Source of the DNA: Afipia sp. 64-13
GTDB taxonomy: Bacteria; Pseudomonadota; Alphaproteobacteria; Rhizobiales; Xanthobacteraceae
Length of the DNA: 64,000 nt
Direction: 5' to 3'
Assembly: GCA_001897755.1 (NCBI GenBank)
Contig: MKUJ01000007.1
Coordinates: 54,003 to 118,002 of the forward strand
Within the stretch, counting starts at the first letter, position 1; each line of letters starts with the position of its first letter. The translations under genes were made by a program, and so were the position numbers. Below are positions 1-64,000 of the stretch, in pieces. The notes under the pieces are model-generated. The model searched no databases. It was not told the DNA's origin and saw only the letters and a program-made list of their open reading frames with translations.

Positions 1-624
1 CCGCTCGCCGAGGAAAGTGGCCTGATTGTCGAGATGGGCGAGTGGATTTTGCGCGAGGCTTGCCGCGAGGCGGCTTCATGGCCGCGCCGTCTGCAAATCT
101 CCGTCAACCTGTCGCCAGCGCAATTCATGCACGGAGATCTTGTCAGCCTGGTGCATTCGATTCTGCTCGAAACGGGCCTCACCCCCGGTCGCCTCGAGCT
201 TGAAATCACCGAAGGCGTGCTGATCGACGATTTCGATCGCGGTCTGGCGCTGCTGCGCCGCCTGAAAGCGCTTGGCGTGCGTATCGCGATGGACGATTTC
301 GGCAGCGGATACTCGTCGCTGACCTATCTGCAAGCCTTCCCGTTCGACAAGATCAAGATCGACCGGACCTTCGTGATGAATCTCGGCCGCAACTCGCAAT
401 CCGCCGCGATCATCCGCTCGATGATCGGGCTCGGCCATGGTCTCGACATCTCTATCGTTGCTGAAGGCGTCGAGACCCAGGAGCAGTTGAGCTTCCTGGC
501 GGTGGAATCCTGCGATCAGGTGCAGGGCTATTTCCTCGGCAAGCCGGCGTCGATCGCGCAATACGATGCCTGGGTCGGCCGCACGCCGCGCACGCCGCCG
601 GCGATGGTGCGCAAGACCGGCTGA
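1..624 (+). CDS. EAL-domain (c-di-GMP phosphodiesterase-type) protein, C-terminal part, truncated by window start
   Basis: Frame open from base 1 (PLAEESGLIVEMGEW...); EAL-domain motifs LELEITEGVL, AMDDFGSGYSSL, KIDRTFV, AEGVET, QGYFLGKP. Confidence 0.93.
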   Translation, partial: PLAEESGLIVEMGEWILREACREAASWPRRLQISVNLSPAQFMHGDLVSLVHSILLETGLTPGRLELEITEGVLIDDFDRGLALLRRLKALGVRIAMDDFGSGYSSLTYLQAFPFDKIKIDRTFVMNLGRNSQSAAIIRSMIGLGHGLDISIVAEGVETQEQLSFLAVESCDQVQGYFLGKPASIAQYDAWVGRTPRTPPAMVRKTG

Positions 625-750
625 ATCCGCGGCTTTCACCCATAATTCGCCGTTTCGCCGGCGGGCCGATCGCGACCTATTGGCGCGAGGCGTCCCGATG
701 CTTGAACGGGTGCGCGTTATCGTGATAGGGCGCGAGGCGGGGAGGGGCCG

Positions 751-1860
751 ATGACCAGCGATCTGCCGGAACAGCGCCGCGCCGTGTTGTTGCGCGTCAA
801 CGATGTCAGCAAGCGCTTTGGCGGCGTGACGGCTGTGGACCGCCTGTCGCTTGAGATCGGCGCCGGCGAGTTCTTCGCGCTGCTGGGGCCGAGCGGTTGT
901 GGCAAGACCACGCTGCTGCGGATGCTGGCCGGATTCGAAACCCCCGACGACGGGCAGATCTATCTCGACGGACAAGATATCGCGCCGGTGCCGCCGCATC
1001 TGCGCCCCGTGAACATGATGTTCCAGAGCTACGCGCTGTTCCCGCATCTCAGCGTAGAAGCCAATATCGCGTTCGGGTTGAAGCGCGCGGGCTTGCCGAA
1101 ATCCGATATCACGGCGCGGGTCGCGGAAATGGTCGCGCTCGCGCGGCTGCAGGGCATGGAAAAGCGCCGCCCCGATCAGCTTTCGGGCGGACAGCGTCAG
1201 CGCGTGGCGCTGGCGCGTTCGCTGGCGCGACGGCCGCGCATGTTGTTGCTGGACGAGCCGCTCGGCGCACTCGACAAGAAGCTGCGCGAAGAGACCCAGG
1301 CCGAGCTGCTGCAAGTGCAGCGTCAGCTCGGCATGACCTTCATTGTCGTGACGCATGATCAGAGCGAGGCGATGACTATGGCCGACCGCATCGGCGTCAT
1401 GGACGGTGGACGCCTGGTGCAGGTGGCGGCGCCACGTACGCTCTATGAAGCGCCGAACTCGCGTTGGATCGCGGGCTTTGTCGGCGACATCAACCTTATC
1501 GAGGGACGAGTCGCGCAATTCAGCGACGGCCGCGTGACGGTGGCATCCGAAGGCGGCGCCTCGGTGATCGCCGGCGGATCGGCGAAAGTCGGCGCGGCGG
1601 TCGCGATCGCGGTGCGTCCGGAGAAAATCATGCTGTCCGCTGACGCCGCGCCGCAAGGCGCGGTCAACGCCTATGCGGGCCGCATCGCCGAAATCGGCTA
1701 TCTTGGCGGTGCGTCGGTCTATCGGGTGACACTGGACAACGGTGTTGCGTTGCGGGTCTCGACCCCAAATGCGACGCGGCGTGCCTCCGAAGCCTTTGTC
1801 ACGGGACAGCGCGTCATCGCCTCGTTCGCGCCGGATGATTGCGTGGTGCTCGAGCAATGA
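751..1860 (+). CDS. potA: ABC transporter ATP-binding protein (PotA/spermidine-putrescine type)
   Basis: Walker A GPSGCGKTT, signature LSGGQRQRVALARSLA, Walker B LLLDEPLGALD, C-terminal TOBE-like region; followed by two permeases. Confidence 0.92.
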   Translation: MTSDLPEQRRAVLLRVNDVSKRFGGVTAVDRLSLEIGAGEFFALLGPSGCGKTTLLRMLAGFETPDDGQIYLDGQDIAPVPPHLRPVNMMFQSYALFPHLSVEANIAFGLKRAGLPKSDITARVAEMVALARLQGMEKRRPDQLSGGQRQRVALARSLARRPRMLLLDEPLGALDKKLREETQAELLQVQRQLGMTFIVVTHDQSEAMTMADRIGVMDGGRLVQVAAPRTLYEAPNSRWIAGFVGDINLIEGRVAQFSDGRVTVASEGGASVIAGGSAKVGAAVAIAVRPEKIMLSADAAPQGAVNAYAGRIAEIGYLGGASVYRVTLDNGVALRVSTPNATRRASEAFVTGQRVIASFAPDDCVVLEQ

Positions 1861-2771
1861 GCGCGCGGAACATCTTCACCCGGCCGGCACGATTTGCGGC
1901 GATCGCACCCTATGCCTGGATGCTGCTGTTCTTCCTGGTGCCGTTCGGCTTTGTGCTGAAGATCGCGCTGTCGCAAACCACGATCGCGCAGCCGCCCTAT
2001 CTGCCGACATTCGACCTCGCTGCCGGCCGGGACGCGGCGGCGTCCGCGTTCACGATGTTCTCGGCCGAGAATTTCAAGCTGCTGGTGTCGGACGATATCT
2101 ACATCTTCTCCTATCTCCGCAGTCTTTTCGTCGCCATTGCCTCCACCGCCATGCTGCTCGCAATCGGCTATCCGGTCGCGTACGGCATGAGCCGTCTGCC
2201 GCCGCGCTGGCAGCCGATCGCGATGACGCTGGTGATCGTGCCGTTCTGGACCTCGTTCCTGATCCGCATCTACGCCTGGATCAACATTCTGCAGCATGAC
2301 GGCCTGTTCAATTCGCTGCTGCTTGCTCTCCATGTCATCGACAAGCCGCTGACATGGCTCGCCACCGACACGGCGATGTATATCGGCATCGTCTATTCGT
2401 ATTTCCCGTTCATGATCCTGCCGCTCTACGCCACGCTGTCGAAGATGGACGGTTCGTTGCTCGAAGCCGCCGCCGATCTTGGCTGCTCGCGGCTGAAGGC
2501 ATTCTGGCTGGTGACGTTCCCGTTGTCGTTGTCGGGCGTGGGGGCCGGGGCGCTGCTGTGCTTTATCCCGATCGCGGGTGAGTTCGTGATTCCGGACCTG
2601 CTGGCCGGATCGGACCGGATGATGATCGGCCAGATGCTGTGGCTTGAATTCTTCACCAACAAGGATTGGCCGGTCGCCTCGGCGATTGCCATCGTTCTTC
2701 TGGTGCTGCTGCTCGCGCCGCTTCTGGTCTACGAGAAGCTGCAGAGCCGGCAGCTCGAGCGGGCGCGCTGA
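1857..2771 (+). CDS. potB: ABC transporter permease (PotB-like)
   Basis: Multiple TM helices and EAA-loop motif EAAADLGCSRLKAFWLVTFPLSL; ATGA overlap with the ATPase stop; ORF track extends to 1839. Confidence 0.9.
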   Translation: MSARNIFTRPARFAAIAPYAWMLLFFLVPFGFVLKIALSQTTIAQPPYLPTFDLAAGRDAAASAFTMFSAENFKLLVSDDIYIFSYLRSLFVAIASTAMLLAIGYPVAYGMSRLPPRWQPIAMTLVIVPFWTSFLIRIYAWINILQHDGLFNSLLLALHVIDKPLTWLATDTAMYIGIVYSYFPFMILPLYATLSKMDGSLLEAAADLGCSRLKAFWLVTFPLSLSGVGAGALLCFIPIAGEFVIPDLLAGSDRMMIGQMLWLEFFTNKDWPVASAIAIVLLVLLLAPLLVYEKLQSRQLERAR

Positions 2772-2773
2772 TC

Positions 2774-3592
2774 ATGGCCGTTCGCCCACTGACCAGGCCC
2801 TCGTCCTTCAACATCGTCTCGCTGGTGCTGGGCCTTGCGTTTCTGTACCTGCCGATCGTCATTCTGGTGATCTATTCCTTCAATGCCTCGCGTCTGGTGA
2901 CGGTATGGGGCGGCTGGTCGCTGCGTTGGTATCGCGAACTCCTCGACAACGAAGCGATGCTGTCGGCGGCGTGGATGAGCCTGCGGGTCGGCGTGATGTC
3001 GGCGACGCTGGCGACCCTGCTCGGCACGCTCGCGGCCGTTGCGCTGTCGCGCGGCGGGCGCTTCGGCGGCCGGACGCTGTTCTCCGGCATGCTGTATGCG
3101 CCGCTGGTGATGCCGGAGGTGATCACCGGCCTGTCGCTGCTGCTGTTGTTCGTCGCGGTCAATGCCGAGCGCGGATTCTGGACCGTCACCATCGCCCACA
3201 CCACGCTGACGATGTGTTTCGTCACCGTCGTGGTGCAATCGCGGCTCGGCGGCCTCGACCGCAGTCTTGAGGAAGCGGCGATGGATCTGGGTTGCGGACC
3301 GGCTCGGGCTTTCGTCGCAGTCACGCTGCCGCTGATCCTGCCCTCGATTGTGGCGGGGTGGATGTTGGCCTTCACGCTGTCGCTCGACGATCTGGTGATC
3401 GCGAGCTTCACCACCGGCCCCGGCTCCTCGACACTGCCGATCCGGATCTATTCGGAGGTGCGGCTTGGGGTGAAGCCGGAGATCAACGCGATCTGCACGC
3501 TGGTGATCGCGGGTGTCGCGGCCGTCATCGTTGCGGCGTCGCTCGCATCGAAACTATCGAGCAGGCAGGGCGAAAGCGCCGCGCCGCTTTAA
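2774..3592 (+). CDS. potC: ABC transporter permease (PotC-like)
   Basis: EAA-loop EEAAMDLGCGPARAFVAVTLPLILPSIVAGW; ATG at 2774 just after the potB stop. Confidence 0.9.
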   Translation: MAVRPLTRPSSFNIVSLVLGLAFLYLPIVILVIYSFNASRLVTVWGGWSLRWYRELLDNEAMLSAAWMSLRVGVMSATLATLLGTLAAVALSRGGRFGGRTLFSGMLYAPLVMPEVITGLSLLLLFVAVNAERGFWTVTIAHTTLTMCFVTVVVQSRLGGLDRSLEEAAMDLGCGPARAFVAVTLPLILPSIVAGWMLAFTLSLDDLVIASFTTGPGSSTLPIRIYSEVRLGVKPEINAICTLVIAGVAAVIVAASLASKLSSRQGESAAPL

Positions 3593-5601
3593 TTGGCGTT
3601 GGCGGCGGGAGGCTGTGACGGAGCCGCGGCCGGCGGATTGGCCGTGCTCGGTGATGGAGGTGTGTGCGCGGCTGATCCGTTAGTGGTGCCGCCGTGCGCG
3701 CCGTCAGACTGCGTTTTCTTGTTGCCGGTGAAACGGTCGATGACGGCCTTGACCGCATCGCGCGCAGAATGGCCCTTGAGCGAATCCAGCAGCGGCGCGG
3801 TGGCCGGCGAGCGGCGGATCAGGATGTCGGAATCCGGGAAGATCAGCGGATCGTCCCACGGGCCTTGCACCACGAACGGCAGTTGAAAGGCTTGTGTGTT
3901 GTCGGAGACCGGCACCAGGCTTGCCACGCCTTTCAGATCGTATTCACGTGACGGAATGGAAGTCGTGCCGGTGATGGCCACGCGCGTTCCCGGTCCTTCG
4001 ATCTGGACTTCATCGGCGGTCGCGACGCCATGATCGATGCTGAGCGCGACCTTCAGCGTGTTGAACGGCGTGGTGCCGCTGCGGTAATTGCCCGCCCCCG
4101 ACAGTGGACGGCGCTCCAGACGCCGCAGCAATTGTTCGACATTGAAGCCCGAAATGGCGCCGTCGTGTCCGGTCAGCGTCGCGGCGCCGGTCAAGGATTG
4201 CGCGAGGCTGAAGGGATTGGCGCCGGACGCCTCCAGCGACACGCCGAGGTCGCCGCGCCCGCTCAGTTTGCGTGCGCCGAACATCTCGCTAACGGCGGCT
4301 TCGAGGTCGATATCGGTAAAGCGGAATTGGGCCTTGATGTCGGCATTGTCATTGGTTCGGGTGAGGCCAAGCGAGCCCTTGACGATGCCGCGATAGATCT
4401 GCGCCTCGCCGATGCTCAGCGCCAATGCACCGTTGCGCAGGTTGGCGCCGACGGCGGTGCGCCCGAGCTTCGACGAGCCGATGGTGACCTTTGCCGCGGA
4501 CAAGCGCATGTCGAGGTCGGTCGCCGACAGGCCGCGCAGATCGAAGGCTTGCCGGCTCCAGTCCCGCGCGCCGTTGGCGAGCAGCCGCACCGCGCCGATA
4601 TAGGGCGTGAGATCGAGCGCGTCGGCGGCCAGCGTTCCCTGCAGCGTCGGCCGGCCGGTCGTGCTGTTGTAGGTCAGCACGCCTTCGGCGGCGTTGCCGT
4701 CGAGATCGACATTGACATTGGTGAGCGCGATGGAGTCGCCGACGACATTGGCGCGTGCTTTCAGATTGAAACGCCCGAATCCGCCGTCGCCGATCGGGCC
4801 GTGCCCGGTCCAGCGCAGCAGGTTGCGAAGAGAGGAACTGTCCGCGGTCAGCGTTCCCTCGAGCAGCAGGCTGCTGCGGTTGGCGATGATGCCGTCGAAG
4901 GCGAGTTTCAACGGGGCGCCGACCAGTCGTGCTTTCAGCCCGGTGCGCTCGCCGGAAATCGCCGCGGCGAAGTCGGTCACGCTCAGGCTGCTTTCGAGGC
5001 GCTCGCCGTGCCAGTCGAAATGGCCGGTCGCGGCGAAGGAACGCGCGATCGAGGGCCACGCCAGCGACAGATCGATGCCGCTCAGTTTTTCCGAAATCTG
5101 CCGTGCGTCGTCGCGATAATCGATGGCGCCCTGCATGATGCGGATTTCGGAGAACGAGATCGCAGGCTTGCCGCCCGGCTTCATGGAGCGGGCGAGGGCG
5201 TCGAGGATCGGCGTCCAGTTGCTGCCGCCCTCGGCGGTGCGGACGATGTTGATCCTGGGATTGAGCAGGGAAAGATCGGTGATCTCGAAATGCCCGGCCA
5301 GGATAGGCAGCAGACCAAGATTGGCGGTCAGGGCTTCGGCGGTGAGCATGTCGGCGCCATCGCCGCTGTGTTTGAACCCGACCTGATACAGCGTCACATA
5401 GCTGGCCGGAAATACCGAAACTTCGGTCTTGCCGCCGATCACGAGGTCGAGACCGGTGGCCGCGCGGATCTGGGTTTCCACGGCCCGGCGCACCTGGTCG
5501 CGATCGATCAGCCAGGATGCCGCCATCAGCCCGACCAGCAAAAGGCCGAGAGCCGCCGCAGCAAGCGTCCCGAGGCGCTTCATCCCGTGGGCCATGGTCA
5601 A
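3589..5601 (-). CDS. AsmA family protein
   Basis: N-terminal TM, long beta-rich AsmA-like protein (LSNPRINI-type region, C-terminal GAATLTGHDGAISGFNVEQLLRRL). Confidence 0.85.
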   Translation of the reverse strand: MTMAHGMKRLGTLAAAALGLLLVGLMAASWLIDRDQVRRAVETQIRAATGLDLVIGGKTEVSVFPASYVTLYQVGFKHSGDGADMLTAEALTANLGLLPILAGHFEITDLSLLNPRINIVRTAEGGSNWTPILDALARSMKPGGKPAISFSEIRIMQGAIDYRDDARQISEKLSGIDLSLAWPSIARSFAATGHFDWHGERLESSLSVTDFAAAISGERTGLKARLVGAPLKLAFDGIIANRSSLLLEGTLTADSSSLRNLLRWTGHGPIGDGGFGRFNLKARANVVGDSIALTNVNVDLDGNAAEGVLTYNSTTGRPTLQGTLAADALDLTPYIGAVRLLANGARDWSRQAFDLRGLSATDLDMRLSAAKVTIGSSKLGRTAVGANLRNGALALSIGEAQIYRGIVKGSLGLTRTNDNADIKAQFRFTDIDLEAAVSEMFGARKLSGRGDLGVSLEASGANPFSLAQSLTGAATLTGHDGAISGFNVEQLLRRLERRPLSGAGNYRSGTTPFNTLKVALSIDHGVATADEVQIEGPGTRVAITGTTSIPSREYDLKGVASLVPVSDNTQAFQLPFVVQGPWDDPLIFPDSDILIRRSPATAPLLDSLKGHSARDAVKAVIDRFTGNKKTQSDGAHGGTTNGSAAHTPPSPSTANPPAAAPSQPPAANAN

Positions 5602-5865
5602 GTGGGCGATCCGATCAGGGTCTGGCTAAACCGGCCGCCGGCGGCCAGCATTCAATGGCGCGCAACTTGATCGGTTTTCTTGACGCTTTCAAGGCCGTAA
5701 GTGCTTCGTTCCACCTGTCAAATCGCCGTTTTGGCGCAGCTGTCAATGAAAGCGCGGTGAGCGGCGCGTCTCACCGTTGAGTCCGATTGACGAGTTTTCG
5801 CGATTGAGCCTAATAGAGACCACCGGCCGCGCTCGCCATTTCTCTTTCCCCCGGGTTTGCAGCAC

Positions 5866-6567
5866 ATGAACAAGGTTTTTCCCGACGCAAAATCGGCGCT
5901 TGAGGGCGTCATCAAGGATGGCATGACGATCATGTCAGGCGGCTTCGGCCTCTGCGGGATCGCGGAGACCCTGGCGAACGCCATCGGCGAGCTTGGCGTG
6001 AAGAATCTCACGGTGATCTCGAACAATGCCGCGGTCGATGGCATCGGTCTGGGACAACTGCTCGCCAACAAGCAGATCAAAAAGATGATCTCGTCCTATG
6101 TCGGCGAGAACAAGACCTTCGCGCAGATGTATCTCGCCGGCGAGCTCGAACTCGAATTCAATCCGCAGGGCACGCTGGCGGAGCGCATTCGCGCCGGTGG
6201 CGCGGGCATTCCGGCGTTCTTCACCAAGACTGGCGTCGGCACGGTGATCGCGGAAGGTAAGGAGATTCGCGAATTCGACGGTGAGAAATACGTTATGGAA
6301 CGCTCGCTGTTCGCCGATCTGTCGATCGTCCATGCCTGGAAGGGCGATACCGCCGGCAATCTCGTCTATCGCAAGACCGCGCGGAACTTCAACCCGATGA
6401 TGGCGACCGCCTCGCGCATGACCATCGCCGAGGTCGAGCATCTGGTGCCGGCGGGCGAGATCGATCCGGATCAGATCCATACCCCCGGTATTTTCGTCAA
6501 GCGCATCGTTCAGGCCGATCCGGCGCTGAAGCATATCGAGCAGCGCACCGTGCGCCAGCGCGCGTAA
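5866..6567 (+). CDS. scoA: 3-oxoacid (succinyl-CoA:3-ketoacid) CoA-transferase subunit A
   Basis: [36 protein letters not shown]...; typical subunit A; TTG at 5857 is an alternative start. Confidence 0.92.
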
Positions 6568-6587
6568 GATTCTCAGAGGAGATTGCA

Positions 6588-7232
6588 ATGGCCTGGACCC
6601 GCGAACAGATGGCGGCCCGCGCAGCGAAGGAATTGCGCGACGGGTATTACGTCAATTTGGGCATCGGCATTCCGACCCTGGTGTCGAACTACATTCCGGA
6701 CGGCATGGATGTGCAGTTGCAGAGTGAGAACGGCATGCTCGGCACCGGGCCGTTTCCTTATGAGGGCGAGGAAGATCCCGATCTCATCAATGCCGGCAAG
6801 CAGACGGTGACCGAACTGCCGACCACCAGCTATTTCTCCAGCGCCGATTCCTTCGCGATGGTGCGTGGCGGGCATATCGACCTGTCGATCCTCGGCGCGA
6901 TGCAGGTGGCCGAGAACGGCGATCTGGCCAACTGGATGATCCCCGGCAAGATGGTCAAGGGCATGGGCGGCGCGATGGACCTCGTCGCCGGCGTCAAGCG
7001 CGTCGTGGTGGTGATGGAGCACAGCGCCAAGGACGGTGCGAAGCTGTTGCATCGCTGCACGTTGCCGCTGACCGGGCAGGGCGTGGTCGATCTGGTGATC
7101 ACCGATCTTGCGGTGTTCACCATCGACAAGCATGGCCCCGGCGGCATGCAGTTGATCGAACTGGCCGATAGCGTGACGCTCGACGAGGTCAAGGCCAAGA
7201 CCGAAGCCAATTACACCGTGGCGCTGGGGTAG
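6588..7232 (+). CDS. scoB: 3-oxoacid CoA-transferase subunit B
   Basis: [13 protein letters not shown]...[14 protein letters not shown] motif with catalytic Glu region; directly follows subunit A. Confidence 0.93.
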
Positions 7233-7237
7233 CCTGC

Positions 7238-8893
7238 TTACGCCGGCCCGGTCGGCACGTCGGCAAACCGCGTCAGCCACGCCACCGGACCAATGCTCGC
7301 GGCCACGATCAGCAGCGCCGCGAGCGCGCCGTCCTCGAAGCTGCCGCGGCTCGCATATTGATAGATCGAGGTGGCGAGCGTCTCGACATTGAGCGGCCGC
7401 AGCAGCAGGGTGGCCGGCAGTTCTTTCAGACAATCGACGAACACGATGATCGCGCCGCCGAGCAACGCGGGCGTGAGCAGCGGCAGATGGATTTTCCGCA
7501 AGATGGTCGCCTGCGGCGCGCCGGCAATCCGCGCGCTGTCGTCATAGTCGCGCGGGATGCGGGCAAAGCCGGCCTGAATGAAGCCGGCCGGCACCGCCAG
7601 AAAGCGGATCACATAGGCGATCACCACGGCTGCGCCGGATCCGATGATGACGAGGCCTGGCGAAGCGAAGCCGAGCGTCTTGAGAAGTGCGCTAAGGCCA
7701 TTGTCGAGCGCGAGCAGCGGCGTCAGCAGGCCGAGCGCGAGCACCAATCCCGGCAATGCATAGCCGGCGCGGGCAAGGCCGGTGAGGACCTCACGCCAAT
7801 AGGTCGGCGACCAGCGATGGGCCAGCACGCTCGCGAGTCCCAGCACCAGTGCGATCAGCGTTGCGATGGTGGCGAAGGCGAGCGAACTGAGCGCATCTTG
7901 CCACAGCGCGATGGAACTGTGCGAGACGAGGCCGCGCCGCAGGCTCTCGCGCGCCAGAAACAGCAGCGGGACGACAAAGCCGAGCAGCACCGGCAGGGCG
8001 CAGGCGAGGGTCGCCAGCCAGCGCCGCGCGCCGGTCAGCGCGGTGCAACGCGCGATCTGCGGATGATCCGAGTCGGCATAGAGACGATGGCGTCGGCCCT
8101 GCCGCTCCAGCATGACAATCAGCGCGACCACGATCAGCGCGAATGCGGAAATCTGCGCGGCGCCCGCAAGGCTGCTGCGGTTGAGCCAGGTCGCGAAGAT
8201 CGAGACCGTCAGCGTGCGCACGCCGAGATATTCGCTGGCGCCGATGTCGTTGAGCGTCTCCAGCGCCACCAGCGCGAGGCCGACAGCAAGCGCCGGGCGA
8301 GCCATCGGCAGCGAGACGCGCCAGAAGATGGTCAGCGGCCGCGCGCCCAAAGTCTTCGCCGCTTCGATGGCGTCGGTGCCCTGGGTCTGGAACATCGCTC
8401 GCGTCGAAAGATAGACGTAAGGGTAGAGCACGAGGCCGATGATCAGGATGGCGCCGGGCAGCGAGCGCATGCTCGGCAGCCACGCGGCCGCGGTCGCTGG
8501 CATCAGCACCGTGCCGAGGGCTTGATGGGCGAGGCCGAGCGGCTCGAACAGATCGACATAGACATAGGCGCCGATATAGGTCGGGATCGCCAGCGGCATC
8601 GGCATCAGCCAGACGAAAAAGCGGCGGCCCGGAAAATCGTGCGACGACATCAGCCATGCCGTGCCGGCGCCAATCACGAGCGTAACCACGCCGACGCCGG
8701 CCAGCAGCAGCGCGGTGTCGCTGATGGTGCCCGGCAGTACATAGGCGAGCAGATGCGACCACAGATCGGCCGTCGGCTGCAGCGCCAGCACGGCGATGCT
8801 GATCACCGGGGTCGCCACCAGCGCCGCGGCAAGGCCGGCGGCTAGCAGAACAATCGCTTCCGTGGAGCGTGCCGGTGTCATCGGGACGGGCAA
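7238..8893 (-). CDS. fbpB: Iron(III) ABC transporter permease (FbpB/SfuB type, two permease halves)
   Basis: Two EAA loops (EAAKTLGARPLTIFWRVSLP; DSARIAGAPQATILRKIHLPLLTPALLGG); follows a ferric-binding protein. Confidence 0.87.
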   Translation of the reverse strand: MPVPMTPARSTEAIVLLAAGLAAALVATPVISIAVLALQPTADLWSHLLAYVLPGTISDTALLLAGVGVVTLVIGAGTAWLMSSHDFPGRRFFVWLMPMPLAIPTYIGAYVYVDLFEPLGLAHQALGTVLMPATAAAWLPSMRSLPGAILIIGLVLYPYVYLSTRAMFQTQGTDAIEAAKTLGARPLTIFWRVSLPMARPALAVGLALVALETLNDIGASEYLGVRTLTVSIFATWLNRSSLAGAAQISAFALIVVALIVMLERQGRRHRLYADSDHPQIARCTALTGARRWLATLACALPVLLGFVVPLLFLARESLRRGLVSHSSIALWQDALSSLAFATIATLIALVLGLASVLAHRWSPTYWREVLTGLARAGYALPGLVLALGLLTPLLALDNGLSALLKTLGFASPGLVIIGSGAAVVIAYVIRFLAVPAGFIQAGFARIPRDYDDSARIAGAPQATILRKIHLPLLTPALLGGAIIVFVDCLKELPATLLLRPLNVETLATSIYQYASRGSFEDGALAALLIVAASIGPVAWLTRFADVPTGPA

Positions 8894-8986
8894 TTCCGGA
8901 AAATATATGGGCCGCGCATCGTCATGATCGTGGTGGTCGCCTTCGAGGTATTTGTCTTTTCACGCGTGCGACCGACAAGACAAGGA

Positions 8987-9006
8987 TGCCCGGTATAAGC
9001 CGGGCA
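8987..9006 (-). other. Intercistronic hairpin between the binding-protein and permease genes
   Basis: TGCCCGG-TATAAG-CCGGGCA, 7-bp perfect stem and 6-nt loop, in the 8894-9039 gap. Confidence 0.5.
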
Positions 9007-9039
9007 TCTTCCGATCGTCAGACGGACACGCCGCTCGGG

Positions 9040-10065
9040 TCACTGATCGAAGCCGACCTTGTCCACCAGGGTCGACGCGGTCTTGCGATTCTCCGCGATC
9101 TTGGAGACCGGCAGCTTGTCGGCGTTGAGCGTTCCGTAGCCGGCGATTGTCGGATTGACCGCAACGCCGGCGCGAATGGGATATTCGTAATTCGCATCGG
9201 CGTACATTTTCTGCGCGGTCTCCCCCGCCAGCCACTCGATCAGTTTCACGCCGTTGGCCTTGTTCGGCGCGTTCTTCATCAGCAGTACGCCGGACAAGTT
9301 CACATGGGTGCCGCCGCCCGCGAAGGTCGGCAGGATCACCTTGGTGGCTTCCGCCCACGGCTTCTTGTCCGGGTCGTTGTTCATCATCAGCGCCCAGTAA
9401 TAGGTGTTGCCGATGCCGAGGTCGCATTTGCCGGCCGCGACATCGCGCGCGGTCTCGCGGTCGCCGCCGGAGGGCTTCTGCGCCAGATTGGCCTTCACGC
9501 CGCGCAGCCATTCCTCGGCCTTGGCCTCGCCGTGATGGGCGACATAGGCGGCGAACAGCGCGTTGTTGTAGATGTGCTGGCCGGAGCGGATGCAGATCTT
9601 GCCCTTCCACTTCGGGTCCGCGAGCTCCTCATAGGTGATCGCATCCTGCTTCACCCGATCCTTCGATGCGTAGATCACGCGCGCGCGCATCGAGATCCCG
9701 GCCCAGTGGCCATCCGGATCGCGATACTGCGCCGGCACGGTCTTGTCGATGATTTCGGACTTGATCGGCTGGGTAATCTCGGCTTTCACCGCGCCGTCGA
9801 TGCGGCCGATATCGACCGTCAGCATCACGTCCGCCGGGCTGTTGGCGCCCTCGGCCTTGATGCGCTGCTCGAGGCCGGAGCTTGCCGACACCACGTTGAC
9901 CTTGATGCCGGTGTCCTTGGTGAAGGCATCGAACAGCGGCTGCATCAGTTTGGTTTCGCGGTAGCTGTAGACGTTGACCTCGCCCGATTGGGCCGAGGCG
10001 GGCGCTGCGCTCCAGACAAACGCGCACGCCAGGATCGCTGCACCGGTGGGACGAAAATGCGACAT
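9040..10065 (-). CDS. fbpA: Fe(III) ABC transporter substrate-binding protein (FbpA/FutA-like)
   Basis: Signal peptide, then GEVNVYSYRETKLMQPLFDAFTKDTGIKVNVV...; GNTYYWALM; extracellular solute-binding fold. Confidence 0.9.
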   Translation of the reverse strand: MSHFRPTGAAILACAFVWSAAPASAQSGEVNVYSYRETKLMQPLFDAFTKDTGIKVNVVSASSGLEQRIKAEGANSPADVMLTVDIGRIDGAVKAEITQPIKSEIIDKTVPAQYRDPDGHWAGISMRARVIYASKDRVKQDAITYEELADPKWKGKICIRSGQHIYNNALFAAYVAHHGEAKAEEWLRGVKANLAQKPSGGDRETARDVAAGKCDLGIGNTYYWALMMNNDPDKKPWAEATKVILPTFAGGGTHVNLSGVLLMKNAPNKANGVKLIEWLAGETAQKMYADANYEYPIRAGVAVNPTIAGYGTLNADKLPVSKIAENRKTASTLVDKVGFDQ

Positions 10066-10246
10066 GGGAAGCTCCGCCGAATATGAAAACAGTCTCGCTG
10101 CGGCGCGGGCTTGCTGACGCGGCGCGCGAGGCCTGTCCTTATCTAGCGTGCGGATGAAAAGGTGATGCGCGACGCAGTGTCGCGCAATGCTCTGTTTATA
10201 GGAATTCCAGAGCGCGGTCGGTGTTTGTGGTCAAAGTGCGGGCCGC

Positions 10247-13200
10247 TCAGATGGCTTGCGCTGTCGTATGCGCGAAAACCACCTCGATCAGCGTGCCGAT
10301 TTGCGGCGCGCTCTTGATGTGGAACTGGCCGCCATTGGCTTCAACCAGGGCCTTGGTCAGCGGCAGGCTGACGCTGTTGTTCGACAGCAGGTGATCGGAT
10401 GCCGCCGGCGTGTGGAACGGCGCCATGGCTGCGGCAATTTCGCTCTCGTTCAGCCCGTGGCCGGTGTCGCGCACCCGCAGCACCACGTCGCCGCGATCGG
10501 TCAGCGCGGTGGAGACGATCACCTGGCCGCCGGCATTGGCGAGGTGGATCGAGTTGCCGATCAGGTTGAGCGCGATCTGCCGCAGGGCGCGGGTATCGGC
10601 CCGCACGGTCGGGAGCGCATGCGCGAGCGAGGTCCGGATGATGATGCGTTCGCGATTGGCTTGGGGCTGCATCACCGCGACGCACTGTTCGATCAGTGGA
10701 TTGATGTCCTGATCGACCAAGGCAAGATCGAGCTTGCCGGATTCGATCCGGGACAGGTTGAGCATGTCCTCGATGATGGCGATGACGCGCTCGCCCGAGG
10801 CGCGGATGTCCTTCATGTAGTCGACATAGCGCTCATTGCCGAGCGGCCCGAACCGTTCGTCGATCATCACCTCGGAAAATCCGATGATGGCGTTGACCGG
10901 CGCGCGGATCTCGTGGCTGAGGCGCGTCAGCATTTCCGCTTTTGCATTGGCGAGTTGATCGTTGCTGCGGCGGGCCGATTGGGGTTCGCCTGTCCGGACC
11001 GGCGATGTGTCGCGGAAGATCGCAAAATAGCGGCCGGTTTCGGCGCCGGTGCGGCCGACCGTCATCGACAGCGGCACGGTGCTGCCGCTCGGCGTGCGGC
11101 CGAGCACCTCGCGTCCCTGATCGAGCAGGCTCGCCACGCCCGAAGCCTTGATGCCGTCGATATAATCGAGGATGGCGCGCTGGCTTTCCGGCGCGAACAG
11201 CTCGGTCAGCGGGCGGCCTTTGACGTCGCCGCTGCGCACGTTGAACAGCGCCTCCGCGCTGCGGTTGCAGGAACTGATATGACCGGCTGCGTCGAAGATC
11301 AGGATGCCCTCGGCCGTGGTCTCCAGGATGGCCGCCATCTCATCCGCTCCGATCTGGTCGGCGGATGCCGCAGCAGCGGTTGGCGCGAGATCGCGCTGGG
11401 GGTGGACATTCTGCGCGGGCGCGAAAATCAGCGCATGCGCGCTTTCACCGTCCCATGTCACGGCATGCAGGCGCGCGGGCGCGGCCGCCGTGCCTGACGT
11501 TGAAATCAGCACCGGCGTGCCGCCTTGCGTCGTTTCGTCGGAATTGCCCGGCTCGACGTACAAGGCATCAAGGCCACCCGCCTCGTCGAGCGCGGCGAGG
11601 CTCGCAAAGCCGGTGTGCTCGAGGAAGGCGCGGTTGGCGTGGATCAGCCGGTCGATCTGATAGATCAGCATGCCGACCGGAATGTGATCGAGCAATTGCC
11701 CGTCTTGCGTTGCGTACGCATGCAGCGGGAGATCGGGCTGCTCCACCATCGGTGAGGACGGAGAGTGCCCGGCCGGAGAAGTCGGTGCGCTTGCATCGGC
11801 CGCCACTGCGTCGTCCGTTTTGGCGTCCTGCTGCGGGATATCGGATGCGCGGTTGCTGTCGGCTTCGAGCCGTGCGGACAACTGCCGGGCGATTTCGTGA
11901 AAGGCGCTGTTCTCGGTCGCCGTCAGCGACGGCGCGCGGGTGTCCTGAGCCGAGGGAAACAGCACGACATTGGCGGGTGTATCCTCGGCAGATGTATCCA
12001 CGGTGTGGTCCGTTTCAGTAGGTGAAGGCGGGGTTTCGATCACGGCGGGCGGTTCGCTGCCCGGGGCGGGATCCGGTGCGAACGTCGCATGCTGGCTCGC
12101 GGTTGTCTGCGCCGGCGACGATGGAACCTGTGGTGATGCTGTGGATGGCGGATTGCCGAACAGCGCATCGTGTCGGCGCTGCGCGGCGAGGCGCGTCAAT
12201 CCTTCCAGATCGCGGCAGATGCCGAATCCGCGATAGCCGGCGAATTGCCGGTCGCGATCGTAGACCGGCAGGCCCGACAGCTCGACCGGCAGGCGCGCAC
12301 CCAGACCGTCAACGGGCCAGTTGACGGCGATGCCGCTCCAGGTCGCGCGGGGTGCGATCGCAGCGGCCACGCGGCCTTCCGGATCGAGGTCGAGCGCTTC
12401 GGCGAGCTCGTTCCACAGCCGGCCGAACGCAGCGGCGGTGCGCCAGCCGATCAGGCGCGTGAATTCATCCGAACCGAGCGAGAAGCGGCCATCGGCATCC
12501 ATCTGCCACATGAAACGCAGCGGGTGACGTCGCCGCGGAGACCATGACTCGTCATCGAAGGGAGCGCTGGCTGTAGTTTGCCCCCCAGATGGGCGATGTT
12601 CCGACGGAGGAGGCGTTGTCGTTGGAGAAGGCGACACGTCGGTCTCCGTGGGGTGTGCTTCGATGGCGTCGGATAAGACGTGATTGGGGTCGTTGTCGTT
12701 CCATTCCGCCTCCGATGTGTCCGCAGGCGTATCCATCGGCGATTCGGGGGCGACAAACGAATCCAGAGCGGATGGCGACGCTTCCACTGCGGCGGAAGTC
12801 GTTTCCAAGGCGCCCTCGCACGTCCGTTCACCGGGTTGAACGGGTGGCGGAGATGCGGTCTCCGCGATCGTGTTTTCGATACCGGACGGCGCGATCAGTC
12901 CGACGATGCCGGACTCTGCATCGAGACCGACACGATACAGGGTGATCGGGCCGAACGATGTGGAAACGGTGACCGGATCGCGGCTCGCGCCTTGCGGCGG
13001 CAGCCGCATCTCCGGTGCATCGGCCGCAAAGTCCGGCAGCGATCCGGCGGCGCGATTGCCGCCGACCAGTCTGCCGTCGCGTGTGAAGGCGAGTGCGGGG
13101 TTATCCAGTCCCTCGATCAGGGCGGTCAGCCGTTCCTCCAGCGGAAGCACGCGGCCGGCGGGCTGCGCCGCTGCGACAAGAATGCCAACGCCGTTGCCGA

Positions 13201-13522
13201 AAGCGAGACGGGCGCATGCGCAGGTCATCAGGTTGCCCGGTGCTGCGCCAAATCCGCGCAGGCGTTCGAGGCGCAATGCGCCGGTTGGCGACAGGCGCCC
13301 GGCGAGCTGCGTCACCTGGCGGCGGTGCGGATCGGCGGGCCCGATCGCTTTGTCCGCCAGCGCGCGCTGGTCGGGAACGCCGAGAAATTTCAACCCGGCG
13401 GCATTGGCCCACAGAATCCGCGCGCCATCGCTCGACCAGATCAACGCCGGGGCGCTGCTGAGGGCGTGAGCCGCGAGTTTTGGGTCGCGGATGGTCTGCA
13501 ATGACAGATCGACCGGGTTCAT
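10247..13522 (-). CDS. PAS-domain sensor histidine kinase, PdhS/PleC/DivJ-like
   Basis: HisKA motif LSHEIRAPVNAIIGFSEVMIDERFGPLGNERYVDYMKDIRASGERVIAIIEDMLNLSRIESGK; HATPase N/G boxes; PAS segments; no obvious TM helices; Pro/Thr/Ser-rich linker. Confidence 0.85.
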   Translation of the reverse strand: MNPVDLSLQTIRDPKLAAHALSSAPALIWSSDGARILWANAAGLKFLGVPDQRALADKAIGPADPHRRQVTQLAGRLSPTGALRLERLRGFGAAPGNLMTCACARLAFGNGVGILVAAAQPAGRVLPLEERLTALIEGLDNPALAFTRDGRLVGGNRAAGSLPDFAADAPEMRLPPQGASRDPVTVSTSFGPITLYRVGLDAESGIVGLIAPSGIENTIAETASPPPVQPGERTCEGALETTSAAVEASPSALDSFVAPESPMDTPADTSEAEWNDNDPNHVLSDAIEAHPTETDVSPSPTTTPPPSEHRPSGGQTTASAPFDDESWSPRRRHPLRFMWQMDADGRFSLGSDEFTRLIGWRTAAAFGRLWNELAEALDLDPEGRVAAAIAPRATWSGIAVNWPVDGLGARLPVELSGLPVYDRDRQFAGYRGFGICRDLEGLTRLAAQRRHDALFGNPPSTASPQVPSSPAQTTASQHATFAPDPAPGSEPPAVIETPPSPTETDHTVDTSAEDTPANVVLFPSAQDTRAPSLTATENSAFHEIARQLSARLEADSNRASDIPQQDAKTDDAVAADASAPTSPAGHSPSSPMVEQPDLPLHAYATQDGQLLDHIPVGMLIYQIDRLIHANRAFLEHTGFASLAALDEAGGLDALYVEPGNSDETTQGGTPVLISTSGTAAAPARLHAVTWDGESAHALIFAPAQNVHPQRDLAPTAAAASADQIGADEMAAILETTAEGILIFDAAGHISSCNRSAEALFNVRSGDVKGRPLTELFAPESQRAILDYIDGIKASGVASLLDQGREVLGRTPSGSTVPLSMTVGRTGAETGRYFAIFRDTSPVRTGEPQSARRSNDQLANAKAEMLTRLSHEIRAPVNAIIGFSEVMIDERFGPLGNERYVDYMKDIRASGERVIAIIEDMLNLSRIESGKLDLALVDQDINPLIEQCVAVMQPQANRERIIIRTSLAHALPTVRADTRALRQIALNLIGNSIHLANAGGQVIVSTALTDRGDVVLRVRDTGHGLNESEIAAAMAPFHTPAASDHLLSNNSVSLPLTKALVEANGGQFHIKSAPQIGTLIEVVFAHTTAQAI

Positions 13523-13868
13523 GCTGTCTCGTCGGGCGTCTTTCGCAAGGGAGGATGTGCCGGCCTCGGGCCGTGCGTAGTCTTAACAAATGATTATCAG
13601 GAGCAGGGGAGCCTAATCCACGGCAACGGGCCGCTCCTGCCTGCGAAACCGCCGATAACCTTAATTCGTGGCTCGGGGGAGTGAACCTTGGGGCGAGCCA
13701 AACCGTTGCAAAAAATATTCAAAGGTTCACGATGCGTGCCTGAAGGTTGTCATGGCGGCCGCGCATGCTGCGGTGGCGATTTGCGATCTGGACCTCCGAA
13801 TCCAAGCGAGGCCACCGCCCGGCGCGGCGCAGGACGCGGACGGAAGCGATTCAACAGGAGCGATTCAC

Positions 13869-14246
13869 ATGGCTGACGGCAACGAACGGTTCGAAATCCC
13901 AAAAGAGATGCGCTCCATGGCGGAAGCCAGCTTCGATCAGGCCCGCAAGGCGTTCGAGGCCTTCATGGGGACCGCGCAGCAAACGGCGACCACGTTTAAC
14001 GGCACCGGCGAGGCCGCCAGGGCGAATGCCAAGGAGATCAGCGCCAAGGCCATCACCTTCGCGGAAAAGAACGTGCAGGCCTCTCTGGCCTATGCGCAGC
14101 AGTTGATCCATGCCACCGACCTCGCCGAGGTCATGCGGCTGCATGCCGAGTATGTCCAGACCCAGATGCGCACGCTGGCCGATCAGGCGTCGGAAATCGG
14201 GCAGGCGGTGACCAGGGCCGCGCTCGACGCCACCAAGCCGAAATAG
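13869..14246 (+). CDS. Phasin family protein
   Basis: MADGNERFEIPKEMRSMAEASFDQARKAFEAFMGTAQQ...; Phasin_2-type helical protein; ORF-track start at 13668 looks too early. Confidence 0.85.
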   Translation: MADGNERFEIPKEMRSMAEASFDQARKAFEAFMGTAQQTATTFNGTGEAARANAKEISAKAITFAEKNVQASLAYAQQLIHATDLAEVMRLHAEYVQTQMRTLADQASEIGQAVTRAALDATKPK

Positions 14247-14275
14247 CGGGGCGGATTTCGGGTACTCAATATGTA

Positions 14276-14291
14276 AGGTATTTAAATACCT
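14276..14291. promoter_or_regulatory. 16-bp perfect palindrome upstream of second phasin gene
   Basis: AGGTATTTAAATACCT. Confidence 0.5.
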
Positions 14292-14294
14292 GAA

Positions 14295-14324
14295 GTGCAT
14301 TGCAATATTTTTATTGCAATGCAC
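14295..14324. promoter_or_regulatory. Inverted repeat with two PhaR-like half sites upstream of second phasin gene
   Basis: GTGCATTGCAAT-ATTTTT-ATTGCAATGCAC, 12-bp perfect arms, each holding TGCATTGCA/TGCAATGCA. Confidence 0.55.
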
Positions 14325-14434
14325 AATAATGCTTCTATATTCATCACTGAGAAGCTGTTGGCGAGGGTCGCCACGGTGGCTGCGCCATTGCCTTCAGACC
14401 AGGCAGCTTGAAACCCAATCAAAGGATGTCTGCC

Positions 14435-14860
14435 ATGAGCTCCGATCCGTTCTCCACTGTCGTTCCGTTCCAGGTCCCTGAGCAGGTCCGCGCTTTCGCT
14501 GAAACCGGCGTGAGCCACGCGCGCGAGGGCTACCAGAAGTTCAAGGCTGTCGCCGAGACCAACAACGAAGCCATTGAGGCGGCCTGCGCGTCGGCTACCA
14601 AGGGCGTTGGCGACTTCACCGCCAAGCTGGTGGATATTGCCAAGGCCAACACCACTTCGGCCTTCGACTTCGCCCAGGCGCTGCTTGCGGTGAAAACCTT
14701 CCCGGAGGCGTTCGAGCTGCTGAACGAGCATGCCCGCAAGCAATTCGAGGCTGTCACCGCCCAGTCCAAGGATCTCACCGAACTCGGCCAGAAGCTGGCG
14801 ACCGAAACCGTCGAGCCGTTCAAGGCCGGCGCGGCGAAAGCGTTCAAGGCGGTCGGCTGA
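14435..14860 (+). CDS. Phasin family protein
   Basis: MSSDPFSTVVPFQVPEQVRAFAETGVSHAREGYQKFKAVAETNNEAIEAACASATKG; AAAGGA SD-like sequence upstream of ATG 14435. Confidence 0.87.
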   Translation: MSSDPFSTVVPFQVPEQVRAFAETGVSHAREGYQKFKAVAETNNEAIEAACASATKGVGDFTAKLVDIAKANTTSAFDFAQALLAVKTFPEAFELLNEHARKQFEAVTAQSKDLTELGQKLATETVEPFKAGAAKAFKAVG

Positions 14861-14900
14861 TTTCGCCTGTCGCTGATTTCGTCTTTAAAAATTGAGAGAA

Positions 14901-14927
14901 GTCCGGGTCTTTGGCCCGGACTTTTTT
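14901..14927 (+). terminator. Rho-independent terminator downstream of phasin
   Basis: GTCCGGGTCTTTGGCCCGGAC followed by TTTTTT. Confidence 0.85.
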
Positions 14928-15100
14928 GTCCAGCCTGCTTTTGTCGGGTCCGAACTTCTTGCCTCTGCCGTGACATCCACAATATGTCTGAAATCGGCGG
15001 AGCGGGGCCGGCCGAACAGCGACTCGGTCTTGCCAAAGTGCGGCGTTGCACCTAGTTTCCGCGCGTTCGCGCTCCTCCCCTGAGAGGTGGCCCGACGGAT

Positions 15101-15177
15101 GCAGTTGTAGCTCAGCTGGTTAGAGCGCCGGATTGTGGATCCGGAGGTCGGTGGTTCGATCCCACCCAACTGTACCA
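15101..15177 (+). tRNA. tRNA-His(GTG)
   Basis: Cloverleaf: acceptor GCAGTTG/CAACTGT, anticodon stem CCGGA/TCCGG around TTGTGGA, T-arm GGTGG-TTCGATC-CCACC, A73, encoded CCA. Confidence 0.95.
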
Positions 15178-15202
15178 TCCCCGTTCAGGTGGATTTTCAG
15201 TC

Positions 15203-17623
15203 TCAGCCAGCCTTTGCGATCGGCGGTCGTGTCGCCGCCCCGCCATGAGTCAGCTCGCGGAACTGACGGATCGATGCCGGCCGGCCGATCAGAAAACCTT
15301 GAATCCCGTCGCAGTTCTGATCCCGCAGGAATTGCAATTCGGCGGCGGTCTCCACGCCCTCGGCGAGGACCGGCAACCCCAGCCCGCGTCCCAGCGCAAG
15401 CACGGTGCGAACGATCGTCGCCGCCTGATCATTATGGTCGACAGATTTGATGAACGAGCCGTCGATCTTGATCTTGTCGAAGGGAAAGGCACGCAGGTTG
15501 GAGAGCGACGAATAGCCGGTCCCGAAATCGTCCATCGCGATCTGCACGCCAAGCGCCTTGATCTGCCGGAGGGAGAGCAGGGCACGGTTCAGTTCACGGA
15601 TGAGAGCCGTTTCGGTGATTTCGAGCTCGAGCCGGCGCGGCTCCAGACCGGTCTCCAGCAGAACGGTGTGAACCGTCTGCGCGAAATTGGGATCATAAAT
15701 CTGCATTGGCGAGACGTTCACTGCGACCATGAGCGGCTGCGTCCATGAGGCGGCCTCACGGCAGGCCTGGCGCAGCACCCATTCGCCGATCGTTGTGATC
15801 GCACCGGCTTCTTCCGCAATCGGAATGAAGACGGCGGGTGAGACGCTGCCGCGTTCGGGATGATGCCAGCGCAGGAGCGCCTCGAAGCCGGTCACCTGGC
15901 CGGTCTGAACGTCCAGTTGCGGTTGATAGACCAGTTGCAGTTCGTTGCGCGCGATGGCTTGGCGCAGATCGTGCTCGATCCGGCGGCGCTCGCGCATCTC
16001 ATGACCCATATCGGTCTCGAAGAAGCGGTACCCGCTGCGGCCTTCGGTCTTGACCCGGTAGAGCGCAGTGTCGGCATGAGTGAACAGCGTTTCCCGATCG
16101 GTTGCGTCGTCGGGATAGGTGGCGATGCCGATGCTGCATGAAATGCTGCCGGTTTCCGGGGTGTCGCCCTTGACCCGCAATGCGCTGAGAATCTGTTCGA
16201 CGAACGAGCGCGCGGTATCGGCCTCCGACAGCTCCGTCAGCATGATGGCGAATTCATCGCCGCCAAGGCGCGCCATCATGTGATTATCGTCCAGCAATCT
16301 CCCGACACGGCGGGCCACGGTCTGTAGTACCTTGTCGCCGGTGGCATGGCCGAACAGATCGTTGATCTCCTTGAAGCGGTCGAGGTCGAGACAGAGCACC
16401 GCGATCATCTTGTCCTGCGGACAGCGGGCGATTTCCTCTTCGAGCCGGCTGTTGAAATAAGTCCGGTTCGGCAGCGACGTCAGCGCATCGTGATGCGCGA
16501 GATAACGGATGTGCTGTTCGCTCTTGCGTCGAGCCCGCAGGTCGCGCACCGCGAGAACCTGCGCGGGGCGTCCGGCATAGTCGATTTGCCGGCGCATGAT
16601 TTCGGCAGGAATCATCGAGCCGTCGTGACGACGCAGATTGGTTTCCAGCGCCTGATTTGATTTTGCGAAAAGGCTGGTGCGCGCCGCATCGTCCGTGAGC
16701 CAGGACTCGACACTGGAGCCGGCAAGTCTCGCGGCCGGCTGACCGATCAGAGTGGCGAAGCTGTCGTTGACCGTCACGATGACGTTGCCGTCGCAAACGA
16801 CAAGACCTTCCACTGCTGCATTGGCGAGACCGTGCATGCGGTCCGCTTCGCGCTCGGCGCGATGGCGCTCCCGTACATCAAGCGCAACGGCTCCGAGGGC
16901 CAGCAGGATGATGATGAAGCTTGCCACGCAGACCAGAATAGCCAGCGGCGTCGTCGGCAGGGCGGTGGATGACACCGATTGAGTGGGGTCCGGAAGGATC
17001 GAGACGGCCGCCATGCCGGTAAAGTGATGGCTGCAGACCGCCAGCGTCAGGAGGATGGCGCCGGCAGCCCGCCATCGGCTGGATTCGCTATGAAGCACAA
17101 CAGCGAGCGCGGCAGCGCCGAGCACGGCGCCAAGCGCGATCGATACCGCGACCAGGTCCATATCCCAGATCAGCGTGCCTGCGATCTCGAATGCGGCCAT
17201 GCCTGTGTAGTGCATCGCGGCAATGCCGCCTGCGACGAATGCGCCGCCGACCCACGGTCCATGACGCCAATCGGCAATGGCGATTCCGAATCCGATGCCT
17301 GTCAGCAGGATTGCTGCGACCAGAGAGGTGAAGGTCAGCGCGATATTGTAGCCGCTCGGAACGCCCGGCGTAAAAGCCAGCATGGCGATGAAATGCGTTG
17401 CCCAGATTCCGAAGCCGATGGCGATGGCGGCAACGCCGAGCCACAACATTCGCATCCGGTTATGGCTGCCGATGGCGTGGTGCAACAGGCGCGTCGCGGC
17501 AAACGACGAAAGCGTACAGATGAATGCGGCGAGGACAACCAGTCTCAGGTCATGCGCCGTCGCGATGCAGTTGTAGACTTTCAGCATGATGTCGGGTGCC
17601 CAGGTAAAATGGTCCGGCACCAT
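15203..17623 (-). CDS. MHYT-PAS-GGDEF-EAL c-di-GMP signalling protein
   Basis: N-terminal MHYT-type TM repeats (ATHFIAMLAF, MHYTGMAAF, HHFTGMAAV), GGDEF as GGDEFAIML, EAL as FEALLRWHHPERG/ELEITETAL; start may be 17587. Confidence 0.93.
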   Translation of the reverse strand: MVPDHFTWAPDIMLKVYNCIATAHDLRLVVLAAFICTLSSFAATRLLHHAIGSHNRMRMLWLGVAAIAIGFGIWATHFIAMLAFTPGVPSGYNIALTFTSLVAAILLTGIGFGIAIADWRHGPWVGGAFVAGGIAAMHYTGMAAFEIAGTLIWDMDLVAVSIALGAVLGAAALAVVLHSESSRWRAAGAILLTLAVCSHHFTGMAAVSILPDPTQSVSSTALPTTPLAILVCVASFIIILLALGAVALDVRERHRAEREADRMHGLANAAVEGLVVCDGNVIVTVNDSFATLIGQPAARLAGSSVESWLTDDAARTSLFAKSNQALETNLRRHDGSMIPAEIMRRQIDYAGRPAQVLAVRDLRARRKSEQHIRYLAHHDALTSLPNRTYFNSRLEEEIARCPQDKMIAVLCLDLDRFKEINDLFGHATGDKVLQTVARRVGRLLDDNHMMARLGGDEFAIMLTELSEADTARSFVEQILSALRVKGDTPETGSISCSIGIATYPDDATDRETLFTHADTALYRVKTEGRSGYRFFETDMGHEMRERRRIEHDLRQAIARNELQLVYQPQLDVQTGQVTGFEALLRWHHPERGSVSPAVFIPIAEEAGAITTIGEWVLRQACREAASWTQPLMVAVNVSPMQIYDPNFAQTVHTVLLETGLEPRRLELEITETALIRELNRALLSLRQIKALGVQIAMDDFGTGYSSLSNLRAFPFDKIKIDGSFIKSVDHNDQAATIVRTVLALGRGLGLPVLAEGVETAAELQFLRDQNCDGIQGFLIGRPASIRQFRELTHGGAATRPPIAKAG

Positions 17624-17717
17624 AGGAAGGGATTACGTAACAACTCGTGAATCGACGGGTAACCGTACGTAAACCATCACGCTTTCAGCGAAAATGAACG
17701 CTCGGCATCTCGAATTT

Positions 17718-17993
17718 TTAGCGGTCGGCGCGGCTCACGACATCCATCAGTTCGGCGATCTTGCGGCGCTGATCGGCCTTGTTTCCCGATCTGATCGCAT
17801 GTTCGACGCAGTGGGCGACGTGATCGCGCAGAATCTCTTCTTCCACGCGGCGCAAAGCGGCGCGCGCTGCGGCAATCTGCGTCACCACATCGATGCAGTA
17901 GCGGTCGGCGGCGATCATCTCGCTCAGTCCGCGAACCTGGCCCTCGATCCGTTTCAACCGTTTTTGACAGGATGTCTTGATCTCGTCGCGCAT
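17718..17993 (-). CDS. csoR: Metal-sensing transcriptional repressor, CsoR/RcnR (DUF156) family
   Basis: [36 protein letters not shown]...HCV: family signature with Cys/His/Cys metal ligands; divergent from copA. Confidence 0.92.
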
Positions 17994-18002
17994 GTCGCTA
18001 AT

Positions 18003-18019
18003 ATACCCCCATGGGGTAT
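18003..18019. promoter_or_regulatory. CsoR-type operator
   Basis: ATACCCCCATGGGGTAT (TACCCC/GGGGTA inverted repeat) in the csoR-copA intergenic gap. Confidence 0.8.
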
Positions 18020-18033
18020 CAAGATCAAGAGCG

Positions 18034-20457
18034 ATGGATGCGATGAATCAACCGGCGAAAGACACCGCGACCCCCAGTTGCTGCGCGCACAAGCAGGCTG
18101 CGCAGCATCAGGGGCATGACCATGGCGGCCATCATCACCATGATGGAACGGTTGCCGCCGAGGCGCCGGATGACGGGCGGGTGATCGATCCCGTCTGCGG
18201 CATGCGGGTCGATCCCAAAAAATCGGACCGCAAATTTTCCTATCGCGGGCAGGATTATTTCTTCTGCTGCGATCGTTGCCGTACCCGCTTCGAAGCCGAT
18301 CCGGAGAAGTATCTGGCGCCGAAACAGGAACCGGAGCCGGTCATTCCCGGCGCGGTCTATACCTGTCCGATGCATCCCGAAGTGCGGCAGATCGGGCCGG
18401 GCAGTTGTCCGAAATGCGGCATGGCGCTGGAGCCGGAAACGGTTTCGCTCGACGACAAGCCCGACCCCGAACTGATCGATATGACACGCCGGTTCTGGAT
18501 CGGTCTTGTGCTGACCCTGCCGGTGTTCGTGCTCGAGATGGGCGCGCACGTCTTCGGACTTCATTTTCTGCCGATGGCCTGGGTCAACTGGCTGTCGTTT
18601 GCGCTGGCGACTCCGGTGGTGCTGTGGGCCGGCGCGCCGTTCTTCGAGCGCGGCTGGCGTTCGGTCGTCACCGGTCATCTCAACATGTTCACGCTGATCG
18701 CGATGGGCGTCGGCATCGCCTATCTCTACAGCGTGGTCGCGACCGTCGCGCCGCAGCTTTTCCCGGATGCCTTCCGCGACGCCCATGGCGCGGTCGCGGT
18801 CTATTTCGAATCGGCAATGGTCATCACCGTTCTGGTGCTGCTCGGGCAGGTGCTGGAGCTGCGCGCGCGCGAACGAACCTCGGGCGCGATCCGCGCGCTG
18901 CTCGGTCTTGCGCCAAAGACGGCCCGGCGCATCGGCCCGCATGGCGAGGAAGACGTCGCGATCGATCTGATTGCGGTCGGCGACATGCTGCGCGTGCGGC
19001 CCGGAGAGGCGATCCCGATCGACGGCGTGGTGAACGATGGCCACTCTTATGTCGACGAATCGATGGTCACGGGTGAATCGATGCCGGTGGCGAAGGCCGT
19101 CGGAGCGCAGGTCATCGGCGGAACGCTGAACCAGAGCGGCGCGCTGGTGATCCGCACCGAGAAGGTCGGACGCGACACCATGCTGGCTCGCATCGTCGAC
19201 CTCGTGGCAAAGGCGCAGCGCTCGCGTGCGCCGGTCCAGCGTCTGGCCGACTACGTCTCGGGATGGTTCGTGCCGGCGGTGATCGCTTCCGCCGTGCTGG
19301 CGTTCGCGGCCTGGGCGATCTTCGGGCCTGAGCCGCGTTTCTCGTTCGCGCTGGTTGCCGCGGTCACGGTTCTCATCATCGCCTGCCCCTGCGCGCTGGG
19401 ACTCGCCACGCCGATGTCGATCATGGTCGGCGTCGGTCGGGGCGCGCGTGCCGGCGTGCTGGTGCGCGACGCCGAGGCGCTGGAGCGCATGGAGCGCGTC
19501 GACACGCTGGTGATCGACAAGACCGGCACCCTCACCGAGGGCAAGCCGAAAGTGGTCGCCATCATGGCGGCGCAGGGCTTCGACGAGAACGAGGTGCTGC
19601 GGCTCGCCGCAAGTGTCGAGCGCGCCAGCGAGCATCCTCTTGCCTCCGCCATTTTCAATGCGGCCAAGGATCGCAAACTGGCGCTGGAGGAGGTACGGGA
19701 CTTCGATTCTCCGTCCGGCAAGGGCGCGATCGGTATGGTCGGCGGAAAGAAGATCGCGCTCGGCAATGCCGTGCTGATGCAGCAACTGCGGATCGAGACA
19801 AAGGAGATGGACGCCGCCGCCGAGACCCAGCGCGGGTCGGGCGCCACCGCGATCTATGTCGCGGTCGATGGCCGCGTCGCGGGCGTCATCGCGATCGCCG
19901 ACCCGATCAAGGACGGGGCGAAACGGGCGCTCGATCTGCTTCGGCAGGAAGGTTTGCGCATCGTGATGCTGACCGGAGACAATGTGACGACGGCGCGGGC
20001 CGTCGCGGCGCAACTCGGCATCGAGGACGTCGAAGCCGATGTGCTGCCGGATCGCAAGAGCGCGGTGGTGCAGCATTTGCAGAAGCAGGGTCGCCGTGTC
20101 GCCATGGCGGGCGACGGCATCAACGACGCGCCGGCGCTGGCGGCCGCCGATGTCGGCATTGCGATGGGCGGCGGCACCGATGCGGCGATCGAGAGCGCGG
20201 GCATCACGTTGCTGCGCGGCGATCTGATCGGCCTGGTCCATGCCCGTGAGCTGTCGCTCGCGACCATGAGCAACATCCGCCAGAATCTGGCCTTTGCGTT
20301 TATCTATAATGCGGCGGGTGTTCCGATCGCGGCCGGCGTGCTCTATCCGGTGTTCGGATTGCTGTTGTCGCCGATGGTTGGCGCCGCGGCGATGGCGATG
20401 TCGTCGATCAGCGTGATCAGCAACGCCTTGCGGTTGTCGAGGGTTAAGCTGAGCTAG
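18034..20457 (+). CDS. copA: Copper-translocating P1B-type ATPase with N-terminal His-rich, YHS and heavy-metal-binding domains
   Basis: [12 protein letters not shown]-like [13 protein letters not shown]...[46 protein letters not shown] motif [30 protein letters not shown]. Confidence 0.93.
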
Positions 20458-20476
20458 TCTGGAACCGCTCTGCCAA

Positions 20477-20507
20477 GAAAAAAGCCGGGCTATGCGCCCG
20501 GCTTTTT
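20477..20507. terminator. Bidirectional rho-independent terminator
   Basis: AAAAAAGCCGGGCTATGCGCCCGGCTTTTT; usable on both strands. Confidence 0.88.
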
Positions 20508-20550
20508 AGTTTCGACCCTGATCGGTCAACACAATCACCTTCCAGGAAGG

Positions 20551-20606
20551 GGTGCTGAGCGGCTCCGCCCTGGAGGAGGGGGACAGTTCGGCGAAGCCTC
20601 AGCACC
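20551..20606 (-). ncRNA. Candidate structured sRNA / 3'UTR element with a C/U-rich loop
   Basis: Outer arms GGTGCTGAG/CTCAGCACC, inner near-perfect helix, 20-nt loop reading GAACTGTCCCCCTCCTCCAG on the minus strand; upstream of the terminator at 20477-20507 on that strand. Confidence 0.4.
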
Positions 20607-20685
20607 GGGAAAGTATCGGCCGCGCGCAGGAGTACAGGCAAGCGCCGGTTGGGCATGTCAGTCATGCGGACACGGCGGTCGTGCC

Positions 20686-21609
20686 TTACGAGGGCCAGCG
20701 CTGCGCCTTGCTCACGATAAAGTCACGGAACACCTGAACGCGGGCGACCGTCTTCAATTCTTCCGGATAGACGAAATACGTATCGAGCTGGATCGAGTCG
20801 GCCTCGCCGAAAAGCTGGATCAGGCGATTGGTGTCCTCGACCAGATAGTCGGGCAGGGCTGCAATGCCGAGACCCTGCTGGCAGGCGCGCACCAGACCCA
20901 GCACATTGTTGACCTTGAAAAACGGCTCGCGCGGGCCGGCGCCGTTGCGGCCGGCTTCGATCAGCCAGGTTCGGTTTTGCAGATGCTGCGGCGCGTTGAT
21001 GTCGGTCAGGATGATCAGACGGTGATCGTCGAGCTCGTCGAGCGTACGCGGCGTGCCGAAACGCTTGGCGTATTCCGGCGAGCAATAGGCGTGGAAGCCG
21101 AGCGAGAACAGCTTGCGCTGGATCAGATCGGGCTGCGTCGGCTTGCGGGTGCGGATAGCGACGTCCGCCTCGCGCATCGACAGATCGAGTTCCTCGTCCG
21201 TCACCATCATCGAGATCCGGATTTCCGGATAGAGCGTGGTGAATTCGCCGAGGCGGGGGATCAGCCAGTTGATGCCGAGGCCGGGCGTTGTCGTGACCTT
21301 GAGGTCGCCGCTCGGGCGCTCCCGGCTGTCGGTCAGTTTCGCTCGCGCCGCCTGCAACTGCATGAAGACGTCGTGCGCCGTGCGGAACAGCAGGTCGCCC
21401 TGCTCGGTGAGGATCAAGCCGCGGGCGTGGCGATGAAACAGCGACACCGACAATTCCTGTTCGAGCGCGCTGACCTGCCGCGACACCGCCGATTGCGACA
21501 GCCCAAGCTGCTCGCCGGCATGCGTGAAGCTTCCCGCTTCCGCCGCGGCGTGGAAAACCTTCAGCTTGTCCCAATCCATGTCGGCCATTCCGTCCCGCGT
21601 CCGTCCCAT
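20686..21609 (-). CDS. LysR family transcriptional regulator (GcvA-like)
   Basis: HTH DWDKLKVFHAAAEAGSFTHAGEQLGLSQSAVSRQVSALEQELSVSLFHRHARGLILTEQG. Confidence 0.92.
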   Translation of the reverse strand: MGRTRDGMADMDWDKLKVFHAAAEAGSFTHAGEQLGLSQSAVSRQVSALEQELSVSLFHRHARGLILTEQGDLLFRTAHDVFMQLQAARAKLTDSRERPSGDLKVTTTPGLGINWLIPRLGEFTTLYPEIRISMMVTDEELDLSMREADVAIRTRKPTQPDLIQRKLFSLGFHAYCSPEYAKRFGTPRTLDELDDHRLIILTDINAPQHLQNRTWLIEAGRNGAGPREPFFKVNNVLGLVRACQQGLGIAALPDYLVEDTNRLIQLFGEADSIQLDTYFVYPEELKTVARVQVFRDFIVSKAQRWPS

Positions 21610-21611
21610 GA

Positions 21612-22577
21612 TTACTCAGCCGCCGCGCGATCGCTCGCGTGTGCGGCGATGAACCGCTCCGCTTCCAAGGCGGCCATGCAGCCGAGGCCGGCCGCCGTCA
21701 CCGCCTGTCGATAGGTCTCGTCCGCGACATCGCCGGCCGCGAACACGCCGGGCACCGAGGTCGCGGTCGAATGCGGCGCGACCTGGACGTAGCCCGATGG
21801 CTTCAGCGCAAGCTGGTCGGCGACGAGTTCGGTTGCCGGTGCATGTCCGATCGCGATGAACACCCCATCGGTGGTTTGCTCGGTGATCGCGCCGGTCTTG
21901 AGATTCTTCAGACGGACATGCGTGACTTTCGCCGGGTCCGCGCTGCCGCAGATTTCCTCGATCTCGCTGTCCCACACCACCTTGATCTTGGGATGGTTGA
22001 ACAGCCGGTCTTGCAGGATGCGTTCGGAGCGCAAGCTGTCGCGGCGATGCACCAGCGTCACCGACGAGGCATGGTTGGTGAGATAGAGCGCTTCCTCGAC
22101 CGCGGTGTTGCCGCCGCCGACCACGATGACGTTCTTGTTGCGATAGAAGAAGCCGTCGCAGGTGGCGCAGGCCGAGACGCCGAAGCCCTTGAACTTTTCT
22201 TCGGACGGCAGGCCGAGCCAGCGCGCCTGGGCGCCGGTGGCGAGAATGACCACTTCGGCGAGATAGACGTCGCCGGAATCGCAGGTGATGCGGAAGGGGC
22301 GCTGCCCGAGTTCAAGCTTGTTGACGTGATCGGTCACGATCCGCGTGCCGACATGGGTCGCCTGCTTCTCCATCTGTTCCATCAGCCAGGGACCCTGGAT
22401 GACATCGGCGAAGCCCGGGTAGTTCTCCACATCCGTGGTGATGGTGAGCTGTCCGCCGGGCTGGATGCCCTGGATCAGGATCGGCTCCAGCATCGCGCGC
22501 GCGGCGTAAATGCCGGCGGTGTAGCCAGCCGGACCGGAGCCGATGATGACAACCTTGGCGTGAGTAGGCGCGGCCAT
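21612..22577 (-). CDS. trxB: Thioredoxin-disulfide reductase
   Basis: GSGPAGYTAGIYAARA, redox motif CATCDGFFY, GGGNTAVEEALYL, FAAGDVAD. Confidence 0.95.
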   Translation of the reverse strand: MAAPTHAKVVIIGSGPAGYTAGIYAARAMLEPILIQGIQPGGQLTITTDVENYPGFADVIQGPWLMEQMEKQATHVGTRIVTDHVNKLELGQRPFRITCDSGDVYLAEVVILATGAQARWLGLPSEEKFKGFGVSACATCDGFFYRNKNVIVVGGGNTAVEEALYLTNHASSVTLVHRRDSLRSERILQDRLFNHPKIKVVWDSEIEEICGSADPAKVTHVRLKNLKTGAITEQTTDGVFIAIGHAPATELVADQLALKPSGYVQVAPHSTATSVPGVFAAGDVADETYRQAVTAAGLGCMAALEAERFIAAHASDRAAAE

Positions 22578-22826
22578 AATCGACCCTTTGATTTAATTGA
22601 GAGAATTCTTTAGCGCAGGGAGCGGGGTCGCCTGAGAAACGGCGCCGCCGCGTCGAGAACTGTCCCAGCACCCAATCTAGGGTATCTTTGCAGCCATGCA
22701 AGATTTGCAACCCGCTTGAAACAATTTTCCCCAGCGAACACGGACGGTTACAAACTCGCGCAATAAAATTGCGCAACCTGTCACTGGTGGCTAAAACGAC
22801 CGGACCAAGGCTGCGGATTCGGGATA

Positions 22827-23318
22827 GTGGGCGGACTGGTGAAAGAGCTTGATGAAATCGATCTGAAGATTCTCCATGAGATCCAGGAGGATGGCCGCAT
22901 CACCAATGTGGAGCTGGCCAAGCGGGTCGGCATTTCGCCGCCGCCCTGCCTGCGCCGGGTCCGGGCGCTGGAGGAGGAAGGGTATATCCAGGGCTATCGT
23001 GGATTGCTCGATCCGGGCACGCTCGGCTTCGATGTCACCGTGTTCGCCGCGGTTCATTTGTCGAGCCAGGCAGACGCCGATCTGCGGGCGTTCGAGGATT
23101 TCGTGCGCGGCCAGCCTTTGGTGCGCGAATGCTGGATGCTGTCGGGCGAGGTGGATTTCATCCTCAAATGCGTCGCGCCGGACATGGCGACGTTTCAGGA
23201 TTTCGTCTCGCATCTGACGGCCGCGCCGCATGTGCAGAACGTCCGCACCTCGCTGGTGCTGCATAATTCGAAATATGCGCCGGCGGTGCCGCTCGAACTG
23301 AAGATGCCGCAAGGCTGA
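22827..23318 (+). CDS. Lrp/AsnC family transcriptional regulator
   Basis: LDEIDLKILHEIQEDGRITNVELAKRVGISPPPCLRRVRALEEEGYI and RAM-type C-terminal domain; GTG start. Confidence 0.92.
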   Translation: MGGLVKELDEIDLKILHEIQEDGRITNVELAKRVGISPPPCLRRVRALEEEGYIQGYRGLLDPGTLGFDVTVFAAVHLSSQADADLRAFEDFVRGQPLVRECWMLSGEVDFILKCVAPDMATFQDFVSHLTAAPHVQNVRTSLVLHNSKYAPAVPLELKMPQG

Positions 23319-23340
23319 TTGGCACCTCGGCTTGCATCAT

Positions 23341-23379
23341 GAAAAACCGCGCCGTGGCGAGGCCAACGGCGCGGGTTTG
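23341..23379 (-). terminator. Rho-independent terminator for the DoxX gene
   Basis: Minus strand: AACCCGCGCCGTTGGCCTCGCCACGGCGCGGTTTTT. Confidence 0.7.
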
Positions 23380-23403
23380 AGAGTGAGATTCTTCGGGTGA
23401 CGA

Positions 23404-23805
23404 TCAGGTCCGCCCCCGTGCAGCGTCGACGCTCCACGGTCCCGGTCCGGAAAACACGAAATAAAGAAAAACGAAGCAGTAGAGCACGGCGAGTTCGCCG
23501 CCGTTCAGGATCGGATAGAAGCTCTTCGGCGCATGTGCCATGAAGTAGGCTGCGGCCATCAGACCCGAGCACAAAAATGCGACCGGCCGCGTAAACAGGC
23601 CGACAACGAGCAGGGCGCCGCCGATCAGTTCGATAATGCCGGCAAATCCGCTCGGTGTGGTGGGGGAGACATTGGCGAACTGCTGTACCGCCGGGATGCC
23701 GACATATTTGGCCATGCCGTGCTGCAAGAACAGCAGTCCCGACACAATGCGCAGCACGCTGAGCATGCGCGGCGCCCACGAATTCAAGGTCGTTTCAATA
23801 GCCAT
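23404..23805 (-). CDS. DoxX family membrane protein
   Basis: LRIVSGLLFLQHGMAKYVG...GFAGIIELIGGALLVVGLFTRPVAFLCSGLMAAAYF. Confidence 0.9.
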   Translation of the reverse strand: MAIETTLNSWAPRMLSVLRIVSGLLFLQHGMAKYVGIPAVQQFANVSPTTPSGFAGIIELIGGALLVVGLFTRPVAFLCSGLMAAAYFMAHAPKSFYPILNGGELAVLYCFVFLYFVFSGPGPWSVDAARGRT

Positions 23806-23983
23806 ATGAGCCCTCTGCTGAGAAAATCGTGGTCTCTCGCTAGCAATAAATCGGCGGCGGTTGGATCACGATACGTTGAAACACCGGACAAGCACGTTTT
23901 ATTCAAAAACAGACATCAGCTTATGGATCGGGAATCGCGGCGCGAGCGGAATGTGCAGGCCGGGTGATGCCCTGACATTGGAA

Positions 23984-24286
23984 TCACTTGAGTTGCGGTT
24001 GCTCCTGCGCGGGTGCGTCCGCGAGACAGCGAATCTTTTTGGGCTGGCAGGCCATGCCGATGTTGGAGCAGACCGGCACGCCGTCGGCGCTGTCCCGCGT
24101 ACAATTGACGCACTCGTCGGTCCATCGCGCGCAACGAGGTTGATCGGCCTGAACGGGACGATCCGTCGATGCCGGCTGCGGCGATGACGATGAATCCTCC
24201 GCCATGGTGGGCGGAAGTCCCAGGCTGATCATGGCAGCAGTCGCGATCAGGATGATCCGGGGCGCTCGCATGGATTTCTCGCGCAT
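23984..24286 (-). CDS. Hypothetical secreted Cys-containing protein
   Basis: Signal-peptide-like N-terminus (RIILIATAAMISLGLPPTMA), then CARWTDECVNCTRDSADGVPVCSNIGMACQPKKIRC. Confidence 0.6.
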   Translation of the reverse strand: MREKSMRAPRIILIATAAMISLGLPPTMAEDSSSSPQPASTDRPVQADQPRCARWTDECVNCTRDSADGVPVCSNIGMACQPKKIRCLADAPAQEQPQLK

Positions 24287-24309
24287 AGGGCTTGCGTATC
24301 GACCGCCAT

Positions 24310-24335
24310 AAAAATGGCCGGGGCGAGACCCCGGC
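24310..24335 (-). terminator. Terminator downstream of greA
   Basis: Minus strand GGCCGGGGTCTCGCCCCGGCC followed by ATTTTTATGG. Confidence 0.75.
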
Positions 24336-24362
24336 CGTTCGTCAAAATCCGGTCGGACGATC

Positions 24363-24839
24363 TTACTTCCAGTCCACCTTGGCGATCTCATACGCCTTGG
24401 CGCCGCCGGGCGCGACGACCTCGACGGAAGCGCCTTTCTTCTTGCCGATCAGCGCGCGCGCGAGCGGAGAGGAGATCGAGATGCGGCCTTTCTTGGCGTC
24501 GGCCTCGGTGTCGCCGACGATCTGCCAGATCGCCTTCTTGTCGGTGTCCTCGTCGATCAGCGTGACGGTCGCGCCGAATTTGATGGTGTCGCCCGACAGC
24601 TTGGAGACATCGATGATGTCTGCGCGCGCGAGCTTGTCCTCGAGCTCGGCGATGCGGCCCTCGTTGTGGGACTGAGCTTCCTTCGCGGCATGATATTCGG
24701 CGTTTTCCGACAGGTCGCCATGTGATCGCGCTTCGGAGATCGCCTCCACGATCCGCGGGCGCTCGATCGACTGGCGCTGCTTCAATTCCTCTTCCAGGGC
24801 GGCATGTCCCGCCACCGTCATCGGCACTTTTTCAACCAT
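24363..24839 (-). CDS. greA: Transcription elongation factor GreA
   Basis: [50 protein letters not shown]... Confidence 0.96.
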
Positions 24840-25013
24840 TCTTCCTCGTCCTTGCCCTTGTGGCGCCGGAGCGGCGGCGCCATCGGCACGAAAAAATTCT
24901 CATCCGCCCGAATGCCTGGGGGCATCGAGCTGATGAGCAACAAGCTCTCGAGCGGCCGGTTCCTTCGCTGGCCTGCGAGCCAGGATCGCCGGTCCCTTCG
25001 GGACTGACGTTCG

Positions 25014-28478
<3,465 letters not shown>

Positions 28479-28509
28479 GCAGTCACTTGGGCAGGAAGCG
28501 TCGGAAACG

Positions 28510-28544
28510 GCATAAAAAAAGGACGCGCAACCGCGCGTCCTTTG
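28510..28544 (-). terminator. Rho-independent terminator upstream of carB
   Basis: Minus strand AAAGGACGCGCGGTTGCGCGTCCTTTTTTTA. Confidence 0.8.
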
Positions 28545-28805
28545 AACCGTGCGCGAGGTTTTCCCCGGCGCGCGGGGTGTCTTTAGACCAGATTCCGAAA
28601 CGTTGGAAGGCTTGCGGCTTCAATTAACCGCAGATTTCGGAGTATTTCCGAGCTTTTGTTTCGCTTCACGAGGCGGTGGCGAATGTCGTGGCTGGCGACC
28701 AGTCGCCGCAAAACGTCCGGGCCAACCTCATGACGCCGACGACCCGGTGCCGGTGGGTGCGGACGAAGGCAGTGCCCAGATCTGTCTGGGTAACAAAGGG
28801 GAAGT

Positions 28806-28881
28806 TGGAGGCCCGGCCTGGATTTGAACCAGGATAAAAAGCTTTGCACAGCTCCCGCGTAGACGTTTCCGCCACCGGGCC
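28806..28881 (-). tRNA. tRNA-Cys-like (GCA) gene with non-canonical cloverleaf
   Basis: GGCCCGGTGGCGGAAACGTCTACGCGGGAGCTGTGCAAAGCTTTTTATCCTGGTTCAAATCCAGGCCGGGCCTCCA: perfect 7-bp acceptor, perfect T-arm CCTGG-TTCAAAT-CCAGG, U73, encoded CCA; GCA within GGAGC-TGTGCAAA-GCTTT. Confidence 0.7.
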
Positions 28882-29088
28882 AAGATCAGGCTACTGCGAG
28901 ATGTGGCGGTTCGCCACACCTGCCGCGGTATAAGGTTAAGGAACCGGGAACGGCATGTCTTTGGTTTAACCATCGGCCTTGTGAGGCTCCCGGGATCAGG
29001 GAGGGCGCGGGCGCCCGTGCTACACTTTTGCTCGAATCAGCATGGATCCGTGTGCGTAGCCGCACCTGCATCATCAAGGGAGAACCCC

Positions 29089-29529
29089 ATGTCCTTGTCA
29101 TCCGCTCTGCGCGCCGGGCTGATTGCTTTGTTTGCGCTTGCCGGCCTCGGCCTGTCGTCCGCCGCCCATGCCGATAGCGGCACGGTGTCGTTAACCATCT
29201 ATAAAGCCGGCTGGTTCATCGGCGGCTCCGGCGGCAGCGGTACGCTCAATTTCCGTGGCCGGCGCTACGCGCTGTCCACCGGCGGGCTGGATTACGGTCT
29301 GGTGTTCGGCGGATCGAAGACCGTGCTGCGCGGCCGGGTTCGCAATATCAACCGTCCTTCCGACGTTGCCGGCGTTTACGGCGCGGCCGGCGCGGGCCTC
29401 GCCATCGGCGGCGGTGCGCGCGCGATCGTCCTGACCAATCAGAAGGGGGCGGTGCTCGAATTGTCCGGGCGGCAGACCGGCCTGATGGCCAACGCCGACC
29501 TGAGCGGACTTGCGATTACGATGAGGTAA
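29089..29529 (+). CDS. Hypothetical exported Gly-rich protein
   Basis: Signal peptide MSLSSALRAGLIALFALAGLGLSSAAHA, then GTVSLTIYKAGWFIGGSGGSGTLNFRGRRYALSTGG... Confidence 0.75.
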   Translation: MSLSSALRAGLIALFALAGLGLSSAAHADSGTVSLTIYKAGWFIGGSGGSGTLNFRGRRYALSTGGLDYGLVFGGSKTVLRGRVRNINRPSDVAGVYGAAGAGLAIGGGARAIVLTNQKGAVLELSGRQTGLMANADLSGLAITMR

Positions 29530-29547
29530 AGGAAGGAGGCGGGCAGG

Positions 29548-30090
29548 ATGTTCTCCTTGCGCCGCTGCCTTGTTCTGATCGCTTGCGTGATGTCGGCGCC
29601 CCTGCTGGCGCAGACATCGGATTCGCAGAATGCGCTGCTGGCAAAGTATCGCTGCCAGTTGTCGGATATGCTGCGGCAGGTCTACGAAGCGCCGAGTGCC
29701 TATAAGCAACTCAATCGATTTCTGGTGCTGTCAGGCCCCTCTCGCTCGTCCGATTATGTGCAGTGCATGTTCGGGGAGAACCGCACCAAGCTCTACTGCG
29801 AAGCATCCACGGGCTACTACGATGTGGCCGAGGACAAGCCGCGCAGACGCTATCCGTCCGACACCGTCAATGAGGCATTCCGGCGACTCGGATTTGCAGT
29901 CGGTAGCGGCGAGAAGAATTATCCGTACGAGCGGGACTTCACCGGAACGCCGGATTTCGACGAGATCGCAAAATTGATGTTGCTGACCATGCACGACGGA
30001 TACGGCGCGCGCGCACAGACCACATTGAAGGTCCATGCACCTTTCGCGAGGAAGCCACCCGCGGGCTGTGGCGCTCAGCCCACGAGATGA
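29548..30090 (+). CDS. Hypothetical exported protein
   Basis: Signal peptide RRCLVLIACVMSAPLLAQT; 180 aa; follows the previous exported protein closely. Confidence 0.65.
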   Translation: MFSLRRCLVLIACVMSAPLLAQTSDSQNALLAKYRCQLSDMLRQVYEAPSAYKQLNRFLVLSGPSRSSDYVQCMFGENRTKLYCEASTGYYDVAEDKPRRRYPSDTVNEAFRRLGFAVGSGEKNYPYERDFTGTPDFDEIAKLMLLTMHDGYGARAQTTLKVHAPFARKPPAGCGAQPTR

Positions 30091-30162
30091 TGGTCAGGTT
30101 CGCGATTGCACGGCGATAGGAGATCAATTCCTTCCCGCGTTCATGTTTCCGCCCACAAACGG

Positions 30163-30205
30163 ATGCCCGGGGCATCCCCGATCAGGTCGGGGATGCCCCG
30201 GGCAT
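30163..30205. repeat. Long perfect palindromic (REP/RPE-like) element
   Basis: ATGCCCGGGGCATCCCCGA-TCAGG-TCGGGGATGCCCCGGGCAT: 19-bp perfect arms, 5-nt loop. Confidence 0.8.
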
Positions 30206-30228
30206 GATGTGCATCAGCAAACGCTTCC

Positions 30229-32202
<1,974 letters not shown>

Positions 32203-32248
32203 CTAAACTCTTGTTCGGTGCGGCCCGATGGGCCGGCCGCATGCAATC

Positions 32249-32857
32249 TCAGGCGGCTTGCGAGTATTGGCCGAGCCAGGCGCGCACCCGCGCGTCCGGA
32301 TCGGCATTCATGGTGACGTCGCTGACGACGGCGATGGAATTGGCGCCGGCGGCGAAGATCGCCTCGGCCTGTTCGAGCTTGATGCCGCCGATCGCCACCA
32401 GCGGCATGTCGCCGATCCGCAGTTTCCAGGCGGTGATGCGCTCGAGGCCCTGCGGCGCGAACCGCATTTTCTTCAGCGTGGTCTCATAGATCGGCCCAAG
32501 CGCGACATAGTCCGGCTTGTATTGCAGGGCGTTGTCGAGTTCGGCTTCGTCATGCGTGGACAGCCCGAGCGTCAGACCGGCGCGGCGGATCGCCGGAATG
32601 TCGGCGGTGGCAAGGTCCTCCTGGCCGAGATGCAGATGCTGCGCGCCGCAATCGATCGCCGCCTGCCAGTAGTCGTTGACCACAAGCTTCGTCGGCGTGC
32701 CGGCTACGGCGGCGAGCGCGTCGCGCACGAGTTGGTTGGCCTCAGCCGCGCCGAGGTTCTTGGTGCGAAGCTGCACGGTACCGGCGCCGAGTTTTGCAAG
32801 CCGGGCGACCCACGCGACGCTATCGACGACAGGATAAAAGCGATCAGGATACGGCAT
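32249..32857 (-). CDS. thiE: Thiamine-phosphate synthase
   Basis: VQLRTKNLG...HLHLGQEDL...[15 protein letters not shown]...PLVAIGGI; likely start MPYPDRF (ORF reaches 32875). Confidence 0.9.
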
Positions 32858-33644
32858 GCCAGAACGGTGTCCCAACGACAGGGGTGGATGGGGAGGCGAA
32901 ATCGCGCGCGTCCATCAGGCCGGCCTCGAAGCCTGAGCGGCCGGCATCGACCGCGAGACGGAACGCCTTCGCCATCGCCACCGGATCGGCGGCCTTGGCG
33001 ACGGCGGTGTTGAGCAGTACGGCGTCGAAGCCGAGCTCGAGCGCCTGCGCGGCGTGGCTCGGCGCGCCGATCCCGGCGTCGACCACCAGCGTGATGTCGG
33101 GCAGGCGGGTGCGCAGCAGCCTGAGCGCATCGCGATTGACGATGCCGCGCGCGCTGCCGATCGGAGAGGCCCATGGCATCACTACGCGGCAGCCGGCATC
33201 GACGAGACGCTGCGCGACCGACAGATCCTCGGTGCAATACGGAAACACCTCGAAGCCGTCCTTGATCAGGATGCCGGCCGCTTCGACCAGCCCCACCACG
33301 TCGGGCTGCAGCGTTTCGTTGTCGGCGATCACCTCGAGCTTGACCCACGAGGTGCCGAACAATTCGCGTGCAAGCTGCGCCGTGGTGACGGCCTCGCGCA
33401 CGCTTTTGCAGCCGGCGGTGTTGGGCAGCACGGTGACGTGCAACTCGCGGATCAGCGACCAGAAGGCATCGCCGGTCTTGCCGCCGGCGGTCTCGCGGCG
33501 CACCGAGACGGTGACGATCTCGCTGCCGGCGGCGCGGATCGAATCCTGCATGATCTTCGGCGACGGATAGAGCGCGGTGCCGATCAGCAGGCGCGAGGAG
33601 AATTCCTTGTCGTAGAACTTCACAGTGCTTTGCGTCATCATCAT
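32844..33644 (-). CDS. thiG: Thiazole synthase
   Basis: [20 protein letters not shown]...[17 protein letters not shown]...[30 protein letters not shown]. Confidence 0.94.
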
Positions 33645-33838
33645 CCCCCCTGCCGGGGCGTCAGGATTTCAACCGCGTCGTCGTCCTTGAGCGGCGTCTC
33701 CGCCCAGCGCGCGCGCGGCACCACGTCATAGTTCAAGGCCACCGCGAGATGAGTGCCATGATAGTCGAGCTCGGCCAGCAGCGCGTCAATGCGCGTGGCG
33801 CTGACCTTGCGGCGTTCGCCGTTGACGGTCACGAACAT
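33641..33838 (-). CDS. thiS: Sulfur carrier protein ThiS
   Basis: [12 protein letters not shown]...[33 protein letters not shown] with terminal GG. Confidence 0.92.
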
Positions 33839-34854
33839 TGCATTACCTCGTTGTCGATCTCGCCGCGCTGCACGTAGTTCAGCGTCAGCTCCGCCAGTGC
33901 CGGCGCCAGCAGGAAGCCGTGGCGATAAAGCCCGTTGACGGAAATTTTCGATTTCTCGATCGCGATGCGCGGCAGATTGTCGGGCAGGGCGGGGCGCAGG
34001 CCTGCGCCGATCTCGACGATGCGCGCTTCGCCGAACGCAGGATGCACCGCATAGGCGGCCGACAGCAATTCCAGCGCCGAGCGCACGCTGACGCGATCGT
34101 CCTCGCTTTCGATCGAGGTCGCGCCGATCATGAAATGATGGTCGTCGCGCGGAATGACATAAAGCGGCCAGCGCGGATGCATCAGCCGCACCGGGCGCGA
34201 CAGCGCGACCTCGTCGGTATGGACGATGATCATCTCGCCCTTGACGCCGCGCAGTTCGGGAAACCTGTCGCGCGCGGCAAGGCCGCGGCAATCGATCACC
34301 AGGTTCGACTGCTGCGCCAGTTCGTCGGGGTCGCACTCGGTCTGGAATTTGATGGTGCCGCCGGCGGCGGTGAGCCTGGCATGCAGTTTCGGCAGCACAT
34401 GGCGCGGCTCGACATGGCCTTCCCTGGCGAAGAACAGCGCGTCATGGAAGCGCCCTTCGAGCGAGGGTTCCAGCGCGGCGATGGCGGCGGCATCGAGGCG
34501 GTCATGTTCGCCGGTGAGACGGGCGAAGCGGTCGAAATCGGCGCGGTCGCGCGCATGCGCGATAACCAGAGAGCCGTTGAACGGCGTTTCGGGAAGCTCC
34601 GCGCGCCACAGATCGAGCGAGCGGGCGCCGAGGCGGGTGATGACAGGCTCGGAGGCTTCGGCTTCGCACCATGGCGCCAGCATCCCGCCGGCGAAATGGC
34701 TGGTGGCGCGCGTCATGCTGGCGTCATCGCGATCGAAGAGAGTGACCGCGAAGCCGGCTTTTGCGAACGACAGCGCGTGCCATGCACCCGCGATGCCTGC
34801 GCCGATAATACTGACGGATTGATGTGCGTGCGATGACGCCGAATTCTGATGCAT
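33829..34854 (-). CDS. thiO: Glycine oxidase ThiO (FAD-dependent)
   Basis: VSIIGAGIAGAWHALSFAKAGFAVTLFDRDD...MIGATSIESEDD...GLRPALPDNLPRI; in thi operon. Confidence 0.9.
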   Translation of the reverse strand: MHQNSASSHAHQSVSIIGAGIAGAWHALSFAKAGFAVTLFDRDDASMTRATSHFAGGMLAPWCEAEASEPVITRLGARSLDLWRAELPETPFNGSLVIAHARDRADFDRFARLTGEHDRLDAAAIAALEPSLEGRFHDALFFAREGHVEPRHVLPKLHARLTAAGGTIKFQTECDPDELAQQSNLVIDCRGLAARDRFPELRGVKGEMIIVHTDEVALSRPVRLMHPRWPLYVIPRDDHHFMIGATSIESEDDRVSVRSALELLSAAYAVHPAFGEARIVEIGAGLRPALPDNLPRIAIEKSKISVNGLYRHGFLLAPALAELTLNYVQRGEIDNEVMQCS

Positions 34855-34859
34855 CCCTG

Positions 34860-34945
34860 TCCCTTCGCCGGCATGACCCGGATCAGGTTCAAAGGGTCAC
34901 CGCACCCACTGCGGTATCTCAGCTCCACACCGGAGCCCCCCTCGG
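34860..34945 (-). promoter_or_regulatory. TPP riboswitch (THI element)
   Basis: Minus strand: GGGGGGCTCCGGTGTGGAGCTGAGATACCGCAGTGGGTGCGGTGACCCTTTGAACCTGATCCGGGTCATGCCGGCGAAGGGA. Confidence 0.96.
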
Positions 34946-34956
34946 AACTGCTCTCT

Positions 34957-34984
34957 ATAATATGGCGGAGAATTTTAGAGTCAA
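34957..34984 (-). promoter_or_regulatory. Putative sigma70 promoter of the thi operon
   Basis: Minus strand TTGACT - 16 nt - TATTAT just upstream of the riboswitch. Confidence 0.6.
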
Positions 34985-35313
34985 TCTCATGTTCCCGGTT
35001 TGTGCGGAGTAATAATTACCGGGTGGGAAGACATCTGTCGTCGTCACGGCGATTCACATCGCGCGCGCGAGTCGCGAAACGGAACCGCGATGCTTGCGTA
35101 AGAGCTTTCGCCGATTCAGGGATTCGCGTCGAAGTGTGTTTTCTCAAAACGCAATAGTTTCGCCTTTTGATGCGCGGCATGCGTTTTATTCTCCGGCATA
35201 CAGCGCTGGCATATGCGGGTTGCTCTTTTTCCATATGCGTCAATTCGGCGGTCGCATACGCGGCGCAAATCAGTTATAAGATTCTTCGTACGACGCAGCG
35301 GAGAGGCAAAGCC

Positions 35314-35409
35314 ATGATGCCTTCGAAGATGATCGAACAGATCTCACGCCACATCGTTTCGCGCACATCTCAAGCCTGTATGGCCGCCGGCGTACAACGC
35401 GCCGGTTGA
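35314..35409 (+). CDS. Candidate 31-aa small protein
   Basis: GGAGAGG SD 7 nt before ATG; MMPSKMIEQISRHIVSRTSQACMAAGVQRAG*. Confidence 0.3.
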   Translation: MMPSKMIEQISRHIVSRTSQACMAAGVQRAG

Positions 35410-35476
35410 TGGAACTTTTCCCGATCTTTCGTGTTTATCGGCAAGAGGAACCGGATCGTTTCCGGATTGAGATGCC

Positions 35477-35671
35477 ATGTCGGATACCTACATCATCGAA
35501 GTGAAATCAGAAGCAGCGGGCATCGTCGTCCGCGACAAAGCGGGTTTTCGTTTTTTCGCGGCGAACGAACGCTTCCGCCAGCTTGAAGGCAAGCTGTTCC
35601 GCAGCGCGCGCGAAGCGGAACGTATGGCCAAGCAGCTTCTTGCGACACGGTCGGAGCCCGTGATCGCCTGA
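35477..35671 (+). CDS. Hypothetical small protein
   Basis: MSDTYIIEVKSEAAGIVVRDKAGFRFFAANERFRQLEGKLFRSAREAERMAKQLLA; balanced composition, followed by a terminator. Confidence 0.65.
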   Translation: MSDTYIIEVKSEAAGIVVRDKAGFRFFAANERFRQLEGKLFRSAREAERMAKQLLATRSEPVIA

Positions 35672-35762
35672 CGCTGGTTGCCGACGCGGTCGCGTGGCCT
35701 CGCATCGACGGCGAGCCTCAATCGACGAACGTGAGCGAGGTTTCGCTGGGCAGCATAGCGAT

Positions 35763-35789
35763 AAGGGCCGGGAGCGATCCCGGCCTTTT
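35763..35789 (+). terminator. Rho-independent terminator
   Basis: GGCCGGGA-GCGA-TCCCGGCC-TTTT. Confidence 0.75.
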
Positions 35790-35821
35790 GTCGTGAATCG
35801 GTGGACTGTCGCGAAGTTCGG

Positions 35822-36328
35822 TTACGGCCTGACGCCGAGGAAATCGAATTTGCCGAGTTCGACATTGTTGTGCCGCAGGATGTCGTAGGCGGTGGTGCAG
35901 TGAAAAAAGAAATTCGGCAAAGCGACGTGATTGAAGAATTGCTGACCGGGCAGCGTCTTGGATTTGTCCTTGCCGGTGGGGAAGGTCACATCGCGGGTAT
36001 CCGCGCCTTCATATTTGCCGGCCGGAATCGCCTGAATGTTGGCGATCACTTTCTCGATCCGCGCCTGCAACTGCTCGAACGTGGTTTCGTCGTCCGGCAT
36101 CATAGGCACTTCGGTGCCGGCGAGGCGGGCGCAGGCCTTGCCTGAAAAATCGCAAGCCAGCTGCACCTGGCGGGTCAGCGTGAACATGGTCGGATGCAGC
36201 CGCGCATTGAGCAGCACGGATGGCTCGATCTTGTTGGCCTCGGCATAGGCTTGGCCTTTGGCCAGCACGCCCGAGAGCGCGTTAAGCATGTGGACGAAGA
36301 CCGGCGCAGAGCCGTCGTAAAACGACAT
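35822..36328 (-). CDS. DUF1993 domain-containing protein
   Basis: MSFYDGSAPVFVHMLNALSGVLAKGQAYAEA...; FPTGKDKSKTLPGQQFFNHVALPNFFFHCTTAYDILRHNNVELGKFDFLG. Confidence 0.85.
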   Translation of the reverse strand: MSFYDGSAPVFVHMLNALSGVLAKGQAYAEANKIEPSVLLNARLHPTMFTLTRQVQLACDFSGKACARLAGTEVPMMPDDETTFEQLQARIEKVIANIQAIPAGKYEGADTRDVTFPTGKDKSKTLPGQQFFNHVALPNFFFHCTTAYDILRHNNVELGKFDFLGVRP

Positions 36329-36429
36329 GGCAAAACCTTTCAGGGTTGAAGGCGTAGCGGGATGGTTCCGACCAGCTAGTGGGTTTCAACGCCCCTGCAA
36401 GATGCGGCGAGGCAGAAAATCCCGGTTGT

Positions 36430-37644
36430 TCAACGGCCGCGCATTCGCGCCAGCAGTTCGGCGGTCGGCCATGAATCGGCGGGCAAACCGTATTTCTTCT
36501 GCACGGTCTTGATCGCGATCCGGCTTTGCTGGCCCAGAATGCCGTCGATCTTGCCGACATTGAATCCCTGCCGCGCCAGCAATTGCTGCAATTCCTTGAT
36601 CTCGTTGAACGGCAGTTGCGTCACCGGCGCTGTCGGCTTGCGCATCGGCGCCGCGCCGCCGATGCGGGTGGCGAGGTAGGCGGCCGTGGTCGAATAGATC
36701 AGCGAGTTGTTCCATTCGGTGTAGGCCGCGAAATTCGGATAAGCGAGGAAGGCCGGGCCGTGGCGTCCCATCGGCAGCAGCACGGAAGCGGGGAGGTTGT
36801 CGTTCGGCAGCGGCCGGCCGTCGGCGTAAGTCACGCCCCACGCGGCCCATTGCGAGCGCGGATGCTTGATGGTGAGGTCGGCCTGATCCCACGGAAGACT
36901 GGCGGGCACGCGAACTTCCTGCAGCCACGGTTCACCGCGCCGCCATTTCAGCGCGGTGGCGATGTAGTTGGCGGTCGAGCCGATCACATCCGGCGCGCTG
37001 CGCAGCATATTGCGATGGCCATCGCCGTCATAGTCCACGGCGTAATTGTAGTAATGCGTCGGCAGGAATTGCGTCTGCCCGAGCTCGCCCGCCCATGAGC
37101 CGATCATTTCCGAGGGCGCCAGATCGCCGCGATCGATGATTTTCAATGCGGCGATGGTCTCGTCGTGAAACATCTGAGCGCGGCGGCAGTCGTAGGCCAG
37201 CGACACCAGCGAGCGCAGCGTCGGCAGCTTGCCCATGTTGGCGCCGAAATCGCTTTCCAGGCCCCAGAACGCGGCGATCACCTCCGGCGGCACGCCATAT
37301 TCCTTCTCGGCGCGTGCGAAGGCATGGGCATAGGTTTTGATTTTCGCGCGACCCTGCTCCATCCGGTAGTTCGCCGCCATGCGCCCGGCGAATTCGGTGA
37401 ACACCTGACCGAACACGCGCTGACCGCGGTCGCGATTGACGATGCTCTGGTCGTACACCAATCTAGGGGATGCAGCGGCAATCGCGCGCTGCGAAACGCC
37501 GGCGGCGGCCGCGTCCTGCTTCAATTGCGTCAGGAATTGCTCGAAGCTCTTGCCGCCGTGACAGGCTGCGCCGCGCTGGGCGAGCGCGGGAGAGGCCAAC
37601 GCCAGCGCGATTGCCAGAACAGATGCTGCAATGAATTTCGTCAT
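36430..37644 (-). CDS. Lytic murein transglycosylase (MltB-like) with peptidoglycan-binding domain
   Basis: VPPEVIAAFWGLESDFG; GELGQTQFLPTHYYNYAVDYDGDG; C-terminal LQQLLARQGFNVGKIDGILGQQSRIAIKTVQKKYGL. Confidence 0.92.
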   Translation of the reverse strand: MTKFIAASVLAIALALASPALAQRGAACHGGKSFEQFLTQLKQDAAAAGVSQRAIAAASPRLVYDQSIVNRDRGQRVFGQVFTEFAGRMAANYRMEQGRAKIKTYAHAFARAEKEYGVPPEVIAAFWGLESDFGANMGKLPTLRSLVSLAYDCRRAQMFHDETIAALKIIDRGDLAPSEMIGSWAGELGQTQFLPTHYYNYAVDYDGDGHRNMLRSAPDVIGSTANYIATALKWRRGEPWLQEVRVPASLPWDQADLTIKHPRSQWAAWGVTYADGRPLPNDNLPASVLLPMGRHGPAFLAYPNFAAYTEWNNSLIYSTTAAYLATRIGGAAPMRKPTAPVTQLPFNEIKELQQLLARQGFNVGKIDGILGQQSRIAIKTVQKKYGLPADSWPTAELLARMRGR

Positions 37645-37688
37645 GATATCGCCGTTTCAATTTGTTGGGTGATCATAGTCGCCGCTTC

Positions 37689-37779
37689 GTCATCACGCCC
37701 GGCCTCGTGCCGGGCATCCACGCCTTTCTTTGATGCATGAGTGAGATGTGGATGGCCGGGTCAAGCCCGGCCATGACGC
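37689..37779. repeat. Composite palindromic repeat (REP/RPE-like)
   Basis: Outer arms CGTCAT...ATGACG; inner CGCCCGGCCTCGTGCCGGGCATCCACG and GTGGATGGCCGGGTCAAGCCCGGCCATGACG. Confidence 0.7.
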
Positions 37780-37813
37780 TTAGAACCCTGCAAAGAAGTA
37801 GGAGCGCGTGTCG

Positions 37814-39265
37814 TCACAACTCCCGCGCGCTGGAGAACGAGAACGACGACACCCGCCGCGTATTCTCGTCGAGGATCAGGCTGCGGGTGAGCGGCGGCTC
37901 GGCGCGCTGGCTGCAATTCTCGCGCTCGCACAGCCGGCAATTGACGCCGATCGGCGTGCCTTCGACTTTGTCGAGATCCATGCCGCTGGTGTAGACCAGT
38001 TTCGAGGCATGGCGGATTTCGCAGCCAAGCCCGATGGCGAAGCGGGGGCGCGGATGCGGCCACGGCGTTGCCGGTCGCCGCAGCGTCTGCGCCACCGAGA
38101 AATAGCGGCTGCCGTCCGGCAGTTCGACCACCTGCTGCAATAGCCGGTCGGGCGTGTCGAACGTCGAGTGCACGTTCCACAGCGGGCAGGTGCCGCCGAA
38201 TTTCGAGAACGGGAAGGTGCCGGACGAAAACCGTTTCGAGACGTTGCCGGCATTGTCCACGCGCAGCAGGAAGAACGGCACGCCGCGCGCGTTCGGTCGC
38301 TGCAGCGTGGTGAGACGGTGGCAGACCTGCTCGAAGCCGGCACTGAAGCGGCGCGCCAGCACCTGCAGATCGTAGCCAAGCTGCTCGGCGGCGGCGAGGA
38401 ACGGCTGATACGGCATCATCACCGCCGCGGCATAGTAGTTGGCGAGGGTGATGCGATAGAGCCGCCGCGCGGTGTCGTCGAGCGGCCCCGCGCGGTTGCA
38501 GATCGAATCGAACAGCGTGCCGCATTCGGCAAGGCCGAGCTGGATCGCAAGCTGGAAGACCCGGCCTGCCGGATCGACCATCTCCGAGAGCAGCACCTGG
38601 CGGCGATGGCGATCCCAGCGTCGCAATGTCTCGCGCATCACGTCCACCGGCATGATCCGCACCGTGGTCGAATGGCGTTCGCGCAGCCGCTCGATCAGCG
38701 CGGCGAACAGGTCCTGCGCGGGAACATTGATTTCGTCGCGCAGCGTCTCGGCGGCGGTCTCCAGTTCGGGGAAATAGTTGCGGTTGGCCTCGATCAGGTC
38801 GCGCACGCGTTCAATCGGGTTGGCCTCGAACCGCGTGCTCGGTGTCTCGTTGCGGTCGGCGAACTGCGCCGCCACCATGGTTTCGCCGCGCCTCGCCTCG
38901 GTGTAGGCAGCGTAGAGGCGCTGCAGAGCGTGGGTGACGCCGGGGCAAAGCTCGGCGAGATCGCGCAATTCCTGTTTCGGCAGATCGATCTGGCGAAACA
39001 GCGGATCGGAGAAAATCTCGTTGAGCTCGGCGAAGAATCGGTCCTCATCGGAAGTCGCAAGATCGCGCAGATCGAGGTCATAGGTCTCGGCGAGGCGCAG
39101 CAGAATCTGCGCCGTCACCGGACGCTGGTTGCGCTCGATCAGGTTGATGTAGCTCGGCGACAGTCCCAGCCCTTCGGCGATCTGGGTCTGTGACAGCCCG
39201 AGCTGCTGGCGGATGCGTCGGAAGCGTGGTCCGACGAAGAGTTTTCTGCCCGATTCCGAGGCCAT
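37814..39265 (-). CDS. XRE-family regulator with IrrE-like/DUF2083 domains (short-chain fatty acyl regulator, ScfR/RamB type)
   Basis: HTH RRIRQQLGLSQTQIAEGLGLSPSYINLIERNQRPVTAQILLRLAETYDL; C-terminal Cys-containing region CRLCERENCSQRAEPPL; divergent from aceA. Confidence 0.88.
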   Translation of the reverse strand: MASESGRKLFVGPRFRRIRQQLGLSQTQIAEGLGLSPSYINLIERNQRPVTAQILLRLAETYDLDLRDLATSDEDRFFAELNEIFSDPLFRQIDLPKQELRDLAELCPGVTHALQRLYAAYTEARRGETMVAAQFADRNETPSTRFEANPIERVRDLIEANRNYFPELETAAETLRDEINVPAQDLFAALIERLRERHSTTVRIMPVDVMRETLRRWDRHRRQVLLSEMVDPAGRVFQLAIQLGLAECGTLFDSICNRAGPLDDTARRLYRITLANYYAAAVMMPYQPFLAAAEQLGYDLQVLARRFSAGFEQVCHRLTTLQRPNARGVPFFLLRVDNAGNVSKRFSSGTFPFSKFGGTCPLWNVHSTFDTPDRLLQQVVELPDGSRYFSVAQTLRRPATPWPHPRPRFAIGLGCEIRHASKLVYTSGMDLDKVEGTPIGVNCRLCERENCSQRAEPPLTRSLILDENTRRVSSFSFSSAREL

Positions 39266-39308
39266 GACGTTCCCGATATTTACAAGAGTTACATTTCGAC
39301 TGCTTGCA

Positions 39309-39340
39309 TAGATCGTATTCTTACAAGCTGGCACGATCTA
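39309..39340. promoter_or_regulatory. Inverted repeat in the regulator-aceA intergenic region
   Basis: TAGATCGT-N16-ACGATCTA, perfect 8-bp arms; also two TTACAAG copies nearby. Confidence 0.4.
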
Positions 39341-39432
39341 TTTCCAGTCTGTCTGGACGATATTCAGGGAAATCGGTTGTATTCAAGTAGCGGTTTTTGC
39401 GCCGCCATGTAACAAATGTGATGGGATTTGAT

Positions 39433-40731
39433 ATGCCACAGACATTCGAGCAGCTGACCCCCGCCCCCAAAGGTCGTTTCGATGGCATCGAGCGTCCTTA
39501 TTCTCCTGCTGAAGTGGAGCGTCTGCGCGGCTCGGTGACGGTCGCCTATACGCTGGCCGAAAAGGGCGCCAACCGGCTCTGGCAGTCGCTGAAGACCGAG
39601 CCGTTCGTGCATTCGCTCGGCGCCGTCACCGGCAACCAGGCGATGCAGCAGGCTCGCGCCGGCCTGCAGGCGATCTATCTGTCCGGCTGGCAGGTGGCGG
39701 CCGACGCCAACACGGCGAGCGCGATGTATCCCGACCAGAGTCTCTACCCGGCGAATGCCGGCCCGGAGCTGGCGCGTCGCATCAACCGCACCTTCCAGCG
39801 TGCCGACCAGATCGAGCACGCCGAGGGCGGCGCCAAGATCGACTGGTTCGTGCCGATCGTCGCCGACGCCGAAGCCGGTTTCGGCGGGCCGCTGAACGCA
39901 TTCGAGATCATGAAGGCCTATATCGAGGCGGGCGCGGCCGGCGTTCATTTCGAGGACCAACTCGCGTCCGAGAAGAAGTGCGGCCACATGGGCGGCAAGG
40001 TGCTGATCCCGACCGCCGCGCATGAACGCAATCTGATCGCGGCGCGTCTTGCGGCCGACGTCTGCGGCGTGCCCTCGCTGGTGATGGCGCGGACCGACGC
40101 GGAAAGCGCCAAGCTCATCACCTCGGATGTCGACGAGCGCGACCGCGAGTTCCTGACCGGCGAGCGCACGGCGGAAGGCTTCTATCGCCTCAAGCCGGGC
40201 ACCGGCCTTGCGCATTGCATCAAGCGCGGCATCAGCTTCGCGAAATACGCGGATCTGCTGTGGTGGGAGACCTCGACGCCGAACCTCAAGGAAGCGAAGG
40301 AATTCGCCGAGGCGGTGCGCAAGGTCTATCCGGACAAGATGCTCGCCTACAACTGTTCGCCGTCCTTCAACTGGGAAGCGAACATCGACAAGGCGACCAT
40401 CGCCAAGTTCCAGCGCGAGATTGGCGCGATGGGCTACAAGTTCCAGTTCGTGACGCTGGCGGGCTTCCACTCGCTCAACCACGGCATGTTCGAGCTGGCG
40501 CGCGGCTATCGCACCGAGGGCATGGCGGCCTACTCACGCCTGCAGCAGGCCGAGTTCGCCTCCGAAGCGCACGGTTATTCGGCGACGCGGCATCAGCGCG
40601 AAGTCGGCACCGGCTACTTCGATCTGGTCTCGACCACGATCTCGAACGGGCAGAGCTCCACCACCGCGCTCGCGGACTCGACCGAGGCGGCGCAGTTCTC
40701 GCCCAATCCGCACTCCGAAGCTGCTGAATGA
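39433..40731 (+). CDS. aceA: Isocitrate lyase
   Basis: [11 protein letters not shown]; signature motif [21 protein letters not shown]; alternative starts 39397/39421. Confidence 0.96.
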
Positions 40732-40737
40732 CAGGAG

Positions 40738-40950
40738 ATGACCATGCACGGCACACATTATTGGGTTGTTGGCGGTGAATTCCGCTCTCTGAACTTCCAC
40801 AATCTGGTGCAGGGCACGGCGCAGGTCGAAGGGCCGTTCGCGACGCGCCGCGAGGCCGAGGACATGTGGCGGCAGGTTTCCGAGAAGAACCGTCATCGCT
40901 GCAATGTGCGCTTCTCGATCGTGGAGGAACCGCGCCGCACCGTGGCGTGA
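40738..40950 (+). CDS. DUF4170 domain-containing small protein
   Basis: HGTHYWVVGGEFRSLNFHNLVQGTAQVEGPFATRREAEDMWRQVSEKNRHRCNVRFSIV. Confidence 0.8.
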   Translation: MTMHGTHYWVVGGEFRSLNFHNLVQGTAQVEGPFATRREAEDMWRQVSEKNRHRCNVRFSIVEEPRRTVA

Positions 40951-41008
40951 CCCTCGCATCACACCATTCCCCAGGGAAAGGCGCTGCTTGCGCCCCAACC
41001 TCAACTCC

Positions 41009-41039
41009 GACCCCGTCTGGCCCAGACGGGGTCTTTTTT
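41009..41039 (+). terminator. Rho-independent terminator
   Basis: GACCCCGTCTGGCCCAGACGGGGTC followed by TTTTTT. Confidence 0.88.
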
Positions 41040-41153
41040 GTCCATAACGGCGATCCGAAATGTTGTGACCGGGATGGCCGGCGGTTCCCCGAGCTCTTGG
41101 CGGACCCTTTTGGTTACTGCTAGGTTAATGACATCAAACAGGGATTAACCGCG

Positions 41154-41711
41154 ATGCCGGACCCGGCCGCCGACGACAGCTCCAAGAACTCAGGACCGAT
41201 GCGCCTGCGCGATGCCTTGCAGAAGGCTCGCATCGAGGCTGCCGACCGCAGCGGGGTCGTGATTGATCTGCGCGACGCGGAGGTGGCGCGGCTCGAAATC
41301 CTCAATGACGCGCTCGATCCGCTGTTCGCCGAGATTCCCGCCAATGTCGATCTGTTCGACCGCGGCATCAGCCGGGGCGACACGCCGCGGCTGTGGATCG
41401 ATTCGGTGGCGCATGTGGCGATGGGGCGCGACAAGCGGATCTATCGTTTCGTGCAGGACACGAGGTTCGGCCGCACGCTGCTTGCCGAATCGCATGACGT
41501 GCCCGTCATGGTGGACGCGATCACCGACTATATCGCGCGGCGCATGATCGAGCGCGAGCAGGCGCTGGTGGTGCCGTCCTCGGTCGCCGCGCCGCCGCCG
41601 CCGGTCGTGGTGAAGAAGCGCGGCGGGTTCTGGACCTTCGTGCTGGGATTTTTCGCCGGGCTAGTCGCGCTGTTCGCGTTCGCGCTGATCGCCTCGCTGC
41701 GCAATTTCTGA
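41154..41711 (+). CDS. Hypothetical protein with C-terminal TM anchor
   Basis: 185-aa ORF with ordinary composition; C-terminal FWTFVLGFFAGLVALFAFALIASL. Confidence 0.75.
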   Translation: MPDPAADDSSKNSGPMRLRDALQKARIEAADRSGVVIDLRDAEVARLEILNDALDPLFAEIPANVDLFDRGISRGDTPRLWIDSVAHVAMGRDKRIYRFVQDTRFGRTLLAESHDVPVMVDAITDYIARRMIEREQALVVPSSVAAPPPPVVVKKRGGFWTFVLGFFAGLVALFAFALIASLRNF

Positions 41712-41714
41712 AAT

Positions 41715-42632
41715 TTACGGCCGCAGGATCGTGGTCCGCAGATCGGTCACGCTGTCCGGCGAGGTCTCGTTGGAAAAGCCGCGTACGCGCTGGGTGATGC
41801 GCCAGCCATGATCGCCTTGTTCGATCGAGAACAGGTTATAGGCCGCGGGATGATGGTGAGCGCCGGACGAGGCCGAGGCTGACGGCACGCCGATGGCGGG
41901 AATGCGTCCGCGCGGTCCCTCGAACCACACCGTGGCGTGGCGATGGTCGTGGCCGTGCAGCACCAACTCGACGCCGTGGCGTCTCAGCATATTCAGCAAT
42001 TCATCGGAATCGCGCAGCCGTGCCGCCCAGCGGCCCGGCGCGCTGTGCAGCGGATGATGGATCAACAGCACGCGGCAAAGCGGCTCATCGGCAAGCCGCG
42101 CCAGAAGCTGATCGAGCGCGGCGCGCTGGGCGGGGCCGAGATATCCCGTCGCCATGAACGGGGCGGTCGGCACCGCGGTGGATACGCCGATCAGCGCCAG
42201 CGGTCCGCGCCGCCGCAGATAGGGAAAGCCGCCGACGGCTGCGATCGGCTCGTCGCCCTGCAGATAATCGGACCACGCTTGCGCGAACTGACGCCGGGTC
42301 GAGAGCGCATAGGCATCGTGATTGCCCGGCACCAGCGAGACGTCGCGCGGCGGGCCGATGGTTTTCAGCCATGCGGCGGCCTGCGCGAACTCCGCCGGCA
42401 ATGCGATGTTGACGAGGTCGCCGGTGATGGCGATGTGGTCGGGATGCTGCGCGTGCAGGTCGGCGACCAGCGCCGCCAGCACGTCGCGGCGGTGGACGGC
42501 ATGGCGCTTGCGCTGCCAGTTGATGTAGCCGATCGCGCGTTTGCCGAGGAGCTCGCGCGCGCGCGCCGGCGGGAGCGGTCCCAGATGCGGGTCGGACAGA
42601 TGCGCGAGCAGGAAAGCGGTCACGTCATGCAC
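41715..42632 (-). CDS. Metallophosphoesterase
   Basis: LAHLSDPHLG; ITGDLVNI; PGNHDAY; HHPLH; LHGHDHRHA. Confidence 0.92.
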   Translation of the reverse strand: MHDVTAFLLAHLSDPHLGPLPPARARELLGKRAIGYINWQRKRHAVHRRDVLAALVADLHAQHPDHIAITGDLVNIALPAEFAQAAAWLKTIGPPRDVSLVPGNHDAYALSTRRQFAQAWSDYLQGDEPIAAVGGFPYLRRRGPLALIGVSTAVPTAPFMATGYLGPAQRAALDQLLARLADEPLCRVLLIHHPLHSAPGRWAARLRDSDELLNMLRRHGVELVLHGHDHRHATVWFEGPRGRIPAIGVPSASASSGAHHHPAAYNLFSIEQGDHGWRITQRVRGFSNETSPDSVTDLRTTILRP

Positions 42633-42747
42633 CGGTCTGGCTGTACGAGCGACTCGGTAAATCCATGGTAGACACGATGGCCGCCTTCTCGTTGGAAATG
42701 GCGAGCGTCAGGATGTCACCCTCGGGCAGGTTCGAGACTTTCTTCAT
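42625..42747 (-). CDS. Hypothetical small protein
   Basis: MKKVSNLPEGDILTLAISNEKAAIVSTMDLPSRSYSQTGA; overlaps the start of the metallophosphoesterase gene. Confidence 0.35.
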   Translation of the reverse strand: MKKVSNLPEGDILTLAISNEKAAIVSTMDLPSRSYSQTGA

Positions 42748-42846
42748 GTTGATCGCCTTGTCCGCCGGATGGCCCCGAATGGTTTTGGCAAGAGGATCGG
42801 CCGCGCGCAAGGATCAACCCCTGGCCGACGATCCTGGAATGATGTG

Positions 42847-43332
42847 ATGACAGTTCAGTCGCTGCGGCTGCGGTTCGAACCGCTGATCCGCCGTCTCTTT
42901 CACGCTTATGCCCGGATCGCGCGCGGCATGACGCTCGGCACCCGCGCGCTGGTGCTGGATGGCGAGAACCGGGTGTTTCTGGTCAAGCACAGCTATGTCG
43001 CGGGCTGGCATCTGCCGGGCGGCGGGGTGGAGATCGGCGAGACCTTCGTGGAATCGCTCGCACGCGAATTGAGGGAGGAGGGCGGTATCGAACTGCGCGG
43101 GGCGCCCGTCCTGCACGGCCTGTTTTTCAACCGCCATGTCTCGCGCCGCGATCATGTCGCGGTCTATGTGATCCGGCAGTGGCATCAGGAGCGGGTGCCG
43201 GAGCCGAACCACGAGATCGTCGCCTGCGGTTTCTTCGACGTGGCCGAGCTGCCGCCGGACACCACCCGCGGCACCCGCAAGCGGATTGCCGAAGTCCTGC
43301 AGGGCGAGCCCGCCACGCCGGACTGGAGCTAG
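42847..43332 (+). CDS. NUDIX hydrolase
   Basis: WHLPGGGVEIGETFVESLARELREEGGIEL (Nudix box). Confidence 0.92.
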   Translation: MTVQSLRLRFEPLIRRLFHAYARIARGMTLGTRALVLDGENRVFLVKHSYVAGWHLPGGGVEIGETFVESLARELREEGGIELRGAPVLHGLFFNRHVSRRDHVAVYVIRQWHQERVPEPNHEIVACGFFDVAELPPDTTRGTRKRIAEVLQGEPATPDWS

Positions 43333-43458
43333 GCAAACTCAATGCTCCAGCGAACTGGTAACGATCGCAACAAAATCTGACCGGGCCACGCTGCTCCAGG
43401 GCGTTTCGGCGATGGACCGCGCCTGCGGCAGATGGTATTGCGCGCAGCGGATACACCC

Positions 43459-43971
43459 ATGAGCGATCTTTCCCTCACCATTCTGGCCGAGACGCCGGGC
43501 GACGCCCAGGCGATCGAACGGCTGCACGAGCGCACCTTCGGCCCTGGCCGTTATGTGCTGAGCGCCTATCGCCTGCGCGAGCATGTCGATCATGTTCTCG
43601 ATCTGTCGTTCACGGCGCGGATCGGCACGCTGCTGGTCGGCTCGGTGCGGCAATTGCCGGTCTGCATCGGCGATACGCCGGCGCTGCTGCTCGGTCCGCT
43701 GACGGTGGAGCCGCCATTCCGCGCGCGCGGGATCGGGCGGGCGCTGCTCGATCGCGCATTGTCGCAGGCCAAAGCCAAGGGCCACAGCCTGGTGATGCTG
43801 GTCGGCGACGAGCCTTATTACAGCCGCGTCGGCTTCAGGCAGATTCCGCGTGGCGGGGTGACGATGCCGGGTCCGGTGGACCCGGCACGGTTGTTGATTC
43901 ACGAACTCGTCGAAGGCGCGTTCGCGGATGTCTCGGGCGCCGTGCGGCCGGACTGGAGCGCGGCCGCGTAG
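43459..43971 (+). CDS. GNAT family N-acetyltransferase
   Basis: LLGPLTVEPPFRARGIGRALLDRALSQAKAKGHSLVMLVGDEPYYSRVGF. Confidence 0.9.
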   Translation: MSDLSLTILAETPGDAQAIERLHERTFGPGRYVLSAYRLREHVDHVLDLSFTARIGTLLVGSVRQLPVCIGDTPALLLGPLTVEPPFRARGIGRALLDRALSQAKAKGHSLVMLVGDEPYYSRVGFRQIPRGGVTMPGPVDPARLLIHELVEGAFADVSGAVRPDWSAAA

Positions 43972-43974
43972 CGG

Positions 43975-45189
43975 CTATTCCGCCGCGATCTCGTCGGCGC
44001 GCCGCCAGCGCGGGAACGGATCGGGCAGTGCCGACCATGCTTTCGTGTCCATCGCGGGCCGTCCCTGCACCAGACAGGCGTCAAGCCGCGCGCGGATCGA
44101 GGCCTCATCCATGCCCGTGCCGATGAAGACGATCTCCTGCCGCCGGTCGCCGTAAATCGTGTTCCAGTGTTTCTTCAGCGACTGCCGCCAGAACGGATCG
44201 TTCGGCCAGCGCTCTTCGGGCACGCTCGCCCACCAGAAACCGAGTCCTTCGGTCTTGACGATCGATCCGGCCTGGCTGAGTTCGCCGAGCCATTGCGGGC
44301 GTGTCGCAAGCCAGAAGTGGCCCTTGGCGCGGATCACGCCGGACCAGTTTTCGCGCAGGAAGCGCTGGAATTTTGCCGGCTCGAACGGGCGCCGCGCGCG
44401 ATAGACGAAACTGGTGACGCCGTATTCCTCCGTTTCCGGCACGTGAGACGCAAAGCCGTACAGCTCCTTGGCCCAGAGCGGGTGTTCCTGCGCGCGCTCG
44501 AAATCGAAACGGCCGGTGTTGAGAATGCATTCGAGCGGGACGCGCGAATGGTTCGCCTCGACAATGACAGCATCGGGATTGAGTGCGCGGATGATCTTGC
44601 GGGCGGCATCGCGCTCGGTCGCGCCGGCGTCGTCGATCTTGTTGAGCACCACGACATCGGCGAATTCGATCTGGTCGACGAGCAGATCGACCAGCGTGCG
44701 CTTGTCGTCCTCGCCGAGCGATTCGCCACGCTCCTTCAGAAAGTCGGTGGACGAATAGTCCTTGAGCAGGTTCACGGCATCGACCACCGTCACCATGGTG
44801 TCGAGCTGCGCCACGTCGGACAGGCTTTCGCCGCTCTCGTCGCGGAAGTCGAAAGTCGCCGCAACCGGCAGCGGCTCGGAGATGCCGGTGGATTCGATCA
44901 GCAGATAATCGAAGCGATCATCTTGCGCCAATGCGCGGACTTCCTTGAGCAGATCGTCGCGCAGCGTGCAGCAGATGCAGCCGTTGGTCATCTCGACCAG
45001 CTTCTCGTCCGTCCGCGACAGGTTGGCGCCGCCATCACGGATCAGATCGGCATCGATGTTGATTTCGCTCATGTCGTTGACGATCACGGCCACCTTCAGG
45101 CCCTGACGGTTGTTCAGCACATGGTTCATCAGGGTGGTCTTCCCAGCACCGAGGAAGCCGGACAAGACTGTGACGGGGAGTTTTTGCAT
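43975..45189 (-). CDS. COG0523-family GTPase (CobW/ZigA/YeiR-like, putative zinc metallochaperone)
   Basis: [17 protein letters not shown] (Walker A), [13 protein letters not shown] (CxCC), [15 protein letters not shown]; Zur-like palindrome upstream. Confidence 0.9.
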
Positions 45190-45253
45190 CGAGATCAAAG
45201 AGCCTGTGAAGGGCGCGGAGCCCGGAACGATGGGACATCGATCCTCCATTTGT

Positions 45254-45267
45254 TATGTTATAACATA
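45254..45267. promoter_or_regulatory. Putative Zur box
   Basis: TATGTTATAACATA, 14-bp perfect palindrome upstream of the COG0523 gene. Confidence 0.75.
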
Positions 45268-45335
45268 CCTAAATCTGGAGCCAAGGTGTCAAGACGGCCG
45301 AACCGTGCCGCGGAAGCCATGTCGTGGAAAAGCAA

Positions 45336-45357
45336 ACGGCCGCCCGGGGGCGGCCGT
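45336..45357 (-). terminator. Probable terminator downstream of the TonB receptor gene
   Basis: ACGGCCGCCC-GG-GGGCGGCCGT, minus strand followed by TTGCTTTT. Confidence 0.5.
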
Positions 45358-45378
45358 CTGATCTTCGGAGCCGTCGGC

Positions 45379-47751
45379 TCAGTATTTGACGTTGGCGAAG
45401 AGCCGCACGCCGAGGCCGGGCAGCAGCACCTCGTCCTTGGTGTAGGAGACGTGGTTGCGGATGTCCTCGTTGAGCAGATTGTCGCCGACGATGCCGAGGC
45501 GGATTTCCTGCGGTCCCCAGTCGCTCTTGATCAGCTTCGCGGTGTAGCTCAGCTCCGCCTTCAGGCGGTTGTAGCCCGGCGTTGCCGTCTCGATGCCGCC
45601 GATGTCGTTTTGCGCGAAGGCATGCAGCAGGCTGACGCGCGCGAGCCAGTTGGCATCGCGATAAAACAACCCGCCGCCGAGACGCTGCGGCGGAATCCGC
45701 GGCACGTTGGTGCCGTCATCGAAGGTGGCGCGCACGATGTCGTATTGGCCTTCGACGCCGAACTGTCCGGCCCATATCGGCAGGACGTCGTACTGGAACT
45801 GAAACTCGGCGCCTCGGAAGTGCGCGTTGCGCTGCGCATAGATCGCCTGGTTGAGTTCGAGGCCGGGCCCCGCCTGGCACACGCCGTCTTCGCAGGTGTT
45901 GCCTGTCAGGTTGCGGTAGATGAAGCCGTTGAAATGGGTGTCGTATCCGGTGAGTTCGAACCGGAACGGCCCGGTCGCGCGGCGCAGCCCGATCTCGACC
46001 GATTTCGCGGTCTCGATCTTCAGGTTGGGATTGCCGATGTCGAACGTCACCGTGGCGTCGTGGCCGCCGCGCGAGAACAGTTCGGCCGGCTTCGGTGCGC
46101 GCTCGGTATATTGGCCGGTGATGCTGGCGACCAGATCCCACGGCAGGTTCTGGATCAGGCCGACGCTGCCGCTTTTCGGCGTGAAGTTCAGGTGGCGTGC
46201 CGTCGCCGGTCCGATCGCGTTCGGATCGGCGACAAGGTCGAACACGTCCGGAATGAACGCCGGCGTCGTGCCGGACAGATCGACATGCTCGATGCGGCCG
46301 GCGACCTGCGCCTTGGTGAGTTCGCTGAACCTGAACTCGTTGAACGCGTAGCCCGCGACTTTCGTATTTCGGTTCGGGTCCCATAGCCCGTTGAGCGGGC
46401 TGCCGAGGTCGTCGGGACTCGGCGCGGTCAATTCCTGATGCGAGGCCTGCACGCCGAGCGCGGTGGTCAGCGCGGCGAAGCGCAGGTCGAGCGGCATGAA
46501 TTGCACTTCGGCGCGGCCTTCCTGCTCCTTGTTGGTGAAGCGCTGGCGTATCCCGTCGGAGGTCGGATCGGCGGCATCGGCAAGACCGATCTCGCTGTGG
46601 CTGTAGTCGGTGGCACCGATCCAGAACCGGACCGCGTCGATCGCGGCGGAATCCGGCCGGTATTCGCCCTTGCTGGTGAACTTGGTCTGCCTGGCGTCGA
46701 TGCGGGTGCGGTGTTCTTCGCCGTCGATGCCGGGGATGTGATAGAGGCTGTTGTTCTGCGTTACCGCCGCGCCGATGAAGCCGCCGGTGAAGACATACGA
46801 GCCGCCGATCGAGAAGCCGTTCGACTCCGTCGCCGAGTTGGGCTGCTTGCCGTTGAACGGCCGCGTCGGATCGAACCGGTAGGGCGAGTTCGGCACGCTG
46901 TAGTCTTCGGTCTTGCGGGCGAACGCGTCGATGTGGATCGCGAAATTGCCGCCGCCGGCGTCGAGCAGCATCGCGCCCTCGCGGCCGCGATCGACGCTCG
47001 ACAGTGCGCCGCGCGTCTCGAAGCTCATGCAGGGATTCGAGGGGGAAAGCTGCGGCATCTTCACGGCGTAGCCATAGGTCTGCGCCGCGGAGATCGGGCT
47101 GCAGGGCAGGGCTTCCGGAATCCGGTTGTTGCTGGCCGCTACCACGCCGCCGATGGCGGTCGAGCCGTAACGCAGAGTCGCCGGGCCGCGGATGACTTCG
47201 ACCTGGTTGGTGGTGAGCGGATCGATCGGCACGAAATGATCCTCGCCGAGATCGGAGGCGCCGTTGCTGCCGAGCCCGTTCTCGGTGATGCCGACGCGGT
47301 TGACGTCGAGACCGCGGATGATCGGCCGGCTCGAGCCGCCGGGCGCGAAGGACGAGCCGGTGATGCCGGGCTTGTCGTTGAGCAGATCGCCCAGCGTCGT
47401 GGCCGAACTGCGGCGGATTTCCTCGTTCGGCACCACGGTCACCGTGGCGAACTGGTCGGTCACCACCGGCAGTGTGCCTGGAAGGAAGACCGGCTGCGCG
47501 ACAGGCACCGGTGTGGCCGGCGACGGCGCTGGCGTATGGCCGCCGCGCGCGACACGGGAAGGGTGTCGAACGGGCGTGGGGTGTGGCGGCTTGCGCCGGA
47601 CGATCGGGCTGGGCGCCTGTACGGTGAGCGCCGGCAGCACCGTGGAGCCGGACGCCTGCTCCTGCTGGGCGCGGGCAGCGCCGCCGGCACTGAGAACCAA
47701 TGCCGCCGTTGAGCCTGCGGCAAGCAGGGCGCGGAGGGATATCCTGAACAT
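45379..47751 (-). CDS. TonB-dependent receptor, ZnuD-like (putative zinc uptake)
   Basis: Signal peptide; plug TLGDLLNDKPGITGSSFAPGGSSRPIIRGLDVNRVGITENGLGSNGASDLGEDHFVPIDPLTTNQVEVIRGPATLRYGSTAIGG; C-terminal beta-barrel. Confidence 0.88.
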   Translation of the reverse strand: MFRISLRALLAAGSTAALVLSAGGAARAQQEQASGSTVLPALTVQAPSPIVRRKPPHPTPVRHPSRVARGGHTPAPSPATPVPVAQPVFLPGTLPVVTDQFATVTVVPNEEIRRSSATTLGDLLNDKPGITGSSFAPGGSSRPIIRGLDVNRVGITENGLGSNGASDLGEDHFVPIDPLTTNQVEVIRGPATLRYGSTAIGGVVAASNNRIPEALPCSPISAAQTYGYAVKMPQLSPSNPCMSFETRGALSSVDRGREGAMLLDAGGGNFAIHIDAFARKTEDYSVPNSPYRFDPTRPFNGKQPNSATESNGFSIGGSYVFTGGFIGAAVTQNNSLYHIPGIDGEEHRTRIDARQTKFTSKGEYRPDSAAIDAVRFWIGATDYSHSEIGLADAADPTSDGIRQRFTNKEQEGRAEVQFMPLDLRFAALTTALGVQASHQELTAPSPDDLGSPLNGLWDPNRNTKVAGYAFNEFRFSELTKAQVAGRIEHVDLSGTTPAFIPDVFDLVADPNAIGPATARHLNFTPKSGSVGLIQNLPWDLVASITGQYTERAPKPAELFSRGGHDATVTFDIGNPNLKIETAKSVEIGLRRATGPFRFELTGYDTHFNGFIYRNLTGNTCEDGVCQAGPGLELNQAIYAQRNAHFRGAEFQFQYDVLPIWAGQFGVEGQYDIVRATFDDGTNVPRIPPQRLGGGLFYRDANWLARVSLLHAFAQNDIGGIETATPGYNRLKAELSYTAKLIKSDWGPQEIRLGIVGDNLLNEDIRNHVSYTKDEVLLPGLGVRLFANVKY

Positions 47752-47878
47752 GTATTTCGATCCTGATGCCGCATCCGGCTGCTGCGTTCATGACCGGCAG
47801 CACGGGCGGCGTGACTGATGACAAGGGATCGGCGATCGGCCGCATGCGGCGATCGTCGCGGTCGAATGGCAGCAGGGA

Positions 47879-48232
47879 TCAGGAGCGGGGAGGGGCGCGG
47901 GAGCGGAAGGCGGCGTGGCGTGGTTGCGTGACGGCGGCGTCGAACGTCGCGGTCAGCCGCGTGGTATGGAAAGAGGCAGGAAGCGGCAGCAGCGGCGGGG
48001 TGGCATCGACCAGCGCGTTCGCCATCGCAACGGTGGCGCAGATCGCGCAGATGTCCTTGCCGGCGTCGTGGTTATGATCGCTGTCCGGGGCGGTGGTTGA
48101 AGAGCTCTGCGAGACGGCGGAGGCCGGCGCTGCATGGGCATGGACGTGGCCGAACGACAGGCCGAACTGCATGGCCAGCGCAAACAGCGCCAGCAGAGAC
48201 AGCTTCCGTGCCTGTGACCTGATCCAGTGCAT
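47879..48232 (-). CDS. DUF2946-type small exported His/Cys protein
   Basis: N-terminal hydrophobic segment, HVHAHAAP, DSDHNHDAGKDICAICATVAMANAL. Confidence 0.7.
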   Translation of the reverse strand: MHWIRSQARKLSLLALFALAMQFGLSFGHVHAHAAPASAVSQSSSTTAPDSDHNHDAGKDICAICATVAMANALVDATPPLLPLPASFHTTRLTATFDAAVTQPRHAAFRSRAPPRS

Positions 48233-48272
48233 CGCCCGCGAAATCCCCCATCCGGCCGGGGCCTGCCCGTTC

Positions 48273-48293
48273 AGATGTTATAATATAACATCT
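48273..48293. promoter_or_regulatory. Putative Zur box
   Basis: AGATGTTATAATATAACATCT, 21-bp perfect palindrome about 40 bp upstream of the DUF2946 gene. Confidence 0.82.
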
Positions 48294-48361
48294 AGGATAG
48301 CCGGTATGTCAACTAAGCTGGAAGGGAGGCCGCCCGCCGCTCCACCGCATCGTAGGTGGGG

Positions 48362-50428
48362 CTATCGCGCCTCGCGCAGCCAGGTCGTGGCGAAGGCGCC
48401 GAGCAGCAGCAGCAGCCCGATCAGTCCCGCGAACATCGGCCAAGCGCCGATGCCGCGCACCACGCTGGCGTCGCGCATCTTCACGCCGAGCCAGCCATCG
48501 CCATGAAAGGCGGTGGCGGAGCGTACCGGCAGGATGCGCGGCAAATCGACCTGTCCGTTTTCGGCGATGCGCCTTGTGTCGCCGCCGCTCGCCTGCGTCA
48601 ACGGCTTCAAAGTCTCGGTGGTCGAGGTAACCTCGGAGAATTCCTTCGGGTTGATCGGGCCGACATTGATCAGCGCCTTGAGCTCGCCGTCGCTTGCCTG
48701 CCACAGCCCGAGCTCGTCGGCCGCGGTGGAGGCGCGCCACAGGCCCGGCTCGGTCTGCGCCAGCGTGAGCTGCCGCTTCGCGCCGGATGGCGAGGTCACG
48801 GTGACCGGCGCGACGCTGTCGGCCATGGTCTGGCGCACGGCGACCAGATCGCGGCCCTGCACCTGCAGCCGCAACGCTTCCTCGTCCAGTTCGGGCTGTT
48901 TCATCAACCAGTGCGACAGCCGCCGCAGCAGGTCGACGTGCGGCCCGCCGCCTTCATAGCCGCGTGCCCACAGCCAGATGTGATCCGACAGCAGCAGCGC
49001 GACGCGGCCCTCGCCCTGGCGCGAGAGCAGCAGCAGCGGCTTGTTGTCCGCGCCTTCCATCACCGCGGGGGCAGTGGGGTTGCGGGTATCGACCTGACGG
49101 AAGAACCGGCTCCAGTGCGGCGGTTCGCTGGCGGAGCCTTCGAGGCCGCGCGTCACCGGATGGCGCTTGCCGAGTTCGGTCAGCCGTGCGGTGAAGGCTT
49201 TCTCGGTGACGCCGACCGGCTCGGCCGGCAGCACGTTGTCGAGCGGCGTGCGCCAGATGCTGGTCGGGCCGGCATAATCCGGCCCCGCCGACACCAGCAC
49301 CGCGCCGCCATTGCGCACATAGCGCGCGATGTTCTCGAAATAGGAGGTCGGCAGCACGCCCTGCCGGGCGTAACGGTCGAAGATGATGAGCTGGAATTCG
49401 TTGATCTTCTGCTGGAACAGTTCGCGGGTCGGAAATGCGATCAGCGACAGTTCGTTGATCGGCGTGCCATCCTGTTTCTCCGGCGGACGCAGGATGGTGA
49501 AGTGCACCAGATCGACGCTGGCGTCGGCCTTGAGCAGGTTGCGCCAGGTGCGCTCGCCGGAATGCGGCTCGCCCGACACCAGCAGCACGCGCAGCTTGTC
49601 GCGCACGCCGTCGATCGAGACCACCGCGCGGTTGTTGACCGGCGTGAGCTCGCCTTCCAGCGGCGAGGCCTCGATCTCGATGATGTTCTGCCCGGCATGC
49701 GGAATCTCGAAGGTCGCGCTGGCGCTCTGGCCGCTGGTGAGCATGCGCTCGCTCAGCACCTCGCCGTCGCGCCGCAGGGTGACGCGCGCGCTCTGTCCGG
49801 TGACGCCCTGATCGTCGAGACGATAGGTGACGGTCTGCGTCTGGCCGACAATGCCGAAGCGTGGCGCGGCGACGATGGCGACGCGGCGGTCGCGCTCGTC
49901 CTTGCGGCCGGTGATCAGCGCATGCACCGGCGCGTTGATGCCGATGGCGGCGGCGCTCGCCGGAATATCGTGCACGCGCCCATCGGTGATCAGGAAGGCG
50001 CCGCCCACCCGGTCGGTCGGCACGTCGGACAGCGTCGATGACAGCGCGGTGAAAAGTCTGGTGCCGTCGGTCTCGCCGTCGGCCTGTCCGGCTTCCACGA
50101 CGCGCACGTCGAGACCTTTGATTTCCTTCAGTCGCGTCACCAAAGCCTCGCGCGCGGCCTCGGTTTCCCTGGCGCGGTCGCCGAAATTCTGGCTCGGACT
50201 TTTGTCGACCACCACGGCCACCACCGACGACAGCGGTTCGCGCTCCTCGCTGGTGAAGGACGGGTTGGCCAGCGCGAGCAGGATCAGCGCCAGCGCCGCC
50301 ACGCGCACCGCCGCGCCGCGCGCCCGCGCCACCAGCAGCAAGGCGGCGATGACGATGATCGCGGCAATACCGACCCAGAGCACGACGTTAGGAACGAGAG
50401 GCGCGAAGGCGATGCCGTAGTTCATCAT
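48362..50428 (-). CDS. Membrane protein with glutamine amidotransferase-like/VWA-like region (MoxR-linked)
   Basis: N-terminal TM segments, VAVVVDKSPSQNFGDRARET, C-terminal TM; last gene of the MoxR/DUF58/DUF4159 cluster. Confidence 0.75.
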   Translation of the reverse strand: MMNYGIAFAPLVPNVVLWVGIAAIIVIAALLLVARARGAAVRVAALALILLALANPSFTSEEREPLSSVVAVVVDKSPSQNFGDRARETEAAREALVTRLKEIKGLDVRVVEAGQADGETDGTRLFTALSSTLSDVPTDRVGGAFLITDGRVHDIPASAAAIGINAPVHALITGRKDERDRRVAIVAAPRFGIVGQTQTVTYRLDDQGVTGQSARVTLRRDGEVLSERMLTSGQSASATFEIPHAGQNIIEIEASPLEGELTPVNNRAVVSIDGVRDKLRVLLVSGEPHSGERTWRNLLKADASVDLVHFTILRPPEKQDGTPINELSLIAFPTRELFQQKINEFQLIIFDRYARQGVLPTSYFENIARYVRNGGAVLVSAGPDYAGPTSIWRTPLDNVLPAEPVGVTEKAFTARLTELGKRHPVTRGLEGSASEPPHWSRFFRQVDTRNPTAPAVMEGADNKPLLLLSRQGEGRVALLLSDHIWLWARGYEGGGPHVDLLRRLSHWLMKQPELDEEALRLQVQGRDLVAVRQTMADSVAPVTVTSPSGAKRQLTLAQTEPGLWRASTAADELGLWQASDGELKALINVGPINPKEFSEVTSTTETLKPLTQASGGDTRRIAENGQVDLPRILPVRSATAFHGDGWLGVKMRDASVVRGIGAWPMFAGLIGLLLLLGAFATTWLREAR

Positions 50429-50429
50429 G

Positions 50430-53291
50430 CTACTGCCCCAGCCGTTCGATCAGCGCCGGCGCGTGAACCTGATCGGCCTTGTAGTTGCCGGTCAGCGTGT
50501 ACATCACGATGTTGACGCCGGCACGGAAGGCGAATTCGCGCTGGCGTGGCTCGCCGGGCGTCAGCGGCAGCATCGGCTGGCCGTCCGGCCGCATCGCCCA
50601 GGCGCCGGCGAGATCGTTCGAGGTGATGATGATCGGCGACACGCCGTCGCCGCCGCGCGCGGGGCGATCGGTTTCGTCGGCGTCTTCCTCGCCGCGCGGC
50701 AGCGCCTCGACCCAGGTCCGCCCGGAATTGAAGCGCCCCGGAAAGTCGCGCAGCAGGTAGAACGTTTTGGTCAGCACATGTTCGCGCGGCACCGGCTCGA
50801 GTTCGGGGATGTCGAGCGAGCCGAGAATCTCGCGCAGCGTCAGCATGCCCGGAGTCTGCGATTCACCATTCGCGCCGGGCGGCGCATCGATCGCGTCGCG
50901 GGTGTCGAACAGCACCGTGCCGCCCTGTTTCATGTAGGCGTCGAGCTTGTTGATGGCGTCCTGCGACGGCTTCGGCGCACCTGCAATCACCGGCCAGTAG
51001 ATCAGCGGGAAGAACGCAAGCTCGTCGCGCGCCGGATCGATGCCGATCGGATCGCCCGCCTCCAGTGCGGTGCGTTGGGCGAGGAACAGCGTCAGCCCGG
51101 AGATGCCGGCCTTGACGACGGAATCGACATCCTCGTTGCCGGTGACGACGTAGGCGATGCGGGTCTGCGATGTGGCCTTGATCGCGAAGTCGTCGTTTGA
51201 CGGATCAGGCGCGGTGCGCTGCGTCTGTGCGGGCGGCTGCTTCGCGGGGGTCTGAGCCTTCGAGGCAACCGGCGCGAAGGCCGTCAGCGCGATGGCGATC
51301 AGGATGATGGCAGGCGCCGCGCGCCGCCGTAGCAAGGCGGCAAGACCGCCGCCGAGAATCGCGACGATGATGGCATCGAGCAGGAACAGCGCCAGCGCCG
51401 CCGACAACAGCAGCCCGCGCAGGTCGCGCGGCTCGGCATTGGCGTAGCTGGTGCGGCGCGCGTTCAGCGTCGCGGTGTCGAGCGGGGCGAGGCGATCCGC
51501 GCTCGCCAGCGCGTTGACGGCAACCGGCCCATCCGCCGGTCCGTAGAAGCCGGGCGGGTGGTCGGCCGTGGCGCGGTCACCGTAATTCGCGAGGATCGGC
51601 CGCGCGTTCGCGGGGGGCGGGCCGAATGCGCCGAAGCCGTCGAGCGTGCGCAGCGGCGCGACGGTCTCGGTGCCGGTGTCAACGGCAGCGCCCGCGCCGG
51701 GCGTCGCGGTGGTGCCCGACATATCGACCAGCCGCCGCAGCATTTCGACGAAGCTGCCGGACATCGGCAGATCCGACCAGCGCATGTCGGCGCTGATGTG
51801 GAACAGTGCGAGCACACCCTTGTCGCGCCGCTCGCCGGTGACCAGCGGCGTGCCGTCCACCAGCGAGGCCCAGCTTCGCGTCGCCAGCGCCGGATTGGGT
51901 TCGGCGAGCACCTGCCGGCTCACGGTGACGTCGCCCGGCACCGCAAGTCCGGTAAACGGGCCGTCCGGCGAGAACGCGGCCAGATGCTGCGGTTTCTCCC
52001 AGGTGAGACTGCCGCCGAGGCTGCGGCCACCGCGTCTGAGTTTGACCGGCACGAGGTCGTCCTCGCCGGCGGCAAGACGCGGGCCGGCGAAGCGCACCAG
52101 CACGCCGCCTTGCGCGATCCAGTCATTGAGGCGGTCGCGCAGTTCCGGCGACAGCGTGCCGACGTCGGCCAGCACGATCATCGGCAGCTTCTGATCAAGG
52201 AATTGCCCGATCGCGACCGCGGGCGCGCCCCGCTCGCCGAGCCGTACGTCGGCGAACGGCGCCAGCGCGCGCGTCAGATAGAAGGTCGAAGCCAGCAGCG
52301 GCTGCGCGGTATCGGTGGTGGCGCCGCTGACAATGCCGATGGCGCGGCGGCGCCAGCGCTTGTCGAGCAGTTGCACCGCGCCGGCCGAACGCTCGCCCGC
52401 GATTTCGAGGCGCGCGATGTCGTTGCGCAATTCCACCGGCAGATCGAAACTCGCTTCGGTCTCGCGATCCTGCGCGCCGAAAGCAAAACGGGTCTCGCCG
52501 ATCGGCGCGCCTTTCTGGTCGAGCGCGCGGACGAGGCCGATATCGGCGCTGCCGCCGGTTGCGGCGCGCAGCACCTTCACCGTCATTTTCGCGGCGGCGT
52601 TTTCCGCCGCGGCGAGCGCATGCGCTGGCGGCGTGCCGCCTTCGACAAGGGTGAGCGGACGATCCGCAATCGTCTTGGTCAGCGCCGCGGTGAATTCGCT
52701 GCCGCGTCCGGTGTCGACGCCATCGGTCAGCCAGACGATGTCGGCATTGCCGGTGGCGGCCAGAAAACGCGCCAGCGCCGGCAGCGTCTCGATCCGCTCC
52801 ACCGCATAGGGTTTCGGCGCAAGCTGGCGCAATGCGACGCGCGCGGTGCCGGCCGGCAGCAAGCTGATGTCGCGGGTCGGATCCGACAGCGGCACCAGCG
52901 CAACGGGCCGGCGGTCGGCGTCGGCGTTCGAGATCAGTTCGTCGGCGGTCTGGATGCGCGTCTCCCAGCTTGCGGCGGCGCTCCAGCCATCGTCGATCAG
53001 CAGCACCAGCGGCGCGGTCGAGCGGCCGGCGCCCTGGTTCGGATTCCAGATCGGCCCGGCGGCGGCGAGGATCACCAGCGCGGCGGCGAGCAGGCGGATC
53101 GCGGTCAGCCACCACGGCGTTTGCGCCGGCGTCTCTTCCTTGGGCGCGATATCGAACAGAAGCCGCGTCGGCGGAAAATCGATCCGCTTGGGGCGCGGCG
53201 GGATCACGCGCAGCAGCCACCACAGCGCCGGCAGGCTGAGCAGGCCGGCGAGCAGCCACGGTTCGAGGAAGGAGAGCGGCAGTCCCATCAT
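50430..53291 (-). CDS. DUF4159 domain-containing membrane protein with BatA-like N-terminus
   Basis: LSFLEPWLLAGLLSLPALWWLLRVIPPRPKRIDFPPTRLLFDI; C-terminal DUF4159-like RIAYVVTGNEDVDSVVKAGISGLTLFLAQRTALEAGDPIGIDPARDELAFFPLIYWPV. Confidence 0.85.
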   Translation of the reverse strand: MMGLPLSFLEPWLLAGLLSLPALWWLLRVIPPRPKRIDFPPTRLLFDIAPKEETPAQTPWWLTAIRLLAAALVILAAAGPIWNPNQGAGRSTAPLVLLIDDGWSAAASWETRIQTADELISNADADRRPVALVPLSDPTRDISLLPAGTARVALRQLAPKPYAVERIETLPALARFLAATGNADIVWLTDGVDTGRGSEFTAALTKTIADRPLTLVEGGTPPAHALAAAENAAAKMTVKVLRAATGGSADIGLVRALDQKGAPIGETRFAFGAQDRETEASFDLPVELRNDIARLEIAGERSAGAVQLLDKRWRRRAIGIVSGATTDTAQPLLASTFYLTRALAPFADVRLGERGAPAVAIGQFLDQKLPMIVLADVGTLSPELRDRLNDWIAQGGVLVRFAGPRLAAGEDDLVPVKLRRGGRSLGGSLTWEKPQHLAAFSPDGPFTGLAVPGDVTVSRQVLAEPNPALATRSWASLVDGTPLVTGERRDKGVLALFHISADMRWSDLPMSGSFVEMLRRLVDMSGTTATPGAGAAVDTGTETVAPLRTLDGFGAFGPPPANARPILANYGDRATADHPPGFYGPADGPVAVNALASADRLAPLDTATLNARRTSYANAEPRDLRGLLLSAALALFLLDAIIVAILGGGLAALLRRRAAPAIILIAIALTAFAPVASKAQTPAKQPPAQTQRTAPDPSNDDFAIKATSQTRIAYVVTGNEDVDSVVKAGISGLTLFLAQRTALEAGDPIGIDPARDELAFFPLIYWPVIAGAPKPSQDAINKLDAYMKQGGTVLFDTRDAIDAPPGANGESQTPGMLTLREILGSLDIPELEPVPREHVLTKTFYLLRDFPGRFNSGRTWVEALPRGEEDADETDRPARGGDGVSPIIITSNDLAGAWAMRPDGQPMLPLTPGEPRQREFAFRAGVNIVMYTLTGNYKADQVHAPALIERLGQ

Positions 53292-54226
53292 GCGCCGCGC
53301 TCCGCAACGATGCGGCCCGCGCCTTTCGCGACCGCCATGCCGCCATGCAGGAACAGCAGCACTTCGGCGGCCGAGCGGTCGGTGCGATGGGTCGAGAACA
53401 GCCAGCCGAGCTTGCCGGCGTCCTCGCGGATCGCATCGCGATGCGCAGCGACGCGCGCAACGTAATCCTTCGCCCAGGTCTCGGCGCGGCCGGCGGTGAT
53501 GGTGCCGCCGCCCTCGGGCTCGATGAATTCGATCCGCCCGGCATAGGGAAAGCTCTCCTCCGCCGGATCGACCACCTGCAGCAGGATGCCATGCGCGCCC
53601 GATGCGGACAGGCCCGCCAGCATGTGGCCGATCTCCGCGACCGGAGACCAGAAGTCGGACACCACGACGATCTCGGACAAAGGCGAGGGCACGAAATGTG
53701 GTGGCAGGCTGGCGCGGGTCGCATGATCGTGCAGGATCGCCTGCGCCATTTTATCGACGATGCCGCGGCTGGCGCTCGGCGCCATCAGACCGGGAATGCC
53801 GACGCGCTCGCCACCGGCGACGAGCAGTTCGGCCAGCGCGAAGGTGACGACCAGTGCGCGCTCCAGCTTGCTGTCGCGCGCGGCCCTGGAGGCGAACGCC
53901 ATCGACGGCGAGCGGTCGGGCCACAGCCACACGGTGTGCGCGGCCTCCCATTCGCGCTCGCGCACATAGAGATGGTCGTCGCGTGCCGAGCGTCGCCAGT
54001 CGACATTCTGCGCGGCTTCGCCGGAGACGAACCGCCGATACTGCCAGAAATTCTCGCCGGTGCCGGCGCGGCGGCGGCCGTGCAGGCCGTGGATCACGTT
54101 GGCGGCGATGCGGCGGGCCTCCAGCACAAGACGCGGCAATGCGGCGGCGAGCGAGCGGCTTTCGCCATCGGCGCGCCGAACCGCTTCGATTTCCTGCATT
54201 GCCGGCTTGCGTGCGTCCGCCATCAA
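53288..54226 (-). CDS. DUF58 domain-containing protein
   Basis: GRRRAGTGENFWQYRRFVSGEAAQNVDWRRSARDDHLYVREREWE. Confidence 0.9.
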   Translation of the reverse strand: MMADARKPAMQEIEAVRRADGESRSLAAALPRLVLEARRIAANVIHGLHGRRRAGTGENFWQYRRFVSGEAAQNVDWRRSARDDHLYVREREWEAAHTVWLWPDRSPSMAFASRAARDSKLERALVVTFALAELLVAGGERVGIPGLMAPSASRGIVDKMAQAILHDHATRASLPPHFVPSPLSEIVVVSDFWSPVAEIGHMLAGLSASGAHGILLQVVDPAEESFPYAGRIEFIEPEGGGTITAGRAETWAKDYVARVAAHRDAIREDAGKLGWLFSTHRTDRSAAEVLLFLHGGMAVAKGAGRIVAERGA

Positions 54227-55227
54227 CCGATCCGGGTCTTGAGCTGCCTGATCACGTCGCTCACGGTCTGGCCTTCGGCGCGCGCGGCGAAGGTCAGCGC
54301 CATGCGGTGCTTCAGCACAGGTTCGGCAAGTTCGAGCACGTCATCGATCGAGGGTGCGAGGCGGCCGTCGAGCAGCGCGCGGGCGCGCACCGCCAGCATC
54401 AAGGCCTGGCTGGCGCGGGGGCCCGGACCCCATGCGATCGTCTTCTTGATTTCGGCGCTGCTCTCGCCGGGGCGCGCGGAGCGCACCAGCGAGAGGATGG
54501 CTTCGACCACGGAATCGCCGACCGGCAGGCGCCGCACCAGCCGCTGCGCGGTGAGCAGCGTCTCTGCGTTCATCGCCGGTTTCGCCACGCTCTGTTCGGC
54601 GCCGGTGGTGTCGAACAGAATTTTGCGCTCGGCCTCCCGGTCGGGATATTCGACATCGATCTCCATCAGGAAGCGGTCGAGCTGCGCTTCGGGCAGCGGA
54701 TAGGTGCCTTCCTGCTCCAGCGGATTCTGCGTCGCCAGCACATGGAAGGGCTTGGGCAGATCGTGCCGCGCGCCGGCGACGGTGATGTGCTGCTCCTGCA
54801 TCGCCTGCAGCAGCGCCGATTGCGTACGCGGCGAGGCGCGGTTGATCTCGTCGGCCATCAGAAGCTGCGCAAACACGGGACCGGCGATGAAACGGAACGA
54901 GCGTTTGCCGCTGGTGCTCTCGTCCAGCACTTCGGCGCCGAGAATATCGGACGGCATCAGGTCGGGGGTGAACTGCACGCGCTTGGCATCTAAGCCGAGC
55001 GTGATGCCGAGCGTCTCCACCAGCTTGGTCTTGGCAAGACCTGGTACGCCGATCAGCAGCGCATGGCCGCCGGACAGGATCGTCACCAGCGCGTTGTCGA
55101 CCACGCGCTCCTGGCCGAAAATGATGGTCGAGACCGCCTGCCGCGCGGCGCGGATATCGCCGGCGAGTTGTTCGGCGGAGCGGACGATCACGTCCTCCAG
55201 TTTCTCGACGCCTTCTGTGCCTGTCAT
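54223..55227 (-). CDS. MoxR-family AAA+ ATPase
   Basis: LLIGVPGLAKTKLVETLG (Walker A), ADEINRASPRTQSALLQAMQEQHITVAG, ATQNPLEQEGTYPLPEAQLDRFLMEI; ORF track extends to 55287. Confidence 0.93.
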   Translation of the reverse strand: MTGTEGVEKLEDVIVRSAEQLAGDIRAARQAVSTIIFGQERVVDNALVTILSGGHALLIGVPGLAKTKLVETLGITLGLDAKRVQFTPDLMPSDILGAEVLDESTSGKRSFRFIAGPVFAQLLMADEINRASPRTQSALLQAMQEQHITVAGARHDLPKPFHVLATQNPLEQEGTYPLPEAQLDRFLMEIDVEYPDREAERKILFDTTGAEQSVAKPAMNAETLLTAQRLVRRLPVGDSVVEAILSLVRSARPGESSAEIKKTIAWGPGPRASQALMLAVRARALLDGRLAPSIDDVLELAEPVLKHRMALTFAARAEGQTVSDVIRQLKTRIG

Positions 55228-55490
55228 CCTGTTCTCCCTGCGGCGCACTGGGCCGGTATCCGGTCTGGCCCAAATCCGTTCCGCCAATCTCGTTCAGATC
55301 GGCGAAACGAGACCGGCCGATTCATGCTAACCCTTGGCACGCTTGATGTATCTGCTCAAATCGGATGTCCCCATTTTACCGATCCGGAGACGGGGACCCG
55401 ATCAACTTGTGGCGATGACACCGAGTCACAACATCTCTGGAAAATCCTGCTTAAATCGTGCCAAACAGCGGGTCAGAGTCAGGGTAAACA

Positions 55491-56105
55491 ATGGCGAAGC
55501 AAGGGCGTGTCATGGAGTCGGAGGGGCAGTCGGACGCTGCCGCGCGGCTCGACGCGCTGACCCATGCGGCCAAAGCGGCGGCGCCGGCGGGTCTGCCGCC
55601 GGTTCACCTGTGGAACCCGCCATTCTGCGGCGATCTCGATATCCGGATCGCGTCTGACGGGAGCTGGCACTATCTCGGCACGCCAATCGGCCGGCCCGCT
55701 CTGGTGCGGCTGTTTTCGACCATCCTCAAGCGTGAAGGAGACCGATATTTTCTGGTCACGCCTGTGGAAAAGGTCGGGATTCGTGTCGACGATGCCCCCT
55801 TTCTGGCAGTCGAGATGAAAGCGGAGGGTGAGGGCTCCGCGCGCACGCTGTCCTTTCGCACCAATGTCGATGATTGGGTGAGATGTGACGCCGACAGGCC
55901 GCTGCGGTTCGAGCCGGCTGCGGACGGCGGCCTGAGGCCCTATCTTCATGTCCGTGCGGATTTATGGGCAAAGGTCACGCGCGCGCTCTATTATGATCTG
56001 GTCGACATGGGCGAGGAGCATACGGTGGATGGCCGCGCCATGTTCGGCATCTGGTCGGGCGGAAGGTTTTTCGCGATGGCGGACGCCGCGCAGGCTCGCG
56101 CCTAA
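55491..56105 (+). CDS. DUF1285 domain-containing protein
   Basis: PPVHLWNPPFCGDLDIRIASDGSWHYLGTPIGRPALVRLFSTILKREGDRYFLVTPVEKVGIRVDDAPF. Confidence 0.9.
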   Translation: MAKQGRVMESEGQSDAAARLDALTHAAKAAAPAGLPPVHLWNPPFCGDLDIRIASDGSWHYLGTPIGRPALVRLFSTILKREGDRYFLVTPVEKVGIRVDDAPFLAVEMKAEGEGSARTLSFRTNVDDWVRCDADRPLRFEPAADGGLRPYLHVRADLWAKVTRALYYDLVDMGEEHTVDGRAMFGIWSGGRFFAMADAAQARA

Positions 56106-56129
56106 GGTGACGAAAGAGAGCAGCAGGGA

Positions 56130-56840
56130 TTGAGCTTGACTGACAGCAGATTGATCGAGACGGAAGGTGCGGATGCCGCGGCGTCGAATGCCGCATCCGC
56201 CGATCTGGGTTCGGATGAATTTTTTCGCCGTGCGCGGGAACGCCTGAGTTTCGAGGTGCCGGCGGGGCTGAGCGATCCGTCGATCATCGCGCCGACCGGC
56301 GACTTCGGCACTGACCAGATGCTGCAGATCATCGCCCGGGAAAAGCCGATCCGACAGGCGGCGGTGCTGATCCCGGTGATCGAGCGCGACACGCCCTCGG
56401 TGCTGCTGACGACGCGGGCGGGGCATCTCAACGAGCATCCCGGACAGATCTCGTTTCCCGGCGGCAAGATCGACCGCAGCGATGCTACTCCGCTCGATGC
56501 GGCGCTGCGCGAGGCGGAAGAGGAGATCGGCCTGCGCCGCGATTTCATCGAGCCGCTCGGCTATCTCGACGTCTACGCCACGAGCTTCGGTTTTCGCATC
56601 CTGCCGACGCTGGCGCGGGTGCGGCCCGGTTTTGAACTGGCGATCAACGCGACCGAAGTCGATGATGCCTTCGAGGTGCCGCTCGCGTTCCTGATGGATC
56701 CCTTGAACTACCGGCGCGGCGCCAAGGAATTCCGCGGCATTCCGCGCACCTTCTACGAGGTGCCGTATCAGGAGCGTTACATCTGGGGCGCGACCGCCGG
56801 CATGCTGCGGGTGCTGCACAACCGGATCTATCCGACATGA
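56130..56840 (+). CDS. CoA pyrophosphatase (NUDIX)
   Basis: LLTTRAGHLNEHPGQISFPGGKIDRSDATPLDAALREAEEEIGL; TTG start. Confidence 0.9.
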   Translation: MSLTDSRLIETEGADAAASNAASADLGSDEFFRRARERLSFEVPAGLSDPSIIAPTGDFGTDQMLQIIAREKPIRQAAVLIPVIERDTPSVLLTTRAGHLNEHPGQISFPGGKIDRSDATPLDAALREAEEEIGLRRDFIEPLGYLDVYATSFGFRILPTLARVRPGFELAINATEVDDAFEVPLAFLMDPLNYRRGAKEFRGIPRTFYEVPYQERYIWGATAGMLRVLHNRIYPT

Positions 56841-57100
56841 TCCGTCCGGTCCTGACCGAGATCGGAATCTTCCTCATTCCGTTCGCAGCGTATGCATTGT
56901 TCATCCTGGCAAGCCGCGCCAACGTGCTGCACGCCTCGTCGTGGCCGCTGCGCGTCGTGATCAGACTGGCGATCGGCTCGTTCGTGCTGGTGATTGTCAG
57001 CCTGCTTTTATTGGCGCATTTTTCCGGTGCGCCGCCGGGCTCGACTTACGTTCCGGCCCATATCGAGGACGGCCGTTTCGTTCCGGGCAGCGATCGATGA
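56837..57100 (+). CDS. Small membrane protein (DUF6111-like)
   Basis: MIRPVLTEIGIFLIPFAAYALFILASRANV...GAPPGSTYVPAHIEDGRFVPG; overlaps both neighbouring genes by 4 nt. Confidence 0.8.
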   Translation: MIRPVLTEIGIFLIPFAAYALFILASRANVLHASSWPLRVVIRLAIGSFVLVIVSLLLLAHFSGAPPGSTYVPAHIEDGRFVPGSDR

Positions 57101-58365
57101 ATGTGAATTCTTCCGCGCAGCAATCCCTGGCCGACGCGGCATGGCTGACCGCGGGGCCGGTCGCGCGGGTGCTTTCTCTCCTCAACGCACATGGCGAAGA
57201 AGCGCGCGTGGTCGGCGGTGCGGTGCGCAACGCGCTGCTCGGTCTGCCGGTAGGCGAGATCGATATCGCCACCACGGCGCATCCCGACGAAGTGGTGCGC
57301 CGCGCCCGCGCCGTGCACATCAAATGCGTGCCGACCGGCATCGACCACGGCACCGTCACGCTTGTCGTGGGCGGCCAACCGTTCGAGGTCACCACCCTGC
57401 GCGAGGATGTCGAAACCTTCGGTCGCAAGGCCAAGGTGGCGTTCGGGCGCGACTGGGTGCGCGATGCGCAGCGCCGCGACTTCACCGTCAACGGCCTATC
57501 GCTTTCCGCCGATGGCGCCGTTCACGACCATGTCGGCGGCCTTGCCGATATCGAAGCACGGCGCGTGCGCTTTATCGGCGATCCCGCGCAGCGCATCGCC
57601 GAGGATTATCTGCGCGTCCTGCGTTTCTTCCGTATCCATGCCGCTTATGGCTCGGGATTGCCGGATCGTGCGGCGGTGCTGGCCTGCATCGCGGCGCGAG
57701 ACGGGCTGGCTTTGCTGTCGGCCGAGCGTCTGCGCATGGAGATGCTCAAGCTGATGGTCGCGCCCGGCGCCGCCGATGCGCTGGTGACGCTGGACGATTG
57801 CGGCCTGTTGATGAGGATCACCGGCGGGGTCGCCTATCACGGCCCGTTCGCGCGGATGATCGCAATCGAGCAGGCGCTGGATTTGGCCGCCGATCCGATG
57901 CGTCGTCTCGCCGCACTCTCAGTGGCGGTGACGGAGGACGCCAAACGTCTGTCGCAACGGCTGCGGCTGTCGAATGTCGAGGCCAAGCAACTCGATTCGA
58001 TGGGACATCGCTGGTGGCGGCTCGGCAACATGGACGAGGAGGTGGCGCGCCGCCGGATCTACCGTCTTGGCGCGGAGCGTTATCGCGACCGGATCATGCT
58101 GGCCTGGGCGCGGGCAGGGCGCGATTATGATGGGCCGTCCTGGCGCGAGCTTGCGACGTTGCCGCAGCGCTGGAGCGCGCCGGTGTTTCCGCTGAAGGCG
58201 GCCGACTTCCTTGCGCGTGGCCTGAAGGAAGGACCGGCGCTCGGTCATGTGCTGACACTGGCGGAGGATGCGTGGCTCGCCGCCGGTTTCCCGCTCGCAC
58301 GCGCCGCGCTCGATGCCATCGCTGATCAGGCGATCGCGCGCTTTCGTCACGATCACCGGCTCTAG
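57097..58365 (+). CDS. CCA tRNA nucleotidyltransferase / poly(A) polymerase family
   Basis: ARVVGGAVRNALLGLPVGEIDIATTAHPDEVVRRA; RRDFTVNGLSLSADG; RIAEDYLRVLRFFRIHAAYG; ATG at 57097. Confidence 0.92.
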   Translation: MNVNSSAQQSLADAAWLTAGPVARVLSLLNAHGEEARVVGGAVRNALLGLPVGEIDIATTAHPDEVVRRARAVHIKCVPTGIDHGTVTLVVGGQPFEVTTLREDVETFGRKAKVAFGRDWVRDAQRRDFTVNGLSLSADGAVHDHVGGLADIEARRVRFIGDPAQRIAEDYLRVLRFFRIHAAYGSGLPDRAAVLACIAARDGLALLSAERLRMEMLKLMVAPGAADALVTLDDCGLLMRITGGVAYHGPFARMIAIEQALDLAADPMRRLAALSVAVTEDAKRLSQRLRLSNVEAKQLDSMGHRWWRLGNMDEEVARRRIYRLGAERYRDRIMLAWARAGRDYDGPSWRELATLPQRWSAPVFPLKAADFLARGLKEGPALGHVLTLAEDAWLAAGFPLARAALDAIADQAIARFRHDHRL

Positions 58366-58376
58366 CTCGCGCCCAA

Positions 58377-58411
58377 AGAAAAAGCCCCGGAGCATCGCTC
58401 CGGGGCTTTTC
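58377..58411. terminator. Bidirectional terminator
   Basis: AAAAAGCCCCGGAGCATCGCTCCGGGGCTTTT. Confidence 0.88.
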
Positions 58412-58429
58412 GAAACCGTTTGAGTTCGC

Positions 58430-59221
58430 TTAGCGCGAGAAGATCAGGGACAGCGGATCCCACTTGTAGTTCACGCCGATCTTGCCGGTGTGAATGCCTT
58501 CGATCTTGGTGGAGACGTTGTAGACGTTCCCGCCCGTGTCGAACGCATTGTAGTTCTGGTTGCCGCCGAAGCCGAGATAGAGGTACTCGGCCTTGATGCT
58601 CCACTTCGAATCGAGCGCATATTCCCAGCCGCCGCCGACCGCGTAGCCGAGGCGATACTTCTTCTCGTGACCGATCAGCGCGCCGCCGAGGCCGGCGGAG
58701 TCGGAGACGAAGTTCTCGAAGCGGGTCAGCGTCGCGCCGCCCTTCACGTAGAACAGCGACTGGCCGGAGATGTAGCCGAAGCGCGCGGTCCAGGACGAGT
58801 ACCAGTCATCGGACCGCGAGAAGGCAAAGCCGGTGGCCGAGCCCGGATAATTGCTGAGGCCGCGGATCTTCTGGTAGCCGGTCTCGCTTTCGTAACCGAT
58901 CAGCCAGTTCGGAGCGACTTGGTAGTTATAGCCGCTGGTGAAGCCGGCGATGAATCCCGAGCCGGTGTCGAACACGCTGGAGGCGCCGACCGGCACGGTG
59001 GTGACACCGAACGCGCCGGTGCCCGTCACCGGGTTGCTGGTGTAGCTGTTGCTGGCCGAACCCGCACCGCCGACATAGGCGCCGACATAGGAGCCGGTCC
59101 AAGTGTACACCGGAACGGGCGGGGCCTTCTGGTAAACCCTGGCTCCGAGATCGGCAGCCGTTGCGGCATGGGTCATGCCGAAAGCGGCGGCGGCGGAAAG
59201 GAGAATGGCAAGTTTGCGCAT
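58430..59221 (-). CDS. Outer membrane beta-barrel protein (Omp25/Omp31-like)
   Basis: Signal peptide MRKLAILLSAAAAFGMTHAATA; YTWTGSYVGAYVGG; C-terminal VSTKIEGIHTGKIGVNYKWDPLSLIFSR. Confidence 0.9.
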   Translation of the reverse strand: MRKLAILLSAAAAFGMTHAATAADLGARVYQKAPPVPVYTWTGSYVGAYVGGAGSASNSYTSNPVTGTGAFGVTTVPVGASSVFDTGSGFIAGFTSGYNYQVAPNWLIGYESETGYQKIRGLSNYPGSATGFAFSRSDDWYSSWTARFGYISGQSLFYVKGGATLTRFENFVSDSAGLGGALIGHEKKYRLGYAVGGGWEYALDSKWSIKAEYLYLGFGGNQNYNAFDTGGNVYNVSTKIEGIHTGKIGVNYKWDPLSLIFSR

Positions 59222-59417
59222 CGGAGCCCCTGACTGAATGCTCGGGCGGTTGAGTCCGCCCACGTCTGGGTTCGATGATTACGTGGCCAAAGGTTAATGC
59301 TCAATCGATTCGGACCGTTACCAGCGCCCGACCGGGTGGTTCTCCCCGGGGGTGTGCTCAATAGGCCACAGATTGGAACCAATCATTAAGCGTCATGAAG
59401 GCGGACAGCCGATTCCG

Positions 59418-60305
59418 TCAGGGCCATTTCACCTCGGGCGGCATGGACGACAGAATCGATTCCACGTTGCCCCCGGTCCTCAGCCCGAAAATGGTGCCGC
59501 GGTCGTAGAGCAGGTTGAATTCGACATAGCGGCCGCGCCGCACCAGTTGCTCCTCGCGATCCTGCGGCGTCCAGGCCTGGCCGAAATTCCTGCGCACGAG
59601 GGTTGGATAGATCTCGGCCAGCGCGCGGCCGACATCCTGGGTGAAGGCGAAATCGGCGTCCCAGTCGCCGGATTCGAGCCAGTCGTAGAAAATCCCGCCG
59701 ATCCCGCGCGGCTCCTTGCGGTGGGCGAGATAGAAATAATCGTCGCACCATTTGCGGTATTTGTCGTAGGGCGCGACCGCGGGATGAGCATGGCAGGTGG
59801 TCCTGAACGCGGCGTGGAAGTCCGCCGTGTCGGCGTCCTCCTGGGTCCGCCGCCGCTCCAGCACCGGGGTGAGGTCGGCGCCGCCGCCGAACCAGGTCTT
59901 GGTCGTCACCACGAAGCGGGTGTTCATGTGCACCGCCGGCACGTTCGGATTGCGCGGATGGGCGATCATCGAGATGCCGGAGGCCCAGAATCGCGGATCG
60001 TCCGCCGCGCCCGGAATCTGGCCGCGGAATTCCGGCGCGAACTCGCCATGCACGGTCGAGCAATGCACGCCGACCTTCTCGAACAGACGGCCGCGCATGA
60101 TCGACATCACGCCGCCGCCGCCCGGCGCGCCGGAATGGTCGGTGCGGGTCCACGGCGTGCGGGCGAACCGTCCGGCCTCCTCGCCGTAAAGCTCTGCGGG
60201 CGCTTCGTCCTCCAGAACCTCGAGCCGCTTGCAGATGTCGTCGCGCAGCGCCTCGAACCAGATGCGCGCGCGCTCCTTGCGGTCTTCGAGAATGGAGATG
60301 GCCAT
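59418..60305 (-). CDS. hemF: Oxygen-dependent coproporphyrinogen-III oxidase
   Basis: [65 protein letters not shown] track overextends to 60536. Confidence 0.95.
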
Positions 60306-60465
60306 GCGATGTCCCCCGGTGTGGTCTTGAAGGCCTACGGCCCGAAACAGGTGCAGCTTTTTCCGCGACTGGCGCGATGCAGGGCGGTGCGTGTCACTAT
60401 GCCGACGGATGGTCCGCGCTTGCGGATGAAGCGCAACGGGTTTTCCATCGTCGGCACGCCGTCTT

Positions 60466-61098
60466 CTACCTGATCCCCAGCGTTTTGTGCGTCTGCAGGC
60501 TGAGCCGCCATTGCGGGTGGCGCAGACAATAGGCAATGGCCGCTTCTGTACTTTGCGCTATGTCAGGTCCGTCCAGCGGCTGCAATGAGAACCGCTCGAA
60601 GGCGAGACCGGCGAAATCCTCCGGCGCCATGTCCGGCTGGGGATAGACCAGCTTGAGCTCGTGGCCGGAGCGGACGACGAGATCGCTGCCGGCCTTGGGG
60701 CTGACGCAGATCCAGTCGAGGCCGGGCGGCGGCGCGATGGTGCCGTTGGTTTCCACCGCGATTTCAAACCCGCGCGCGTGCAGGGCCTCGATCAGCGCGG
60801 AATCGATCTGCAGCATCGGCTCGCCGCCGGTCAGCACCGTGAACCGTCCGGTCGGCGGTCCGGACCACAGCGCTGCGATCTGGTCGGCGAGGCTGGCGGC
60901 GTCGGCGTAGCGGCCACCGAAGGTGCCGTCGGTGCCGACGAAATCGGTGTCGCAGAACGTGCAGGTCGCGGTGGCGCGGTCCTGCTCGCGGCCGCTCCAC
61001 AGATTGCAGCCGGAGAAGCGGCAAAATACCGCTGCGCGGCCGGCATGGGCGCCTTCGCCTTGCAGCGTCATGAAGATTTCCTTGACCGCGTAGCTCAC
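60466..61098 (-). CDS. queE: 7-carboxy-7-deazaguanine synthase
   Basis: [67 protein letters not shown]. Confidence 0.93.
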
Positions 61099-61559
61099 GG
61101 TTGGTCCTCGCTGGTCTTGGCCTGCCGCAGTGCCTCGCCGAGCGCCATGGCGGCGCTGATGGCGACGTTGAGCGAGCGCATGCCGGGGGCGATCGGGATG
61201 ATCAGCCGCTCGTCGGCGGCCGCGGCGACGTGGTCGGGAACTCCGGCGCTTTCGCGCCCGAACATCAGGATGTCGGCCGGATCGAAGCGGTATTCAAGAT
61301 AGGGCCGGGCGGCCCTGGTCGAGAACAAAATCAGGCGCTTGCCCGCCTGCCGGCGCCATTGGTCGAATTTGGTCCAGGAATCATGGCGCTGGATCGAGAC
61401 GCGGTCGAGATAGTCCATGCCGGCGCGGCGGAAGTGGCGGTCGGAGACCGGAAATCCGGCCGGCTCGATGATGTGGGCCGGCACCTCGAGACAGGCGCAC
61501 AGCCGCAGAATCGTGCCGGTGTTCTGGGGGATATCTGGCTGGTACAGCGCGAGGTGCAT
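61095..61559 (-). CDS. trmL: tRNA (cytidine(34)-2'-O)-methyltransferase
   Basis: MHLALYQPDIPQNTGTILRLCACLEVPAHIIEPAGFP...LMFGRESAGVP...RLIIPIAPGMRSLNVAISAAMALGEALRQ; only the C-terminal 154 aa of the 906-aa ORF. Confidence 0.93.
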   Translation of the reverse strand: MHLALYQPDIPQNTGTILRLCACLEVPAHIIEPAGFPVSDRHFRRAGMDYLDRVSIQRHDSWTKFDQWRRQAGKRLILFSTRAARPYLEYRFDPADILMFGRESAGVPDHVAAAADERLIIPIAPGMRSLNVAISAAMALGEALRQAKTSEDQP

Positions 61560-61820
61560 CGGGGCGATGGGAAATATGAAGAAAAAACCGTTGTCGGAGA
61601 GGTTTTTGCGCGTAGCGCCGAGCGGAGCCGATAGCGGGCTTGCGCTCTTCCGGCAAGGGTGCCAATAGATCGATTCTAGATCGCATGTTCCGTCTCCTAG
61701 CGTAGGACAAGTGGTCATCTGCCACCGCGAGGCTCGCGGACACCGGCCGTGCTTCCCGGCGTCTCCCGGCGCATGATCGGGACCGGACCGGCGGCTGCAG
61801 TTCGGAAAGGGTTTGCAATC

Positions 61821-62348
61821 GTGACGTCCTCTACTTCGGCTGAACCGACACGCCGTGATTTCCTTTATGTCGCAACCGGTGCGGTTGCCGCGGTCGGTAC
61901 CGCCGCCGCCGCCTGGCCGCTGATCTCCCAAATGAACCCGGATGCCTCGACCATCGCGGCCGGCGCTCCGATCGAGGTCGACCTGTCGCCGATCGCCGAA
62001 GGGCAGGACATCAAGGTGTTCTGGCGCGGCAAGCCGATCTACATCATGAACCGCACCAAGAAGCAGATCGAAGAGGCGCGCTCGGTCAACGTCTCGAGCC
62101 TGCCCGATCCGGAAACCGATCAGGCCCGCGTCAAGGAAGGTCACGACCAGTGGCTGGTGGTGATCGGCATCTGCACCCACCTCGGCTGTATTCCCATCGC
62201 TCATGAAGGCAGCTACGACGGCTTCTTCTGCCCGTGCCACGGCTCGCAGTACGACTCCTCGGGTCGTATTCGCCAGGGGCCGGCACCGCTCAACCTGCCC
62301 GTACCTCCGTACGCCTTCGTCTCCGACACCAAGATCAAAATTGGCTGA
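61821..62348 (+). CDS. petA: Ubiquinol-cytochrome c reductase Rieske iron-sulfur subunit
   Basis: [42 protein letters not shown] and [20 protein letters not shown] cluster motifs; GTG start. Confidence 0.94.
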
Positions 62349-62384
62349 CATCTCAAGTCGCCACGCAATTTCCAGGATCGCATC

Positions 62385-64000
62385 ATGAGCGGACCCTCTA
62401 CCTATAACCCGCAAAATCCGGCCTTGAAGTGGATCGAGCGGCGCCTGCCGATCGGCGGGTTGATCCATTCGTCCTTCGTGGCCTATCCGACGCCGCGCAA
62501 TCTCAACTACTGGTGGACCTTCGGCGCCATCCTTTCGATGATGCTCGCGGTGCAGATCATCACCGGCATCATTCTGGCGATGCACTACACGCCGCATGTC
62601 GATCTGGCGTTCAAGTCGGTGGAACTGATCGTCCGCGACGTCAATTACGGCTGGCTGCTGCGCTACGTGCACGCCAACGGCGCGTCGATGTTCTTCATCG
62701 CCGTCTACATCCACATGTTCCGCGGTCTGTATTACGGGTCGTACAAGGCGCCGCGCGAGATCCTCTGGATCCTCGGCGTCATCATCTATCTGCTGATGAT
62801 GGCGACCGGCTTCATGGGCTACGTGCTGCCGTGGGGCCAGATGAGCTTCTGGGGCGCCACCGTCATCACCAACCTGTTCTCGGCCATTCCCTATGTCGGC
62901 GACAGCATCGTGACGCTGCTGTGGGGCGGCTATTCGGTCGGCAACCCGACGCTGAACCGCTTCTTCTCGCTGCACTACCTGCTGCCCTTCGTGATCGCCG
63001 GCGTCGTCGTGCTGCACGTCTGGGCGCTGCATGTCGCGGGCCAGAACAATCCGGCCGGCGTCGAGCCGAAGACCGAGAAGGATACCGTGCCGTTCACGCC
63101 TTACGCGACCCTCAAGGACGCGTTCGGCATGTCCTGCTTCCTGCTGTTCTTCGCCTGGTTCATCTTCTACGTGCCGAACTATCTCGGCGAAGCCGACAAC
63201 TACATCCCCGCCAACCCGGCGGTGACGCCCGCGCACATCGTGCCCGAATGGTACTACCTGCCGTTCTACGCGATCCTGCGCTCGATCCCGAACAAGCTCG
63301 CCGGCGTGGTCGCGATGTTCAGCGCCATTCTCGTGCTGGCCTTCCTGCCCTGGCTCGACAGCGCCCGCACGCGCTCGTCGAAGTATCGTCCGCTGGCCAA
63401 GCAGTTCTTCTGGATCTTCGTGGCGATCTGCATCCTGCTGGGCTGGCTTGGCTCCAAGCCCGCCGAAGGCATCTACGTGATCATCGGCCGCGTGCTGACG
63501 TTCTGCTACTTCGCCTACTTCCTGATCGTGCTGCCGGTGCTGAGCTGGGTCGAGACCCCGCGTCCGGTGCCGCACTCGATCGCCGATGACGTGCTGGCCA
63601 AATACGGCAAGAAGAACGTCATGGCTCCCGTGATCGTTGCACTGCTCGCGGGCAGCATGCTGCTGGCGGGCGGAGTCAGCCGCTCCGAGGCGGCCGACCA
63701 TGGCCCGACGCCGGAATCGCTGAAATGGTCGTTCGCCGGCCCGTTCGGCAAGTTCGATCGTGCCCAGCTCCAGCGCGGCCTCAAGGTCTACAAGGAGGTC
63801 TGCTCGTCCTGTCACTCGCTGAGCTATATCGCCTTCCGCAACCTGGCCGAGCCCGGTGGCCCGGAATACTCGGCGGCGCAGGCGGCTGCGTTCGCATCCG
63901 AGTACAAGGTGCAGGACGGTCCGAACGACGCCGGCGACATGTTCGAGCGTCCCGCCCGTCCGGCGGATTACTTCCCCTCGCCATTCCCGAACGAGAATGC
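62385..64000 (+). CDS. fbcH: Fused cytochrome b / cytochrome c1 (fbcH type), truncated by window end
   Basis: ATG 62385: [47 protein letters not shown] (cyt b), open through [27 protein letters not shown] (c1 heme motif) to the window end; absent from the ORF track. Confidence 0.93.

Follow-up and report, generated by a model that had tools for sequence, protein, structure and literature searches.

Introduction

Proteins of the DUF2946 family have been recognised as CruR/CutF-type upstream open reading frames (PMC9426467; PMC9973294). In Bordetella pertussis, the nascent CruR chain stalls the ribosome on its C-terminal RAPP motif, copper bound at a CXXC motif releases the stall, and Rho then terminates transcription before the gene of a TonB-dependent receptor, BfrG (CrtA) (PMC9426467). 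No other arrest motifs of this kind are as strong as RAPP and RGPP, and arrest by CruR has been observed in vitro (PMC12992588). CutF of Rhodobacter capsulatus is likewise an exported DUF2946 protein with a cysteine motif and a C-terminal proline motif; however, its cysteine motif is CxxxC, it serves copper-responsive activation, and it depends on a stem-loop that covers the ribosome-binding site of the following gene (PMC9973294). The DUF2946 proteins characterised to date are copper-responsive, zinc having shifted the B. pertussis bfrG mRNA only moderately, and the authors of the CruR work, for whom no riboswitch was known for either copper or zinc, proposed nascent-peptide sensors instead (PMC9426467). 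On the side of zinc, ZnuD of Neisseria meningitidis is a TonB-dependent receptor with a buried zinc site, printed as D90/H100/E340/H499 (PMC4557270). Further, Zur of Caulobacter crescentus represses the TonB-dependent receptors znuK/L/M, which lie behind GTTA-N5-TAAC boxes, and a Zur box also accompanies the Caulobacter DUF2946 gene CC2720, which heads a Zur-activated zinc efflux operon (PMC4176598).

The locus described here, within the 64,000-nucleotide stretch of Afipia sp. 64-13 DNA that was analysed (the window), shares with CruR-BfrG the DUF2946 upstream ORF, the CXXC, the C-terminal RAPP, the long gap, the C>G bubble and the downstream TonB-dependent receptor. It differs in that CruR-BfrG mediates copper import, has no Zur box and controls a receptor of another family (PMC9426467), whereas the Afipia locus has a Zur box, a ZnuD-like receptor and a DUF2946 protein with GHxH and an Asp/His run, from a clade that has no extra cysteines near the CXXC. 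The reading favoured, to which a probability of about 70% may be attached, joins a Zur-repressed promoter to a CruR-like DUF2946 arrest leader with zinc as its most likely metal. This reading draws on the box and its conservation, the genomic Zur, the receptor ligands, the arrest motif, the spacing, the bubble and the clade differences, all read from sequence, and would entail Zur binding, ribosome arrest, Rho termination and zinc as the ligand.

A Predicted Zur Operator Upstream of DUF2946

The 21-bp palindrome AGATGTTATAATATAACATCT at 48273..48293 (no strand assigned) has two perfect 10-bp arms, and its near end lies 40 bp from the ATG of the DUF2946 gene (48232, minus strand), in agreement with the earlier note, which had reported a perfect palindrome of this length about 40 bp before the DUF2946 start. 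Palindromy alone is weak evidence, as 0.28 odd palindromes with 10-bp arms of any sequence are expected per window and a GC-rich example of 21 bp, CCCCGTCTGGCCCAGACGGGG, does occur at 41011-41031, in the gap after an ORF ending near 40.7 kb; this second palindrome is not of the Zur type. Proteobacterial Zur boxes have a palindromic core of the TGTTATA-N-TATAACA type, and TGTTATANTATAACA was the motif used for box scans. At up to three mismatches, 0.03 matches to it are expected in the window and three were found, at two sites: 48273-48293 matches without mismatch, and 45251-45265 with a single mismatch and again, in an overlapping register, with three. The motif at 48273-48293 is far above chance. 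Phylogenetic footprinting located the box, at up to three mismatches, upstream of DUF2946 in 109 of 111 homologous regions, against 2 of 922 random control windows drawn from the same loci. In one of the two exceptions (L139) the box stands before zigA and heads a zigA-DUF2946-receptor row, and the other (L142) had been assessed on an additional DUF2946 copy further downstream, the first copy at that locus having the box. This second L142 copy, near 6380, lies directly 3' of the receptor gene, ends in RAPP and has no upstream Zur box.

A -35-like element, TTGACA (48307..48312, minus strand), is found 16 bp upstream of the box core, so that the -10 region would fall inside the box. A generic sigma-70 scan allowing spacers of 16-18 nt reported no promoter here, missing the TTGACA element because the spacer is longer than the scan permits, and the promoter was assessed instead by the conservation of TTGAC. 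In 109 of 111 relatives this shorter element lies no more than 35 bp upstream of the box, compared with its occurrence in 12 of 922 random 35-bp stretches. Its distance to the box across the relatives is 16-21 bp, and the spacing (16 or 19-20 bp) is not that of a textbook sigma-70 promoter. A second Zur box or promoter was also sought between DUF2946 and the receptor gene and none was found, the best box match in that gap having 5-8 mismatches in all relatives.

The genome encodes three Fur-family proteins, one of which, at C11:119289 (the L007 protein), is a clear Zur. Its best matches are the solved Zur proteins 7dh7 (E 2.8e-33) and 4mtd (E 3.7e-26), and its NCBIfam Zur score of 117.6 bits, under the cut-off of 167, is yet far ahead of all others. 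Across the whole genome, the motif occurs at up to two mismatches in four places, three of which precede zinc genes, namely DUF2946, zigA and znuCBA-cobW (L004/L008). The fourth match, C19:152731 near an MFS-type gene, was discarded as probably due to chance, since a reversed control pattern also gives two genome matches. The box at zigA, TGTTATGTTATAACA (45251..45265, no strand assigned), is a second predicted Zur box, matching the motif with one mismatch and recurring before zigA in relatives. The zigA gene itself (43975..45249, minus strand) encodes a COG0523/CobW-type zinc GTPase that exceeds the curated cut-off (NCBIfam NF038288, 631 bits against 600), with no notable difference from known ZigA/COG0523 GTPases. 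The NF038288 alignment begins at residue 24, and the true start is likely Met21 (45189), which would leave the box about 60 bp upstream. Regulation of zigA by Zur is known from other bacteria. No zigA downstream of the receptor was tallied among the relatives, because in Bradyrhizobium the gene sits upstream on the other strand; ten Bradyrhizobium loci have it there with a box of its own. The footprinting, the clear genomic Zur and the boxes before zigA and znuCBA all support the proposal of the earlier note that the palindrome is a Zur operator, predicted to be of the repressor type, and we infer that Zur binds it.

The ZnuD-Like Receptor

The gene downstream of DUF2946 (45379..47751, minus strand) encodes a TonB-dependent receptor of 790 amino acids with Pfam plug and barrel domains, whose closest solved structure is ZnuD (4rdr, E 1.5e-40), 32 orders of magnitude ahead of the next match (1.6e-8). 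The aspartate of the ZnuD buried site that is printed as D90 is here taken as D99, as the aspartate adjoining H100 is D99 by chain numbering. With this numbering, receptor residues D171/H172/E387/H564 align with the ZnuD ligands D99/H100/E340/H499, and all four are invariant in 80 of 80 homologues, which were located by tblastn mapping. The His/Asp-rich clusters of extracellular loop 3 of ZnuD were also sought in the receptor, and only a poorly conserved EEH at 345-347 was found. In addition, ZnuD NF038289 is the top NCBIfam match but at 228.7 bits falls far under the curated cut-off of 950. The receptor is called ZnuD-like, not ZnuD, because it scores below this cut-off and has no His-rich loop clusters; it differs from ZnuD further in being preceded by DUF2946. 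The match to 4rdr and the four conserved ligands nevertheless support its assignment as a ZnuD-like outer-membrane receptor predicted to take up zinc, as had been suggested from the sequence of the plug. The reading of the whole as a zinc-uptake operon likewise gains from the conservation of the box, the presence of Zur in the genome, the receptor ligands and the zigA box; the zinc part of that reading stands, while the box before zigA and the probable regulatory role of DUF2946, described below, had been missed.

DUF2946 as a Candidate Arrest-Peptide Leader

The DUF2946 gene (47879..48232, minus strand) encodes 117 amino acids (Pfam PF11162, 28.7 bits, cut-off 23.7) and is a candidate metal-responsive arrest-peptide upstream ORF. 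Its N terminus resembles an export signal, and the sequence is rich in His, Asp and Cys. The CXXC (C62-A-I-C65, codons 48038..48049, minus strand) is proposed as a metal site together with H29xH31 and an Asp/His run at D50-D56, and the RAPP motif (R112-P115, codons 47888..47899, minus strand), placed two residues before the stop, as the ribosome arrest motif. All 112 DUF2946 relatives have the CXXC, and their C-terminal motif is RAPP in 98 and RGPP in 14. The spacer between CXXC and R[AG]PP is 46 residues in 111 of the 112, the present protein having 46 as well, and 45 in the remaining one, compared with 45 in B. pertussis CruR (PMC9426467). Only a few residues are invariant in an alignment of 20 sequences, and these include H29, H31, C62, C65, R112, P114 and P115.

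The 3' end of the ORF (47879..47965, minus strand) carries a C>G bubble that is a candidate Rho loading region. For 78-nt windows whose starts lie 84-24 nt from the ORF end, mean C-G is 0.15-0.20, the peak of the scanned region, with up to 99% of 78 loci above 0.1. The bubble is strongest across the final 84 nt, where the mean is 0.20 and 96-99% of the 78 loci exceed 0.1, a measure of composition only. It may arise in part from the amino acid sequence, as a GC-rich gene encodes Arg, Pro, Ser and Ala with C-rich codons. The Rho site of CruR occupies the corresponding position. Downstream of the ORF, a gap of 127 bp (47752..47878, minus strand) with neither a Zur box nor an unusual RNA fold separates DUF2946 from the receptor gene, and in the relatives the receptor follows DUF2946 on the same strand with tblastn gaps of 94-209 bp. 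DUF2946 is the first gene of the operon, the exception being L139 with zigA ahead of it. A stem-loop of the CutF type was sought in the 127-bp gap, and the fold was no better than that of shuffled sequences (z-score -0.41), which fits CruR rather than CutF. From these features, DUF2946 is most likely a regulatory upstream ORF of the CruR type and not an uptake component, and the receptor operon is probably under a second, post-transcriptional control besides Zur.

Proposed Zinc and Copper Types of DUF2946

A copper-type DUF2946 paralogue is present in the same genome at G000:C17:121555-121896 (L162, L193), before another TonB-dependent receptor and with no Zur box, and provides a natural control for the choice of metal. 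The two types were compared within the alphaproteobacteria, with 18-19 copper-type sequences. All 18 copper-type paralogues have a Cys at least 20 residues before the CXXC, and 12 of the 18 have one immediately in front of it, whereas none of 112 members of the Zur-box clade has a Cys in the 25 residues before the CXXC and five have one further upstream. As the semiconserved upstream Cys of the copper type is absent, the present DUF2946 was classed as a variant and not as a copper CruR. A GHxH motif following the signal helix, by contrast, is found in 107 of 112 members of the Zur-box clade and in 0 of 19 of the copper type. An Asp/His run also precedes the CXXC in the Zur-box clade, although its exact positions vary.

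The tree places the Zur-box proteins in a single group (support 96/90), which also takes in two proteins of other alphaproteobacterial families. In these two (L191 and L192), a GHxH-type DUF2946 heads a row of porin-like, AztC/ZnuA-like and AztB/ZnuB-like genes, the AztC/ZnuA-like binding protein of L191 having been assigned from translation alone. A Zur box with a single mismatch is present in one of the two rows, and none was found upstream of DUF2946 in L192. Because these members head rows of zinc ABC-transporter genes, the link of this DUF2946 type with zinc holds without the receptor. It is most likely that the DUF2946 of this clade senses zinc, GHxH and the Asp/His run together with the CXXC having taken the place of the extra cysteines. 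However, GHxH and the Asp/His run may have another role, since CruR senses via its CXXC alone.

Discussion

The present data suggest a model in which zinc would be read twice, in the nascent chain by the DUF2946 leader and in the cytoplasm by Zur. When zinc is sufficient, Zur bound over the -10 region would keep the DUF2946-receptor operon off, and under zinc limitation Zur would leave, allowing transcription of this operon and of the neighbouring zigA. The ribosome would stall on the C-terminal RAPP of metal-free nascent DUF2946, and by shielding the C-rich Rho site it may permit RNA polymerase to continue into the receptor gene. Metal binding at the nascent CXXC site would then release the stall, whereupon Rho would end transcription before the receptor. 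The leader peptide could in this way act as a fast second brake on the return of zinc, ahead of the re-closing of the promoter by Zur. The evolutionary extension of the model, that this DUF2946 clade has switched from copper to zinc sensing and forms, as a zinc-responsive arrest peptide, a second layer in Zur-regulated zinc-uptake operons of alphaproteobacteria, is put forward at even odds.

Other explanations of the locus have been considered. The palindrome could have arisen by chance or could form an RNA hairpin, with no protein-binding site; such palindromes are frequent enough, at 0.28 per window, for this to be entertained, but the specific motif recurs before DUF2946 in relatives at a rate that random windows do not approach. 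The box also lies upstream of the start and behind a conserved TTGAC in those relatives, and the same motif precedes zigA and znuCBA. An origin by chance or as a hairpin is thus highly improbable and was rejected on the conservation of the motif relative to random windows. A second possibility accepts the Zur operator and makes DUF2946 a small exported, zinc-binding protein that passes zinc from the receptor to ZnuA and has no part in regulation. The signal-like N terminus and the His/Asp/Cys-rich sequence would suit such a carrier, and CutF was itself first proposed as a chaperone, as cited in PMC9426467. However, a chaperone would need neither a C-terminal R[AG]PP, set two residues ahead of the stop codon, nor its fixed distance of 46 residues from the CXXC, and these are the most constrained features of the protein; the leading place of DUF2946 in the operon and the long gap that follows it also speak against such a role. 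A non-regulatory zinc carrier therefore seems quite unlikely.

The main rival to zinc as the ligand is copper. Here the Zur operator and the CruR-type arrest peptide would both hold, but the peptide would sense copper, and excess copper would switch the receptor off post-transcriptionally, thereby blocking copper entry through the zinc receptor. Every RAPP-type DUF2946 that has been studied experimentally responds to copper, and CXXC motifs commonly serve as Cu(I) sites (PMC9426467; PMC9973294). Even so, the clade does not have the extra Cys present in all 18 copper-type paralogues tested, it keeps GHxH and heads zinc ABC operons in other families, and a second DUF2946, of the copper type, is encoded in this genome in front of a different receptor gene. 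Sensing of copper by the present protein is accordingly considered unlikely, though less so than the chaperone role, and the joint model of Zur repression and a zinc-responsive leader is preferred.

A Zur box ahead of an outer-membrane receptor gene is a well-known kind of system, and Caulobacter CC2720 (PMC4176598) is the nearest precedent for a DUF2946 gene under a Zur box. CC2720 heads a Zur-activated efflux operon, whereas the present gene heads an uptake operon behind a box predicted to be of the repressor type. The papers searched contain no description of a CruR-type leader that is controlled by Zur and bears a zinc-type metal site; a search for Zur or zinc together with CruR or arrest peptides, subscription journals and preprints lying outside it, found no zinc version. 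Nascent-peptide metal sensors shown so far comprise copper examples only, and if the clade does sense zinc, it would provide the first zinc-responsive arrest peptide. The model, if true, would explain the "protein of unknown function" encoded before zinc receptors in Bradyrhizobium, Afipia, Rhodopseudomonas, Nitrobacter and Tardiphaga. In addition, the zinc and copper paralogues of one genome would form a ready pair with which to ask how a nascent chain picks its metal.

Additional Box-Associated Genes

Boxes listed for the genus that lie neither at DUF2946 nor in the znuC leader were checked at six loci; five precede zigA and the sixth a gene resembling DUF1007. The latter is a Zur-type box with one mismatch at L209:1961-1975 (G011), the resemblance of the gene start to DUF1007 having been assigned from translation alone, and the gene behind it is a possible further Zur target. 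Between the Zur box and znuC, a 61-aa His-rich membrane ORF beginning MASLHSHAHSHDHGHHHHG was observed (L004:1565-1750; in the Afipia sp. 64-13 genome itself, G000:C20:43968-44150). This ORF is found before znuC in most species of the genus and may encode a second small zinc-related leader or a membrane peptide.
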